Assembly (NCBI RefSeq): GCF_002893625.1
Contig: NZ_PKMZ01000001.1
Coordinates: 868,001 to 932,000, forward strand
Reading direction: 5' to 3'
Source of the DNA: Mangrovicella endophytica
Lineage (GTDB): Bacteria > Pseudomonadota > Alphaproteobacteria > Rhizobiales > Rhizobiaceae
Length of the DNA stretch: 64,000 nucleotides
The first letter of the stretch is position 1. Each line of letters begins with the position of its first letter. A program made the translations under genes and the position numbers. Below the pieces are notes generated by a model that was not told the DNA's origin, searched no databases, and saw only the letters and a program-made list of their open reading frames with translations. Positions 1 to 64,000 of the stretch are shown here, one piece after another.

Positions 1-122
1 CGCCACCGCCAATTGCCGCGATCTTGCGTCTCCCGTGCGTGCCCGCTTCGCACCGCTTCGTTGACGCCACCCCGTGCTTCCGGCTAACCGCACCGGCAAC
101 AGACCGACCGATCGGATCCGAG
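1..122. other. Upstream flank of valS, no gene seen
   Basis: This short stretch precedes the chosen valS start. The valS reading frame stays open back to an ATG at 24, but nothing upstream of that ATG resembles a ribosome binding site and the extra 33 residues do not look like ValRS. No other gene or RNA is recognisable. Confidence 0.4.
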
Positions 123-2993
<2,871 letters not shown>

Positions 2994-2999
2994 CGTAGC

Positions 3000-3355
3000 A
3001 AAAGCGAGATGGCGCAGTCGCTGCTGCGCCATCGCTGTGGCAGCGGTGCTTCTCCCACTGTAGCGCGACCGCAACAGTTCTGTGGCGAAACACGGGGCCA
3101 CAAGCGCCGTCGCCCTCTCGGCTGTAACGTCTTCAGCACCTGCGACGTCTTCGGCGGTAGTAGTGGTAGCAGCAACATCAACGTGTTGTCGCTGATCGTT
3201 GAGAAACGCGTTGGATTGCGGCACGCCTTCGGCGACTCCGTATCCCGCTGCGGTCGTATTTGCACCCGCAGTGTTCCCTCCTAGGCTCGCCTCAACAGCC
3301 GAGCCTGCGCAAGCTTCGGCTGGTAGCCACGAAGAGCGCAAGGGGGAACGGGCAC
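3000..3355. other. Intergenic region valS to FadL-like gene
   Basis: No convincing gene is visible. A hairpin with a 10-bp stem (3008-3017 pairing with 3024-3033) just behind valS could end its transcript, although no T-run follows. A second small stem-loop (3283-3289 with 3300-3306) lies in the leader of the next gene. The FadL-like frame remains open upstream to 3260 but shows no start signals there. Confidence 0.4.
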
Positions 3356-4642
3356 ATGGTTGCGTTGAAGAGATTACTGGCAGGCAGCCTCGCGACGACG
3401 GTGCTGACGTCGTCCGCTTTTGCGGGCGGCTTCCAGAGGGGCACGGCCGACACCGATATCCTGTACGAGCGCGGCGGCTTCAGCATGCGCACGGGCATCA
3501 CCTATGTTGACCCGCAGCGCGGCTTCGACAGCGTAAACGGGGTCTCCGGCGACTTCGGCGACTATACCGGGGATTACATTATCCCGTCCTATGCCTTCGG
3601 CTTCGGCAATGACCTCCTGGGCTGCGCCGGCACCTATACGATCTCCTTCGCCGCCGACGGCGACTATGCGAGTTTGCCGGGTGGCGCTGTGCCGGCCCCA
3701 GCCGACGGATCATCGTTCACGCGCACACGCACGCTCGAATTCGATTCGAACGAGTTCGGCCTGACCTGCCGCCTCAGCTACGAGATGGAGAACGGTCACC
3801 GCCTGAGCGTTCTTGGCGGCGCCTTTGCCGAGGACTTCAACTTCAACGCCACGGCACTGTCGACCACGGTGCAGCCCGGGCCGCTTCCCGGAAGCGCCGT
3901 CCTGCTCTCGACCGCGATCGACGCGGAGGCCGATCAGAGCTTCCAGGGCGGCTATCGCGTCGGTCTCGCCTATGAGGTTCCGGATATCGCACTTCGGGTG
4001 CAGGCCCTCTACAGGTCCGAGGTCCGTCACGACGACATCACCGGCACCGGCACGGTGACAACCGGATCGGCCAGCCTGGCTCTGCCGGGCGGCGGCACGA
4101 TCCCGCTCGATCCGACGACTCCCGGCCTGCCGCCCGTCGGCACCGTCATCCCTGCGGCCGTCAGCCTCAATGAGGCAACCAGCCCGCAGAGCCTGTATCT
4201 CAATGCCCAGACCGGCATTGCCGCAGGCACGCTGCTCCTGGCCTCGTTCCGCTGGACAGACTGGAGCAGCAACCGCGACGTGGTCGTGACGCTTGATACG
4301 CCGCTCGGCTCCAGCCAGAGCGTCATGCCCTATCGCTGGCGCGACGGCTACACGGGCTCGCTCGGGATCGGGCGCGCCTTCACCGACACGGTGTCAGGCG
4401 TCGTGGCTGTCGGCTATGACCGTGGCGTCTCCACAGGGGCTGAGACGACCTATACCGATCTCTATACGCTCTCCGCCGGCATGTCGTTCAAGCCGGAGAA
4501 GTGGGCGGAGGTCCGCATCGGTGGCCTCGTCGGCTACTGGACGGACGGCGAGCAGTCGGTCGAAGACGGCGCGAATTTCGACGGCACCGTCGGCGACGAC
4601 TTCGTCTACGCGCTCAGCGCCTCGATGAAGTTCACCTTCTGA
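3356..4642 (+). CDS. OmpP1/FadL-family outer membrane protein
   Basis: This is a predicted outer-membrane beta-barrel of 428 residues, probably a transport channel for long-chain fatty acids or other hydrophobic compounds. The N-terminus is a signal peptide (MVALKRLLAG, then a hydrophobic core ending SSAFA). The mature part opens with a GGFQRGTADTDIL segment resembling the N-terminal plug region of FadL-like proteins. Alternating polar and aromatic stretches fill the body, and the chain ends in F (SMKFTF), the usual barrel C-terminal residue. The start at 3356 is preceded by AGGGGG about 10 bases upstream. The gene appears monocistronic. The family is inferred from overall pattern and position next to valS; the substrate is unknown. 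Confidence 0.72.
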   Translation: MVALKRLLAGSLATTVLTSSAFAGGFQRGTADTDILYERGGFSMRTGITYVDPQRGFDSVNGVSGDFGDYTGDYIIPSYAFGFGNDLLGCAGTYTISFAADGDYASLPGGAVPAPADGSSFTRTRTLEFDSNEFGLTCRLSYEMENGHRLSVLGGAFAEDFNFNATALSTTVQPGPLPGSAVLLSTAIDAEADQSFQGGYRVGLAYEVPDIALRVQALYRSEVRHDDITGTGTVTTGSASLALPGGGTIPLDPTTPGLPPVGTVIPAAVSLNEATSPQSLYLNAQTGIAAGTLLLASFRWTDWSSNRDVVVTLDTPLGSSQSVMPYRWRDGYTGSLGIGRAFTDTVSGVVAVGYDRGVSTGAETTYTDLYTLSAGMSFKPEKWAEVRIGGLVGYWTDGEQSVEDGANFDGTVGDDFVYALSASMKFTF

Positions 4643-5127
4643 CGTCACACGCGCCGACGATCTGCGGCATTTCGCCCGGCATCGGCGTCCGTTCGAAAAA
4701 CACCGCGTCGCCAGCGGTCGCGGCTGCTGGCGCGTGTCTCGCAAGGTGGAAGCTGTCGCCCTGTGGGATCGTAGCAACACTATTGCAACGATGCATCGGA
4801 TATACAGGGAGCGGGGACAGGATGCCCCGTTGCGGCCACAAAACGCGCCCATCCAGACTTCGTGGGATGCGGGCGTCAAGGCGGTGCCGGATGCATCCGA
4901 AGGGACATGCGAGGGGACGATGGGTCTACCATCGATCGGGAAGGGCACGCGCGCTCGTACTGCCGGTCAGCTGCTGAACGCAGCTGAATCGATCCAGTTC
5001 CATTCGGGTGCGATTGCTATCCCGGAAAACGCTGATGCCCTGCCAGCGAAGGCTGGACCGACTTCGTTCATCGGCCGCGCTATCGCGGCCGCTCGTGGCT
5101 CTGCCGGGTTTGGCGTCAAGCATCCTC
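4643..5127. other. Long leader region upstream of exoR
   Basis: About 480 bases lie between the FadL-like gene and exoR. Open frames cross it but none has a credible start or recognisable product. A GC hairpin with an 8-bp stem (5072-5079 pairing with 5084-5091, loop CTAT) sits roughly 35 bases before the exoR start and could influence its translation. No clear promoter pair could be fixed by eye. Confidence 0.35.
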
Positions 5128-5943
5128 ATGCGTCTTTCTAAGCTCGTCCTTCTTGCGCTGCTGACCGGTAGCGCCACGGCTGTGAGTGCGACCTCGACCG
5201 TCGCGCTCGATCCGAACCTTTCGGTCTCCCCCGACGCCGGCCCGATGGAGCTCTTCAGCTTCGGCTTCAAGCTCTACAAGCAGGGCGAGAAGCTGGAAGC
5301 CTTCGAGGCGCTGCGTTACGCCGCGGAGAAGGGGCATCCGGGTGCTCGCTGGAAGCTGGGACAGATGTATGCCCAGGGCGACGGCGTTCCGGAGAACGAT
5401 TACGAGGCGTTCAAGCTCTTCGAATCGATCGTGCGCGAGCAGGAGGATGACACCACCGGCTCGCCGAATGCGGCCTACGTGTCCAGCGCCGTCGTGGCGC
5501 TTGCCGACTATCTGCGCAAGGGCATCCCGAACAGCCCTGTGGAGGTCGACCTGCCGCAGGCACGGCAGCTCTATTTCCACGCAGCGTCCTTCTTTGGTGA
5601 TCCGAAGGCGCAGTTCGAGCTCGGCCGCATGCTGCTGAACGGCGAGGGTGGCAAGTCCAACCCGCGCCAGGCGGCGCGGTGGCTGAAGCTGGCGGCCCAT
5701 AAGGGCAGTGCCAGCGCACAGGCGCTGCTCGGCTATCTCCTCTTCGACGGCGTGAAGATCGCGCTCAGGGCCGAGCCGGTGCGCGGTCTCGCCATGCTGA
5801 CGATGGCGTTGCAGCAGGCTTCGCCCTCCGAGCAAAAGTGGATCCGTCCGCTGCAGGAAGAGGTGTTCTCGCTGGCCAGCGAGGGAGACCGCCGCACGGC
5901 GCTCGCCTATGCCCAGGAACAGCAGGGCGTCAGCAAGAACTGA
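5128..5943 (+). CDS. exoR: ExoR-type periplasmic Sel1-repeat regulator
   Basis: The 271-residue product has a signal peptide (MRLSKLVLLALL, cleavage expected near VSA) followed by Sel1-like repeats. Examples are AAEKGHPGARWKLGQMY, YFHAASFFGDPKAQFELG and AAHKGSASAQALLG. The repeat spacing, the ENDYEAFKLF segment and the DRRTALAYA-type end match my recollection of ExoR from Sinorhizobium and Agrobacterium. There ExoR sits in the periplasm, binds the sensor kinase ExoS and keeps the ExoS-ChvI system off, and its degradation derepresses exopolysaccharide genes. The position before xth-erpA/dgt-argS also fits exoR loci. exoS and chvI are not in this window. The start at 5128 is chosen because it opens directly into the signal peptide; longer frames from 5008 lack one. 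Confidence 0.8.
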   Translation: MRLSKLVLLALLTGSATAVSATSTVALDPNLSVSPDAGPMELFSFGFKLYKQGEKLEAFEALRYAAEKGHPGARWKLGQMYAQGDGVPENDYEAFKLFESIVREQEDDTTGSPNAAYVSSAVVALADYLRKGIPNSPVEVDLPQARQLYFHAASFFGDPKAQFELGRMLLNGEGGKSNPRQAARWLKLAAHKGSASAQALLGYLLFDGVKIALRAEPVRGLAMLTMALQQASPSEQKWIRPLQEEVFSLASEGDRRTALAYAQEQQGVSKN

Positions 5944-5945
5944 TA

Positions 5946-5976
5946 CTTAGCGACGCTCGCTCGAGGCGTCGCTGAG
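5946..5976. terminator. Hairpin between convergent exoR and xth
   Basis: An 11-bp stem including one G-T pair (5946-5956 with 5966-5976, loop 5957-5965) lies in the 48-base gap between exoR and the convergent xth. It probably works for both directions. The T-tract is weak on either side, so this is a candidate only. Confidence 0.5.
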
Positions 5977-5991
5977 CTTAGGAGTCCGACC

Positions 5992-6780
5992 TCAGAGCAT
6001 GAGGTCGATCACGACGGGAACGTGATCCGAGGGCTTCTCCCAGCCGCGCACATGCTTATCGATGCCGACCGAGCCGAGCCGTGACGCGGCTTCAGGCGAG
6101 AGCAGCAGGTGATCGATGCGGATGCCGTTGTTCTTCTGCCAGGCGCCGGCCTGATAGTCCCAGAAGGTGTATACCTCGCCGGCTGCGGTTGTCGCGCGGA
6201 CGGCGTCGAGAAGCCCGAGGTTCAGAAGCCGCCGGTATGCGGCACGGCTCTCGGGCTGGTAGAGCGCGTCGCCGAGCCACGCAGCCGGATTGCGGCAGTC
6301 CTCCGGCTCCGGGATGACGTTGTAGTCGCCGGCGAGAATCAGTGCGTCCTCGTCGCTGAGGCGCGCGATCGCGTGGGCTTCCAGCCGCTGCATCCAGCTG
6401 AGCTTGTAGGTGAACTTCTCCGTTCCCAACGGATTGCCATTCGGCAGATACAGCGAGGCGACACGCACGCGCTGTCCATTGACCGTCCAGCACGCCTCGA
6501 TGAAGCGCGACTGCTCGTCGCTTTCATCACCTGGCAGCCCGCGCGAGACGCTGCCGTTGTCGGGCGCCACCTTCGACAGAAGGGCGACGCCGTTGAAGCC
6601 TTTCTGGCCATGCGTCTCCACATGGTAGCCGAGCGCCTCCACCGCCTGGCGCGGGAAGCCGTCGTCGAGACTCTTGATCTCCTGCAGGCAGACGATGTCG
6701 GGGGAGCGCTCGGTGAGCCAGGCGGTGAGCGCGTCGATGCGCGCACGCACGCCGTTGATGTTCCAGGTGGCGATCAGCAT
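5992..6780 (-). CDS. xth: Exodeoxyribonuclease III (AP endonuclease)
   Basis: This is a Mg-dependent DNA repair nuclease of the EEP (exonuclease-endonuclease-phosphatase) superfamily that incises at abasic sites and degrades 3' ends. The 262-residue product shows the family landmarks in order: WNINGVRAR near the N-terminus, LQEIKS with the metal-binding Glu, GFNGVAL, LAGDYNVIPE with the catalytic Asp-Asn pair, and a final SDHVPVV carrying the catalytic His. The length is standard. It lies 9 bases downstream of erpA on the same strand, so the two are probably co-transcribed, and it converges on exoR. Confidence 0.94.
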   Translation of the reverse strand: MLIATWNINGVRARIDALTAWLTERSPDIVCLQEIKSLDDGFPRQAVEALGYHVETHGQKGFNGVALLSKVAPDNGSVSRGLPGDESDEQSRFIEACWTVNGQRVRVASLYLPNGNPLGTEKFTYKLSWMQRLEAHAIARLSDEDALILAGDYNVIPEPEDCRNPAAWLGDALYQPESRAAYRRLLNLGLLDAVRATTAAGEVYTFWDYQAGAWQKNNGIRIDHLLLSPEAASRLGSVGIDKHVRGWEKPSDHVPVVIDLML

Positions 6781-6789
6781 CCGGCGGAA

Positions 6790-7131
6790 TCAGACGGAGA
6801 AGCTGGTGCCGCAGCCGCAGGACGCGACGGCATTCGGATTGCGGATCTGAAAGGACTGACCCATGAGATCGTCGACGAAGTCGACTACGGCGCCCTCCAT
6901 ATAAACCAGCGAGGTCGGGTCGATCAGCACGCGCGCGCCGGACCGCTCAATGACGAGATCGTCCGATTCGCTGCCGTGGGTAAGATCGTATTTGTAGGAG
7001 AAGCCCGAGCAGCCGCCGCCTTCCACCGAGATGCGCAGGGCATCGGCGTCGCCGCTGTTTGCCAGGATCTTGGCGATCCGCTTCACCGCCGCGTCGGAAA
7101 CAGTCACGGGAAGGGCTAGGGTCTCGCTCAT
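6790..7131 (-). CDS. erpA: Iron-sulfur cluster insertion protein (ErpA/HesB)
   Basis: This is an A-type carrier that delivers Fe-S clusters to apoproteins. The 113-residue product carries the three conserved cysteines as GGGCSGF in the middle and SCGCG near the C-terminus, in the normal spacing for the family. It is the first gene of a leftward pair with xth and is divergent from dgt, with about 110 bases between the starts. The window also holds several Fe-S enzymes that may be clients, notably NuoB, E, F, G and I, but that link is inference. The name erpA follows rhizobial annotation habit; IscA-type assignment cannot be excluded. Confidence 0.9.
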
Positions 7132-7241
7132 CGCTTCGCCGGACGGGCCGCTTCGGTCCGCCGCTCCTTGTTGATGTGCCTGCCCCTAAGTATGAAGCCG
7201 AGCGAAACCGGTCAATCGCAACGCAACGTATCGAACCGCCG

Positions 7242-8453
7242 ATGGCAGACGAGATCATGGCAGGCATCGGCCTCGGCAGCGGCGAGCATGCTCCCTTCGC
7301 CGTGAATGCGGCTGCATCGCGCGGCCGCCTGGTGCCCGAGCCTGCGAGCCGCACCCGCACGCCGTTCCAGCGCGACCGCGACCGCATCGTCCACTCCACA
7401 GCCTTCCGCCGGCTGAAGCACAAGACGCAGGTCTTCGTCGCCTATGAGGGCGACCACTTCCGCACTCGGCTGACCCACACGATCGAGGTCTCCCAGATCG
7501 CACGGGCCTTCGCCCGCGCACTGCGGCTGGACGAGGATCTGACGGAAGCGATCGCGCTCGTCCATGATTTCGGCCATACGCCCTTCGGCCATGCCGGCGA
7601 GCGGGCGCTCGATCGCCGCATGCGCGCCTTCGGCGGCTTCGATCACAATGCGCAGGCGCTGCGAATCGTCACGGCCCTGGAGCGCCGCTATGCCGATTTT
7701 GACGGGCTGAACCTCTCGTGGGAGACGCTGGAGGGCCTGGTGAAGCACAATGGCCCGTTGCTCGGACCGGCGGCTGGTAACGCCACGGTGCCGCGACCGA
7801 TCCTCGATTTCGACGCGGTATTCCCGCTCGACCTCGCGCTTCATGCCAGCCTCGAGGCGCAGGCCGCGGCGATCGCAGACGATATCGCCTATGACACGCA
7901 TGACCTGGACGATGGTTTGCGCGCCGGTCTCCTCGTCGTCGACGATCTCGAAGAGTTGGACCTCGCCGGGTCGATCCTGCGCGAGGTGAGGGCGGCCTAT
8001 CCCGGCCTCGATCAGGGCCGGCTGATCAACGAGATCATGCGCCGCCACATCACCCGGATGGTGGAAGACGTCATCGCGACGACGATGCGCAACCTCGCCG
8101 ATGCGGACGTTGCCAGTGCCGAGGACGTACGGCAAGCCGGCCGAACCCTCGTGACCTTCTCGCGAGGCATGCGCGACTGCGAGCAGCAGACCAAGCGGTT
8201 CCTGTTCGGCCGCGTCTACCGCAATCCCGCCGTCAGCCGGGTGATGGCCGAGGCGGAGGCGGTCGTCGAGGCGCTGTTCGACCGATATGTCGCGGAGCCC
8301 CGCAGCATGCCGGACGGGTGGGGCGAGGGCACTGACGGCCTTGACGACGCACGCCTTGCCCGCCGCGTCGCCGATTACCTCTCCGGAATGACCGACAGCT
8401 ACGCTCTCGGCGAGCATCGCCGCCTCTTCGGCCGCGCGCCGGATTTGCGTTGA
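7242..8453 (+). CDS. dgt: Deoxyguanosinetriphosphate triphosphohydrolase-like protein
   Basis: This is an HD-domain nucleotide hydrolase of the dGTPase family, expected to cleave dNTPs to deoxynucleosides plus triphosphate. The 403-residue product starts with the family segment [20 protein letters not shown]. It then has the metal-binding pattern [13 protein letters not shown], the HD doublet in [15 protein letters not shown] and a later [15 protein letters not shown] segment. The ATG at 7242 is used; an in-frame ATG at 7257 is an alternative. The gene is divergent from erpA and is followed by argS after about 80 bases, an arrangement conserved in many alphaproteobacteria. Confidence 0.92.
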
Positions 8454-8534
8454 CGGGCAGAACCCACTTAAAGCGGCGTCTGAAGAAGTGGCCAGCAGCT
8501 GACAAGCCGGCCTCAAGAGTGATCGAGACCTCCG

Positions 8535-10286
8535 ATGAACATTTTCGCCGACTTCGAGAACAGGGTGAAGTCAGCCGTGGAAGCGATTCTGGCGACTCGC
8601 GAAAACAGCGGTCTCGACCTGTCGCGGATCACGGTAGAGCCGCCGAGAGATGCCAGCCACGGTGATCTCGCCACCAATGCGGCGATGGTGCTGGCAAAGC
8701 CGCTGCAGGCAAAGCCTCGTGAGCTCGCCGAGGCGATCGCCGAAGCGCTGCGCGCCGACACCGATGTCGAGACGGTGGAGATCGCCGGCCCCGGCTTCAT
8801 CAATCTGCGGCTGAAGCCCGCCTTCTGGACCGAGCATCTCGCCGACTTGCTGCGTCAGGGAAGCGACTATGGGCGCGGTGCTTCGACGGGCCGCAAGATC
8901 AACGTCGAATATGTCTCCGCCAATCCGACCGGTCCGATGCATGTCGGCCACTGCCGTGGCGCCGTCGTCGGCGACAGCATTGCCAACATCCTCGGCTTTG
9001 CCGGCAACGCCGTGACGAAGGAGTACTACGTCAACGATGCCGGCGAGCAGGTGACGGTGCTCGCGAGATCCGCCTATCTGCGTTACCGCGAGGCGATGGG
9101 CGAGACGATCGGCGAAATTCCCGCCGGTCTCTACCCCGGCGATTACCTGAAGCCGGTCGGCCATGCGTTGGCCTTCCGCTACGGTGACACGCTGATGCAG
9201 GCCGACGAGGCGGAGTGGCTGCCGCCTGTGCGCGACTTCGCCATCGAGGCCATGATGATGATGATCCGGGACGACCTTGCGCGTCTCGGCATCACGCATG
9301 AGGTCTTCTTCTCCGAGCGCGTCCTGCACGGCAATGGCGGTGGGCGTATCGCTGCCGCCATCGACGACCTTCGCGCGCGTGGCTTCGTCTACAACGGCAC
9401 GCTGCCGCCGCCGAAGGGCCAGCTGCCGGAGGACTGGGAGGACCGGGAGCAGGTGCTGCTGCGCTCCACCGATGTCGGCGACGACATGGACCGGCCGCTG
9501 GTGAAGTCCGACGGCCGCTTCACCTACTTCGCCGCCGACGTCGCCTATTTCCGCGACAAGTTCGAGCGCGGCTTCGACGAGATGGTCTACGTGCTCGGCG
9601 CCGACCACGGCGGCTACGTGAAGCGACTGGAGGCCGTCGCTAAGGCGGTGTCCGGCGGCCGCGCGACGCTCGACGTCGTGCTCTGCCAGCTGGTGAAGCT
9701 GTTCCGCGACGGCGAGCCGGTGCGCATGTCGAAGCGCTCCGGCGACTTCGTCACGCTGGCCGAAGTGGTGGAGGAGGTGGGTCGCGACCCCGTCCGCTTC
9801 ATGATGCTGTTCCGCAAGAGCGATGCGCCGCTCGACTTCGACTTCGCCAAGGTGACGGAGCAGTCGAAGGACAATCCCGTCTTCTACGTGCAGTATGCCC
9901 ATGCGCGGGCTGCGGCCGTGAAGCGGCAAGCGGTGGAGGCGGGGCTGGAGCTGCCTCAGCCCGGCTCCCTCGACGACGCGGCTCTCGATGGGCTGACCGA
10001 CGTCGGAGAGCTGGCGCTCATCCGCAAGCTCGCCGAGTTCCCGCGCCTCATCCAGGCCGCGGCGGAAAGCAAGGAGCCGCATCGGCTCGCCTTCTACCTC
10101 TACGATCTCGCCTCAGCCTTCCACGGCCAGTACAATCGCGGCAAGGACCTGCCGGACTTACGCTTTGTTAACCCTGACAACCCGATAATGACCGCAGCGA
10201 GACTAGGATTGGTTGAAGCTGTCGCCGTCGTCATCCGGTCCGGACTGACGCTGATCGGCGCCGCCGCCCCGGAAGAAATGCGCTGA
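8535..10286 (+). CDS. argS: Arginine--tRNA ligase
   Basis: This is a class I synthetase that charges tRNA-Arg. The 583-residue chain has the N-terminal Add1 domain (about 1-115), the HIGH motif as HVGH at residues 136-139 within PTGPMHVGH, and a KMSKS variant RMSKRSG near residue 397. Lack of the final canonical Ser-Lys-Ser is usual in ArgRS. A helical DALR anticodon-binding domain (about 465-583) ends the chain. The ATG at 8535 gives the normal MNIFADFE-type start. It probably belongs to the rightward dgt-argS-SPOR-nagZ transcription unit. Confidence 0.95.
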
Positions 10287-10376
10287 CGAACCACCGTTTG
10301 GTCAACTTCGTTAGCTAGCGACTCGGACGGGTTGGCAAGGCTCTCTGCCAGCAGGGGATGAAGCGGAGTTCACGTG

Positions 10377-12278
10377 ATGGCTGACGGCAAGGGCTCTGCT
10401 CGCGATGGCGGCTTCCACGTTGATGAACTGGATGGCGACCCGTTCGCCGAGCTGGCGCGCCTCGTCGATGAGCCATGGACCGGAGAGCCGCTGGCGCCGG
10501 CCCGGGACTCGAAGCGTATGCCGTCGCAGGACATTGCCAGCGCCCCGTCGATCTTCGACGAGCGCTGGGCCAATGGGAACGATGGCGACGCCGTCTGGCA
10601 GGCCGGATCGCACGATACGCGCCGCCATGATGAGCCGGAACTTGGAGCCGGCTTTGAGGATGCGCTCGCCGAGATGATCGACGCCGAACTCGCCGACGAG
10701 GCGGGGGAGGCACATTCGCACGGCGCAGCTCCCTCGACCCGCCCGGCTGCTGCGGCTCCTGCGGCTGCTTCGTCTTACGCAAGCTGGGTGGAGCCCCGCG
10801 CTGCCGCCGGACAGCCGCAGCCCAAGCCTTATGAAGCGCCGGCGCCGGTCGAGAGCGCCGAAGATCCGCTCGAAAGCGAGTTGGAGACTGCGCTTCGCAG
10901 CCTCAGCACGCCGGCCAATCCGCGCGAAACGCCGATCCATCGTGCTCAGTCCTTTGCGCCTGAGCGGATCGAGATGGAGGTCCCGGCGGATCTCTCCGGC
11001 CCGTCGGTTGACGACTTCGATGAGCTGATCGCCAGCGAGCTGGCGGTGATGCGCCAGCCCGTCCAGGCGGCTCCCCGGCACGTCATCTCCGAGCAGGACG
11101 TGCTCGGCTACAACGGCTATCAGAGCGGTCATGGCGCCCCCGTCTATGTCGCCCGCGAAGAGGACGATGAGGGCGCCTACGCTGCCGACCGTCGCCGGGG
11201 CCCGGTGCTGCGCAAGGTGCTGATGGCTGGCGGCAGTGTCGCGGCGCTTCTCGTCGTCGGCGTGCTCGGCGTCTCGCTTTGGCAGGGTACCGGCGGGGTG
11301 GTCGTCGGTGGCGGCAGCGACGAGCCGCTGCTGGTCAAGGCCGACACCGATCCGGTGAAGATCGTCCCGAAGGATCCGGGCGGGCGGTCCATCCCCAATC
11401 AGAACAAGGCGGTCTACGAGCGGGTGCAGAGCGTCGACGCTCCGACTTCGCCGACGCAGCAGGCTCTCCTCGACGTCAAGGAAGAGCCTGTCGACATTCC
11501 GCCGGAGGACGAGGAAGGTCCGGCTCCGAGCGACCTCCCGGGCGTCGAGCTCGGTTCGCAGGACGCCGTGCCGCAGGACGACGGCGCCGCTGCCTCGCAG
11601 GGCGAGGTTCAGGTCGCCGATGCCAGCCAGACGGCCGACGATGGCGCTCCGATTCCGGTGCTGCAGCCGCGGCGCGTTCGCACGCTGACGGTGCGTCCGG
11701 ACGGAACGCTGGCGGCCGAAGAAGTGGTCGTGCCGGCGACCTCGCCGGCGGAGGCGGTTGCCAGCGAAGCGGCTGCAGCCGCACCGACGACGCTGGGCGG
11801 GATCGCGACGGCTTCGGCAAGCGGCAGCGCGCCGTCGGTCGAGGCGACCGGAAGTGTCGACGCAGCTGCTCCGGTTGCCGCGTCCCCGGCGCCCAATCCG
11901 ATGTTGATCCCGACCTCGGCGCCTGCCGCACAGGCTGAGGCGCAGCCGGCAGAAGAGGCCCCCGCTGCTTCGGTTGAGGTCGCCAGCGCCGAGCCGCAGC
12001 CTGCGCCGGCAACGCCGGCTCCGGCGCTGCCGAGCGGCGGCTACTACGTGCAGATATCCTCGCACCCGTCGCAGGCGCTCGCCGATCAGTCGCGCCAGAC
12101 GCTCAGCAGCCGCTATGCCGGCGTCCTGTCCGGTCATGACCTGGTCATCCAGTCGGCCGACATCCCGGGCAAGGGCACCTATTACCGCGTCCGCGTTGCG
12201 GCCGCGTCGAAGGTCGAGGCGTCCGAGATTTGCGGCAAGCTGAAATCCGCCGGCGGCAGCTGCTTCATTTCGCGTTGA
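10377..12278 (+). CDS. SPOR-domain envelope protein
   Basis: This 633-residue protein has a cytoplasmic acidic N-terminal half and one membrane span (about 276-300, VLMAGGSVAALLVVGVLGVS). A long Ala/Pro/Glu-rich linker follows, then a C-terminal SPOR domain (about 555-633) containing YYVQISSHPSQALA and GTYYRVRV. SPOR domains bind denuded peptidoglycan glycans at division sites, so a role in cell division or septal wall handling is inferred. The ATG at 10377 is preferred over the adjacent in-frame GTG at 10374. Its place between argS and nagZ is the usual one in Hyphomicrobiales, and nagZ itself acts on peptidoglycan fragments. Confidence 0.85.
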   Translation: MADGKGSARDGGFHVDELDGDPFAELARLVDEPWTGEPLAPARDSKRMPSQDIASAPSIFDERWANGNDGDAVWQAGSHDTRRHDEPELGAGFEDALAEMIDAELADEAGEAHSHGAAPSTRPAAAAPAAASSYASWVEPRAAAGQPQPKPYEAPAPVESAEDPLESELETALRSLSTPANPRETPIHRAQSFAPERIEMEVPADLSGPSVDDFDELIASELAVMRQPVQAAPRHVISEQDVLGYNGYQSGHGAPVYVAREEDDEGAYAADRRRGPVLRKVLMAGGSVAALLVVGVLGVSLWQGTGGVVVGGGSDEPLLVKADTDPVKIVPKDPGGRSIPNQNKAVYERVQSVDAPTSPTQQALLDVKEEPVDIPPEDEEGPAPSDLPGVELGSQDAVPQDDGAAASQGEVQVADASQTADDGAPIPVLQPRRVRTLTVRPDGTLAAEEVVVPATSPAEAVASEAAAAAPTTLGGIATASASGSAPSVEATGSVDAAAPVAASPAPNPMLIPTSAPAAQAEAQPAEEAPAASVEVASAEPQPAPATPAPALPSGGYYVQISSHPSQALADQSRQTLSSRYAGVLSGHDLVIQSADIPGKGTYYRVRVAAASKVEASEICGKLKSAGGSCFISR

Positions 12279-12397
12279 CGGCCGCGGCTGGCCTCGCGCT
12301 CGGCCGCTCGTCAGGGCATAACCCTCTGTCAGAAACAACGACCTCGGACGGGGCGGGTGCAGGAACGCACCCGTCCCGCCGTGCTGTGGAGAATGCG

Positions 12398-13420
12398 ATG
12401 AGCGGATCGAAAGCCTGGATCGCCGCGCCGAGCGGCCGGAGCCTCACCGCCGAGGAAGTTTCGTTCTTCTCCGGCGAGCAGCCTTGGGCCTACATCGTCT
12501 TCGGACGGAACATCTCCGAAGCCGCGCAGCTCAGCGACCTCGTGGCGCATCTGAAGGACATCGGCGGACGCGAGACGACGCCGGTCTTCATCGACCAGGA
12601 AGGGGGGCGCATCCAGCGGCTGCGTCCGCCGCTGGCGCCGAACTATCCGGCAGCGGACCGGCTCGGCCGTCTCCACGCCGCCGACCCCGCCAGCGGAGAG
12701 CGGGCCGCCTGGATCCACGGCCGCCTGCTGGCGCTCGATCTGGCGGCCTACGGGATCAATGCCGACTGCATTCCCTGCATCGACGTGCCGGTCGCCGGCG
12801 CCCACTCGGTGATTGGCGATCGCGCCTATTCCTTCGATCCGGACGTCGTGGCGACGCTCGGCCGCGCGGCGGCCGATGGATTGAAGGCGGGCGGGGCGAT
12901 GCCGGTGATGAAGCACATCCCGGGCCATGGTCGCGGCAATGCCGACAGCCATCTGGAACTCCCCGTCGTGGCGACCGGCCGCGACGAGCTGACCCGGACC
13001 GATTTCGCCCCGTTCCGCGCGCTGCACACGCTGCCGGCCGCAATGACGGCGCATCTCCTGTATTCGGACATCGACCCGGTCCGCCCCGCGACCCTGTCGC
13101 CGACGGTGATCCACGATATCATTCGCCAGGAGATCGGCTTCGAGGGCCTTCTGATGAGCGATGACATCTCGATGAAGGCGCTGAAGGGCGACATCAGCGA
13201 ACTTAGCCGCGCGGCCCTTGCGGCCGGCTGCGACGTCGTTCTCCACTGCAACGGCGACATGACCGAGATGCGCGCAGTGGCCTCGGCCGCCCGCCCGCTG
13301 GACGGCGAAGTCGCACGACGTGCTGTCGCTGCCGAGTCGGTGATCGGCGCCGGGGCGCAAGATGCGCAGGAAGACGATCTGCGTGCCGAATACGAGGAGC
13401 TGCTGGGCGCCGTCGCCTGA
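12398..13420 (+). CDS. nagZ: Beta-N-acetylhexosaminidase (NagZ)
   Basis: This is a cytoplasmic glycoside hydrolase family 3 enzyme that removes GlcNAc from anhydro-muropeptides during peptidoglycan recycling. The 340-residue chain contains FIDQEGGRIQRL, the GH3 loop KHIPGHGRGNADSH with the catalytic His, and LMSDDISMKAL with the nucleophilic Asp. The start at 12398 follows a GGAG-like site, and MSGSKAWIAAPSG is the normal N-terminus. The frame continues upstream into the end of the SPOR gene but without similarity. In most relatives the next genes are scpA and scpB; here a gap of about 350 bases leads to tatA instead. Confidence 0.92.
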   Translation: MSGSKAWIAAPSGRSLTAEEVSFFSGEQPWAYIVFGRNISEAAQLSDLVAHLKDIGGRETTPVFIDQEGGRIQRLRPPLAPNYPAADRLGRLHAADPASGERAAWIHGRLLALDLAAYGINADCIPCIDVPVAGAHSVIGDRAYSFDPDVVATLGRAAADGLKAGGAMPVMKHIPGHGRGNADSHLELPVVATGRDELTRTDFAPFRALHTLPAAMTAHLLYSDIDPVRPATLSPTVIHDIIRQEIGFEGLLMSDDISMKALKGDISELSRAALAAGCDVVLHCNGDMTEMRAVASAARPLDGEVARRAVAAESVIGAGAQDAQEDDLRAEYEELLGAVA

Positions 13421-13774
13421 GTCGCCATCGACGGTTCGCGTTCTGCCGGCAGCGTGGCGCTTGCGCGGCGATCGCTCCCTGATCGGAAGAGGCTTGCCGC
13501 CGCTCGCGGCCTTGCGTCGCACACTTGCCATCATCGAATGGCAGGTGTGGCTGGCGGCATCATGCAGAGACCGTGATCGCGCTCCGGCTGACGGGCGCTA
13601 TCGAGATGCAGCGTCGTCTGCGTGGTTGGCCCGTGACGAGGGAGTCTCGGCTGGCATTGGTGCCGATCCATCCCCACATGCCGTTCTCGTTGCTCTTGTC
13701 GCCATTATCGTGCTTGAAAGACATCCAACGGGTTCTGGTCTTCGTGGCCGCTCTGCGACTTAAGGAGAATTAGT
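13421..13774. other. Gap nagZ to tatA where scpAB would be expected
   Basis: No recognisable gene is present in these 354 bases. Two overlapping frames (13362-13763 and 13525-13773) have arginine-rich, low-similarity translations and no credible ribosome binding site. Nothing resembling ScpA or ScpB, or a remnant of them, was recognised. The last bases hold the AAGGAG ribosome binding site of tatA. Confidence 0.45.
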
Positions 13775-14005
13775 ATGGGTAGCTTCAGCATCTGGCACTG
13801 GCTCATCGTCCTCGCCGTCGTGCTGCTCCTGTTCGGCCGTGGCAAGATCCCGGAGCTGATGGGCGACGTTGCCAAGGGCATCAAGAACTTCAAGAAGGGC
13901 ATGTCCGACGAGGACACCGAGACGGTGCAGGAGCGGCGCTCGCTCGATCACCGCGAAGGCGACGTCGTCATTCGCGAGCCGAAGACCGAAAAGACCACCA
14001 TCTGA
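13775..14005 (+). CDS. tatA: Sec-independent translocase protein TatA
   Basis: This 76-residue pore-forming subunit of the twin-arginine translocase exports folded proteins across the inner membrane. It shows a short N-terminal span ([18 protein letters not shown]), the [21 protein letters not shown] hinge and amphipathic helix read as FGRGKIPEL then [14 protein letters not shown], and an acidic tail. An excellent ribosome binding site (TAAGGAG) sits about 8 bases upstream. It starts the tatA-tatB-tatC operon. Confidence 0.96.
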
Positions 14006-14082
14006 GCCACGGCTCGTCATGTCCGGCAGGGGCGCGATGCGCACCTGCCCGGTTTGCTCGCGTTTAGCGTAAGGCGGGTTCG

Positions 14083-14622
14083 ATGTTCGAAATCGGCTGG
14101 ATGGAGCTGCTCGTCATTGCGGTCGTGCTGATCGTGGTGGTCGGGCCCAAGGATCTGCCGCGCATGCTGCGGACCTTCGGGCGTGCGACGAGCCAGATCC
14201 GCTCGATGGCCGGCGACTTCCGCCGCCAGTTCGACGACGCGCTCCGGGAAGCCGAGCTGGACGAGGTCCGCAACACCGTGCGCGATCTCAATCCGGCCGG
14301 CGACATCCGAAAGGCGCTGAACCCGATGAAGGCGGTGGGCGACGAGATCCGCTCCTCGCTCGCCGCGGCAACGCGGGCGCCGGCGCCTAAGGTGCCGAGC
14401 GCCACCGCCGAAGCCGAGCCGTTTCCGACCGAGAAGCTCGGCTCGGTTGGCACGAGCGCTGTGGACGAATCGCAGACCCCTCATCCGGCAGCCGTGCCGG
14501 ATGCGGCCATTCCGACGCCGAGCGTGCCAGTGGCTGCGGCCGCTGAGCGTACCGGCAGCTCCGAGCCGAACCCGGCTGCGGCAGCGCCGGAAAGGCGCAC
14601 GGCGACGGAGGACGCAGCGTGA
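14083..14622 (+). CDS. tatB: Sec-independent translocase protein TatB
   Basis: TatB, with TatC, forms the receptor for twin-arginine signal peptides. The 179-residue chain begins MFEIGWMELLVIAVV, a membrane span, followed by the VVGPKDLPRMLRTFG hinge that distinguishes TatB (GPKDLP) from TatA. A long amphipathic helix rich in Asp, Glu and Arg comes next, and the tail is Ala/Pro-rich and probably disordered. Its stop codon overlaps the tatC start by four bases, indicating translational coupling. Confidence 0.94.
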   Translation: MFEIGWMELLVIAVVLIVVVGPKDLPRMLRTFGRATSQIRSMAGDFRRQFDDALREAELDEVRNTVRDLNPAGDIRKALNPMKAVGDEIRSSLAAATRAPAPKVPSATAEAEPFPTEKLGSVGTSAVDESQTPHPAAVPDAAIPTPSVPVAAAAERTGSSEPNPAAAAPERRTATEDAA

Positions 14623-15437
14623 GCCGGGCAGGATCCGACGAGATCGAGGCTTCCTCGGCGCCGCTGATCGAGCATCTGATCGAGCTCCGCCGCCGGCTGA
14701 TCTGGAGTATCGCCGGCTTCATGGTCGCGTTCATCATCTGCTTCTTCTTCGCCAAGGAGCTCTTCAACCTCCTCGTCATCCCGTATCAGACGGCGACGGA
14801 CTGGGCCGGTCTCAACGGTCGGCAGGTGGAGCTGATCTATACCGCGCCGCAGGAGTTCTTCTTCACGCAGGTGAAGATCGCTGCTTTCGGGGGCTTCTTC
14901 CTCGCCTTCCCGATCATCGCGATGCAGGTCTACAAGTTCGTCGCGCCCGGCCTCTACCGCGAGGAGCGCGCCGCCTTTCTGCCGTTCCTGGTCGCGACGC
15001 CGCTCCTGTTCCTCGCCGGCGCGGCGCTCGTCTACTTCTTCTTTTGCCCGATGGTGATGTGGTTCTTCCTCTCCATGGAGCAGTCGGCGACCGGCGGCCA
15101 CGCGGCGATCCAGCTCCTGCCGAAGGTGTCGGAGTACCTGTCGCTGATCATGACCCTGATCTTCGCCTTTGGCATGGTGTTCCAGCTGCCGGTGGTCACG
15201 ACGCTGCTCGTGCGGGCAGGGCTCGCCACCGCGGACGGCCTCGTCTCCAAGCGCAAATATGCGATCGTGCTCGCCTTCATCGTCGCCGCGGTGCTGACGC
15301 CGCCGGACCCGATGTCCCAGATCGGCCTTGCGGTCCCGACTATCATTCTCTACGAGATTTCCATCTTCACGGCGCGGATCATCGAAAGAAAACGGGCCGA
15401 GCAGCTGGACAAGGGCGAAGCGCGGATCGAGGTCTAG
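14619..15437 (+). CDS. tatC: Sec-independent translocase protein TatC
   Basis: This 272-residue polytopic core of the Tat receptor should have six membrane spans. Typical segments are PLIEHLIELRRRLIWS at the N-terminus, the first span after it, YTAPQEFFFTQVKIA at the first periplasmic loop, LPFLVATPLLFLAG, and a C-terminal pair ending at VVAAVLTPPDPMSQ-like sequence. The start codon is GTG at 14619, chosen because it overlaps the tatB stop by four bases (GTGA) and gives the usual length. Confidence 0.96.
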   Translation: MSRAGSDEIEASSAPLIEHLIELRRRLIWSIAGFMVAFIICFFFAKELFNLLVIPYQTATDWAGLNGRQVELIYTAPQEFFFTQVKIAAFGGFFLAFPIIAMQVYKFVAPGLYREERAAFLPFLVATPLLFLAGAALVYFFFCPMVMWFFLSMEQSATGGHAAIQLLPKVSEYLSLIMTLIFAFGMVFQLPVVTTLLVRAGLATADGLVSKRKYAIVLAFIVAAVLTPPDPMSQIGLAVPTIILYEISIFTARIIERKRAEQLDKGEARIEV

Positions 15438-15553
15438 AGCATCGGACGACACGTCGGACGCGCTCTGCCGCAGCCGGCATGCGGGATCACTCCGCGTCGC
15501 TGATGTAAGCCTCCTCCCGCCTCCTGTGACCGCTGGTCGGGAACGGGAGAACA

Positions 15554-16837
15554 ATGCTCGACATCAAATGGATACGCGATAATCCGCAGGTGCTGGATGA
15601 AGCGCTGCGCAGCCGCGGTGCAAAACCCGCCGCCGCCGACCTCATCAAGCTCGACGAGGCGCGCCGCGAGCATCTGAAGACATTGCAGGAGCTGCAGGGG
15701 CGCCGCAATGACGCGTCCAAGGAGATCGGCAAGGCCAAGGCCTCCGGCGACGCGGCCCGAGCCGACGCGCTGATCCGCGAGATCGCCGACCTGAAGTCGG
15801 CCATCCAGGACGGCGAGGAGACCGAGCGGCGCATCGATTCCTCGCTCGAAGATGCTCTCGCACGCATTCCGAACATCCCGCTCGCCGACGTACCGCAGGG
15901 CGCGGACGAGCATGCCAATGTCGAGATCCGCCGGCATGGCGAGAAGCCGAGCTTCGATTTCCAGCCCCGGGAGCACTTCGAGCTCGGCGAGGCGCTCGGC
16001 CTCATGGACTTCGACCAGGCGGCGAAGATCTCCGGCGCCCGCTTCACCATCCTGAAAGGGCGCCTGGCGCGGCTGGAGCGCGCGCTCGGCCAATTCATGC
16101 TGGACCTCCATACGGAGGAGCACGGCTATCAGGAGGTGGTCGCGCCGCTGCTGGTGCGCGACGAGGCGCTGTTTGGCACCGGTCAGCTGCCGAAGTTCAC
16201 CGAGGATCTCTTCCACACGACGGAAGGCCGCTGGCTCATCCCGACGTCCGAGGTGCCGCTGACCAATCTCGTGCGCGAGCGCATCGTCGATGAGGCGGAG
16301 CTGCCGATGCGCTATACCGCGCTGACACCCTGCTTCCGCTCCGAAGCGGGCTCGGCCGGGCGCGACACGCGCGGCATGCTGCGCCAGCACCAGTTCTACA
16401 AGGTCGAGCTTGTCTCCATCACGACGCCGGAGACGGCCATCGCCGAGCACGAGCGCATGACGACAGCGGCCGAGGAAGTGCTGAAGCGCCTTGGCCTGCA
16501 TCACCGCGTCGTCGCGCTCTGCACCGGCGACATGGGCTTCTCGGCGCAGAAGACCTATGACATCGAGGTGTGGCTGCCGGGGCAGAATGCCTTCCGCGAA
16601 ATCTCCAGCTGCTCCGTCTGTGGTGACTTCCAGGCGCGGCGCATGAGCGCACGCTACCGCACTGCGGGTGAGCGGCAGCCGCGCTACGTTCACACGCTGA
16701 ACGGCTCCGGCGTTGCCGCCGGGCGGGCGCTGATCGCCGTGATGGAGAACTATCAGGAGGCGGATGGCAGCATTCGCATTCCTGAAGCGTTGCGCCCTTA
16801 CATGGGCGGCATCGATCGCCTCGCGAAGGATGCCTGA
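15554..16837 (+). CDS. serS: Serine--tRNA ligase
   Basis: This class II synthetase charges tRNA-Ser and tRNA-Sec-type substrates. The 427-residue product has an N-terminal antiparallel coiled-coil arm (about 30-105) that reads the tRNA-Ser variable arm. The catalytic core has motif 2 in [20 protein letters not shown] and motif 3 near the C-terminus ([19 protein letters not shown]). The ATG at 15554 has GGGAG a few bases upstream. It lies 116 bases behind tatC, and its end is closely followed by surE. Confidence 0.96.
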
Positions 16838-16841
16838 CCCG

Positions 16842-17597
16842 ATGCGCCTCCTCCTCACCAATGACGACGGCATTCACGCCGAAGGGCTGCAGGTTCTCGA
16901 GCGGATCGCCCGTGAGCTCACCGACGATGTCTGGATCGTCGCGCCGGAGACTGACCAGAGCGGCCTGTCGCATTCGCTGACGCTGTCGTCGCCGCTGCGC
17001 CTGCGGCGCATTGCCGAGAAGAAGTTCGCGGTATCGGGCACGCCGACGGACTGCGTCATCATGGCCGTCAAGCGCCTGATGCCGGAGCCGCCGGATCTCG
17101 TCCTGTCGGGCGTCAACGCCGGGCAGAACATCTGCGATGACGTTACCTATTCCGGCACCGTCGCCGGCGCGATCGAAGGCACCATGCTGGGGCTGCGCTC
17201 CGTTGCACTCAGCCAAGCTTTTCGACCGGGCAGCGACCGTGAGGCGATCTGGCAGACGGCGGAAACCTATGCGCCGGAAATCCTGCGCAAGCTCGCCACT
17301 CGCGACATGCCGGAAGGCACGCTCATCAACATCAACTTCCCGCCTGTCGATCCTGACGCCGTGACCGGCGTCGAAGTGACCCGGCAGGGCAAGCTCGACT
17401 ACAGCCTTGGCATCGAGGAGCGTCGCGACGGTCGCGGCTTCCCTTACTTCTGGCTGACCTTCGGACGCCAGGCTGGCCGCGAGATCGAGCAGTCCGATAT
17501 CGGCGCGCTCAGCGCTGGCCGGGTCTCCGTGACGCCGTTGATGCTGGACCTCACCGCGCACACCCTGCGCGATGAGCTCCGATCGCTCTTTGCATGA
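16842..17597 (+). CDS. surE: 5'/3'-nucleotidase SurE
   Basis: SurE is a metal-dependent survival-protein phosphatase acting on nucleoside monophosphates and short polyphosphates. The 251-residue chain opens with [16 protein letters not shown], carrying the metal-binding Asp pair. It continues with SGTPTDCV and the signature [21 protein letters not shown] chose the ATG at 16842, which gives the canonical start; an ATG at 16830, overlapping the serS stop, would add four residues. It overlaps pcm by four bases. The serS-surE-pcm-nlpD order is widely conserved in proteobacteria. Confidence 0.94.
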
Positions 17598-18244
17598 ACG
17601 CGCCGGGCCGCGACCGCGAAGATCTCGCGGCCTTTGTTCTCCGGCTGCGGTCGGAACGAATCGCCGACACGCGTCTCATCGAGGCTGTCGAGGCCGTGCC
17701 GCGCCGCCTGTTCGTGCCGAAGGACGTACCCAACGCCTATGGCGATCACAGCCTGCCGATCGACTGCGGCGAGACCATGCCGAGCGCGCTGAAGGCGGTG
17801 CGTCTGGTCGACGCGCTGCGGCTGGAGGCCGGCCATCGCGTTCTGGAGGTCGGGACGGGAAGCGGCTACGTGACGGCGCTTCTATCGCGCCTGGCGCGTA
17901 AGGTCGTCTCGATGGAGCGCTACAGGCGGCTGATCGAGGCAGCCGAGTCCCGCCTAAAGCTCGCCGGCGGCCCGGCGGCGACGATCGTGCGCGAGGACGG
18001 GCGCGAAGGCTATCCGCAGATGGCGCCCTTCGACCGGATCATCGTGCATGCCGCCTACGAGGCGGTGCCGCGGCGCTTCCTCGAGCAGCTGGTGCCCCAC
18101 GGCATCGCCATCTGCGCGGTCGGTCCGGGCGATGGGGCGCAGAACCTTGTACGTCTGACCAAAGTCGGCAGCCGCTTCGAGCGCGAGGATATCGGCACTG
18201 TTCGATACCAGCCGCTCGCCTTCGGCACGGCCGCAATGCTGTGA
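17594..18244 (+). CDS. pcm: Protein-L-isoaspartate O-methyltransferase
   Basis: This SAM-dependent enzyme repairs isoaspartyl residues in damaged proteins. The 216-residue product has [19 protein letters not shown] upstream of the catalytic region, then the SAM-binding glycine motif [16 protein letters not shown] and the FDRIIVHAA segment. The start ATG at 17594 overlaps the surE stop (ATGA), so translation is likely coupled. The length is close to the family norm. Confidence 0.93.
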
Positions 18245-18383
18245 ACACGAAAGCGAAGAAATCCGTTCGGCCGCAGCGGCATCGACAACAAATTCCTGCT
18301 GAATCGTCACAGACTTAACTCAAGAGTAAGATTAACACGCTTCAATACGTCCCAAGGCTCTCGTACGTGCGCAAGGGACAGCA

Positions 18384-19667
18384 ATGCGGAACAATGTGCT
18401 GAAACTCGGTCGGCTGCGTCTCGTCCGTTCAGCGGCGATCCTGTCCTTGACCGGTATCGTCGCTGGCTGCAGCTCGGATGTGGCGCGCTTCGACGATGGA
18501 TTTTACACCGGAGCGGTGCCGAAGGCGCCGATCCAGTCGGTCTCGAACCAGCCCTATCCGGGCGACGTCGACCAGGTGAACACCGGATCGGTCCGCAGCG
18601 GCGGCTTCGGCATGCCGGGCGTCAATGCCGGGCAGGGCGGCGCGATGCGCCAGCAGCCGGCCTATGGCAGCCAGCAGCCTTACGGTAACCAGCAGTCCTA
18701 TGGCGGCTACGGCGCGAGCGATAGCTACCCGGTGAGCGGACAGGCGCCTTCGGGCAACGTCCAGCGGTCAATGCTGCCGCCGCCGCCGCCGGCCAACGGC
18801 GCGCGCACGGCCTATGCCGAGCCTTCGCGGCCGATGATGACGGCGCAGGCGAGCGTGCCGAGCTATGGCAGCGACATTGCCCCTGCGGCTGCGAGCCATA
18901 CGGCCAAGTCTTACGGTGAGCCGGGCACGCCGCAGACGCGGGGCGCTCCGCCGTCGTCGCTGCAGGAGCAGGCCTCCCGCCTGCCGAAGCCCTCGGCATC
19001 GCCGCGCCCGACGCGTGTCGCATCCATCGACCGCAAGCCTGCGATGCCGGCTCCCGTCGCCACGACCGCACCTGCCGTTGCTCAGGCCCCGGCCGCCGCA
19101 GCGCCTGGCGCTGCTGCAACGCCGCCCGTTGCCGCCGCCGCGGCGCCGGCCCAGCCCAAGCCGTACGAGCCGCCGCACAAGGAGGAGGTGAAGGAACCGA
19201 CGAAGGTCGCCTCCATCGCTCCGTCCGCGCCGGCCACCACGATCGGCAAGGTCGACAGCGACGAAGAGGCCGATGCCCCTGCCGGCACCGGTATCTCGCA
19301 GTTCCGCTGGCCGGTGAAGGGCCGCGTCGTCAAGCGCTTCGGTGACAAGGCCGGCACGCGCCGCAACGAAGGCCTGAACATCTCCGTGCCGCGTGGCACG
19401 CCGGTGAAGGCCGCCGAAAACGGCGTCGTGATCTATGCCGGCGACGGCCTCAAGGAGTTCGGCAACACCGTTCTCGTCAAGCACGACAACGGCCTCGTCA
19501 CCGTCTACGGCCATGCCGACGCGATCAACGTGAAGCGCGGCGCGACCGTGAAGCGCGGCCAGGAGATCGCAACGGCCGGCATGTCTGGCGACACGGACGT
19601 CCCCATTGTCCACTTCGAAGTTCGTAAGAACTCCGCCCCCGTGGACCCGATGACCTACCTCCAGTAG
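18384..19667 (+). CDS. nlpD: NlpD/DipM-like lipoprotein with degenerate LytM (M23) domain
   Basis: The 427-residue product has a lipoprotein signal ending in the lipobox VAGC (Cys about residue 31), a long Pro/Ala/Gln-rich linker and a C-terminal M23/LytM fold (about 305-427). The zinc ligands of active M23 peptidases are not all there. The first HxxxD is NEGLN (within RRNEGLN), and the final HxH is changed to IVH before FEVR. This loss resembles E. coli NlpD and EnvC, which activate amidases rather than cleave peptides. No LysM repeat was found in the linker, unlike E. coli NlpD. The position after surE-pcm is the nlpD position. I infer an amidase-activating role in daughter-cell separation. 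Confidence 0.8.
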   Translation: MRNNVLKLGRLRLVRSAAILSLTGIVAGCSSDVARFDDGFYTGAVPKAPIQSVSNQPYPGDVDQVNTGSVRSGGFGMPGVNAGQGGAMRQQPAYGSQQPYGNQQSYGGYGASDSYPVSGQAPSGNVQRSMLPPPPPANGARTAYAEPSRPMMTAQASVPSYGSDIAPAAASHTAKSYGEPGTPQTRGAPPSSLQEQASRLPKPSASPRPTRVASIDRKPAMPAPVATTAPAVAQAPAAAAPGAAATPPVAAAAAPAQPKPYEPPHKEEVKEPTKVASIAPSAPATTIGKVDSDEEADAPAGTGISQFRWPVKGRVVKRFGDKAGTRRNEGLNISVPRGTPVKAAENGVVIYAGDGLKEFGNTVLVKHDNGLVTVYGHADAINVKRGATVKRGQEIATAGMSGDTDVPIVHFEVRKNSAPVDPMTYLQ

Positions 19668-19696
19668 GCCCGACGGCTTCTTCGGAAGCTTGTGAA

Positions 19697-19730
19697 GACC
19701 CGGCTTCCCCGAGCCGGGTCTTTGCTTTTC
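19697..19730 (+). terminator. Rho-independent terminator after nlpD
   Basis: A 9-bp GC-rich stem (19697-19705 with 19712-19720, loop TCCCCG) is followed by TTTGCTTTTC. It closes the rightward transcript and lies between two convergent genes, so it may also stop the leftward DUF815 transcript. Confidence 0.85.
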
Positions 19731-19761
19731 TGGCAGTCCTGACGGCTGGCGCTCCGGCGCC

Positions 19762-20643
19762 TCACATCCCGCTCGGCAGCCGCTGGCCGATCCGTCCGGC
19801 GAGATCCTGGACGAACTGGAAGGCCACGCGACCGGAGCGATTGCCGCGAGTCGTCGCCCATTCCAGCGCCTCGGCCCGCAGCCGATCCGGATCGTAGCTG
19901 AGGCCATAGGCCCTGACATAGCCGTCGATCATTGCGAGATAGTCGTCCTGGCTGCAGCGATGGAAGCCGATCCAGAGGCCGAAGCGGTCGGACAGGGAGA
20001 CCTTCTCCTCCACCGCTTCCCCCGGATTGATGGCGGTCGAGCGCTCGTTCTCGATCATGTCGCGCGGCAGGAGGTGGCGCCGGTTCGAGGTGGCATAGAA
20101 CAGGACGTTCTCCGGCCGCCCTTCGACGCCGCCCTCCAGGGCCGCTTTCAGCGACTTGTAGGACGCATCGTCCGAATCGAAGGAGAGGTCGTCGCAGAAG
20201 ACGAGAAACGGGTAGGGCGCCTGCCGCACCATGCCCATCAGCGCCGGCAGATGGGCGATGTCCTCGCGGTGGATCTCGACCAGCTTCAGCCGCGGCCGTA
20301 CCCGGTCCAGCCTCGCATTGACGGCGGCATGAGCAGACTTCACCAGCGACGACTTGCCCATGCCCCGCGCGCCCCAGAGGAGAACGTTGTTCGCCGGCAG
20401 GCCATCGGCAAATCGCTGGGTATTGTCGAGGAGGATGTCGCGCGAGCGGTCGATCCCCTTCAGAAGGTCGATGGCGACGCGGTTCACCTGGGCAACGGGC
20501 TGGAGCGCCGCCGGCGGCTCGAAGACGAAGCAGTCGGCGGCAGCAAAATCCGGTGCCGCAGAGGCCGGCGGCGCCAACCGCTCGAGGCTGGCGGCGATCC
20601 GCTCCAGCACCGCCTTCAGCTCGATCGTTTCGCTTGCGTCCAT
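19762..20643 (-). CDS. DUF815-family ATP-binding protein
   Basis: This is a 293-residue P-loop ATPase of the DUF815 family, with a Walker A motif in LLWGARGMGKSSLVKS, a Walker B-like FLVFCDDLSF, and a sensor-type ATSNRRHLLPRDM. The fold is AAA-like; the cellular role is not established. I chose the ATG at 20643 (MDASETIELKAVLE) because upstream sequence in the same frame runs through the yajC gene on the other strand. It is divergent from yajC, about 120 bases apart, a pairing common in Hyphomicrobiales. Confidence 0.82.
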   Translation of the reverse strand: MDASETIELKAVLERIAASLERLAPPASAAPDFAAADCFVFEPPAALQPVAQVNRVAIDLLKGIDRSRDILLDNTQRFADGLPANNVLLWGARGMGKSSLVKSAHAAVNARLDRVRPRLKLVEIHREDIAHLPALMGMVRQAPYPFLVFCDDLSFDSDDASYKSLKAALEGGVEGRPENVLFYATSNRRHLLPRDMIENERSTAINPGEAVEEKVSLSDRFGLWIGFHRCSQDDYLAMIDGYVRAYGLSYDPDRLRAEALEWATTRGNRSGRVAFQFVQDLAGRIGQRLPSGM

Positions 20644-20766
20644 CGTCCGACTCCGCTTTCGGGCCGCCGAATGGGGCGGCTCCGTGTTGCAATCGCGGCG
20701 ACCGTTCGTATATTCCGCGCACTGCGTAAAGGCCTGGCTCAGGCCGTGTTTTCCAAGGGGTTCTTC

Positions 20767-21108
20767 ATGTTCGTGTCCGAGGCCTTCGCACAGACCGCGG
20801 CACCGGCTGCCGGCAGCACGGATATGCTGATCAGCATCGCGCCCTTCGTGGTCGTCTTCGCGATCATGTATTTCCTGATCATCCGGCCGCAGCGCCGGCA
20901 GCTGAAGAGCCGCGAAGACATGCTGAAGAACATCCGCCGCGGCGACACGGTCGTCACCGGCGGCGGCATCATCGCGCGTGTAACAAAGGTGATGGACAAC
21001 GGCGAACTCGAGGTCCAGATCTCCGAGCAGGTCCGTGTCCGCGTGCTCCAGTCGATGGTGACGGAAGTTCGCGTCAAGGGCGAGCCGGCTGCGGCGAACG
21101 CCAAGTAG
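20767..21108 (+). CDS. yajC: Preprotein translocase accessory subunit YajC
   Basis: YajC is a small inner-membrane protein that associates with SecDF. The 113-residue chain has one membrane span (ISIAPFVVVFAIMYFLII) followed by the conserved RPQRRQLK boundary. A cytoplasmic domain with GDTVVTGGGIIARV comes next. AAGGGG lies about 10 bases before the start. In most relatives secDF follows directly; here a Mth938-type gene follows after about 100 bases instead. Confidence 0.95.
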   Translation: MFVSEAFAQTAAPAAGSTDMLISIAPFVVVFAIMYFLIIRPQRRQLKSREDMLKNIRRGDTVVTGGGIIARVTKVMDNGELEVQISEQVRVRVLQSMVTEVRVKGEPAAANAK

Positions 21109-21209
21109 TCGGCACCATCGGACGACGCCGCAGGGCGACGTGGTCGCCCGCGGCGGTGCAGTCGAACCCGAGTGCATCGACGGCCGCAGACACTCTCAGG
21201 AGACGTGAC

Positions 21210-21599
21210 GTGGCCACAGGAATCGAGATTCGCCAGGCGCACTTTCCGGGTCGTGCGCCGATCGAGGCCTACGGCAATGGCGGCTTCCGCTTCGCCGGCA
21301 TGTCCCACCGCGGCTCGATCCTCTGCCTTCCTTCCGGCATCTATGGCTGGGATGCCACCGAGGCGCAGCCATTCGCCGGCGACCGTCTCCAGAAGATCGT
21401 CGAGGAAGCCGATCAGCTGAAATTCGTCCTGTTCGGCACGGGCCGCGACATCCGCCGCCTGCCGCCGGCCCTGGCGGACCGGTTCCGCCGCGCCGGCCTC
21501 TCGGTCGACCCGATGTCGACCGGCGCCGCCGTGCGTACCTTCAACGTCATGCTGTCGGAAAGCCGCCCGGTCGCCGCCGCGCTCGTGGCGGTCGACTGA
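21210..21599 (+). CDS. Mth938-like (DUF498, NDUFAF3-related) protein
   Basis: This 129-residue protein is of the Mth938/DUF498 family, the family that includes the mitochondrial complex I assembly factor NDUFAF3. Visible landmarks are IEAYGNGGFRFAG near the N-terminus, SILCLPSGIYGWDA and the FGTGRDIRRLP turn. GTG at 21210 is chosen as start because AGGAG lies 7 bases upstream; an in-frame ATG at 21156 has no such site. It is 12 bases from the following synthase-like gene and probably co-transcribed with it and with yajC. A role in respiratory complex I assembly is inference from the eukaryotic relative. Confidence 0.8.
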   Translation: MATGIEIRQAHFPGRAPIEAYGNGGFRFAGMSHRGSILCLPSGIYGWDATEAQPFAGDRLQKIVEEADQLKFVLFGTGRDIRRLPPALADRFRRAGLSVDPMSTGAAVRTFNVMLSESRPVAAALVAVD

Positions 21600-21611
21600 C
21601 CCGCCGCCGCA

Positions 21612-22478
21612 ATGCCTGATAAAGCCGAAGACCGCGCCTACGTGGAGGCCGCCGCCGAGTGCGAGAGGCTGGTGCGCGAGGGCGACCCTGACCGCGCCGT
21701 CACGCTGGCCTTCGTGCCCGCCGAGCACAGGCCCTACCTAGCCGCGCTCTACGCCTTCAATATCGAGACGGCTCGGGTCCGCGCCGCGGTCAGCCAGCCC
21801 CTGCCGGGCGAGATTCGTCTGCAGTGGTGGCGTGACCGGCTTGCCGGCACCGAAGCTGCGGTCGAAGGATCGACCGGCAACCCGGTGGCGGATCTCCTCG
21901 ATGTCGCCATCCGCCGCTTCGACCTGCCACGTGATGCCTTCGACCGTTTTATCGAAGCGCGCATCTTCGATCTCTATGACGATCCCATGCCGGATCGCGG
22001 CGCCTTTGAAGCCTATGCGGGTTCGACGGCATCGGCCTTGATCGTGCTTGCCGCGATGATTCTGGATCGTAAGCTGGCGCCGCAAGTCGTTGATGCTGCT
22101 GGGCACGCCGGCGTCGCACAGGCGGCGGTTGGCGCGATAAGGCTGCTCCCGATCCATCGCCGGCTCGGGCATGTCCTGATCCCGGCCGACATCCTGGCGG
22201 TATCAGGCAGCACGCCAGAGACGCTGCTGGCGGGAGAGGCCGAGGCCAGTACCAGAGCGATCGCGGCCATGACTGCCTTCGCGCGGGAGCATTTCGAGGC
22301 TTATCGCGTCCGGCGTGCGTCGATCCCGGCGTCGCTCAGAGCCGCCTTCCTGCCGGCGGCGCTGACGGGTGCTTATCTCGATCGCATCGAGCGGGCAGGG
22401 GCGACGAACCTCGAACAGCCGGCACCGCTCGGGCCGCTGCGGCGCGCGGCTGTTCTGTGGCGGGCGATGCGTCGTTGA
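21612..22478 (+). CDS. Squalene/phytoene synthase-like protein, NDUFAF6-type
   Basis: This 288-residue protein has the all-helical squalene/phytoene synthase fold, recognisable by LPGEIRLQWWRDRL. The Asp-rich metal-binding motifs needed for prenyl-diphosphate condensation are absent. The first position reads YAFNIETARVR rather than a DDxxD-type sequence, and the second region reads GAIRLLPIHRRLG. This pattern fits the NDUFAF6 group, complex I assembly factors related to but not acting as synthases. It directly follows the NDUFAF3-like gene. No carotenoid or hopanoid genes are nearby. The assembly role is an inference; an unusual synthase cannot be excluded. Confidence 0.8.
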   Translation: MPDKAEDRAYVEAAAECERLVREGDPDRAVTLAFVPAEHRPYLAALYAFNIETARVRAAVSQPLPGEIRLQWWRDRLAGTEAAVEGSTGNPVADLLDVAIRRFDLPRDAFDRFIEARIFDLYDDPMPDRGAFEAYAGSTASALIVLAAMILDRKLAPQVVDAAGHAGVAQAAVGAIRLLPIHRRLGHVLIPADILAVSGSTPETLLAGEAEASTRAIAAMTAFAREHFEAYRVRRASIPASLRAAFLPAALTGAYLDRIERAGATNLEQPAPLGPLRRAAVLWRAMRR

Positions 22479-22536
22479 GCTCCGGCAGCACGTCTCGCGG
22501 CGCGAAGGTATCGACCCGAACTTGCGGAGGTCGGCC

Positions 22537-24327
22537 ATGACCGTCCTATCCCGCATGGCTGGCCATGGCGGCCGGTTTGCGCGATCGCTGGCGCGCGGCG
22601 CCGGTGCGGCCAGTGCCCGCTTTCCCCTCTCGGCCGTGCTGATCGTCGCGGTCGCTATCCTTTCGAACCTCGCGGCCGAAGACGTCTACCTCACGAGCGA
22701 GGAGACGACGCTTCGCCTGGTCGCCGCCCTCTATGGTGCGGCAGCCGCGGCCGTCGTGGCACGACTCGCCATGGAGGGGTGGAGCGCCACCGGCTGGCCG
22801 AGAGCCGTCATCCCACCGATGGGCGGCGTCATCATCGGCGCCGCCGTTTGGGTCGCGAACGCTCTTGGCGTCTTTGCACCCGCGCTTGTCGCGGCCTTGA
22901 CACTGGCGGTGCCGCTGGCGCCGTTCGCCTTTGGGGGCACTGATCGTCGGTTTTGGGCCTTTACCCTCTGGACCTTTGTCGGCGTGACACTCGCCTTCCT
23001 GTCGGTGCTGCTCTTCACGCTCGGCATCTCAGCGATTCTGGAGATGATCCGCTTCCTCTTCGAGGTCGGTCCGTCCAGCCGCGCCTATGCACATATCTAC
23101 ATCACCGCCCTCAGCCTCGTCGGTCCGCTCTTTGCTCTCGGCCGCATCCCGCATGGCAGCGACGACACGCTGGAGCCGCCTTCTGACGACCGTCTCGTCG
23201 CCGGCATACGCCTCCTGATCGACTTCGTCAGCGTCCCGCTGGCGCTCGCCGCCGGGCTCGTCCTGCATCTCTATGCCGTGAAGATCCTCGCGACCGGGGA
23301 GGTGCCGAAGAACGAAATCGGCTGGATCGTGACGAGCTATGCCGTTCTCGTTCTGATGCTGAGGGTGGTGGCCGAGCCCTTCCTGGCGACAGGCGCCGCG
23401 ACGACGCGGTTCTTCGCGAGGGTCTGGAGCTTCGGCTTGGTCGTGCCGCTCGGCCTCCTTGCCTACGCCGCGACCTTACGGATTGGCGCCGAGGGGTTTA
23501 CGCTCGAGCGCTACTATCTCGTGCTCGGCGGCATCGCTGCGGTGATGATCATCCTTCTGCAGGTGCCGGGCCGCACCCGCGGCGATATCCGCCTGATGAC
23601 GTCCGTGCCGCTGGCGCTGCTGGCGCTCTCCTCGATCGGTCCCTGGGGCGTGACATGTACCGTCACGCGGAGCCAGGTGGCGCGGCTGCAGCCCCTCATC
23701 GGGGACGGCCAGAACGCCGGAGCCACGCAGCCGCCGTCTCGCATCTGGGAGATACGCTCGCGCCTCGGCGCGCTGGACGACGTGAACGCCGTCGCTGCCG
23801 TGCTGCCGATCCTGAATGACGAACAGCGGCGCGCGGTCGGGGCAGCCGTGGCCGCACAGCCGGCGGATGAAGCCGAAGCCGCTTTGGTGGCACTCGGTTT
23901 CGCCGAGGCGGCGCCACTGCAGCGAGAGGTGAGAAGCCTGTCGGCACGATCCCTGCAGGCTGTCCAGACAAACGGCTTCGACATAGCCGTCGGCAGCCTC
24001 TTCGTCGCCGAGGACGCGACACAACGGATCCCGAGCGACGCCGGCGAGATCGCGGTCTCGCTGTCCGGTCCGGATCTCGTCATCGACATTGCGGGTGCGA
24101 GCGACCGGTTTGACGTGGGCGGGGCCGTCGCGGCGCTACCGCCGGCTTCATTCGGCGCAGCGCCCGAACGCGTGCCGCAGCCGGTCGTTGATCTCCAAAG
24201 CGCCTCGGGCCGGCGCATCCGGATCGCTATCCAGAGTGTGACGGTCTATGCCGACGACTCAGGTGTGCAGTCGATCGGCGGAACGCTGCTGCTGCTGCGT
24301 CGCGAGGACTGGCCGAGCCAGCCCTGA
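22537..24327 (+). CDS. DUF4153-domain membrane protein
   Basis: This 596-residue protein has about ten to eleven predicted membrane spans in the first 400 residues, for example FPLSAVLIVAVAILSNLA and FTLWTFVGVTLAFLSVLLF. A soluble C-terminal part of about 190 residues follows. The layout fits the DUF4153 family, whose function is unknown to me. GGAGG lies 7 bases upstream of the chosen ATG. It begins 58 bases after the NDUFAF6-like gene, perhaps in the same transcript, and converges on trmFO. Confidence 0.7.
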   Translation: MTVLSRMAGHGGRFARSLARGAGAASARFPLSAVLIVAVAILSNLAAEDVYLTSEETTLRLVAALYGAAAAAVVARLAMEGWSATGWPRAVIPPMGGVIIGAAVWVANALGVFAPALVAALTLAVPLAPFAFGGTDRRFWAFTLWTFVGVTLAFLSVLLFTLGISAILEMIRFLFEVGPSSRAYAHIYITALSLVGPLFALGRIPHGSDDTLEPPSDDRLVAGIRLLIDFVSVPLALAAGLVLHLYAVKILATGEVPKNEIGWIVTSYAVLVLMLRVVAEPFLATGAATTRFFARVWSFGLVVPLGLLAYAATLRIGAEGFTLERYYLVLGGIAAVMIILLQVPGRTRGDIRLMTSVPLALLALSSIGPWGVTCTVTRSQVARLQPLIGDGQNAGATQPPSRIWEIRSRLGALDDVNAVAAVLPILNDEQRRAVGAAVAAQPADEAEAALVALGFAEAAPLQREVRSLSARSLQAVQTNGFDIAVGSLFVAEDATQRIPSDAGEIAVSLSGPDLVIDIAGASDRFDVGGAVAALPPASFGAAPERVPQPVVDLQSASGRRIRIAIQSVTVYADDSGVQSIGGTLLLLRREDWPSQP

Positions 24328-24369
24328 GCAGTCATGGGCGCGACGGGGCGTCCACGACGGAAGCCCGAC

Positions 24370-25776
24370 CTACTCCGCAGCGATCGCGCGGCTTGTTCCG
24401 AGCCACGCCGCGCAGTCGGCGAGCGCACGCTGCGCCATTACCTTCCGCTTGGCCATCGTCTTCTCCTTACCGCGCAGCCGCTTGCCCTCTTCGCGCGGCA
24501 TCTCCACCGGCGGGAACAGGCCGAAATTCACGTTCATCGGCTGGAACGAGCGCGGCCCGCTCGCCTCGTCGGATTCCAGATGCCCCCCCGTGATGTGGGC
24601 AAGGAGCGCGCCCATCGCCGTCGTTGCCGGCGGCGTGACGGGCGTAGCGCCGCGGGCTTCGGCGGCAGCGAAGCGCCCGGCCATCAAACCGACGGCCGCC
24701 GATTCGACATAGCCCTCGCATCCGGTGATCTGCCCGGCGAAGCGTAGATGCTGGCGCGCCTTGAGCCGCAGCGTGCCGTCGAGCACCCGCGGCGAATCGA
24801 GGTAGGTGTTGCGGTGGAGACCGCCGAGCCGCGCGAACTCTGCTGATTGCAGACCCGGAATCATGCGGAAGATGTCGGCCTGCGCGCCGTAACGCAGCTT
24901 CGTCTGGAAGCCCACCATGTTGTAGAGCGTGCCGAGCGCGTTGTCCTGGCGCAGCTGTACGACCGCGTAGGCCTTCGTCGCGGGGTCATGGGCGTTGGTC
25001 AGCCCCATCGGCTTCATCGGTCCGTGCCGGAGCGTCTCCGGCCCACGCTCGGCCATCACCTCGATCGGCAGGCAGCCATCGAAATAGGGCGTGCCCTCCC
25101 ACTCCTTAAACTCCGTCGTGTCGCCGGCGATCAGCGCCGCGACGAAGCGCTCGTAAGTCTCCTTGTCGAGCGGACAGTTGATGTAGTCCTTGCCGGTGCC
25201 GCCGGGCCCGACCTTGTCGTAGCGTGACTGGAACCAGGCCGTGTTCATGTCGATCGAATCGAAGTGAACGATTGGCGCAATGGCATCGAAGAAGGCGAGC
25301 GCATCGCTGCCGCTGGCTTCGCGGATCGCCTCTGCCAGCGAGGGCGAGGTCAGCGGGCCGGTCGCGATGATGGCCGAACCCCAGTCCTGCGGCGGCAGCA
25401 CGTCCATCTCCTCGCGCCGGATCTCGATCAGCGGATGAGACGCGATCGTAGCGCTGACGGCCGCGGCGAATCCCTCGCGATCGACGGCAAGCGCGCTGCC
25501 CGCCGGCACCTGATGAGCATCGGCACACCGCATGATCAGCGAGCCCGCGAGGCGCATCTCCGCGTGGAGGACGCCGACCGCGTTTGCCTCGGCATCGTCG
25601 GAGCGGAAGGAGTTGGAGCAGACGAGCTCGGCGAGCTGGTCGCTCTTATGCGCCTCCGTGCCACGAACGGGACGCATCTCGTGCAGGATGACTGGAATGC
25701 CGGCCTCGGCCAGCTGCCAGGATGCTTCGCAGCCGGCAAGCCCGCCGCCGACGACGTGGACAGGGTTCTGAGACAT
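24370..25776 (-). CDS. trmFO: tRNA (uracil-54-C5)-methyltransferase, folate-dependent (TrmFO)
   Basis: TrmFO makes ribothymidine at position 54 of tRNAs with methylenetetrahydrofolate and FAD. The 468-residue product begins with the FAD-binding dinucleotide motif [18 protein letters not shown] and contains CSNSFRSDD and [13 protein letters not shown]. Near the C-terminus are [19 protein letters not shown] and [12 protein letters not shown], all characteristic of the family. The start at 25776 ([10 protein letters not shown]) is preferred over a longer frame reaching 25995. It is transcribed leftwards, downstream of the DUF1127-RNA array on the same strand, with about 180 bases between them. 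Confidence 0.95.
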
Positions 25777-25957
25777 GGCAGGCCTATAAATCATCCTGGC
25801 CTGCATGGGAAAGGGTCGACGGTCGGCTGCCCGGGACGGCTGAGGCTCGACCGGAAACGACGGCGACAGGCGCGATGCCGATCCGCATCCGACCACCGCC
25901 GGCGGAACGTCCGCAAAGGAGTGCCGGAGAGGCCGTGTGAGGGACCTCGAAACGACA

Positions 25958-26066
25958 ACGCCCGCCGGGGGAGGACCGGCGGGCGTCGCGTTCAAGCCTG
26001 CGATGGGAGGAGGATTCGCAGGCTGCTATCCGCTTGGGCCTGGGAGGAAATGGCCCTTGCGAAACT
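25958..26066 (-). ncRNA. CcsR/cuckoo-like RNA unit 3 (distal)
   Basis: This is the third and most diverged unit of a three-fold tandem array read on the minus strand. It opens with the repeated box AGTTTCGCAA (26057-26066). It then has a weak hairpin (stem 26052-26056/26036-26040, loop with CCTCCC), a 9-bp hairpin (26016-26024/25995-26003) whose loop is ATCCTCCTCCCA, and a final 11-bp GC hairpin (25976-25986/25958-25968) with loop TCCTCCC. The last hairpin is followed on the minus strand by a modest T-containing stretch (TTGTCGTTTC), so it may terminate the array transcript. Assignment is by architecture, not by a covariance search. Confidence 0.7.
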
Positions 26067-26077
26067 ACCGAATTTGT

Positions 26078-26190
26078 GGCGCCCGTCGGAGGGAGGATCC
26101 AACGGGCGCCGTCTGAAGTCCCGCGCTGGGAGGAGGATGCGCGGGCCTCTATCCGCGTCGACCCGGGAGGAGGTGGGCCGTTGCGAAACT
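26078..26190 (-). ncRNA. CcsR/cuckoo-like RNA unit 2
   Basis: This is the middle unit of the minus-strand array. It has the box AGTTTCGCAA (26181-26190), a 6-bp hairpin (26175-26180/26159-26164) with loop ACCTCCTCCC, a 7-bp hairpin (26139-26145/26120-26126) with loop ATCCTCCTCCCA, and a long 12-bp hairpin (26099-26110/26078-26089) with loop ATCCTCCCT. Two of its stems pair completely only as minus-strand RNA: positions 26178/26161 and 26101/26087 give G-U pairs there but A-C mismatches on the plus strand. Confidence 0.75.
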
Positions 26191-26204
26191 CGTCGAAATT
26201 GGGA

Positions 26205-26315
26205 TGTCCGCCGGAGGGAGGATCCGGCGGACACCGGTCGGAAACCTGCGCTGGGAGGAGGATGCGCAGGCCTCTATCCGCTTCGGCCCGGGAGGAGGTG
26301 GGCCGTTGCGAAACT
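26205..26315 (-). ncRNA. CcsR/cuckoo-like RNA unit 1 (next to DUF1127)
   Basis: This first unit starts two bases beyond the DUF1127 stop codon. It has the box AGTTTCGCAA (26306-26315), a 6-bp hairpin (26300-26305/26284-26289) with loop ACCTCCTCCC, a 7-bp hairpin (26264-26270/26245-26251) with loop ATCCTCCTCCCA, and a 10-bp hairpin (26224-26233/26205-26214) with loop ATCCTCCCT. The exposed CCTCC runs are complementary to Shine-Dalgarno sequences. In Rhodobacter the CcsR RNAs have such loops and are processed from a transcript that also encodes a DUF1127 protein; the same arrangement is seen here. Confidence 0.78.
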
Positions 26316-26316
26316 G

Positions 26317-26460
26317 TTAGACGATCGCCTTGCGAGCGACCGACGGGATCTCGTTACGCTGGATGCCGAGGTCAGAGAGTTCACGCTGCGAGAGCCGGTT
26401 CAGCTCGTTGCAGGTCTCGCGATAACGCCGCCAGCTGCTGTAGGAACGAAGGATGTTCAT
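26317..26460 (-). CDS. DUF1127 small protein
   Basis: This 47-codon gene encodes a basic protein beginning MNILRSYSSWRRYRETC and containing LSQRELSDLGIQRNEI, the DUF1127 hallmark (L-x-DLGI-x-R-x-EI). An AGGTGG site lies a few bases before the ATG. DUF1127 proteins of Rhodobacter (CcaF1) and Agrobacterium affect RNA turnover and C1/phosphate or stress physiology; an RNA-binding function here is inferred from that family. It lies at the head of the minus-strand hairpin array and is probably co-transcribed with it. Confidence 0.9.
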   Translation of the reverse strand: MNILRSYSSWRRYRETCNELNRLSQRELSDLGIQRNEIPSVARKAIV

Positions 26461-26472
26461 GTTCCACCTGGA

Positions 26473-26501
26473 TATTTAAATCGATTGAAGCGCTTTGCAA
26501 G
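26473..26501 (-). promoter_or_regulatory. Candidate promoter of the DUF1127-RNA array
   Basis: On the minus strand CTTGCA (26501-26496) is followed after 17 bases by TAAATA (26478-26473) inside TTTAAATATC. The CTTG-type -35 with an AT-rich -10 resembles both housekeeping and RpoH-type promoters of alphaproteobacteria. The start codon is close, so the leader would be very short. This is pattern-based only. Confidence 0.4.
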
Positions 26502-26519
26502 GGCTGCCTGCCGCTTCGA

Positions 26520-26842
26520 TGACTAGAAACTACTCATTCGCTCTCGCTGGCGCTATTGGGGCAGGCGCATGGCTGCAATGCAGATTGTGCATCGCAGCAT
26601 AACCTGGAGACATCAATGGCTTAGTCGGGTTCCGGTCGCATCTGCAGCCCAGAGTCCGCTCTCTTCATCGGTGCTTAACCATTTCGCGCCGCCGAAGTTC
26701 ATCCACCTGCCACATGTATCGCAGGGTCCCCTCGAAGGGTGATCCAGCTTCGTCGAAAGCCTCGGCTTTTGCCCTTCCAACGCCGGAATCGCTTTGATAT
26801 AGAGACGCGCGCCTCGCGAGGCCGCTTAGCAAGGGCGCGCAT
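26520..26842. other. Intergenic region upstream of tRNA-Leu
   Basis: No gene recognised. TATAGA at 26798-26803 is a reasonable -10 for the tRNA-Leu promoter, but the matching -35 at 17 bases (TTCCAA) is poor. A short GC palindromic stretch (about 26807-26822) follows it. Confidence 0.35.
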
Positions 26843-26927
26843 GCGGGTGTGGTGAAATTGGTAGACACGCAGGATTTAGGTTCCTGTGGCGCAAGCCGTG
26901 GGGGTTCAAGTCCCTCCACCCGCACCA
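26843..26927 (+). tRNA. tRNA-Leu (anticodon TAG)
   Basis: An 85-base class II tRNA. The acceptor strands GCGGGTG (26843-26849) and CACCCGC (26917-26923) pair fully, with A73 and an encoded CCA (26925-26927). The anticodon stem CAGGA/TCCTG encloses the loop TTTAGGT, giving anticodon TAG. An extended variable arm (GTGGCGCAAGCCGT region) and the T-loop GGTTCAAGTCC are present. Confidence 0.96.
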
Positions 26928-27009
26928 GTTCGCCGGCTCCATGGAATTTTCGCGCCGATCATCGTGCTCCGACGGATGGAGCCTCGGTCGCCAGATCAAA
27001 GGTAGAAGA

Positions 27010-28368
27010 ATGCAGGTTACGGAAACCAAGGCCGAGGGCCTCAAGCGCGAGATTCAGGTTGTCGTGCCGGCCTCCGACCTCGAGGCGCGTCTCCAGACCC
27101 GGCTCCATGAAGCCAAGGATCAGGTGAAGCTGAAGGGTTTCCGTCCGGGCAAGGTGCCGATGGCGCATCTGCGCAAGATGTACGGCAAGTCGCTGATGGC
27201 CGAGATCGTCAATCAGATCGTCTCGGAGACGCCGCGCTCGATCATCGCCGATCGCAAGGAGCGTTCGGCCATGCAGCCCGAGATCGCCATGACCGAGGAC
27301 GAGGCGGAAGCCGAGAAGGTCCTGCGTGGCGAGACCGACTTCACCTTCACTCTCAGCTACGAGACGCTGCCGGCCTTCGAGCTGAAGGAAACCTCCGGCA
27401 TCAAGATCGAGCGTCCGGTCGTCGAGATCTCCGATGAAGAGGTCGAGGAGCAGGTCAAGCGCATCGCCGAGAGCAACCGCACCTTCCAGCCGAAGGACAG
27501 CGCCGCGGAGGAGGGCGATCGCGTCACCATGGACTTCGTCGGCAAGATCGACGGCGAGGCCTTCGAGGGCGGTTCGGCGACGGACAGTGACCTCGTGCTC
27601 GGCTCGGGCCAGTTCATTCCGGGCTTCGAGGATCAGCTGAAGGGCGTCTCCGCCGGCGACAAGAAGACGGTCACCGTCACCTTCCCGGCCGACTACGGCG
27701 CGGAGCACCTCGCCGGCAAGGAAGCCGAGTTCGAGGTTGAGGTGAAGGCCGTCGCCAAGCCTGACGAGTTCACCCTCGACGACGAGTTCGCCAAGAAGCT
27801 TGGCATCGAATCGATCGAGCGCCTGCGCACGGTCGTGCGTGAGCAGATCGAGAGCCAGTACGGCATGGCGACCCGCCAGAAGGTCAAGCGCCAGCTCCTC
27901 GACGCCCTCGACAAGGACTACGACTTCGAGCTGCCGCAGAAGCTGGTCGACGCCGAGTTCAACAACATCTGGACGCAGATCACCGGCGAGCTCCAGCAGA
28001 GCGGCAAGACCTTCGAGGACGAAGACACCACGGAGGAGAAGGCGCGCGAGGATTATCGCAAGCTCGCCGAGCGCCGCGTTCGCCTGGGCCTCGTGCTCTC
28101 CGAGATCGGCGAGAAGGCCAATGTGCAGATCTCCGATGACGAGATGCAGCGGGCCGTTTTCGAGCAGGTTCGCCGCTATCCGGGCCAGGAGCAGCAGATC
28201 TACGACTATTTCCGCCAGAACCCGGAAGCGGTCGCCAGCCTGCGCGCGCCGATCTACGAGGAGAAGGTCGTCGACCACCTGCTCGGCTCCGTCGACGTCA
28301 CCGACAAGACGGTGACCAAGGAAGAGCTGATGCGCGAGGAGGAGGACGAGACCGCTCTCGCCTCCTGA
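27010..28368 (+). CDS. tig: Trigger factor
   Basis: Trigger factor is the ribosome-associated chaperone and peptidyl-prolyl isomerase. The 452-residue product has the N-terminal ribosome-docking signature GFRPGKVP (about residue 46) and a central FKBP-type PPIase domain (about 165-250, with [20 protein letters not shown] and [11 protein letters not shown]). The C-terminal chaperone arms are helical. I chose the ATG at 27010 ([10 protein letters not shown]), the typical N-terminus; an upstream ATG at 26941 adds unconserved residues. Its position ahead of clpP-clpX-lon is conserved, and all these genes serve protein quality control. Confidence 0.95.
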
Positions 28369-28394
28369 TCCGCATCGAACCATCACTTTCTGTC

Positions 28395-28425
28395 GAAGGC
28401 CGGCCCCAGCGCCGGCCTTCTGCAT
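28395..28425 (+). terminator. Terminator hairpin after tig
   Basis: A perfect 10-bp stem (28395-28404 with 28411-28420, loop CCCAGC) starts 26 bases after the tig stop. Only a short pyrimidine-rich sequence follows, so termination efficiency is uncertain. Confidence 0.65.
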
Positions 28426-28573
28426 TCCGGCCTACCGCTTTTTTCCGCGGCGCCGTCAAAGTCTCGCCAAAGCGATCGGGGAAGGGATCGCCTTCCCCCT
28501 TGCGCGTTAGGCTCCTGCTGACATTCCGTATGTCTGAGCCAGCCGACATTTTCCCGAACCTGACGAGCGCCGA

Positions 28574-30916
28574 ATGTCGTTGAACCGTTTGTTCCAGGTC
28601 CTTCTTGCATGGGCCATGCTGGTGCTCGCCGCAGCACCCGCGGCGGCACAGCTGCCGGGCCTGCCGTCCACGAAATCGGCCGAGCCGACGACGACTGCAG
28701 AGCCCGCCGTTCAGCCGTCGCTCGACGACCTCATCCGGATCCTTGAGAACGACGATACGCGCGCCAAGCTCGTCCAGTCCCTGAAGGCGGCCGCCTACAC
28801 GGCGCCGAAGCCTGGCGCCGAAGATGCCGCCGTCGCCGACGAGGAGGTGACGGCCGGTTCGCTGCCGGCGGAACTGGCGGTCTATACACGCGCGGTGATC
28901 GGCGGCCTGATCATGTCATGGAACCATGTGTCCGGCGCCTTCAGCGATGCGCGCGAGCTTCTGTCGGGCACTGCCGCCATCGATCTGCCGCGGGTCGGGC
29001 GTGCCATCCTGCCGGTCTGTCTCGTCATCGCCGTCGTGTTCACGACCTTGATGGGCAGCAGGCTTCTCAAGGCGCCGCTGCTCCGCCGAATCGGCGCTCA
29101 TGCGGTCGGCGCCGGGCCGATCTTCAAGCTCTCGCTCCTCTTCCTCTCCACCATCGTCGACCTCGCCGCCGTGCTGGCCAGCTGGGCTGCGGGTTACGCG
29201 GCCGCCGTGGCAGCTTTCGGCGACAGGCCGAGCCTCAATCAGGCGCTGTTTCTGAATGCGTTCCTGCTGATCGAGGTGATCAAGGTCGGCCTGACCGCCT
29301 TTGTCTCGCCGCATCAGCCAAAGCTGCGTCTGACGCCGTTCGGCGACAGCCATGCCCGCTACTGGCATGCGTGGATCGCCCGGCTGATCTCGCTCGTCGG
29401 CTACACGTTCCTGTTCGTCGCACCGGTGGTGCAGCGTAACTCCAGCCTGTCGGCCGCCAACGCAGTGCGCTTCATCGTCGCCTTCGCTGCCTTGTTGCTG
29501 GTCTTCTGGCTGATCCTGAAAAACCGGCAGGTCGTTGCGGCGCGGCTCAAGCGTGCCCGTCAGCGCGGCGACACCGGCATCGCGGCGCGTATCAACGCTC
29601 TTCTCGGTGACATCTGGTGGGTTCTGGCCATCGGCTTCAGCCTTGCGGTGTTCTCCACCTGGCTGAGCAGCCCCGAGGACGGACTTGCGTTCTTGGCGGA
29701 AGCTTCGCTCCGCTCGGTGGCGGCGATGGCGATCGGTGGTTTGATCGTCTCGGTGCTGACCCGCCTGATCGTGCGGGGCATCCCGATCCCGGCGGCAACG
29801 CGCGAGAAACTGCCGATGCTGGCGCCGCGTGTGAACTCCTTCATACCGAACGCGCTCACCGTCATTCGCGTGCTCGTTATCATCGCCGTCCTTGGCGTCA
29901 TTCTCGACGCCTGGAGCATCCTCGAGGTCCGGGAATGGGCGCGCAGCAGCATGGGCCAGCGGGTGATCGGCGGAATCATCGGTGCCGGCATCGTGATCAT
30001 CACGGGCTTCGCATTCTTCCTCGCCGTCTCGTCCTGGGTCGAGTACCGGCTCAACCCGAACTTTGGTACCGTCCCGACTGCGCGCGAGCGCACACTGCTC
30101 GCCCTGTTCCGCAACGGCTTCACCATCACGCTCGTGGTGATCGTGGTGATGCTGGTGCTGAGCCAGCTCGGCATCGACATCGGACCTCTGCTCGCCGGTG
30201 CGGGCGTTGTCGGCCTTGCGGTCGGCTTCGGCGCGCAGAAGTTGGTGCAGGACATCATCACCGGCGCCTTCATCCAGATCGAGAATGCGCTGAACGAGGG
30301 CGACGTGGTGCAGGTCGCAGGCGTGTCCGGGGTCGTCGAGCGGTTGACGATCCGTTCGCTGGCGCTGCGGGCGCTCGATGGTACCTACCATCTGATCCCG
30401 TTTTCATCGGTCGATCAGGTCGCGAACATGACCAAGGACTTCTCGCAGTTCGTTGTCGATCTCGGGGTCGGCTATCGCGAGGATACCGCCGAAGTGAAGG
30501 TGGCGATGAGCGATGCATTCGAGGAGTTGCGGCAGGGGGAACACGGGCCGGAGATCATCGCCGACTTCGAGATGTTCGGCGTCAACGAACTCGGCTCCTC
30601 GTCCGTGATCGTTCGCGGCCGCATCAAGACGCTGCCAGGCAAGCAGTGGGGCGCGGGCAGGGCCTACAACGAGATCGTGAAGCGCATCTGCGACGAGCGC
30701 GGCATCGAGATCGCGTTCCCGAACATGACCCTCTGGTTCGGCGAGGACAAACGCGGCACCGCACCGGCTCTGCGCCTTGCGTCCGAGAAGCAGGCAGCGC
30801 TCGCTGACAAGGTTGCCGCACCCGTCGAGGATGTGTCGCGCCACGGCTCGGTGAACCCGGATGGAACGCCGATCCCGCCGGACATCGACGACCTCCATGA
30901 TGATACAGACCGCTGA
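28574..30916 (+). CDS. Large MscS-family mechanosensitive channel
   Basis: This 780-residue inner-membrane protein has a signal peptide (cleavage near AAAQ at about residue 27), a periplasmic segment and about ten membrane spans. The MscS pore and beta domain follow: the pore helix region LAGAGVVGLAVGFGAQKLVQ (about 540-560), then IQIENALNEGDVVQVAGVSG, a classic MscS signature. The size matches YbiO-type channels. Such channels release solutes on hypo-osmotic shock. The gene lies alone between tig and clpP. Confidence 0.88.
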   Translation: MSLNRLFQVLLAWAMLVLAAAPAAAQLPGLPSTKSAEPTTTAEPAVQPSLDDLIRILENDDTRAKLVQSLKAAAYTAPKPGAEDAAVADEEVTAGSLPAELAVYTRAVIGGLIMSWNHVSGAFSDARELLSGTAAIDLPRVGRAILPVCLVIAVVFTTLMGSRLLKAPLLRRIGAHAVGAGPIFKLSLLFLSTIVDLAAVLASWAAGYAAAVAAFGDRPSLNQALFLNAFLLIEVIKVGLTAFVSPHQPKLRLTPFGDSHARYWHAWIARLISLVGYTFLFVAPVVQRNSSLSAANAVRFIVAFAALLLVFWLILKNRQVVAARLKRARQRGDTGIAARINALLGDIWWVLAIGFSLAVFSTWLSSPEDGLAFLAEASLRSVAAMAIGGLIVSVLTRLIVRGIPIPAATREKLPMLAPRVNSFIPNALTVIRVLVIIAVLGVILDAWSILEVREWARSSMGQRVIGGIIGAGIVIITGFAFFLAVSSWVEYRLNPNFGTVPTARERTLLALFRNGFTITLVVIVVMLVLSQLGIDIGPLLAGAGVVGLAVGFGAQKLVQDIITGAFIQIENALNEGDVVQVAGVSGVVERLTIRSLALRALDGTYHLIPFSSVDQVANMTKDFSQFVVDLGVGYREDTAEVKVAMSDAFEELRQGEHGPEIIADFEMFGVNELGSSSVIVRGRIKTLPGKQWGAGRAYNEIVKRICDERGIEIAFPNMTLWFGEDKRGTAPALRLASEKQAALADKVAAPVEDVSRHGSVNPDGTPIPPDIDDLHDDTDR

Positions 30917-30948
30917 GATCGGCTGGCGACCCGGCGGGCGTCGCGCTT

Positions 30949-30978
30949 CTTGCATCCCGCCGCTGTGACGCCCTATCT
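30949..30978 (+). promoter_or_regulatory. Candidate RpoH-type promoter of clpP
   Basis: CTTGCA (30949-30954) is separated by 17 bases from CCTATCT (30972-30978). This agrees with the CTTG...CCTATxT type heat-shock promoters of alphaproteobacteria and precedes clpP by about 80 bases. It is a pattern match only. Confidence 0.5.
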
Positions 30979-31054
30979 ACGCAGAACAGTGCAGGACACT
31001 GATTCCTTTCGGCGGCAGCCCTGCCGTCCCACTCCGAGCATCGGAAGCCACGTT

Positions 31055-31687
31055 ATGAAGCACCCCGTCGAAACCGCGATGAACCTCGTCCCGATGGTCG
31101 TGGAGCAGACCAACCGCGGCGAGCGCGCCTACGACATTTTCTCGCGCCTCCTGAAGGAGCGGGTGATCTTCATCACCGGTCCGGTCGAGGACTCGATGGC
31201 GACGCTCGTCTGCGCGCAGCTGCTCTTCCTCGAGGCCGAGAACCCGAAGAAGGAGATTGCGCTCTACATCAACTCGCCGGGCGGCGTGGTGACATCAGGC
31301 ATGGCGATCTACGATACGATGCAGTTCATCAAGCCGGCCGTTTCGACGCTGTGCATCGGCCAGGCCGCCTCGATGGGCTCGCTGCTGCTGTGCGCCGGCC
31401 ATCCCGACATGCGCTTTGCAACGCCCAACGCCCGTATCATGGTCCACCAGCCTTCCGGCGGCTTCTCGGGTCAGGCATCCGACATCGAACGTCATGCGCA
31501 GGACATCATCAAGCTGAAGCGCCGCTTGAATGAAGTCTACGTGAAGCACACCGGTCAGGACTACGAGACCATTGAACGCACACTCGATCGTGACCACTTC
31601 CTGACGGCGGATGAAGCCAAGGAATTCGGCCTCATCGACAAGGTCTATTCGTCTCGCGAAGCGCTGGAGGCAGCCGTCTCCAGCTGA
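31055..31687 (+). CDS. clpP: ATP-dependent Clp protease proteolytic subunit
   Basis: ClpP is the serine peptidase core of ClpXP and ClpAP. The 210-residue product has the catalytic Ser in [12 protein letters not shown], the catalytic His in MVHQPSGGF and the Asp in the later segment of the triad, all in usual spacing. I chose the ATG at 31055 ([15 protein letters not shown]); the ATG at 31079 would remove most of the propeptide. The partner clpX follows after about 240 bases. Confidence 0.96.
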
Positions 31688-31770
31688 GACGGCCTTGATC
31701 CTGCCTTGACGCACCCATAGTTTTGACGAAACGGCAAGGCTGTCGGAATGCCGACAAGCGTTGCTCAAGC

Positions 31771-31800
31771 TTGGCGTCGTTAAATCAGCGCTTATGCAAT
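31771..31800 (+). promoter_or_regulatory. Candidate promoter of clpX
   Basis: TTGGCG (31771-31776) and TATGCA (31793-31798) are separated by 16 bases in the 240-base gap between clpP and clpX, suggesting that clpX has its own sigma-70-type promoter. Confidence 0.4.
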
Positions 31801-31925
31801 AGTGTCATAGTGACGTCTGCGAATCAGGCGTCGACGCTTCGGCCACCGCAGGGCCGAGTGCGCGCTCGGGGCGACAGACGCCAGTGAACGGCCTCCGGTG
31901 GAGGCCGGATCGGAAGGAAGAACGC

Positions 31926-33194
31926 ATGAGCAAAGTGAGCGGCGGCGATTCGAAGAACACGCTCTACTGTTCTTTCTGCGGAAAGAGCCAGCACGAGGTC
32001 CGCAAGCTGATCGCCGGTCCGACGGTCTTCATCTGCGACGAGTGCGTCGAGCTGTGCATGGACATCATCCGGGAGGAGAACAAGTCCTCCATGGTGAAGT
32101 CGCGCGAGGGCGTGCCGACTCCGCAGGAGATCATCGGCGTTCTCGACGACTATGTGATCGGTCAGTCCTTCGCCAAGAAGGTGCTCTCCGTCGCGGTGCA
32201 CAACCACTACAAGCGCCTTGCGCACGCGGCGAAGAACAACGACGTCGAATTGGCCAAGTCGAACATTTTGCTGATCGGCCCGACCGGATGCGGCAAGACG
32301 CTGCTCGCGCAGACACTCGCCCGCATCCTCGACGTGCCCTTCACGATGGCCGATGCGACGACGCTGACCGAAGCCGGCTATGTCGGCGAGGACGTCGAGA
32401 ACATCATCCTGAAGCTGCTACAGTCGGCCGACTATAATGTCGAACGTGCGCAGCGGGGCATCGTCTATATCGACGAGATCGACAAGATCAGCCGCAAGTC
32501 GGACAATCCCTCGATCACCCGCGACGTCTCGGGCGAGGGCGTCCAGCAGGCGCTTCTGAAGATCATGGAAGGCACGGTCGCGTCCGTGCCGCCGCAGGGT
32601 GGTCGCAAGCATCCCCAGCAGGAGTTCCTGCAGGTCGATACGGCGAACATCCTGTTCATCTGCGGCGGCGCCTTCGCCGGCCTCGACCGGATCATCTCCG
32701 ACCGCGGCCGCAAGACCTCGATCGGCTTTGCCGCCAACGTGGCCGGGCCGGACGATCGCCGCACCGGCGAGCTGTTCCGCCAGGTCGAGCCTGAGGATCT
32801 CCTGAAGTTCGGCCTCATCCCCGAGTTCGTCGGCCGTCTTCCGGTTCTCGCGACGCTCGAGGACCTCGACGAGGAAGCACTGGTGCAGATCCTGGTCCAG
32901 CCGAAGAACGCGCTGGTCAAGCAGTACCAGCGGCTCTTCGAGATGGAGAATGTCGATCTGTCCTTCCACGAGGACGCGCTGAAGGCGATTGCCCGCAAGG
33001 CGATCGAGCGCCGCACCGGTGCCCGCGGCCTGCGCTCCATCATGGAGGCCATGCTGCTCGACACGATGTTCGACCTGCCGACGCTGGAAGGCGTTCAGGA
33101 GGTCGTCATCTCCGAAGACGTGATCGAGGGTCGCGCGCGGCCGCTCTACATCTATGCCGAGCGCAAGGACGAGAAGGAAAACGTCAGCGCCTGA
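31926..33194 (+). CDS. clpX: ATP-dependent Clp protease ATP-binding subunit ClpX
   Basis: ClpX is the AAA+ unfoldase that feeds ClpP. The 422-residue chain starts with a four-cysteine zinc domain (CSFCGKS at about 15 and CDECVELC at about 40). It carries Walker A in [11 protein letters not shown], Walker B in [10 protein letters not shown], and the ClpP-contact loop region near [11 protein letters not shown]. The ATG at 31926 has AAGGAAGAA just upstream. A strong terminator follows the gene. Confidence 0.97.
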
Positions 33195-33231
33195 CGATCT
33201 CGGTTCCTGCCGGTGAGCGACGGATAAGACG

Positions 33232-33267
33232 AGCCCGTCCCGGCCTTGGCTGGGGCGGGCTTTTTTC
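33232..33267 (+). terminator. Rho-independent terminator after clpX
   Basis: A 10-bp GC-rich stem (33232-33241 with 33252-33261, including one G-T pair) is followed by a run of six Ts at 33261-33266. This is a textbook intrinsic terminator separating clpX from lon. Confidence 0.9.
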
Positions 33268-33454
33268 TTCGAACCGGACGATGCATCCGGTTCATCAGCT
33301 GGCGGCCCACGATCGCGTGTCAGGCGTCGTGGACCGTTGAAGAAGCGGGCCTTCGGGCCCACATGACGCTGGCATGACAAGGCGTGCGCGGCAGTGCTTC
33401 AGAGGCTCCGCGTTGCGGCCTTCGAGCGGCGGTTCGCCGCAGAAAGGAATACCC

Positions 33455-35875
33455 ATGCCCAATACGACATCTGCGCAGGGTTCAGGCGAGGCAGCGATCT
33501 ATCCGGTGCTGCCGCTCCGGGACATCGTCGTCTTCCCCCATATGATCGTGCCGCTCTTCGTCGGCCGCGAGAAGTCGATCAAGGCTCTCGAGGAGGTGAT
33601 GGGCGCCGACAAGCAGATCCTGCTGGCGACCCAGAAGAATGCCAGCGACGAGGATCCGGCGCCGGACGCCATCTACGAGGTTGGCACCGTCGCCAACGTG
33701 CTGCAGCTCCTGAAGCTGCCCGACGGCACCGTGAAGGTGCTGGTGGAAGGCATGTCGCGCGCCCAGATCGGCAGCTTCACGCCGCGCACGGAGTGGCACG
33801 AGGCCTCTGCGACGATCATCGAGCAGGTCGAAGAAGACCAGGTCGAGATCGAGGCACTGGCGCGTTCGGTCGTCTCCGAGTTCGAGAACTACGTCAAGCT
33901 GAACAAGAAGATCTCGCCGGAAGTCGTTGGTGCGGCTGGGCAGATCGACGACTATTCCAAGCTTGCCGACACTGTCGCTTCGCATCTGGCGATCAAGATC
34001 CCGGAGAAGCAGGAGATGCTGGGTCTTACCAGCGTCCGCGACCGCCTGGAGAAGGCGCTCTCCTTTATGGAGTCGGAGATTTCCGTCCTGCAGGTGGAGA
34101 AGCGCATCCGCTCGCGCGTCAAGCGCCAGATGGAGAAGACGCAGCGCGAATATTACCTCAACGAGCAGATGAAGGCGATCCAGAAGGAACTCGGCGACGG
34201 CGAGGAAGGCCGCGACGAGGTTGCCGAGCTCGAGGAGCGCGTTAAGAAGACCAAGCTCTCCAAGGAGGCCCGCGAGAAGGCCACTGCCGAGATCAAGAAG
34301 CTGAAGCAGATGTCGCCGATGTCTGCCGAGGCGACGGTCGTGCGCAACTATCTCGACTGGCTGCTGGGCCTGCCCTGGGGCATCCGCTCCAAGGTCAAGA
34401 TCGACCTGAAGCGGGCCGAGGAGATCCTCGATCAGGACCATTTCGGTCTCGACAAGGTCAAGGAGCGAATCGTCGAGTATCTGGCGGTCCAGAGCCGGCA
34501 GATGAAGATGAAGGGTCCGATCCTTTGCCTCGTCGGCCCTCCGGGCGTCGGCAAGACCTCGCTCGCCCGATCGATCGCCAAGGCGACGGGCCGGGAATAT
34601 GTCCGCATGGCGCTCGGCGGCGTGCGTGACGAGGCCGAGATCCGCGGTCACCGCCGCACCTACATCGGCTCGATGCCCGGCAAGGTCATCCAGTCGATGA
34701 AGAAGGCGAAGAAGACCAATCCGCTCTTCCTGCTCGACGAGATCGACAAGATGGGCATGGACTTCCGCGGCGATCCGTCCTCGGCGCTTCTCGAAGTGCT
34801 GGATCCCGAGCAGAATGCGTCCTTCATGGACCACTATCTCGAGGTCGAGTACGACCTGTCGTCGACGATGTTCGTCACCACCGCGAACACGTTGAACATC
34901 CCCGCGCCGCTGATGGACCGGATGGAGATCATCCGCATCGCCGGCTACACCGAGGATGAGAAGGTCGAGATCGCCAAGCGGCATCTTCTGCCGAAGGCCG
35001 TGCGTGATCATGCGCTGAAGCCCGAGGAGTTCTCGGTCGGCGACGACGCCTTGCGCGAGATCGCCCGCCGCTACACCCGTGAGGCCGGGGTTCGCTCCTT
35101 CGAGCGCGAGCTGATGACGCTCGCCCGCAAGGCGGTGACGCGCATCCTCAAGGGCGACACCTCGAAGGTCGAGGTGACGGCCGAGAACCTGTCCGACTTC
35201 CTCGGCGTGCCCCGCTACCGCTATGGCGAGGCGGAGCTCGACGATCAGGTCGGCGTGGTCACCGGCCTTGCCTGGACCGAGGTCGGCGGCGAACTTCTGA
35301 CGATCGAAGGCGTCATGATGCCCGGCAAGGGCAAGATGACGGTGACGGGCAATCTGAAGGACGTGATGAAGGAGTCGATTTCGGCGGCGGCCTCCTATGT
35401 CCGCTCGCGGGCGATCGACTACGGCATCAAGCCGCCGCTGTTCGACAAGCGCGACATCCACGTGCACGTGCCGGAAGGTGCGACGCCAAAGGATGGACCC
35501 TCCGCCGGCGTCGCCATGGCAACGGCGATCATTTCGGTGATGACCGGTATTCCGGTGCGCCGCGATATCGCCATGACGGGCGAGATCACGCTGCGGGGCA
35601 GGGTGCTGCCAATTGGCGGCCTGAAGGAGAAGCTGCTCGCCGCGCTGCGCGGCGGCATCAAGAAGGTGCTGATCCCCGAGGACAATGCCAAGGATTTGGC
35701 GGACATCCCGGACAACGTGAAGAACAGCCTGGAGATCGTGCCCGTGTCCCGCATGGGCGAGGTTCTCCAGCACGCCCTCGTCGAGCTGCCGACACCGGTC
35801 GAGTGGTCGGAAGCCGAGGAGCCCCTCACGGGTCAGGCGCAACCAGAGGATGGTGCAACCGTCATCGCCCACTGA
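33455..35875 (+). CDS. lon: ATP-dependent protease Lon
   Basis: Lon degrades misfolded and regulatory proteins. The 806-residue product has the N-terminal substrate-binding LON domain (about 15-210, [18 protein letters not shown]) and a coiled coil. The AAA+ module has Walker [12 protein letters not shown] and Walker [12 protein letters not shown]. The C-terminal peptidase domain has the catalytic Ser in [13 protein letters not shown] and the Lys in the [13 protein letters not shown] segment. The start at 33455 has AGAAAGGA upstream. The clpX-lon-hupB order is typical for the group. Confidence 0.97.
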
Positions 35876-35894
35876 CGGAAAGCGCGACATCGGG

Positions 35895-35926
35895 AAAATG
35901 CCGCCCTTCCGGGCGGCATTTTTTTA
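35895..35926 (+). terminator. Rho-independent terminator after lon
   Basis: A perfect 12-bp stem (35895-35906 with 35911-35922, loop TTCC) runs into a T-tract of seven or more bases. This is a strong intrinsic terminator. Confidence 0.93.
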
Positions 35927-36039
35927 TGGACTCGCGGCATTTCCGGCCTTTTGACGGCTCGCGGCCTTGATTGATCGGCCCGACTTCCGCATCGTTCGCG
36001 CGAGTCGCAATGACTTTTGGTTAATCAGGAGGATGTCTG

Positions 36040-36315
36040 ATGAACAAGAACGAGCTGGTCGCCGCCGTCGCGGAAAAGGCTGAACTGTCGAAGCAGCAGG
36101 CGACTGCGGCTGTCGACGCCGTCTTCGATGCGATGCAGAGCGCAATGGCGGACGGTGGCGACATCCGTCTCGTCGGCTTCGGCACCTTCTCGGTCTCGCA
36201 TCGGGCGGCCTCGAAGGGCCGTAACCCGTCCACCGGCGCCGAGGTCGACATCCCGGCCCGCAACGTGCCGAAGTTCACGCCCGGCAAGGGCCTGAAGGAC
36301 GCGGTCAACAAGTAA
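36040..36315 (+). CDS. hupB: DNA-binding protein HU
   Basis: This 91-residue histone-like nucleoid protein shows the conserved MNKNELVAAVAEKAELSK start, the GFGTF turn and the arm signature GRNPSTGAEVDIPARNVPKF. That arm inserts into the DNA minor groove. An ideal AGGAGG lies about 7 bases before the start. It is flanked by the lon terminator and by its own hairpin, so it is monocistronic. Confidence 0.96.
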   Translation: MNKNELVAAVAEKAELSKQQATAAVDAVFDAMQSAMADGGDIRLVGFGTFSVSHRAASKGRNPSTGAEVDIPARNVPKFTPGKGLKDAVNK

Positions 36316-36322
36316 GCGACTT

Positions 36323-36356
36323 GAGATCCGGGTGGAGTGTTCTTCGCCCGGATCTC
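36323..36356 (+). terminator. Hairpin after hupB
   Basis: A perfect 10-bp stem (36323-36332 with 36347-36356, 14-base loop) starts a few bases after the hupB stop. No T-run follows, so it is a candidate terminator or 3'-end stabiliser. Confidence 0.55.
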
Positions 36357-36650
36357 CTTGGTACCTGGCTCGCCTTGATGGCCGCGCGCGGGGCCGGGCT
36401 TCCGTCAGCAGATGGCGGGAGCGTTACTCGCCCAGACCTGGAGCGCTGTTCCACTGGAGCCAGCCTTCGGACAATCTATGCGTCAAAAGGAGCGGGGGAT
36501 CGGAGCCAGATCGCGGCCGATCCAGATGATCATCATGGCAATGCCTGCCGCCAGACGCGCCGGGAACGCTGGCGCACCCCGATAACGGCACTGCGCCATC
36601 ACCCCGCTTGATCACGCAAGCCGAAAGACGCTGCCGTGTTTCGGGGGATA
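36357..36650. other. Intergenic region hupB to tRNA-Val
   Basis: Nothing convincing is seen. Open frames here are short, lack ribosome binding sites and have no recognisable product. Confidence 0.35.
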
Positions 36651-36726
36651 TGGTGGGCGATGACAGGCTCGAACTGCCGACATCCTCGGTGTAAACGAGG
36701 CGCTCTACCAACTGAGCTAATCGCCC
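36651..36726 (-). tRNA. tRNA-Val (anticodon TAC)
   Basis: This 76-base tRNA is on the minus strand. The acceptor GGGCGAT (36726-36720) pairs with ATCGCCC (36661-36655), followed by A73 and an encoded CCA ending at 36651. The D-arm TTAGCTCAGTTGG, the anticodon arm CCTCG/CGAGG with loop TTTACAC (anticodon TAC) and the T-loop GTTCGAGCC are all present. Confidence 0.97.
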
Positions 36727-36736
36727 GACCGCCCTC

Positions 36737-36764
36737 GTCTAAGCGCTCGCTCGTTGGAGTGCAA
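36737..36764 (-). promoter_or_regulatory. Promoter of tRNA-Val
   Basis: On the minus strand TTGCAC (36764-36759) and TTAGAC (36742-36737) are 16 bases apart, and the -10 ends 10 bases before the mature tRNA. A short GC-rich segment follows the -10, as in stable-RNA promoters. Confidence 0.6.
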
Positions 36765-37303
36765 GCGCCAGTGTCCTGTCCTGCGTCGTGGCTTCTTGGG
36801 CGCCCAGGCGTTACCTCCACAGAGAAGCGGCATCGCGCATAGCGGCCGGGGCCTGCGGTAAGCGCCCGTGGCCGCTCCCTGGATAAGAGCCTACAGACCG
36901 TAATCCGTCGCAGCCGCTCCAAAACTGCCTAAGGCAGCCAAGCCGCTACCCCGGGGGATGCATCCGGCGACAATGTTCCCACTCGCCCGGGACGATCAGC
37001 GCCGCAGCCGGCGAGCGTCCACCAGAGCCTTACCGACCGCAGCAGACGGTTTCAGCCTCATGGTCGATCGCGCAGCCTTGGCGGCCATCGGACGTGCGCG
37101 GCGGAATAACATGAGCGCCCCCCGCGTCCGCATATTGGAAAGACCGCGATCTCCCAGACCCGCGCCGCTGCCGATTCGAGTGCGAGGTGCTGCGAGCGGC
37201 ATTGTTCGAATCGATAACAGTTCGTGGAAGGTGCTGATTTCGGCCCGAAATCGGCGGTTTGCGACAGCTTTGTGCATTGCGATCGCAAGCGGAGCGCTTC
37301 CGC
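36765..37303. other. Long intergenic region between two divergent tRNAs
   Basis: About 540 bases separate the promoters of tRNA-Val (leftward) and tRNA-Asp (rightward). Several open frames cross it (for example 36958-37329), but their translations are arginine-rich and lack ribosome binding sites or family resemblance. No repeat or RNA gene was recognised. Confidence 0.35.
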
Positions 37304-37332
37304 TTGACAGCGGTGCTCACCCCCCGTAAATG
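37304..37332 (+). promoter_or_regulatory. Promoter of tRNA-Asp
   Basis: A perfect -35 TTGACA (37304-37309) and a -10 TAAATG (37327-37332) are separated by 17 bases, ending about 30 bases before the mature tRNA-Asp. Confidence 0.65.
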
Positions 37333-37363
37333 AGCCCCCACGAGCCGCGGTGAGCGGCCGAGC

Positions 37364-37440
37364 GCGGGTGTAGCTCAGTCGGTTAGAGTGCCGGCCTGTC
37401 ACGCCGGAGGTCGCGGGTTCGAGCCCCGTCACTCGCGCCA
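37364..37440 (+). tRNA. tRNA-Asp (anticodon GTC)
   Basis: This 77-base tRNA has acceptor GCGGGTG (37364-37370) pairing with CACTCGC (37430-37436) through one G-U pair, discriminator G and an encoded CCA. The anticodon stem CCGGC/GCCGG holds the loop CTGTCAC, giving GTC. The D-arm TAGCTCAGTCGGTTAGA and the T-loop GGTTCGAGCC are normal. Confidence 0.97.
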
Positions 37441-37463
37441 TTTCTTCTTAATGATCGGTGATT

Positions 37464-37495
37464 GGCAGCTGACAGCGGTATACCGCTGTACTGCC
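37464..37495. repeat. Extended inverted repeat after tRNA-Asp
   Basis: The core ACAGCGGTATACCGCTGT (37472-37489) is a perfect 18-base palindrome. Outer arms GGCAG (37464-37468) and CTGCC (37491-37495) can extend the stem. It starts 24 bases beyond the tRNA and lacks a T-run, so it may be an operator, a processing element or a weak terminator. Confidence 0.5.
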
Positions 37496-37682
37496 GTGTC
37501 CGTGTCGCAGCGTGCACGGGCTCAATGCCGGCGGCGGACCTTTGCCAGCACGCGCACTCGCGGGGCACCCTGATAGCAGGGCGGCATGACTCTCCGGCAG
37601 GACCACATGCGCTTCGGCGATGGAATCATGCATCCATCCGCCGCGACCGACGTTTCCATGTCACAGCAACAGGAGACGCATC

Positions 37683-37940
37683 ATGGCTGACGCAAGCGGC
37701 ATTAAGGAACATATGGACGTCATCGGCGCCGACGGCGTTCATGTCGGTACCGTCGACAGGGTCGAGGGCGACCGCATCAAGCTGACCAAGAACGATAGCG
37801 GTGAGGGGCATCATCGCGGCCATCACCATTTCATTCCGCTCGGCCTCGTTGCCGAGGTGGAAGGAGATGCCGTTCGTTTATCGGCCAATGCCGACGTTGC
37901 CGTCAGCCTGGAGGAAGAGGCCGACCACAAGGCGGTCTGA
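37683..37940 (+). CDS. DUF2171-family small protein
   Basis: This 85-residue protein has the pattern MDVIGADGVHVGTVDRVEGDR read as IGADGVHVGTVD then VEGDRIKL. A His-rich GHHRGHHHFIPL turn and VEGDAVRLSANAD follow. This PRC-barrel-like layout is that of DUF2171, whose function is not established; members are often linked to stress conditions. An AGGAG site lies 7-8 bases before the ATG at 37683. It is monocistronic, with a hairpin downstream. Confidence 0.82.
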   Translation: MADASGIKEHMDVIGADGVHVGTVDRVEGDRIKLTKNDSGEGHHRGHHHFIPLGLVAEVEGDAVRLSANADVAVSLEEEADHKAV

Positions 37941-37968
37941 GCCGCGCACAGGCCTTATCCGAAGCATT

Positions 37969-38008
37969 GCACCTGATCGGCGACAGCAGCTGGACAATGA
38001 TCAGGTGC
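37969..38008 (+). terminator. Hairpin after the DUF2171 gene
   Basis: A perfect 10-bp stem GCACCTGATC (37969-37978) with its complement at 37999-38008 encloses a 20-base loop, 28 bases after the stop. No T-run follows; candidate terminator only. Confidence 0.4.
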
Positions 38009-38193
38009 TAAGGTGCTCAAGCCGCTGCGGCCGCCAGGCCCGTATCAGAGAAAATGGCACCGGGCGCATCCTCCGAGGAGGTTGCGCGGCGAACGCGCCA
38101 TAACGCACGGCTCTTGAAACTGCCGCTGACGCCGCGAGCATCTGCCTCTGGCTTCCGGGTCACGGCATCTTGGGACGCAGCAGCGAGCTCCCT

Positions 38194-38228
38194 GATGGCG
38201 GGGGAGGCTATGCAGCCTCCCGGCCATC
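38194..38228 (+). promoter_or_regulatory. Strong stem-loop in the nuo leader
   Basis: An 8-bp upper stem GGGAGGCT (38202-38209) pairs with 38214-38221 across an ATGC loop. Beyond a small internal loop, a 6-bp lower stem GATGGC (38194-38199) pairs with 38223-38228. It lies about 210 bases before nuoA and is followed by a short T-containing run, so attenuation or processing is possible. Confidence 0.45.
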
Positions 38229-38438
38229 TTGCTGTCGGGACTGTGCCGAGTTGGCGCAGCCCCGATTAGAACCGGTACAAACCCTTGCCTCCGGCCGGAG
38301 AAGCTATTACGTCTCGCCGCGCTGCAGCAGGTCATCCAGCGAGCCGTTTCGGCCCGACGCCTGACAGGCGCCATCCAGCGCTACAGCACGCGTGGGGCAT
38401 TGTCTGCCTATCCGTGCCACGATCAAGGGATTGCGGCG

Positions 38439-38804
38439 ATGCCGGAACTTCTCGCTTCCTATCTGCCGATCGTCATCTTCGTCGGCGTCGCGCTGATCAT
38501 CGGCCTGGCGCTGCTGGTCTCGCCGTTCCTGCTCGCCTTCAAGGCGCCGGACGACGAGAAGCTGTCGGCCTACGAGTGCGGCTTCGACGCCTTCGACGAT
38601 TCGCGCATGAAGTTCGACGTGCGCTTCTACCTCGTCTCGATCCTCTTCATCATCTTCGACCTCGAGGTCGCGTTCCTGTTTCCCTGGGCGGCGACCTTCG
38701 GGACCCTCGGTTGGTTCGGCTTCTGGTCGATGATGGTGTTTCTCGGCGTCCTGACTGTGGGCTTCATCTACGAATGGAAGAAAGGCGCCCTGGAATGGGA
38801 CTGA
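38439..38804 (+). CDS. nuoA: NADH-quinone oxidoreductase subunit A
   Basis: This 121-residue membrane subunit of respiratory complex I has three spans. It carries the conserved loop [10 protein letters not shown] with the Cys that moves during the active/deactive transition in mitochondria, and then [12 protein letters not shown]. It is the first gene of the 14-subunit nuo operon. The ATG at 38439 follows a GGGA-type site, and its end overlaps nuoB by 10 bases. Confidence 0.96.
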
Positions 38805-39367
38805 ACGACGCTTCGACGACGCTCGTCGCGCCGCCGCCGGCCAGCGTATCGCATCGCCCGGCCGGTGCCGCGGCCGACCCGTTCATCACCGACATCAACA
38901 ACGAGCTGGCCGACAAGGGCTTCCTCGTCACCTCGACAGCCGACCTCATTCACTGGGCGCGCACGGGCTCGCTGATGTGGATGACCTTCGGCCTGGCATG
39001 CTGCGCCGTCGAGATGATGCAGGCCTCGATGCCGCGCTATGACGTCGAGCGCTTCGGCTTTGCGCCGCGTGCCTCACCGCGCCAGTCGGATGTGATGATC
39101 GTCGCGGGCACGCTGACCAACAAGATGGCGCCGGCGCTGCGCAAGGTCTACGACCAGATGCCGGAGCCGCGCTACGTCATCTCCATGGGCTCCTGCGCCA
39201 ACGGCGGCGGCTACTATCATTATTCCTACTCGGTGGTGCGCGGCTGCGACCGCGTCGTGCCGGTGGATATCTATGTGCCGGGCTGCCCGCCGACTGCGGA
39301 GGCGCTGCTCTACGGCATCCTGCTTCTGCAGAAGAAGATCCGCCGCGTCGGCACGATCGAGCGCTGA
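38795..39367 (+). CDS. nuoB: NADH-quinone oxidoreductase subunit B
   Basis: This 190-residue subunit carries the terminal [4Fe-4S] cluster N2 that reduces quinone. The ligands are the adjacent cysteines in [10 protein letters not shown], the Cys in MGSCANGGG and the Cys in [11 protein letters not shown]. The start at 38795 lies inside the nuoA end, a translational-coupling arrangement usual in alphaproteobacteria. The N-terminal 25 residues before the core are variable. Confidence 0.97.
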
Positions 39368-39378
39368 GAGTAGCTGCC

Positions 39379-39966
39379 ATGCAGGACCTTTCCGACCAGC
39401 TGGGCGAGCGTCTCGGCGACAGAATAGCGGAGCGGGCGGTGCGCTTCGGCGAGCTGACGCTGATCGTGGCGCCGGAGCATATCGTGGAGACGCTGACGCT
39501 GCTCCGCGACGACTTCCGCTTCGTCAACCTCACCGACATCTGCGGCGTCGATTATCCGGCGCGGCCGCAGCGCTTCGAGGTCGTCTATCATCTGCTGTCG
39601 CCGTTCCGGAACGAGCGCGTTCGGATCAAGGTCCGCACGGCCGAGGACGATCCGATCCCGTCGGTCTTCGGGGTCTTCCCCGGAGCCGACTGGTTCGAGC
39701 GCGAGGCCTACGATCTCTACGGCATTCTCTTCACCGGTCATCCGGATCTGCGCCGCATCCTGACCGACTACGGCTTCGAGGGGCATCCGCTCCGCAAGGA
39801 TTTCCCGCTGACCGGCTTCGTCGAGGTCCACTATGACGAAGCGCTCAAGCAGGTGATCTACGAGCCCGTGCAGCTGCGGCAGGAATTCCGCAACTTCGAC
39901 TTCCTCTCGCCCTGGGAGGGGACGGATTACGTCCTGCCGGGCGACGAGAAGGCCAAGGCGAACTAG
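39379..39966 (+). CDS. nuoC: NADH-quinone oxidoreductase subunit C
   Basis: This 195-residue 30-kDa-type peripheral-arm subunit is separate from nuoD, as in alphaproteobacteria and mitochondria rather than fused as in E. coli. The signature [17 protein letters not shown] near residue 137 is intact, and [12 protein letters not shown] precedes it. It contributes to the quinone-module scaffold. Confidence 0.96.
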
Positions 39967-39994
39967 TCGGTACCCGACCGCAGCAGGAACTGGC

Positions 39995-41185
39995 ATGGCC
40001 GAGATCAACGTCCGCAACTTCAACATCAACTTCGGCCCGCAGCATCCTGCGGCGCACGGCGTGCTGCGCCTCGTGCTCGAACTCGACGGCGAGATCGTCG
40101 AGCGGGTCGATCCGCATATCGGCCTCCTGCACCGCGGCACGGAGAAGCTGATCGAGAACAAGACCTATCTGCAGGCGCTGCCCTATTTCGATCGTCTCGA
40201 CTATGTCGCGCCGATGAACCAGGAGCATGCCTACTGCCTCGCCATCGAGAAGCTCGCGGGCGTCACGGTTCCCAAGCGCGGCCAGCTGATCCGCATCCTC
40301 TACTCCGAGATCAGCCGTATCCTCTCCCATCTCCTGAACGTCACCACACAGGCCATGGACGTCGGCGCGCTGACGCCGCCGCTCTGGGGCTTCGAGGAGC
40401 GCGAGAAGCTGATGGTCTTCTACGAGCGCGCCTCCGGCTCGCGCATGCATGCGGCCTATTTCCGTCCCGGCGGCGTTCACGTGGACCTGCCGCACCAGCT
40501 CGTCGACGACATCGGCGAGTGGTGCGACCCGTTCCTGAAGACGCTGACGGATATCGACGACCTCCTCACCGGAAACCGCATCTTCAAGCAGCGCAACGTC
40601 GACATTGGCGTCGTCGATCTGGATGACGCCTGGGCGCTCGGCTTCTCCGGCGTGATGGTTCGGGGCTCGGGCGCCGCCTGGGACCTGCGCAAGTCGCAGC
40701 CCTATGATGGCTACGACGAGATGGAATTCGACATCCCGATCGGGAAGAACGGCGACTGCTTCGACCGTTATCTCATCCGGATGGAAGAGATGCGTCAGTC
40801 GGTCCGCATCATGAAGCAGTGTGTGGAGCGCCTGCAGGGAACGGAGCGGACGGGGCCGGCCTCGTCCACCGACGGCAAGATGGTGCCGCCGAGCCGCTCG
40901 CAGATGAAGCGGTCGATGGAGTCGCTGATCCACCACTTCAAGCTCTACACCGAAGGCTTCCACGTGCCGGAGGGCGAGGTCTATGCCGCCGTCGAGGCGC
41001 CGAAGGGCGAATTCGGCGTCTATCTCGTCTCCGACGGCACCAACAAGCCGCATCGCTGCAAGATCAAGGCACCCGGCTTTGCGCATCTGCAGGCGATGGA
41101 TGCGATCTGCCGCGGCCATATGCTCGCGGACGTGTCGGCGATCCTCGGCTCGCTGGACATCGTCTTCGGCGAGGTCGACCGCTAG
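39995..41185 (+). CDS. nuoD: NADH-quinone oxidoreductase subunit D
   Basis: This 396-residue 49-kDa subunit lines the quinone pocket together with NuoB. The N-terminal [18 protein letters not shown] contains the conserved His that hydrogen-bonds the quinone head. [14 protein letters not shown] and the C-terminal Asp-rich region (FGEVDR) complete the family. CAGGA lies about 8 bases before the start. Confidence 0.97.
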
Positions 41186-41217
41186 CCGCAGCGCACGGAC
41201 TTGTTAGGATCGGCGGC

Positions 41218-41787
41218 GTGAACGCCGATCCCGCTCTGAACCAGACGATGACGGCCGAGGAGTTCTTCGCCTGGGCGGAGAGCTGGCAGGACGGGGAACG
41301 CTACGAGCTCGTCCAGGGCAGGCCGGTCCGCTTGCAGGCCGAGCGAGTAAGTCACGCCGAGCGAAAGGCATCAGCTTGGCTCGCAATGCGGACGGCGATC
41401 CGGGGTGCAGGACTGGATCGCTGCCGGTCTTTCCCTGACGGTGTCAGCATCTGGGTAAGCGACAAGGCGGTCCGGCGACCGGACGTCGTGGTCCACTATG
41501 GCCCTTATGACGGCGATAAGGTCTTTGCGCCTAATCCCATCGTCGCCGTCGAGATCATTTCGCCGTCCAGCGTGCGCACCGATGTCGACCGCAAGCTGAT
41601 CGACTATTTCGCCGTGCCATCCATTCTCCACTACCTCATCGTCTATGGCGACGAGGCCAAGGTGGTGCATCACCGCCGTTTGGTTGCAGACGGCCCCATC
41701 ACGACGTCGATCCTCGGGCGTTCCGATGTGATCGATCTCTCGCCGCCCGGCTTCTCCGTCACCGTCGAGGCTCTGCTGGAGAGCTGA
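41218..41787 (+). CDS. Uma2-family (PD-(D/E)XK-like) protein inside the nuo operon
   Basis: This 189-residue Uma2/DUF820 protein has a restriction-endonuclease-like fold. MTAEEFFAWAESWQDGERYELV forms the usual N-terminus, written here as MTAEEFFAWAE then YELVQGRP. The active-site-like residues are the Asp in RRPDVVVHYG and the Glu in VAVEIISPSS, followed by DRKLIDYFAV. GTG at 41218 has an AGGAT site 8 bases upstream; ATG at 41248 is the alternative start. The gene has no known role in complex I and looks like an insertion between nuoD and nuoE. Uma2 genes are common mobile-like cargo; the biological function is not established. Confidence 0.82.
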   Translation: MNADPALNQTMTAEEFFAWAESWQDGERYELVQGRPVRLQAERVSHAERKASAWLAMRTAIRGAGLDRCRSFPDGVSIWVSDKAVRRPDVVVHYGPYDGDKVFAPNPIVAVEIISPSSVRTDVDRKLIDYFAVPSILHYLIVYGDEAKVVHHRRLVADGPITTSILGRSDVIDLSPPGFSVTVEALLES

Positions 41788-42027
41788 GTCGGCGATTGGC
41801 CGACACGGTGTGGCATGTCGCAACCGGCGTTCGGATCAAGCTAACCTATGTCGTATTGCCGCGCCCTGCCGTAACTGGATGGGCGAGGCTATGGCGCTGC
41901 CATGCAACTGGCGCAGATGGTGCATTCACAACGGGATACGACGCGTCGCTACCACTGGCCTTTTGCGATTGCTGTGATAGAACGCGCCGCAACATAGAAG
42001 TTATAACCATTCTGAAGTCGAGTTCCG

Positions 42028-43512
42028 ATGTCGGTCAGACGTCTCGCCGAAGACGCGGTTCAGCCGCAGGGCTTTGCCTTTTCAGAGGAAAATGCAGCCT
42101 GGGCTGAACGCGTGATCAGCCGCTATCCCGATGGGCGCCAGCAGTCGGCGGTGATTCCGCTGCTGATGCGCGCGCAGGACCAGGACGGCTGGGTCACGCG
42201 CGCCGCCATCGAGCATGTCGCCGACCGGCTGAAAATGCCGCTGATCCGCGTGCTTGAAGTCGCAACCTTTTATACACAGTTCCAGCTGAAGCCGGTCGGC
42301 ACGCGCGCCCACGTCCAGGTCTGCGGGACGACGCCTTGCATGCTGCGCGGCTCGGATGATCTGAAGGCGGTCTGCCGCTCGAAGATCCATCCCGAGCAGT
42401 TTCATCTGAACGATGACGGCACCTTGTCCTGGGAAGAGGTCGAGTGCCTCGGCGCCTGCGTCAATGCGCCGATGGTGATGATCTTCAAGGACACCTATGA
42501 GGATCTGACGCCGCAGCGGTTGGAGGAGATCATCGATCTCTTTGCGGAGGGGCGTGGGGGCGAGGTCCAGCCTGGTCCGCAGATCGACCGGCACGGCTCC
42601 GAGCCCTTCGGTGGCTTGACGTCGCTCAACTCCGACGCTGCCGACAAGGGCGCCGAGGGCGGCGCGACAGGCGGGCCGGCGCAGACGGGTGCATCCGAGC
42701 AGGCTGCGGGCGCGGGAGGTGCTGCTGCGACGCCGCCGTCCCAGGCCGGCCGTCCGGATACGCATGCGGCCGAGACGGATCCGACGATTGCCTCGCCGGG
42801 CCGCAGCGTGGGCGCTGCGGCCGACCAACGTGCCGAGAACGGCGCCAGCACCAATCCTTCGGCCGGGGCGCATCGTCCGGGTTCCGGCCAGACGGGCGGC
42901 CAACGCCAGGGTCCGACCGGCGCCGCCGACAAGGAGCGGCCAGAGATCACCACCGCCAACGCGCGTGGCGACGCGGGCCGCACCGATGGCTCGTTGCCGA
43001 GCCAGGAGCGCCGGGCCGAGGAGAGTCTGATCCCGGCCAAGTCGCGCCCGGGCGAGCCGAGCGGCTCGTCGGTCTCCGCGCATGGTCCATTGCTCAGTGA
43101 AGGCGATCGCGGCGAGCAGGGCACCGAAGCTGGTCGGCTGACGGAAGATACGTTGCCCGGGCCGATGGCGAGCGATCACTTCGCAAGCAAGGCGGAGGGC
43201 GCTGCCGAGGATGAAGCCGGCACGCTGGAGACGCGGCCGCACCATTCGATCGGGCAGAAGCCGGGCAACCTTCTGAAGGCGCCCGATGGTGCGAAGGACG
43301 ACCTGAAGCAGATCCGTGGCGTCGGACCTGTGCTCGAGCAGAAGCTCAACGAGTTGGGCGTCTTCCACGTCCGGCAGATCGCCGCCTGGAATAGCGAGGA
43401 GCTGTTCTGGATTGACGATCATCTCAACTTCCGCGGCCGCGCCGTGCGTGACCGCTGGATCGATCAGGCCAAGGCGCTGGCGGGACAGTCCAGCAGCTCC
43501 ACGGTCGGGTGA
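42028..43512 (+). CDS. nuoE: NADH-quinone oxidoreductase subunit E with long C-terminal extension
   Basis: The first 165 residues or so are the 24-kDa subunit, a thioredoxin-like [2Fe-2S] (N1a) protein with ligands in QVCGTTPCML and ECLGACVNAP. Beyond that, about 265 residues are low-complexity (Gly, Ala, Pro, Glu, Arg). The last 60 form a helix-hairpin-helix-like module (RGVGPVLEQKLNELGVFHV, then WIDDHLNFRGR). Extended NuoE proteins are known in Hyphomicrobiales, while the E. coli protein ends after the cluster domain. The total is 494 residues. The 240 bases between the Uma2 gene and nuoE may hold a secondary promoter. Confidence 0.93.
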   Translation: MSVRRLAEDAVQPQGFAFSEENAAWAERVISRYPDGRQQSAVIPLLMRAQDQDGWVTRAAIEHVADRLKMPLIRVLEVATFYTQFQLKPVGTRAHVQVCGTTPCMLRGSDDLKAVCRSKIHPEQFHLNDDGTLSWEEVECLGACVNAPMVMIFKDTYEDLTPQRLEEIIDLFAEGRGGEVQPGPQIDRHGSEPFGGLTSLNSDAADKGAEGGATGGPAQTGASEQAAGAGGAAATPPSQAGRPDTHAAETDPTIASPGRSVGAAADQRAENGASTNPSAGAHRPGSGQTGGQRQGPTGAADKERPEITTANARGDAGRTDGSLPSQERRAEESLIPAKSRPGEPSGSSVSAHGPLLSEGDRGEQGTEAGRLTEDTLPGPMASDHFASKAEGAAEDEAGTLETRPHHSIGQKPGNLLKAPDGAKDDLKQIRGVGPVLEQKLNELGVFHVRQIAAWNSEELFWIDDHLNFRGRAVRDRWIDQAKALAGQSSSSTVG

Positions 43513-43526
43513 TGCGGAGACGATAG

Positions 43527-44831
43527 ATGCTTGACGATAAGGACCGCATCTTCACCAACATCTACGGCCTGAAGGACAAGAGCCTGAAGGGCGCGATGGG
43601 GCGCGGCCACTTCGACGGCACCGCCGACATCATCGGCAAGGGCCGCGACTGGATCATCAACGAAATGAAGGCCTCTGGCCTGCGCGGCCGTGGCGGCGCC
43701 GGCTTTCCGACCGGCCTGAAATGGTCGTTCATGCCGAAGGAGTCGGATGGACGTCCGCACTACCTCGTCGTCAACGCCGACGAATCCGAACCCGGGACCT
43801 GCAAGGACCGGGAGATCATGCGCAATGATCCGTTCACGCTGATCGAGGGCTGCATCATCGCCGGCTTCGCGATGGGTGCGCATACGGCCTATATCTACGT
43901 GCGCGGCGAGTATGTGCGTGAGCGCGAGGCGCTGCAGCGCGCCATTGACGAGGCTTACGACTTCGGGCTGCTCGGCCGCGACAACAAGTGCGGCTGGGAC
44001 TTCGACATCACCGTCCATCACGGCGCCGGCGCCTATATTTGCGGCGAGGAGACGGCGCTGCTGGAGAGCCTAGAGGGCAAGAAGGGTCAGCCGCGGCTGA
44101 AGCCTCCATTCCCGGCCAATATGGGCCTCTATGGCTGCCCGACGACCGTCAACAACGTCGAGTCGATCGCGGTGGCGCCGACCATCCTGCGCCGCGGCGG
44201 CGCCTGGTTCGCCGGCATCGGCCGTCCGAACAATGTCGGCACCAAGCTCTTCATGATCTCGGGCCATGTCGAGCGGCCCTGCACGGTGGAAGAGGCGATG
44301 TCGATTCCCTTCCGCGAGCTGATCGAGAAGCATTGCGGCGGCATCCGTGGCGGCTGGGACAATCTCCTCGCCGTCATCCCGGGTGGCGCGTCGTGCCCGA
44401 TCGTTCCGGCGGCGGACATCATCGACTGTCCGATGGACTTCGACGGCCTGCGCGCTGTGAAGTCGTCCTTCGGCACCGCCGCCTCGATCGTCATGGACAA
44501 GTCGACGGACGTCGTGCGCGCGATCGCGCGGCTGTCCTACTTCTTCAAGCATGAGAGTTGCGGCCAGTGCACGCCGTGCCGCGAAGGCACCGGCTGGATG
44601 TGGCGCGTGATGGAGCGGATGGTCGTCGGCAACGCGCACAAGCGCGAGATCGACATGCTGCTCGACGTCACCAAGCAGATCGAGGGGCACACGATCTGCG
44701 CGCTCGGCGATGCCGCGGCTTGGCCCGTTCAAGGCCTCGTGCGACACTTCCGCGCCGAGATCGAGCGCCGCATCGACGAGTTCTCGCGTAACTCCGACAA
44801 GGACCGGCCGATGCTGGTCGCGGCGGAGTAG
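43527..44831 (+). CDS. nuoF: NADH-quinone oxidoreductase subunit F
   Basis: This 434-residue 51-kDa subunit binds NADH and FMN and holds cluster N3. The nucleotide-binding glycine loop is [16 protein letters not shown], the FMN site includes [13 protein letters not shown], and the [4Fe-4S] ligands are in [11 protein letters not shown] with a later Cys in HTICALGD. It lies 15 bases behind nuoE. Confidence 0.97.
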
Positions 44832-44834
44832 GGG

Positions 44835-45044
44835 ATGACGGACGAGCCGGACAATCTGGTCCTCATGCTGCTTCGGCGCATCGACGCGAAGATCGACCGG
44901 CTGTCAGCCGATACGCACGACGTGAAGGTCCGACTCACCGGAGTCGAGGAAAATCTTGCCGGCGTTCATCGCCGTATCGATCGCCTGGAAGAACGTGTCG
45001 AGCGCATCGAGCGCCGGCTCGATCTGACCGAAGCGCGACACTGA
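44835..45044 (+). CDS. Small coiled-coil protein between nuoF and nuoG
   Basis: This 69-residue, highly charged protein has a continuous heptad-like pattern ([20 protein letters not shown], then [20 protein letters not shown]), predicting a helical coiled coil. It starts three bases after the nuoF stop with a purine-rich site inside the end of nuoF, and ends 10 bases before nuoG. It is therefore translated, if at all, within the nuo operon. No complex I subunit of this type is known to me. It could be an accessory factor or an antitoxin-like remnant. Confidence 0.6.
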
Positions 45045-45054
45045 GAAGAAGATC

Positions 45055-47130
45055 ATGGCCAAGCTCAAAGTCGACGGCACAGAGATCGAGGTTCCCGACC
45101 ACTACACGCTGCTCCAGGCGGCGGAGGAGGCGGGTGCCGAAATCCCGCGCTTCTGTTTCCACGAACGTCTGTCCGTCGCCGGTAACTGCCGCATGTGCCT
45201 CGTCGAGGTGAAGGGCGGACCGCCGAAGCCGGCGGCCTCCTGCGCCATGGGCGTGCGCGACCTGCGTCCGGGCCCGAATGGCGAGACGCCGGAGATCTTC
45301 ACCAACACGCCGATGGTGAAGAAGGCCCGCGAGGGCGTCATGGAATTCCTGCTGATCAACCATCCGCTCGACTGCCCGATCTGCGATCAGGGCGGCGAGT
45401 GCGACCTGCAGGACCAGGCGATGGCCTTCGGCGTCGATTCTTCGCGCTACCGCGAGAACAAGCGCGCCGTCGAGGACAAGTATATCGGTCCGCTGGTCAA
45501 GACGATCATGACGCGTTGCATTCACTGCACGCGCTGCGTCCGCTTCACCACGGAAGTCGCCGGCATTTCCGAGCTCGGCCTGATCGGCCGCGGCGAGGAC
45601 GCCGAGATCACGACTTTTCTCGAGCAGGCGATGACCTCGGAGCTGCAGGGCAACGTCATCGATCTCTGCCCGGTCGGTGCGCTCACCTCGCGCCCCTATG
45701 CCTTCCAGGCACGGCCCTGGGAGCTGACCAAGACCGAGACGGTCGACGTCATGGACGCCGTCGGCTCCTCGATCCGCGTCGACACGCGCGGCCGCGAGGT
45801 CATGCGCATCCTGCCGCGCCTCAACGAGTCGATCAACGAGGAGTGGATCTCCGACAAGACCCGCTTCGTCTGGGACGGCCTGCGCACGCAGCGCCTTGAC
45901 CGCCCCTATATCCGCCGCGACGGTCGCCTGCAGCCGGCGACATGGCCTGAGGCTTTTGCCGCCATTAAGGCGCGCGTCGATGCGGCGGCACCGGGATCAA
46001 TGGGCGCCGTCGCCGGCGATCTTGCCGCTGTCGAGGAGATGTGGGCGCTGAAGCGCCTCGTCGCCTCGCTGGGCTCGACCAGCGTCGACTGCCGACAGGA
46101 CGGTGCCAAGCTGGACCCGGCCGACGGCCGCGCCTCCTACCTCTTCAACACCACCATCGCCGGCATCGAGGATGCCGACGCGCTGCTCATCATCGGCGCC
46201 AATCCGCGCTTTGAGGCGTCCGTTCTCAACGCGCGCATCCGCAAGCGCTGGCGCATGGACAACTTCCCGATCGGCGTCATCGGCGAGCGTTCGGACCTGC
46301 GCTACGACTACACCTATCTCGGTGCCGGTCCGGATACGCTGTCCGACATCGAAGGCGCCAGCCGCGGCTTCTTCGATGCGTTGAAGAACGCGGCCAAGCC
46401 GATGATTATCGTCGGGCAGGGGGCCATCTCGGGCGCCAACGGTGCCGACGTGCTCGCCTCGATCGCCGCGCTGGCGCGCGAGATCGGTGCGGTGACCGAG
46501 GGTTGGAACGGCTTCAACGTTCTCCACTCCGCGGCCTCGCGCGTTGGCGGCCTCGACATCGGCTTCGTGCCGGGCGAGGGCGGCAAGGACTTCGCGGCCA
46601 TGGCCGCTGGCGGCGTCGACCTCCTGTTCAACCTCAGCGCTGACGAGGTCGACATCGCACCCGGACCGTTCGTCGTCTATATCGGCACGCATGGCGACCG
46701 CGGCGCCCATCGCGCCGACGTCATCCTGCCGGGGGCGGCCTATACGGAGAAATCCGGCACCTGGGTGAATGTCGAGGGTCGCGCACAGACGGGCAGCCGC
46801 GCCTCTTTCCCCCCGGGCGACGCCCGTGAGGATTGGGCGGTGCTGCGCGCGCTGTCGGCGGTGCTCGGCCGCGCGCTCCCCTTCGATTCGTTGGCGGCGT
46901 TGCGGCGCGAGCTCTACGAGGCGCATCCGCATCTGCGTTCCGATGCTGTGGTTGCGGCCGATCCGGCGGCGATCACAACGCTCGCCGACCGTGCCGGTAC
47001 GCTCAGCGGCCCGGCCTTCGTCAGCGGCTTCGGCGACTTCTACCTGTCCAACCCGATCGCCCGCGCCTCCAAGGTGATGGCGGAATGCTCCAAGCTGGCG
47101 CAGGACCAGCATCTGGAAGCGGCGGAATAA
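45055..47130 (+). CDS. nuoG: NADH-quinone oxidoreductase subunit G
   Basis: This 691-residue 75-kDa subunit carries clusters N1b, N4 and N5. The N-terminal [2Fe-2S] ferredoxin domain has [19 protein letters not shown]. The next segment, [16 protein letters not shown], and [10 protein letters not shown] hold the [4Fe-4S] sites. The molybdopterin-oxidoreductase-like remainder (about 220-691) has no cofactor. Its length is normal for alphaproteobacteria, shorter than E. coli NuoG. Confidence 0.97.
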
Positions 47131-47143
47131 GGAAGGCCGACAA

Positions 47144-48193
47144 GTGGCGGATTTCTTTTCACTTTACTTCTGGCCGGGCCTGATCATTCTGGGTCAGAGC
47201 CTGCTGTTCCTCGTCGTCCTCCTGGTGCTGATCGCCTATATCCTGCTGGCGGACCGCAAGATCTGGGCGGCGGTGCAGATGCGCCGCGGCCCGAACGTCG
47301 TCGGCCCCTGGGGTCTGTTCCAGTCCTTCGCCGATCTCCTCAAGTTCGTGCTGAAGGAGCCGACGATCCCGGCCAGCGCCAACAAGGGCGTCTTCCTGCT
47401 GGCGCCGCTTGTCGCGGTGACGCTGGCGCTGGCGACCTTCGCCGTGGTGCCGGTCGCCGACGGCTGGGTGATCGCCAACGTCAACATTGGCATTCTCTAC
47501 GTCTTCGCCATCTCCTCGCTCGAGGTCTACGGCGTGATCATGGGCGGCTGGGCGTCGAACTCGAAATACGCGTTCCTCGGCGCGCTGCGCTCCGCCGCGC
47601 AGATGGTGTCTTACGAGGTTTCGATCGGCTTCGTGATCGTCTCGGTGCTGCTCTGCGTCGGGTCGTTGAATCTGACGGATATCGTGCTGGCGCAGACCAA
47701 CGGCGTTGGAACGATGGTCGGCCTGCCGAACACCTTCCTCGACTGGCACTGGCTGGCGCTGTTCCCGATGTTCGTAGTCTTCTTCATCTCGGCGCTCGCC
47801 GAGACGAACCGGCCGCCCTTCGACCTGCCGGAGGCCGAATCGGAGCTCGTCGCCGGCTTCATGGTGGAATACGGCTCGACGCCTTACATGATGTTCATGC
47901 TGGGCGAGTACGCGGCCATCACCCTGATGTGCTGCCTCACCACCATCCTCTTCCTCGGCGGCTGGCTGCCGCCTTTCAACTTCGTCCCCTTCACCTGGAT
48001 ACCGGGCGTCATCTGGTTCCTCCTGAAGGTCGCCCTTGTCTTCTTCATGTTCGCCATGGTGAAGGCATTCGTGCCGCGCTACCGCTATGATCAGCTCATG
48101 CGCCTCGGCTGGAAGGTCTTCCTGCCGCTGTCGCTGGCCATGGTCGTGATCGTCGCCTTCGTGCTGCAGATCACCGGATGGGCCGCGGTATGA
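47144..48193 (+). CDS. nuoH: NADH-quinone oxidoreductase subunit H
   Basis: This 349-residue ND1-type membrane subunit links the peripheral arm to the proton-pumping arm and forms the quinone entrance. [20 protein letters not shown] is the highly conserved acidic loop (split across residues about 215-235). About eight spans are visible. The start codon is GTG at 47144, supported by GGAAGG about 7 bases upstream. Confidence 0.96.
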
Positions 48194-48242
48194 GCGCCTC
48201 TTTCACCTGGCACGCTATTGAGATCGGAAAGGTCCTCGCCCG

Positions 48243-48734
48243 ATGAGCGCGCTGGCCCAGAACATCAAGTCGCTGTTTCTCCTGGAATTCGTGAAGGCCT
48301 TCGGCCTTTCGATGCGCTACTTCTTCGCGCCCAAAGCGACGATCAACTACCCCTATGAGAAGAACCCGGTCAGCCCCCGCTTCCGGGGCGAACATGCGCT
48401 GCGCCGCTATCCCAACGGGGAAGAGCGCTGCATCGCCTGCAAGCTGTGCGAAGCGATCTGCCCGGCGCAGGCCATCACCATCGAGGCCGGCCCGCGCCGC
48501 AATGACGGCACCCGCCGCACCGTGCGCTACGACATCGACATGGTGAAGTGCATCTATTGCGGCTTCTGCCAGGAAGCCTGCCCGGTCGATGCCATCGTCG
48601 AGGGACCGAACTTCGAGTTCTCCACGGAAACCCGTGAGGAGCTCTACTATGACAAGGAGAAGCTTCTGGCGAACGGCGATCGCTGGGAGCGGGAGATCGC
48701 GCGCAACATTGCGCTCGACGCGCCCTATCGCTAA
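48243..48734 (+). CDS. nuoI: NADH-quinone oxidoreductase subunit I
   Basis: This 163-residue TYKY-type subunit has two [4Fe-4S] clusters (N6a, N6b) in the motifs [16 protein letters not shown] and [16 protein letters not shown], each followed by a proline as usual. An N-terminal amphipathic helix touches the membrane. GAAAGG lies upstream of the ATG at 48243. Confidence 0.97.
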
Positions 48735-48849
48735 GCGGGCAGGGCAGGGGATGGCGCCTGGGCGTCGTGCCTCTGCTTCCTCGCAACTGTCTTGAGTTCA
48801 TGTCGGACGCGCGGCTTCCCGCCGCGGCCGTCTTCAGGGGAGCCCGGCT

Positions 48850-49467
48850 ATGCTCGGCCTTCAGGCACTGTTCTTCTACCTGTTCGCGCTGGTGACCGTC
48901 GGCTCGGCCGTCTCGGTCGTCGTTGCGCGCAACCCGGTGCATGCGGTGCTCTTCCTGATCCTGACCTTCGTCAGTGCCGCCGGGCTCTTTCTGCTCACCG
49001 GGGCCGAGTTCCTCGCGCTGATCCTGATCGTCGTCTATGTCGGCGCGGTCGCGATCCTGTTCCTCTTCGTCGTGATGATGCTTGACCTCGATCTTGGCGA
49101 CATCAAGAGGGGCGCGCTCGACTACGCGCCGATCGGCGCGATCATCGGCGTCATCCTCCTTGCCGAGCTGATCATCGTCGTCACCGGCAACTACTTCGAC
49201 CCGCAGCTCAGTGTCGCCACCGCCATGCCGACGCCGCCGCTCGCCGAAGTCTCCAATATCCGCGCGCTCGGGTCGGTGCTCTATACGCGCTACGTCTTCT
49301 TCTTCCAGCTCGCCGGGCTGATCCTGTTCGTGGCGATGATCGGCGCGATCGTGCTGACGCTCCGCCACAAGGAAGGCATCAAGCGCCAGTCGATCCCGCG
49401 TCAGGTCGCCCGCACGCCGGAGACGGCGATCGAGATCCGCAAGGTCCAGAGCGGCAAGGGCCTCTGA
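48850..49467 (+). CDS. nuoJ: NADH-quinone oxidoreductase subunit J
   Basis: This 205-residue ND6-type subunit has five membrane spans. Conserved features are the [19 protein letters not shown] segment and [20 protein letters not shown], which contains the pi-bulge helix important for coupling. The gap of about 115 bases before it contains no gene. Confidence 0.95.
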
Positions 49468-49490
49468 GGCCCGCAGCAAAGAGAACAGCC

Positions 49491-49799
49491 ATGGAAGTCG
49501 GTCTCGGACATTTCCTCACCGTCGGCGCCATCCTTTTCGTGACGGGCGTCTTCGGCATCTTCCTGAACCGGAAGAACATCATCACCATCCTGATGTCGGT
49601 CGAGCTCATCCTGCTCGCCGTCAACATCAACATGGTGGCCTTCTCGGCCTTCCTGAATGACCTCGTCGGGCAGGTCTTCGCGCTGTTCATCCTGACCGTT
49701 GCCGCCGCAGAAGCGGCTATCGGCCTTGCGATCCTCGTCGTCTTCTTCCGCAACCGCGGCTCCATCGCCGTGGAAGACGTCAACTCGATGAAAGGCTGA
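49491..49799 (+). CDS. nuoK: NADH-quinone oxidoreductase subunit K
   Basis: This 102-residue ND4L-type subunit has three spans and the functional glutamates in [13 protein letters not shown] and in [11 protein letters not shown]. It is encoded directly before nuoL with a 7-base gap. AGAGA precedes the start. Confidence 0.96.
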
Positions 49800-49806
49800 T
49801 CGGACG

Positions 49807-51792
49807 ATGTATCAGGCGATCGTTCTCCTTCCTCTCGTCGGCTTCCTCATCGCAGGCCTGTTTGGCCGCTCGATCGGCGCCAAGGCCTCCGAATACGTCA
49901 CCTCGTCGCTCCTGATCGTGGCGGCGGTGCTGTCCTGGATCGCTTTCATCTCCTTCGGCTTCGGCGAGGGTGAGACGCTGCGTGTCACCATGCTGCGCTG
50001 GATGCAGGTCGGCAGCCTCGACATCGACTGGTCGCTGCGCATCGACCGCCTGACCCTGGTCATGCTGGTTGTCGTCAACACCGTGTCGGCGCTCGTGCAC
50101 GTCTACTCGATCGGCTACATGCACCACGATCCGCATCGGCCGCGCTTCTTCGCGTACCTCTCGCTGTTCACCTTCGCCATGCTGATGCTGGTGACGTCGA
50201 ACAACCTCGTGCAGATGTTCTTCGGCTGGGAGGGAGTAGGTCTCGCCTCCTATCTGCTGATCGGCTTCTGGTACAAGAAGCCCTCGGCCAGCGCCGCCGC
50301 GATGAAGGCCTTCATCGTCAACCGGGTCGGCGACTTCGGCTTCGCGCTCGGCATCTTCGGGCTGTTCGTGCTGTTCGGGTCGGTCAACTTCGACACCATC
50401 TTCGCCGGCGCGGCGGACGTCGCGGGCCGCATGGCAGGCGGCGAGGGCGAGGCGGCCACAGCAGGCGCTCCGGTGCTGGTCTTCGCCGGCTACTCGCTGT
50501 CCATGGCAGGCGCGCTGACGGTGATCTGCCTGCTGCTCTTCATGGGCGCCATGGGCAAGTCGGCCCAGCTTGGCCTCCACACCTGGCTGCCGGACGCCAT
50601 GGAAGGCCCGACGCCGGTCTCCGCGCTGATCCACGCGGCTACCATGGTCACCGCCGGCGTCTTCATGTTGGCGCGCATGTCGCCGGTCTTCGAGCTGTCG
50701 CACGAGGCCCTGACGGTGGTCACCTTCGTCGGTGCGACGACGGCCTTCTTCGCCGCGACCGTTGGCTTGGTGCAGAACGACATCAAGCGCGTCATCGCCT
50801 ATTCCACCTGCTCGCAGCTCGGCTACATGTTCGTCGCGCTCGGCGTCGGCGCCTATGGCGCGGCGATCTTCCACCTCTTCACGCACGCCTTCTTCAAGGC
50901 GCTGCTGTTCCTCGGCGCCGGCTCGGTCATCCATGCCGTTTCGGACGAGCAGGACATGCGCAACATGGGTGGTCTGCGGAAGCACATCCCGATCACCTAC
51001 TGGATGATGGTGATCGGCACGCTGGCGCTGACGGGCTTCCCCTTCACCGCGGGCTACTTCTCCAAGGACGCCATCATCGAAAGCGCCTACGCCGGGCACA
51101 ACAGCTTCGCGGCTTATGGCTTCGGCATGACGGTGATCGCGGCGCTGCTGACGAGCTTCTACTCCTGGCGCCTGATCTTCATGACCTTCCACGGCAAGCC
51201 GCGTGCGAGCCACGAGGTGATGCACCACGTGCACGAATCGCCGATGGTCATGCTGGTGCCACTCTTCGTGCTGGCCGCCGGCGCGCTCCTCGCTGGCCTC
51301 CTATTCGAGCCGTACTTCCTCGGCGAAGGCTATGAGGAGTTCTGGGTGTCGGCGCTCTATTCGGGTGCGGAGAACCACGTCCTCCACGATATGCATGCGA
51401 CGCCCTTCCTGATCGGGCTACTGCCAACGATCATGATGGTGATCGGCCTGGTGCTGGCCTGGCTCTTCTACATCCGCTCGCCGCAGACGCCGGCCAGGAT
51501 CGCGGAGCGTCACAGCGGCCTCTACAAGTTCCTCCTGAACAAGTGGTACTTCGACGAGCTCTACGACGTCCTGTTCGTCCGCTCGGCAAAGGCGCTCGGC
51601 CGCTTCCTCTGGAAGAAGGGCGATGTCGGAACGATCGATCGGCTTGGGCCCGACGGCATCTCGGCACGCGTTCTGGACGTGACTGACCGCGTCGTGCGGC
51701 TGCAGACCGGCTATCTCTATCACTATGCCTTCGCGATGCTGATCGGCGTCGCGGCGCTGGTCACCTGGATGATGTTCGGGGGAGCACGATGA
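49807..51792 (+). CDS. nuoL: NADH-quinone oxidoreductase subunit L
   Basis: This 661-residue distal antiporter-like subunit is predicted to have about 16 spans and a long lateral helix near the C-terminus. Key residues lie in [19 protein letters not shown] (conserved Glu) and the Lys-containing [20 protein letters not shown] segment. Its stop codon overlaps the nuoM start by four bases. Confidence 0.97.
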
Positions 51793-53300
51793 TGACCGAC
51801 TGGCCGATCCTCTCGACCGTCACCTACCTGCCGCTGGTCGGCGCGGCGCTGATCCTCCTCATCCGCGACGACAACGAGGCGGCACGGCGCAACATCCGCA
51901 ACATCGCGCTGTTCGCCTCGATCGCGACCTTCATCGTCTCGCTGTTCATCTGGATCGGCTTCGATCCGGCCAATGCCGGCTTCCAGATGGTCGAGCAGTC
52001 GGCCTGGCTCGGCACCGGCATCACCTATCATATGGGCGTCGACGGCATCTCGATGCTGTTCGTCATCCTGACGACCTTCCTGATCCCGATCTGCATCCTC
52101 GCCAGCTTCGAGTCCGTTGAGAAGCGGGTGAAGGAGTACATGGTCGCCTTCCTCGTCCTGGAGACGCTGGTGGTCGGCGTCTTCTGCGCCCTCGACATCG
52201 TGCTCTTCTACGTCTTCTTCGAAGGCAGCCTGATCCCGATGTTCCTGATCATCGGCGTCTGGGGCGGCAAACGGCGCGTCTACGCCAGCTACAAATTCTT
52301 CCTCTATACCTTCCTCGGCTCGGTGCTGATGCTGGTCGCGATCATGGCGATGTATTGGACCGCCGGCACGACGTCGATTCCGGAACTCCTGCAGTTCCAG
52401 TTCCCGGTCGCGATCCAGCCTTGGCTGTGGTTCGCCTTCTTCGCCTCCTTCGCGGTGAAGATGCCGATGTGGCCGGTGCATACCTGGCTGCCGGACGCGC
52501 ACGTCGAAGCGCCGACGGCGGGCTCGGTGATCCTCGCCGGCATCCTCCTGAAGCTCGGCGGCTACGGCTTCCTGCGCTTCTCGCTGCCGATGTTCCCGGT
52601 GGCTTCGGCCGACTTCGCGCCGCTGGTCTATACGCTATCGGTGGTTGCCATCATCTACACCTCGCTGGTGGCGCTGATGCAGGAGGACATCAAGAAGCTG
52701 ATCGCCTACTCCTCCGTTGCCCATATGGGCTTCGTGACGATGGGCATCTTCGCCGTCAACGAGCAGGGCGTGCAGGGCGCGATCTTTCAGATGCTGAGCC
52801 ACGGTCTCGTCTCCGGCGCGCTCTTCCTCTGCGTCGGCGTCGTCTACGACCGCATGCACACCCGCGAGATCACCGCCTATGGCGGTCTCGTGAACCGCAT
52901 GCCGGCCTATGCAACCGCCTTCCTGATCCTCACCATGGCCAATGTCGGTCTGCCCGGCACCAGCGGCTTCGTCGGTGAGTTCCTGACGCTGCTCGGCGTC
53001 TTCCGGGCGAACACCTGGGTCGCGATCTTCGCTACGACGGGCGTGATCTGGTCGGCGGCCTACGCGCTCTGGCTCTACCGCCGCGTCATCTTCGGCGCGC
53101 TGGAGAAGGAAAACCTGCGCTCCATCCTCGACCTCTCGGGTCGTGAGAAGGTGCTGCTGTATCCGCTGGTCGCGCTGACGATCTTCTTCGGCGTTTATCC
53201 TTCGCCGGTGTTCGACGTCACCACAGCCTCCGTCGAGAAGCTGCTCTCGAGCTATTCCGCTGCCCTTCAGGCGGCCCAATCCGTCGCGCTGGCGCAGTAG
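51789..53300 (+). CDS. nuoM: NADH-quinone oxidoreductase subunit M
   Basis: This 503-residue antiporter-like proton-pumping subunit shows the conserved [16 protein letters not shown] with its Glu and [20 protein letters not shown] with the adjacent Lys/His network. The ATG at 51789 overlaps the nuoL stop; a second ATG follows directly at 51792. Confidence 0.97.
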
Positions 53301-53312
53301 GAGCGGGATCCG

Positions 53313-54755
53313 ATGCTTTCCCCAATGATCGCCGACAGCCTGTCCATCGTCGGACCCGAACTGATCACCGGCATCGGCGCCATGATCCTCCTGATGGTCG
53401 GCGTCTTCGTCGGCGAGCGGAGCGGGCGCCTTGTCACGAGCCTCGCCGTCGCTCTCCTGCTCGCGGCCGCTGCCTGGCTGGTGCTGGCAACGCCGACGGG
53501 CGTCGCCTTCGGCGGCTCCTTCGTGCTCGACCCGTTCGCGCGCTTCCTCAAAGTTCTGGTGCTCATCGGATCGGCCGCGGCCGTGCTGATGTCGGTGGGT
53601 TTTGCCAATCGCGAGCGCTTCGACCGTTTCGAGTTCCCGGTGCTGATCGTCCTTTCCACCACCGGCATGATGGTGATGGTCTCGGCGGGCGACATGATCG
53701 CCCTCTATCTAGGCCTCGAGTTGCAGTCGCTCGCCATCTACGTGCTGGCGGCGATCAACCGCGACAGCGTCCGCTCCAGCGAAGCGGGCCTGAAGTACTT
53801 CGTGCTCGGCGCGCTGTCCTCGGGCATGCTGCTCTACGGCGCCTCGATGGTCTACGGCTTCTCCGGTCACATCGAGTTCCGGGCGATCGCCGCCGCCGCG
53901 ACGGCGGAAACCCGGTCAGTCGGTCTGCTCGTCGGCCTCGTCTTCGTGCTGGCGGGTCTCGCCTTCAAGATCTCCGCCGTGCCCTTCCACATGTGGACGC
54001 CTGACGTCTACGAAGGCGCTCCGACGCCGATCACCGCCTTCATGGCGGGCGCGCCGAAGGTCGCGGCGATCGGCCTCCTCACGCGCTTCACCGTGCAGGG
54101 TTTCGGCTCCATGGCGGTGGATTGGCAGCAGGTGATCGTCTTCATCTCGATCGCCTCCATGGCGTTCGGCGCCTTTGCCGCGATCGGACAGCGCAATCTC
54201 AAGCGCCTGATGGCCTACTCGTCGATCAGCCACATGGGCTATGCACTGGTGGGCCTTGCCGCGGCCAATGTCTCCGGCGTGCGCGGCGTCCTTCTCTACA
54301 TGGCCGTCTATCTCGCCATGACGCTCGGCACCTTCGCGGTGATCCTCGCCATGCGTCGGCGCGATGGCCTTGTAGAGCAGATCACCGATCTGTCCGGCCT
54401 GTCGCGCACCAAGCCCGTGCTGGCGCTGCTCCTGACCATCCTGATGCTCTCGCTGGGCGGCCTGCCGCCCTTCGCCGGCTTCTTCGCCAAGTACTTCGTC
54501 TTCATGGCGGCGGTCGAGGCGCACCTCTACTGGCTGGCGGTGCTCGGCGTCCTCTCCAGCGTCGTCGGCCTTTATTACTACCTGCGCATCGTCAAGGTGA
54601 TGTGGTTCGATGAGCCGGCCGAGACGTTCGAGCCGATGAGCCTCGAGCTGCGTGTCGTGCTCGGTGCCTCGGCGCTGTTCATCTTCCCGCTCTATCTCCT
54701 GGTCGGCGGCTCCATCTTCGCCGCGGCGGAAGCGGCGGCGCGGACGTTTTTCTAA
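53313..54755 (+). CDS. nuoN: NADH-quinone oxidoreductase subunit N
   Basis: This 480-residue antiporter-like subunit is the last nuo gene. [17 protein letters not shown] and [20 protein letters not shown] carry the conserved Glu and Lys region. About 13-14 spans are expected. The birA start follows within three bases, so birA may be translated from the same mRNA. Confidence 0.96.
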
Positions 54756-54757
54756 GG

Positions 54758-55528
54758 GTGGCGAGAACGCCTCTGCGGCGTCGGCTGTCCTTCGACGAGG
54801 TCGGCTCGACCAATACGCTGGCGCTCGAAGCTGCGCGGTCCGGCGATCCTGGGCCGCTCTGGGTCACTGCCCGGCACCAGACCGCCGGGCGTGGCCGCCG
54901 CGGCCGGACCTGGGTGTCGCGCGACGGCAATCTCTATGCGAGCCTCCTTCTGGTCGATCCGGCGCCGCTGGAACGGCTGGCGACGCTGCCGCTCGTTGCG
55001 GCCCTCGGCGTGCGCAACGGCATCGCCGCCTTGCCGCGGGCGGAACCGACTTCGGTCAGAATCAAATGGCCGAACGACATCCTGATCGGTGGCCGTAAGA
55101 TGGTCGGCATCCTCGTCGAGAGCGAGCGCTTGTCCGACGGTCGGATCGCGGCCGTGGTCGGCTGCGGCGTCAATGTCGCCGACATGCCGAGCGGCACGCC
55201 CTATGGCGTGACCAGCCTCAGGGCGGAGCGCATCGACGCCGATTTCGAGACGACCTTCGCCGCCGTCGCGACCGCTGTCGAGAGCACCGTCAGAACCTGG
55301 AACAGGGGCGAGGGCTTCGCGCCGATCCGGCGAGATTGGCTCGCTCATGCCATCGGCATCGGTGATGCGTGCCGCGTGAACCTGCCGGCTTCGGCACTGG
55401 AGGGCGAGTTCCAGGCCCTCGATGATGGTGGCCGGCTGATCCTTGGCCTCGCCGACGGCACGACGAGAGCCATCTCTGCCGGTGAGCTGTTCTTCCCGCA
55501 CCTCGAACCCTCGGGCGCCGGTGCTTAG
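54758..55528 (+). CDS. birA: Biotin--[acetyl-CoA-carboxylase] ligase
   Basis: This 256-residue protein ligates biotin to carboxyl carrier proteins. It has the nucleotide/biotin loop in TAGRGRRGRTWVS and the catalytic KWPNDILIGGRKMVGIL. A C-terminal beta domain closes it. No N-terminal helix-turn-helix is present, so it is a class I enzyme that does not repress biotin genes. The start codon is GTG at 54758, just behind nuoN. Linkage to the nuo operon is typical in Hyphomicrobiales. Confidence 0.92.
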   Translation: MARTPLRRRLSFDEVGSTNTLALEAARSGDPGPLWVTARHQTAGRGRRGRTWVSRDGNLYASLLLVDPAPLERLATLPLVAALGVRNGIAALPRAEPTSVRIKWPNDILIGGRKMVGILVESERLSDGRIAAVVGCGVNVADMPSGTPYGVTSLRAERIDADFETTFAAVATAVESTVRTWNRGEGFAPIRRDWLAHAIGIGDACRVNLPASALEGEFQALDDGGRLILGLADGTTRAISAGELFFPHLEPSGAGA

Positions 55529-55622
55529 ATGAGACGCAGCAAGGCCGCGGCGACGCGGTCGAACGAAGACGCGGCAGCCGCATCCGGCTTGAATCGCGCA
55601 GCAAAGAAGAGCGGATAACGCC

Positions 55623-57281
55623 TTGGATCAACTGGTTTTCGTGCCGCTGGGCGGCATCGGCGAGATCGGCATGAATCTCGCCCTCTACGGCTATGGTCCG
55701 GAAGATGATCGCGAATGGATCGCCATCGACTGCGGCGTCTCCTTTGCCGGCCCCGAATTTCCGGGCGTCGACCTCGTCTTCCCGGACATCCGCTTCCTGA
55801 TCCAGGAGCGGCATTCGCTCAAAGCGATCATCATCACGCACGCCCATGAGGACCACTACGGTGCACTCCTCGATCTCTGGCCGAAGCTGAAAGTGCCGGT
55901 CTATGCGACGGCCTTCACCGCCGGGCTGCTGCAGGCCAAGCGCGAGGGTGAACCCGGCGCGCCGAAGATCCCGGTGACGCTCTACAAGGCGGGCGACACC
56001 TTCCAGGTCGGGCCGTTCTCGATTGAGGCGATCAACGTCACCCACTCGATCCCGGAACCGGTGGCGCTGGCGATCCGCACCAAGTTCGGCACCGTGGTCC
56101 ACACCGGCGACTGGAAGATCGATCCGACGCCGGCTCTAGGCGCCCCGACGGACGAGGCGCGCCTGCGCGCCATCGGCAACGAGGGCGTGCTGGCACTCGT
56201 CTGCGACTCGACCAACGCACTGAGCGAAGGCGAGTCGCCGAGCGAGCAGGCGGTGTCCGCCTCGCTGCGCGAGATCATTGGCAAGTCGAAGGGCAGGGTG
56301 GCCATCACCACCTTCTCCTCCAATATCGGGCGCATCCGATCCGTGGCGCAGGCCGCCCATGATGTCGGACGGCAGGTCCTCCTGATGGGCCGGTCGATGA
56401 AGCGCGTCGCGGACGTCGCGGCGGAGCTCGAATATCTCGATGGCCTTCCGCCCTTCGTCGACGAGCAGGACTTCGGCTACATCCCGCGCGACAAGGCGGT
56501 GATCATCCTGACCGGCAGCCAGGGTGAGCCGCGCGCCGCGCTGGCACGTCTTGCCCGCGACGAGCATCCGGCGGTGGCGCTGTCGAAGGGCGACATGGTC
56601 ATCTTCTCCTCGCGCTCGATCCCGGGCAACGAGAAAGGGATCATCGACATCAAGAATGCGCTGATCGACCGCGGGGTCGAAGTGGTCGAGGACGGACGAC
56701 AGCTCGTCCATGTCTCCGGCCATCCGCGCCGGGGCGAGCTGCGCCAGATGTATGACTGGATTCGTCCGAAGATCGCCGTCCCGGCCCATGGCGAGGCGGC
56801 GCACCTCGTCGCCCATGCCGGCCTTGCCCGCGAACAGGGAGTCAAGGAGGTCGTGTCGCTGCGCAACGGCAAGATGGTGCGGCTGGCGCCGGGTCCTGCC
56901 GAGATTATCGACGAGGTGCCGGTCGGACGTCTCTACAAGGACGGCACGCTGATCGGCACGGCAGAGGAGATGGCGATCAGCGAGCGGCGCAAGCTCGCCT
57001 TCGCCGGTCACATCGCGGTGCATGTCGAACTGACGGAGAAGCTGGAGCTGCGCCACGATCCGGATGTCGTCACCCTCGGCGTGCCGCGCGAGGATTTCGA
57101 CGGCGAGGATTTCGGCGAACTCCTGGTCGAGGCGGCGGCTGGAGCCGTGGAGAGCATCCCGCGCAACCGCCGCAAGGATTTCGAGACGGTGCGGGAGGCA
57201 GCACGCCGGGCGGTCAGGGCGGCAGCCGCCGACGCCTGGGGCAAGAAGCCGATCGTGACCGTCTTCGTCTCACGCGGGTGA
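55623..57281 (+). CDS. rnj: Ribonuclease J
   Basis: This 552-residue metallo-beta-lactamase/beta-CASP nuclease matures rRNA and degrades mRNA from 5' ends. The zinc motif is ITHAHEDHYGALL, the beta-CASP part has LVCDSTNAL and FSSNIGRIRSVA, and VSGHPRRGELRQMYDW and PAHGEAAHL lie before the C-terminal domain. TTG at 55623 is the only start codon that gives the conserved MDQLVFVPLGGIGEIGMN N-terminus. An in-frame stop lies 31 bases upstream, with no ATG or GTG between. AAGAAGAG lies about 15 bases upstream. Confidence 0.93.
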   Translation: MDQLVFVPLGGIGEIGMNLALYGYGPEDDREWIAIDCGVSFAGPEFPGVDLVFPDIRFLIQERHSLKAIIITHAHEDHYGALLDLWPKLKVPVYATAFTAGLLQAKREGEPGAPKIPVTLYKAGDTFQVGPFSIEAINVTHSIPEPVALAIRTKFGTVVHTGDWKIDPTPALGAPTDEARLRAIGNEGVLALVCDSTNALSEGESPSEQAVSASLREIIGKSKGRVAITTFSSNIGRIRSVAQAAHDVGRQVLLMGRSMKRVADVAAELEYLDGLPPFVDEQDFGYIPRDKAVIILTGSQGEPRAALARLARDEHPAVALSKGDMVIFSSRSIPGNEKGIIDIKNALIDRGVEVVEDGRQLVHVSGHPRRGELRQMYDWIRPKIAVPAHGEAAHLVAHAGLAREQGVKEVVSLRNGKMVRLAPGPAEIIDEVPVGRLYKDGTLIGTAEEMAISERRKLAFAGHIAVHVELTEKLELRHDPDVVTLGVPREDFDGEDFGELLVEAAAGAVESIPRNRRKDFETVREAARRAVRAAAADAWGKKPIVTVFVSRG

Positions 57282-57435
57282 CCGTGATGCCGGTTGGAAG
57301 CAGCTCAGCGGGGACGCTGATCCTCAGCTGCGGAAAGGCTGGCGCCGAGCCGGTGCGAGCCGGCAATCGGCCGGCACGCGCCGGAGCCCCTGTCGAAGAG
57401 GGTCGTGTTTCCGCCGCAGCCGAGGAGGGACGGCC

Positions 57436-57702
57436 GTGACGTGGATCACCGGTCTTGCCATCTACTTCATCATCTGGTGGACGGTGCTGTTCGCCATCCT
57501 GCCGATCGGCATGCGTTCACAGGCCGACGAGGAGGACGTCGTGCTCGGCACCACTCACAGTGCTCCGGCCGACTTCAAGATCCTGCGCAAGGTGGTGCAG
57601 ACCACGCTTGTTTCGATCGCCGTCTTCATCGTCTACTATGTCGTGACGCAGGTTTACGGCTTTGGTCCTGAAGATCTGCCGCATCTTATCCCGGGCACCT
57701 GA
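57436..57702 (+). CDS. DUF1467-family membrane protein
   Basis: This 88-residue protein has two membrane spans: ITGLAIYFIIWWTVLFAI near the N-terminus and LVSIAVFIVYYVVTQVYG near the C-terminus. A loop with LPIGMRSQADEEDV between them is the DUF1467 signature. The function is unknown. The GTG at 57436 is chosen because GAGGAGGG lies about 8 bases upstream. The gene keeps its usual place between rnj and proS. Confidence 0.85.
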   Translation: MTWITGLAIYFIIWWTVLFAILPIGMRSQADEEDVVLGTTHSAPADFKILRKVVQTTLVSIAVFIVYYVVTQVYGFGPEDLPHLIPGT

Positions 57703-57764
57703 TCCGGGATCAGGCGATCCGCGATCGCCATCGCAAGAAGACCGGCGTGGAGCGACGAAGAAGA

Positions 57765-57796
57765 CAAAAAAAATGCAAGGCTTTCGCCTTGCATTT
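57765..57796 (-). terminator. Intrinsic terminator of the minus-strand sRNA
   Basis: A perfect 11-bp stem (57771-57781 with 57786-57796, loop of four bases) is followed on the minus strand by a run of eight Ts (57773-57766). On the plus strand no T-run follows, so this terminator serves a leftward transcript even though no leftward protein gene lies nearby. Confidence 0.85.
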
Positions 57797-57918
57797 ATGA
57801 GGTGCAGGTCTGGATTTCGCTCCGGTCTGTGGCGCCGGGGCTGCAGCCTTACGCTGCGCCGGAAATCACGTCCTCCCAAGACTAGACCGCTAGTCGCCAG
57901 CATCTTCCGGCGGACGAC
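57765..57918 (-). ncRNA. Candidate alpha-r45-like small RNA
   Basis: A leftward transcript ending at the terminator above would run about 150 bases from a start near 57915. A candidate promoter has TTGTCA (57949-57944) and CTGCAT (57926-57921), 17 bases apart. Inside are a GCAGC/GCTGC hairpin with a GTAAG loop and further GC-rich pairing. From memory, the Sinorhizobium sRNA SmrC45 (alpha-r45 family) lies in the same place, upstream of and divergent from proS. The assignment rests on position, strand, length and terminator, not on a sequence search. The TSS position is approximate. Confidence 0.62.
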
Positions 57919-57943
57919 TTATGCAGGTCGCACGTTATGTTCC

Positions 57944-57959
57944 TGACAAAATTTTGTCA
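57944..57959. promoter_or_regulatory. Perfect palindrome between sRNA and proS
   Basis: TGACAAAATTTTGTCA is a perfect 16-base inverted repeat. Its left half coincides with the -35-like TTGTCA of the leftward sRNA; the right half gives TTGTCA on the plus strand towards proS. It has the look of a dimeric regulator site. The regulator is not identified. Confidence 0.5.
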
Positions 57960-58143
57960 CGTTGAATCTGGCGGTTCTGCGACTTTTTTTCGCCACACCG
58001 CTTAAAGCTTGGGCAAGCCGTTGCTTGCATGGGCAAATGCTCGCCGGGATCGGTTGAGCGACGCTCCTTTCCAAGCTCTTTGTGAGCGTCTATGACCCGG
58101 ACGCGGCCCCGCCGCCGAAGCATAACTTGGAGTGCGATCCATC
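57960..58143. other. proS leader
   Basis: About 180 bases lie between the palindrome and the proS start. A run of seven Ts (57984-57990) and a small hairpin (GCAAGC/GCTTGC around 58013-58028) are visible. No T-box, riboswitch or gene was recognised. Confidence 0.35.
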
Positions 58144-59466
58144 ATGCGCCTGTCGCGTTATTTCCTGCCGATCCTGAAGGAAACGCCCAAGGAAGCCGAG
58201 ATCGTCTCGCACCGGCTGATGCTGCGCGCCGGCATGATCCGCCAGCAGGCCGCCGGCCTCTACTCCTTCCTGCCGCTCGGCAAGCGCGTGCTGGACAAGG
58301 TCTGCGCCATCATCCGGGAAGAACAGAACCGTTCCGGCGCCATCGAACTGCTGATGCCGACCATCCAGTCGGCCGACCTCTGGCGCGAAAGCGGCCGCTA
58401 CGATGCCTATGGCAAGGAGATGCTGCGCATCCAAGATCGGCACGAGCGGGAACTGCTCTTCGGCCCGACCAACGAGGAAATGGTGACGGAGATCTTCCGC
58501 TCCTATGTCCGCTCCTACAAGGATCTGCCGCTCAACCTCTACCATATCCAGTGGAAGTTCCGGGACGAGGTGCGGCCGCGCTTCGGCGTGATGCGCTCTC
58601 GTGAGTTCCTGATGAAGGACGCTTACTCCTTCGACATCGACTTCGAGCGCTCGAAGACGGCGTATGACCGCATGTTCGTAGCGTATCTGCGAACCTTCTC
58701 GCGGCTCGGCCTGCAGGCGATCCCGATGCGGGCGGACACGGGCCCGATCGGCGGCAACCTGTCCCACGAGTTCATCATCCTTGCCTCCACCGGCGAGAGC
58801 GAGGTCTTCTGCCACAAGGATTATCTGTCCCTCGACGTGCCCGGCGAGGATGTCGACTTCGATGACGCGGCGAGCCTTGCCGCTATCGTCGACACCTGGA
58901 CGACGCCCTATGCGGCGACGGACGAGATGCACGATGAAGCGGCCTGGGGCGCCGTGCCGGAAAGCGACAAGCTGGCGGCGCGCGGCATCGAGGTCGGCCA
59001 TATTTTCCACTTCGGCACCAAGTACTCCGAGCCGATGAACGCCTTCGTCACCGGACCCGACGGCAAGGATGTGCCTGTGCAGATGGGCTCCTACGGCATC
59101 GGACCGAGTCGCCTGCTCGCCGCCATCATCGAAGCCTCGCATGACGAAGCCGGGATCATCTGGCCGAAGTCGGTGGCGCCCTTCGATGTCGGCCTCATCA
59201 ATATGAAGCCGGGCGATGCCGACTGCGACGCAGCCTGCGAGCGGCTCTATCGCGACCTCGGCGCCACGGGGCTCGACGTCCTCTACGACGACCAGGACAC
59301 GCGCGCCGGCGCCAAGTTCGCATCGATGGACCTGATCGGCTTGCCGGTACAGGTGATCGTCGGGCCGCGCGGCGCCAAGGCAGGCGAGGCGGAGATCAAG
59401 ATCCGCGCGACCGGCGAGCGCGAGACGATCAGCCTCGACGCCGTGACCGCCCGCGTGAGCGCATGA
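58144..59466 (+). CDS. proS: Proline--tRNA ligase (short, alphaproteobacterial type)
   Basis: This class II synthetase charges tRNA-Pro. The 440-residue chain has motif 1 around [17 protein letters not shown], motif 2 in [20 protein letters not shown] and motif 3 in [14 protein letters not shown]. The large editing domain found in E. coli ProRS is absent, as is normal for alphaproteobacteria (mini insertion only). I chose the ATG at 58144, since GGAG lies about 12 bases upstream; an in-frame GTG at 58132 would sit on that site. Its stop overlaps the next start by four bases. Confidence 0.94.
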
Positions 59467-60770
59467 CGACTGAGGCGGCGAGCGCGCCCGTCGAGGGTGC
59501 CGGATCGGCCCCGGCGACGAAGCCGTTTTCGCGCTTCGAATGGATGATCGCGGGCCGCTATCTGCGCGCCCGCCGCCGCGATGCCGGCGTGTCGGTGATC
59601 GCCGGCTTCTCCTTCATCGGCATCATGCTCGGGGTGGCAGCCCTCATCATCGTCATGTCGGTGATGAACGGCTTCCGCACCGAGCTCCTCAGCCGCATCC
59701 TCGGCGTGAACGGCCACGTGATCCTGCAGCCGATGGACACGCCGATGGTCGACTATGCCGACATCGCGTCCCGCCTTGCAAAGCTGCAGGGCATCACCGC
59801 AGCGATGCCTCTGGTGCAGGGGCAGGTGCTCGCCTCCGGTCCCGGAACGGGGAGCACCGGCGCGCTGGTGAAGGGCGTGCGCGGCGAGGATCTTCAGAAG
59901 CTGACGCCGGTTTCACAGCACGTCCAACTCGGCACGCTGGATGGCTTCGATAGCAGCGGCGGCGTTGCCATCGGCAGCCGGCTTGCCCAGTCACTCGGCC
60001 TAAGGCTCGGCGACCTCATCACGCTCGTGGCGCCCGAAGGCGACGTCACGCCGCTCGGCACCACGCCGCGTATCAAGGCTTATCCGGTCCAGGCGATCTT
60101 CGAGATCGGCATGTCGGAATATGACGCGGCCTATATCTACATGCCGCTCTCCGAGGCGCAGCTCTACTTCAACCAGGAGAACCAGGCGCAGTCGATCGAG
60201 ATCTTCGTCGACCATCCCGACGACGTGACGGCGCTGCAGGGCCCCATCGAGCAGGCGGCGAACCGCCCGAGCTACACCTCCACCTGGCAGCAGCAGAACC
60301 AGTCCTTCTTCTCCGCCCTCGAGGTCGAGCGGAACGTCATGTTCATCATTCTGACGCTGATCGTCCTCGTCGCGGCGCTGAACATCATCTCCGGCCTGTT
60401 CATGCTGGTGAAGGACAAGGGCAGGGACATCGCCATCCTGCGCACCATGGGCGCCACCCGCGGCTCCGTGATGCGCATCTTCCTGATCACCGGCGCCTCG
60501 ATCGGCGTCGCCGGCACGCTGGCGGGCCTCGTGCTTGGCGTTCTCTTCTGCCTCAACATCGAGGCGATCCGACAGTTTTTCTCCTGGATCTCCGGCACCG
60601 CCATCTTCAATCCGGAATTCTACTTCCTCAGCCAGCTGCCGGCCGAGATCGAGTTCGGCGAGGTCGTGCTGGTGGTGATCATGGCGGTCGGCCTGTCCTT
60701 CCTGGCAACGATCCTGCCCTCCTGGCAGGCGTCCAAGCTCGATCCCGTCGAGGCGCTGCGGTACGAATGA
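59463..60770 (+). CDS. lolC: Lipoprotein-releasing ABC transporter permease (LolC/LolE/LolF type)
   Basis: This 435-residue inner-membrane permease extracts outer-membrane lipoproteins and hands them to LolA. It has one N-terminal span ([20 protein letters not shown]), a large periplasmic domain (about 70-300) and three C-terminal spans with [19 protein letters not shown]. The chain ends [15 protein letters not shown], typical of the family. Only one permease gene accompanies lolD, so it may work as a homodimer (LolF-like) rather than a LolC-LolE pair. Start and stop overlap its neighbours by four bases. Confidence 0.9.
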
Positions 60771-61459
60771 TGAGCGGCAAAGCGGCACTGCACCTCGACA
60801 AGATCGAGCGGCATTTCGACCAGGGCGAGCAGAGGCTGACCATCCTCGAAGGGGCGGAGGTCGAAATCGGCGCCGGCGAGATGGTGGCGCTCGTCGCCCC
60901 ATCCGGCGCGGGCAAGTCGACGCTGCTCCACATCGCCGGCCTGCTGGAGCGGCCTGACGGCGGCGAGGTCTATGTCAATGGCGAGCCCTGCTCGGCGCTC
61001 GGCGACGACGCCCGCACAGCCATGCGCCGCAACACCATTGGCTTCGTCTATCAGTTCCACCACCTTCTGCCCGAGTTCTCCGCGCTGGAGAACGTGATGA
61101 TCCCGCAGATGGTGCGGGGTCTCTCCCGCAGCGAGGCGGCGGAGCGGGCAGGGCAGCTTCTCGACTACATGCGCATCGGCGCACGCGCGACTCACCGTCC
61201 GGCGGAGCTGTCTGGCGGCGAGCAGCAGCGCGTCGCGATCGCACGCGCCGTCGCCAACAGCCCCTATGTTCTCCTCGCCGACGAGCCCACCGGCAATCTC
61301 GACCCGACGACCTCGAGCTATGTCTTCGACGCACTGACGGCCCTTGTCCGTCAGTCCGGCGTCGCGGCGCTGATCGCCACGCACAATCACGAGTTGGCCG
61401 CGCGTATGGACCGCGCTATTACGCTCGACGCCGGCAAGATCGTTCCGATCACCCTCTGA
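60767..61459 (+). CDS. lolD: Lipoprotein-releasing ABC transporter ATPase LolD
   Basis: This 230-residue ATPase powers lipoprotein release by the adjacent permease. Walker A is [14 protein letters not shown], the signature is [15 protein letters not shown], Walker B is [12 protein letters not shown], and the switch His lies in ATHNHELA. The first ATG (60767) overlaps the permease stop; a second ATG at 60770 is equally possible. Confidence 0.95.
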
Positions 61460-61676
61460 CGCGCCGGGGCACTTCGGCCGTCGGCGGGATCTCGGCCGGC
61501 GCCGCGTCGGCATAGCCCTGGCTTATGACCGAGAAGACCGGTCGTGCTCGGCCGGGCAGGACGGCCCCGCTTTTCAGCAATCCTTAATCATCAGCCGCGT
61601 CGCGCGGGCCGCTGCCGCTTGACTCCGTCACCACGATAGGAACAGATAGAGAACATAGAACAAAAGGAGATCAGCG

Positions 61677-61766
61677 ATGATCATTGCTGTGTTCAAGGAT
61701 CTGCTCTCGCTCGCCGCCCTGTCGGCCTTCATCGCCAGCTTCGCCCTTCTCATCCACGCGGTGTGA
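61677..61766 (+). CDS. 29-residue hydrophobic microprotein
   Basis: This tiny gene is preceded by AAAAGGAG with ideal spacing (about 7 bases), one of the best ribosome binding sites in the window. Its product MIIAVFKDLLSLAALSAFIA continues as SFALLIHAV, a single predicted membrane helix. It is too small to assign to a family. TTGACT at 61619 may be the -35 of its promoter. The codon pattern is ordinary for the genome. It may be a real membrane microprotein or a leader peptide for dnaE. Confidence 0.6.
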   Translation: MIIAVFKDLLSLAALSAFIASFALLIHAV

Positions 61767-61791
61767 CGACGTTCCTGTTGAGACCAGCAGA

Positions 61792-61809
61792 CGGCGCTTC
61801 GAAGCGCCG
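61792..61809. repeat. Perfect palindrome between microORF and dnaE
   Basis: CGGCGCTTCGAAGCGCCG is a perfect 18-base inverted repeat that can form a 7-bp hairpin with a TCGA loop, 25 bases after the microORF stop. No T-run follows. It could end the microORF transcript or mark an mRNA 3' end. Confidence 0.45.
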
Positions 61810-61925
61810 CGGTCCGGTGGTAAGGCTTTGATCATTCGACGGACCGAGCGAAACGAGAGAGCCTGCACTGGCAGGGCGATGCTCGTGGATGGGCCGGCGC
61901 GATGACGAGCAGGCGAGGATAGGCG

Positions 61926-64000
61926 ATGGCTGAACAGGCGGGGACAGGCGGAACGGCATCTCTGCCGGCCTTCATCCACTTGAGGGTGCACAGCGCCTAT
62001 TCGCTTCTCGAAGGGGCGCTGCGCGTCGAGCAGATCGTCAAGCACGCCAAGACCGATGGTGCTCCGGCCATCGGCATCTGCGACACCAACAACCTCTTCG
62101 GCGCACTCGAATTTTCGGAAAAGGCGGCGAAGTCCGGCATCCAGCCGATCGTGGGATGTCAGCTCGAGGTCGACTTCGGCGACGAGACGACGGAGGGCAG
62201 CCGCGGCGAAAAGGTGCCGGCCGGCACGCCGCCACTGGTGTTCATCGCCATGGACGATGTCGGCTATGCCAACCTCGTCGAGATCGTCTCGCTCGCCTAT
62301 CTCGGCCACGACCGCAGCGAGCGGCCGCACGTCCTGGCCGAATGGCTGGACGGCCGCAGCGACGGCATCATTGCGCTGACCGGCGGCCCGCTCGGACCCA
62401 TCGGCACCCTTCTGGCGGCTGGGCGCGAGCCGCTGGCTCGCACGCGGCTGGAGCGCCTGGCGGCGCTTTATCCGGACCGTCTCTATGTCGAACTGCAGCG
62501 CCAGGAGGGCGGCAGCCGCAGCGTCGAAGCCAAGACGCTGTCGCTCGCTTATGAGCTCGAGCTGCCGTTGGTCGCGACCAACGAACCATACTTCTCCTGC
62601 CCTGACGATTTCGACGCCCATGACGCGCTGCTGGCTGTGGCGAGCAACCGCCTCGTCAGCAATGAGGATCGCCGCCGGCTCTCGCGCGACCATTGCCTGA
62701 AGTCGCAGAAAGAGATGGCGGCACTGTTCGCCGACCTGCCGGAGGCGCTGGCCAATACGGTGGAGATCGCGCAGCGCTGCTCCTTCCGCCCGCGGACGCG
62801 CAAGCCGATCCTGCCCCGCTTCGCCGGCGCGGACGCGGATGCGGCCGAGGCTGAGCGCGCGGAGGCGGCCGAGCTCCGCCGCCAGGCGATCGAAGGGTTG
62901 GAGGCCCGCCTCAGGACGCATGGCACGGCGCCCGGCCACGACGCAGCGGTCTATCGCGAACGCCTCGATTTCGAGCTCTCGATCATCGAGCGGATGAAGT
63001 TTCCGGGCTACTTCCTGATCGTCTCGGACTTCATCAAATGGGCGAAGAACCAGGGCATCCCGGTCGGGCCAGGCCGCGGTTCGGGTGCCGGCTCGCTGGT
63101 CGCCTATTCGCTGACGATCACCGACCTCGATCCCTTGCGGTTCTCGCTGCTCTTCGAGCGCTTCCTCAATCCTGAGCGCGTGTCGATGCCGGACTTCGAC
63201 ATCGACTTCTGCCAGGATCGCCGCGGCGAGGTGATCCGCTACGTCCAGGAGAAGTACGGGCGCGAGCAGGTCGGGCAGATCATCACCTTCGGAACGCTGC
63301 AGGCGCGCGCCGTGCTGCGCGACGTCGGCCGCGTCCTCGAAATGTCCTACGGCCATGTCGACAAGCTGTCGAAGCTGGTGCCGCAGAACCCGGCCAACCC
63401 GGTGACGCTCGCCAAGGCGCTGGAGGAGGAGCCGCGGCTGCAGGAGGCGCGCGAGAAGGAGGAGGTCGTCGACCGGCTCATCTCCATCGCGCTGAAGCTG
63501 GAAGGCCTCTACCGCCACGCCTCGACCCACGCAGCCGGCATCGTCATCGGCGACCGGCCGCTGTCGAAGCTGGTGCCGATGTACCGCGATCCGCGCTCCG
63601 ACATGCCGGTGACGCAGTACAACATGAAGTGGGTCGAGCAGGCGGGGCTGGTGAAGTTCGACTTCCTCGGCCTGAAGACGCTGACGACGCTGCAGACCGC
63701 TGTGTCGCTGATCGCCCGCAAGGGCGTCGACATCGACCTGTCGGCACTGCCGCTCGACGACGCGACGACCTATCAGATGCTCACCCGTGGCGAGACGGTC
63801 GGCGTCTTCCAGGTGGAATCGGTCGGCATGCGCAAGGCGCTGATCGGCATGCGGCCGGACCAGTTCGAGGACATCATCGCCCTCGTCGCGCTGTATCGCC
63901 CGGGTCCGATGGAGAACATCCCGACCTACAATGCGCGCAAGCACGGCGAGGAAGAGCCGGACTACCTGCACGAGAAGATCGCGCCGATCCTGAAGGAGAC
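61926..64000 (+). CDS. dnaE: DNA polymerase III subunit alpha (5' part, runs off the window)
   Basis: This is the replicative polymerase. The 691 codons present include the PHP domain at the N-terminus (FIHLRVHSAYSLLEGAL, then IGICDTNNLFGALEF), and the palm with GPGRGSGAGSLVAYSLTITD and MPDFDIDFCQDRRGEVI, which carries the catalytic Asp residues. The finger/thumb segments THAAGIVIGD and VKFDFLGLKTL follow. The sequence ends inside the polymerase core, so the C-terminal tau/beta-binding part lies outside. The start ATG at 61926 follows GAGGAT. It belongs to DnaE1 rather than the error-prone ImuC/DnaE2 group by N-terminus and context with lolCD. Confidence 0.95.
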   Translation, partial: MAEQAGTGGTASLPAFIHLRVHSAYSLLEGALRVEQIVKHAKTDGAPAIGICDTNNLFGALEFSEKAAKSGIQPIVGCQLEVDFGDETTEGSRGEKVPAGTPPLVFIAMDDVGYANLVEIVSLAYLGHDRSERPHVLAEWLDGRSDGIIALTGGPLGPIGTLLAAGREPLARTRLERLAALYPDRLYVELQRQEGGSRSVEAKTLSLAYELELPLVATNEPYFSCPDDFDAHDALLAVASNRLVSNEDRRRLSRDHCLKSQKEMAALFADLPEALANTVEIAQRCSFRPRTRKPILPRFAGADADAAEAERAEAAELRRQAIEGLEARLRTHGTAPGHDAAVYRERLDFELSIIERMKFPGYFLIVSDFIKWAKNQGIPVGPGRGSGAGSLVAYSLTITDLDPLRFSLLFERFLNPERVSMPDFDIDFCQDRRGEVIRYVQEKYGREQVGQIITFGTLQARAVLRDVGRVLEMSYGHVDKLSKLVPQNPANPVTLAKALEEEPRLQEAREKEEVVDRLISIALKLEGLYRHASTHAAGIVIGDRPLSKLVPMYRDPRSDMPVTQYNMKWVEQAGLVKFDFLGLKTLTTLQTAVSLIARKGVDIDLSALPLDDATTYQMLTRGETVGVFQVESVGMRKALIGMRPDQFEDIIALVALYRPGPMENIPTYNARKHGEEEPDYLHEKIAPILKE

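Follow-up and report, generated by a model that had tools for sequence, protein, structure and literature searches.

A DUF1127 gene and three tandem alpha-r14 RNAs behind a candidate LsrB/VtlR operator in Mangrovicella endophytica

The DNA analysed here, a stretch of 64,000 nucleotides from Mangrovicella endophytica (the window), holds a stress locus of an already known type, a DUF1127 message with three small RNAs directed against ribosome-binding sites, and is an expected find for its order. It is likely that LsrB activates a single transcript of this locus, consisting of DUF1127 and three alpha-r14 RNAs with anti-Shine-Dalgarno (anti-SD) motifs, and that these RNAs block translation starts. 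The initial annotation placed a 47-codon DUF1127 gene on the minus strand upstream of trmFO. Both points were borne out, with trmFO on the same strand and 3' of the array (Table 1). The gap between the DUF1127 gene and the first RNA unit is 3 nt, and trmFO probably forms a separate transcript. Two more DUF1127 genes are present elsewhere in the genome.

Table 1. Features of the locus and of a further RNA, in window positions
Feature	Position	Strand	Evidence and remarks
Candidate LsrB/VtlR operator TGCACAATCTGCATTGCAGCCATGC	26591-26567	(-)	Contains TGCA-N6-GCAT and A-N3-CA-N3-ATGC
Predicted -10 element TAGTTT	26532-26527	(-)	Aligns with TATCTT/TATATT of relatives, a constant distance 3' of the box
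DUF1127 small-protein gene	26460-26317	(-)	47 aa, arginine-rich; PF06568, 50.5 bits against a cut-off of 23.3, E=1.7e-13
alpha-r14 unit 1	26315-26200	(-)	RF02344 68.5 bits; own model 104 bits; three anti-SD hairpins, hairpin 3 without U-tract
alpha-r14 unit 2	26190-26075	(-)	RF02344 67.4 bits; own model 98.7 bits; three anti-SD hairpins, hairpin 3 without U-tract
alpha-r14 unit 3	26066-25954	(-)	RF02344 74.2 bits; in the tree nearest to the Aureimonas single unit
Last hairpin and T-rich tail GTTGTCGTTT	25993-25950	(-)	In 20 arrays, such a tail is confined to last units
trmFO	25776-24370	(-)	NF003739 TrmFO, 676 bits; synteny anchor, 3' of the array
ar9 sRNA	57922-57767	(-)	RF02343, 58.0 bits, cut-off 45

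Anatomy and family of the RNA array

Each unit begins with AGTTTCGCAA (at 26315, 26190 and 26066 on the minus strand). The period between unit starts is 125 and 124 nt, so that the unit length of about 110 nt given initially was a minor error, and pairwise identities among the units are 83, 75 and 73%. Folding of each unit gave nine hairpins in the array, three per unit, with CCUCC-bearing loops. Together with the unit alignment, this agrees with the earlier description of nine hairpins in three tandem repeats with a shared start. Loops of the anti-SD type, including CCTCCC, had also been described and were recovered: CCUCCUCCC is found in five of the nine loops (the first two hairpins in each of units 1 and 2, plus hairpin 2 of unit 3), the loop of hairpin 1 in unit 3 is UUUCCUCCC, and the third-hairpin loops of the window units are (U)CCUCCC. 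Fold z-scores relative to dinucleotide shuffles were -5.8, -4.8 and -7.2 for units 1 to 3 and -9.1 for the whole array, and the real fold was more stable than every shuffle, of which there were 300 per unit and 100 for the array as a whole. The motif CCTCCTCCC is present five times in the array versus 0.02 expected in array shuffles. This 9-mer has 58 copies in the 4.43-Mb genome, five of them inside approximately 300 nt of the array.

The locus had been read as a DUF1127-CcsR or cuckoo RNA locus, and the layout part of this reading stands. Alphaproteobacteria commonly have short DUF1127 genes together with CcsR-like sRNAs, an arrangement named CIN1 (PMC10253847). In the window a short DUF1127 gene lies directly upstream of the array on the same strand. 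A DUF1127 gene with RNAs of this type corresponds to the CIN1 "cuckoo RNA" layout described in the literature, so the locus belongs to this known kind. By contrast, the CcsR assignment has to be given up. In a covariance-model search, the check proposed for this family, all three units were above the Rfam gathering score of 58.8 bits for RF02344 (alpha-r14, the NfeR1 family), whereas no unit reached the cut-off of 65.3 bits for RF02791 (CcsR1), the scores being 33.7, 32.9 and 19.4 bits. alpha-r14 RNAs are described as having three hairpins and an ultraconserved CCUCCUCCC anti-SD motif in every one (PMC10746234). The window units likewise have three hairpins each, and their stems are conserved in structure rather than in sequence. 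By these models the array RNAs are classed as alpha-r14/NfeR1 and not as CcsR1. Three hairpins with a terminator-like third, previously put forward as a special trait, are the standard alpha-r14 plan and no novelty. A true CcsR-type locus, driven by RpoH and encoding two-hairpin RNAs as in Rhodobacter sphaeroides, would account for the gene order of DUF1127 followed by anti-SD RNAs and for the weak CcsR1 matches, but not for the missed cut-off or the three hairpins per unit. Taking into account the promoter region described below, we regard it as quite improbable.

Elsewhere in the genome there is one weak relative of alpha-r14 (38.6 bits, below the cut-off) at C2:202160-202245 (+). It is a stand-alone RNA without DUF1127, and from a reading of the sequence its flanks resemble aldehyde-dehydrogenase-type and formate-tetrahydrofolate ligase genes.

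Conservation and growth of the array

Relatives were collected by TrmFO anchoring, which gave 80 named loci. The same locus, with one to six units upstream of trmFO, is present in many Hyphomicrobiales, and DUF1127 is syntenic upstream of trmFO in relatives. There are four and six units in Aurantimonas, one in Aureimonas, two to three in Mesorhizobium, three each in Pseudaminobacter and Aminobacter, and one each in Phyllobacterium and Brucella, with others besides. In the 2.1 kb upstream of trmFO, CCTCCTCCC occurred 211 times in the forward and 0 times in the reverse orientation (81 loci), compared with a single occurrence in 313 kb of control sequence downstream. Of these 211 motifs, 69% have flanking stems of 9 or more pairs, versus 2% in shuffled sequences. 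With 94 distinct sequences, compensatory changes were observed at 19 of 19 modelled pairs, counted for hairpins 1 and 3 only, hairpin 2 being absent from the RNAalifold consensus of the initial alignment. In the same sequences paired cells amounted to 96.2% versus 74.5% in shuffles and 36-47% when slid, and the covariation score was 0.552 versus 0.171; fitting the alignment to the structure favours pairing, but the margins are large even so. The units match a known family (RF02344) and keep their loops in relatives, two of the points on which the initial annotation had let its reading depend.

The nine tandem arrays detected in 61 genomes all lie directly behind a same-strand DUF1127 gene, as do at least 25 of the 76 single units. 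This arrangement, with units directly behind the stop codon, would also be expected if the hairpins were mainly a 3' stabiliser or processing reservoir of the DUF1127 mRNA without trans action. In that case only the stems should matter and not the loop sequence, yet the loops are fixed while the stems covary across relatives. In addition, stand-alone units without DUF1127 exist, 8 of 31 with their own LsrB-type box (0.4 expected), and trans action is known for NfeR1 (PMC10746234). We therefore consider a purely stabilising role improbable and favour RNAs that act in trans.

Gene order differs among relatives. Genomes of the Sinorhizobium, Ensifer, Shinella and Rhizobium type have the reversed order upstream of trmFO, with two separate alpha-r14 units before two DUF1127 genes, each of which often has its own LsrB-type box. 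In Mesorhizobium, Pseudaminobacter and Aminobacter, two tandem DUF1127 genes precede the array and the LsrB-type element occurs only before the first. The reversed order suggests that fused operon and separate genes represent two alternative forms of a single locus.

Across 20 arrays, the mean number of T in the 16 nt behind the third hairpin was 3.3 for internal units versus 8.4 for last units (p=1.4e-8, with related arrays among the 20 not independent). Because the T-rich tail occurs on last units alone, the third hairpin of internal units resembles a disarmed terminator and that of the last unit a working one. The last hairpin of the window was not flagged by a strict terminator scan; from its sequence it is likely the terminator of the transcript. 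In a tree of units, window units 1 and 2 group together (99/98), window unit 3 is closest by path to the Aureimonas single unit and to the last unit of Aurantimonas VKM B-3413, and a second Aurantimonas contributes six units that form one group (87/94). It follows that arrays grew by local duplication in separate lineages. Independent expansion of this kind is also what a functionless degenerate repeat, selfish or derived from slippage, would produce. We give this explanation hardly any weight given the strict strand bias, the compensatory changes, the constraint on loops, the synteny over many genera and the terminator kept on the last unit alone. The read-through pattern illustrates how duplicating units in tandem within an operon can increase RNA dosage.

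Upstream control and proposed mechanism

An alignment of 20 loci shows a conserved block of approximately 30 nt upstream of DUF1127, and the spacing between this block and a TATCTT-like element is constant. Of the two motifs in the candidate operator of the window, one is the LsrB site of the NfeR1 promoter (TGCA-N6-GCAT; PMC10746234) and the other is the LsrB consensus GCAT-N3-TG-N3-T in reverse complement (PMC8844928). The box is also two mismatches from the Brucella VtlR motif CAATGCAGCCATGCA (PMC12595884). This box is the only perfect match to the composite LsrB/VtlR pattern in 4.43 Mb; allowing up to two mismatches gives 35 places, as short LysR motifs arise by chance. The 15-mer CAATGCAGCCATGCA with up to three mismatches was rejected as a genome search pattern because it was too permissive (157 matches), whereas the composite pattern was specific. 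The sole one-mismatch composite match, at C2:319356-319332 (-), lies just upstream of a short unannotated RNA that reaches approximately C2:319170. This RNA has the anti-SD motifs CCTCCTCCC and TTTCCTCCCAA and a strong terminator, matches suhB/mmgR weakly (31.1 versus 41 bits) and is a probable AbcR-like RNA. The AbcR model RF02345 (ar15) had no match in the genome and likewise none in any control genome.

Among relatives, the box is present in 15 of 25 DUF1127 genes fused to alpha-r14, versus 0.4 expected. The 10 fused genes without it are mostly the second of a pair whose first member has the element, or have a near-match. No fused alpha-r14 unit (0 of 44) has a box of its own, compared with the 8 of 31 stand-alone units mentioned above, so one operator appears to serve the whole array. 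A LysR gene at C1:537369-536473 lies directly beside trxB, which is the position of vtlR (PMC7486931). By position and fold family it is a candidate LsrB/VtlR ortholog.

A sigma-70 consensus scan found no promoter at the locus, as expected if the promoter depends on an activator; from the predicted -10 element, transcription would start near 26520. By inspection there is an RpoH-like CTTGCA-N16-TTAAATA just before the DUF1127 start codon. It may be a second promoter and would fit a CcsR-type locus, but it is not conserved in the aligned relatives, whereas the LsrB box is. These data suggest that oxidation-sensing LsrB/VtlR, and not a heat-shock factor, switches the locus on. Judging from relatives, LsrB activation can be expected with considerable confidence. 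The Rhodobacter model proposed initially thus held for gene order and chemistry but not for the RNA family or the likely control.

We propose that the redox-responsive LysR regulator LsrB/VtlR would act at the box and give rise to one transcript, with the 47-aa DUF1127 frame first and the three alpha-r14 RNAs as its 3' part. Co-transcription of DUF1127 and the array is very probable by analogy with relatives. Because the internal units have lost their terminator tails, polymerase would read past them to the last hairpin. Cuts in the A/U-rich linkers, probably by RNase E, would then release RNAs of approximately 115-125 nt, perhaps with help from the DUF1127 protein as with CcaF1 in Rhodobacter (PMC8625941). 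Relatives and the CcaF1 precedent make such processing, with the protein possibly helping, somewhat more plausible than otherwise. RNA binding by DUF1127 proteins is disputed (CcaF1 versus YjiS and PhoR), and protein-protein roles have been argued (PMC12501420). The exposed, constrained CCUCCUCCC and CCUCCC loops would imitate the anti-SD of 16S rRNA and pair with strong SDs of target mRNAs, thereby blocking translation initiation; three units would give up to nine seeds per transcript. A translation block of this kind is likely from relatives and from NfeR1, which is activated by LsrB and silences ntrB via anti-SD seeds (PMC10746234). The initial annotation also suggested Hfq co-immunoprecipitation; NfeR1, the family founder, is described as Hfq-independent (PMC10746234), and a part for Hfq in the array RNAs is doubtful.

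GGGAGGA-N4-13-ATG sites number 147 in the genome versus 14 in a reversed control, which indicates no more than that strong SDs occur often. Thirteen open frames behind SD-matched sites were read; by inspection three of them resemble solute-binding transport proteins and one an MFS transporter, which would fit the targets of NfeR1.

The window also contains an ar9 RNA (Table 1). In 23 copies of ar9 the longest near-invariant run (at least 95% per column) is GUCUUGGGAGGA. Within it, UUGGGAGGA (57879-57871 in the window) is the exact complement of UCCUCCCAA, and GUCUUGGGAGGA contains the exact complement of the UCCUCCCA alpha-r14 loops. The ar9 copies inspected have no usable start codon at SD distance, and ar9 may therefore mimic an SD and titrate anti-SD RNAs as a sponge. 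A wider scheme, in which LsrB/VtlR would run a two-armed anti-SD system (the DUF1127-alpha-r14 array and the AbcR-like RNA) with both arms buffered by ar9, is speculative and rather unlikely.

Comparison with known systems

The closest counterpart of the units is alpha-r14/NfeR1 of Sinorhizobium meliloti, with which they share three hairpins, anti-SD loops, variable covarying stems, a terminator-like third hairpin and an LsrB-type operator upstream. NfeR1 differs in that it is one RNA of 123 nt, transcribed from a sigma-70 promoter of its own and subject to NtrC control (PMC10746234), whereas the window has three units in a row behind DUF1127 under one shared operator and a third-hairpin loop shortened to (U)CCUCCC. 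This shortened loop occurs in the window, in Aurantimonas and Aureimonas relatives and in two Aminobacter units. The CIN1 cuckoo locus (Reinkensmeier and Giegerich 2015, cited in PMC10253847) likewise combines a short DUF1127 gene with CcsR-like anti-SD RNAs behind it. As CIN1 is outlined in the citing paper, no defining difference was found, and the window has the three-unit alpha-r14 version in a genome near Aurantimonas and Aureimonas. The ccaF1-CcsR1-4 locus of Rhodobacter sphaeroides (RF02791) also has a DUF1127 gene followed by tandem anti-SD RNAs. There, CcsR RNAs are processed from the ccaF1 3' UTR, the promoter is RpoHI/RpoHII-dependent (PMC10253847), the units have two hairpins and the protein has 71 aa, compared with an LsrB box, three-hairpin units and 47 aa in the window. 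The distinct traits of the window locus are its LsrB box on a fused transcript, internal hairpins that look like disarmed terminators and a third loop of reduced length.

The VtlR regulon of Brucella and Agrobacterium, with its DUF1127 genes and AbcR RNAs (PMC12595884, PMC7486931), resembles the locus in its activator box and in pairing DUF1127 with anti-SD RNAs, and both top boxes of the M. endophytica genome precede genes of this regulon type, DUF1127 and the AbcR-like RNA. In the available text of these papers DUF1127 transcripts are treated as small-protein genes, with no mention of alpha-r14 in their 3' parts. If such transcripts do carry alpha-r14, the RNAs may account for part of the phenotypes ascribed to the small proteins. 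The locus offers a testable link from the literature on the VtlR/LsrB regulon to the work on the anti-SD RNAs NfeR1 and CcsR.
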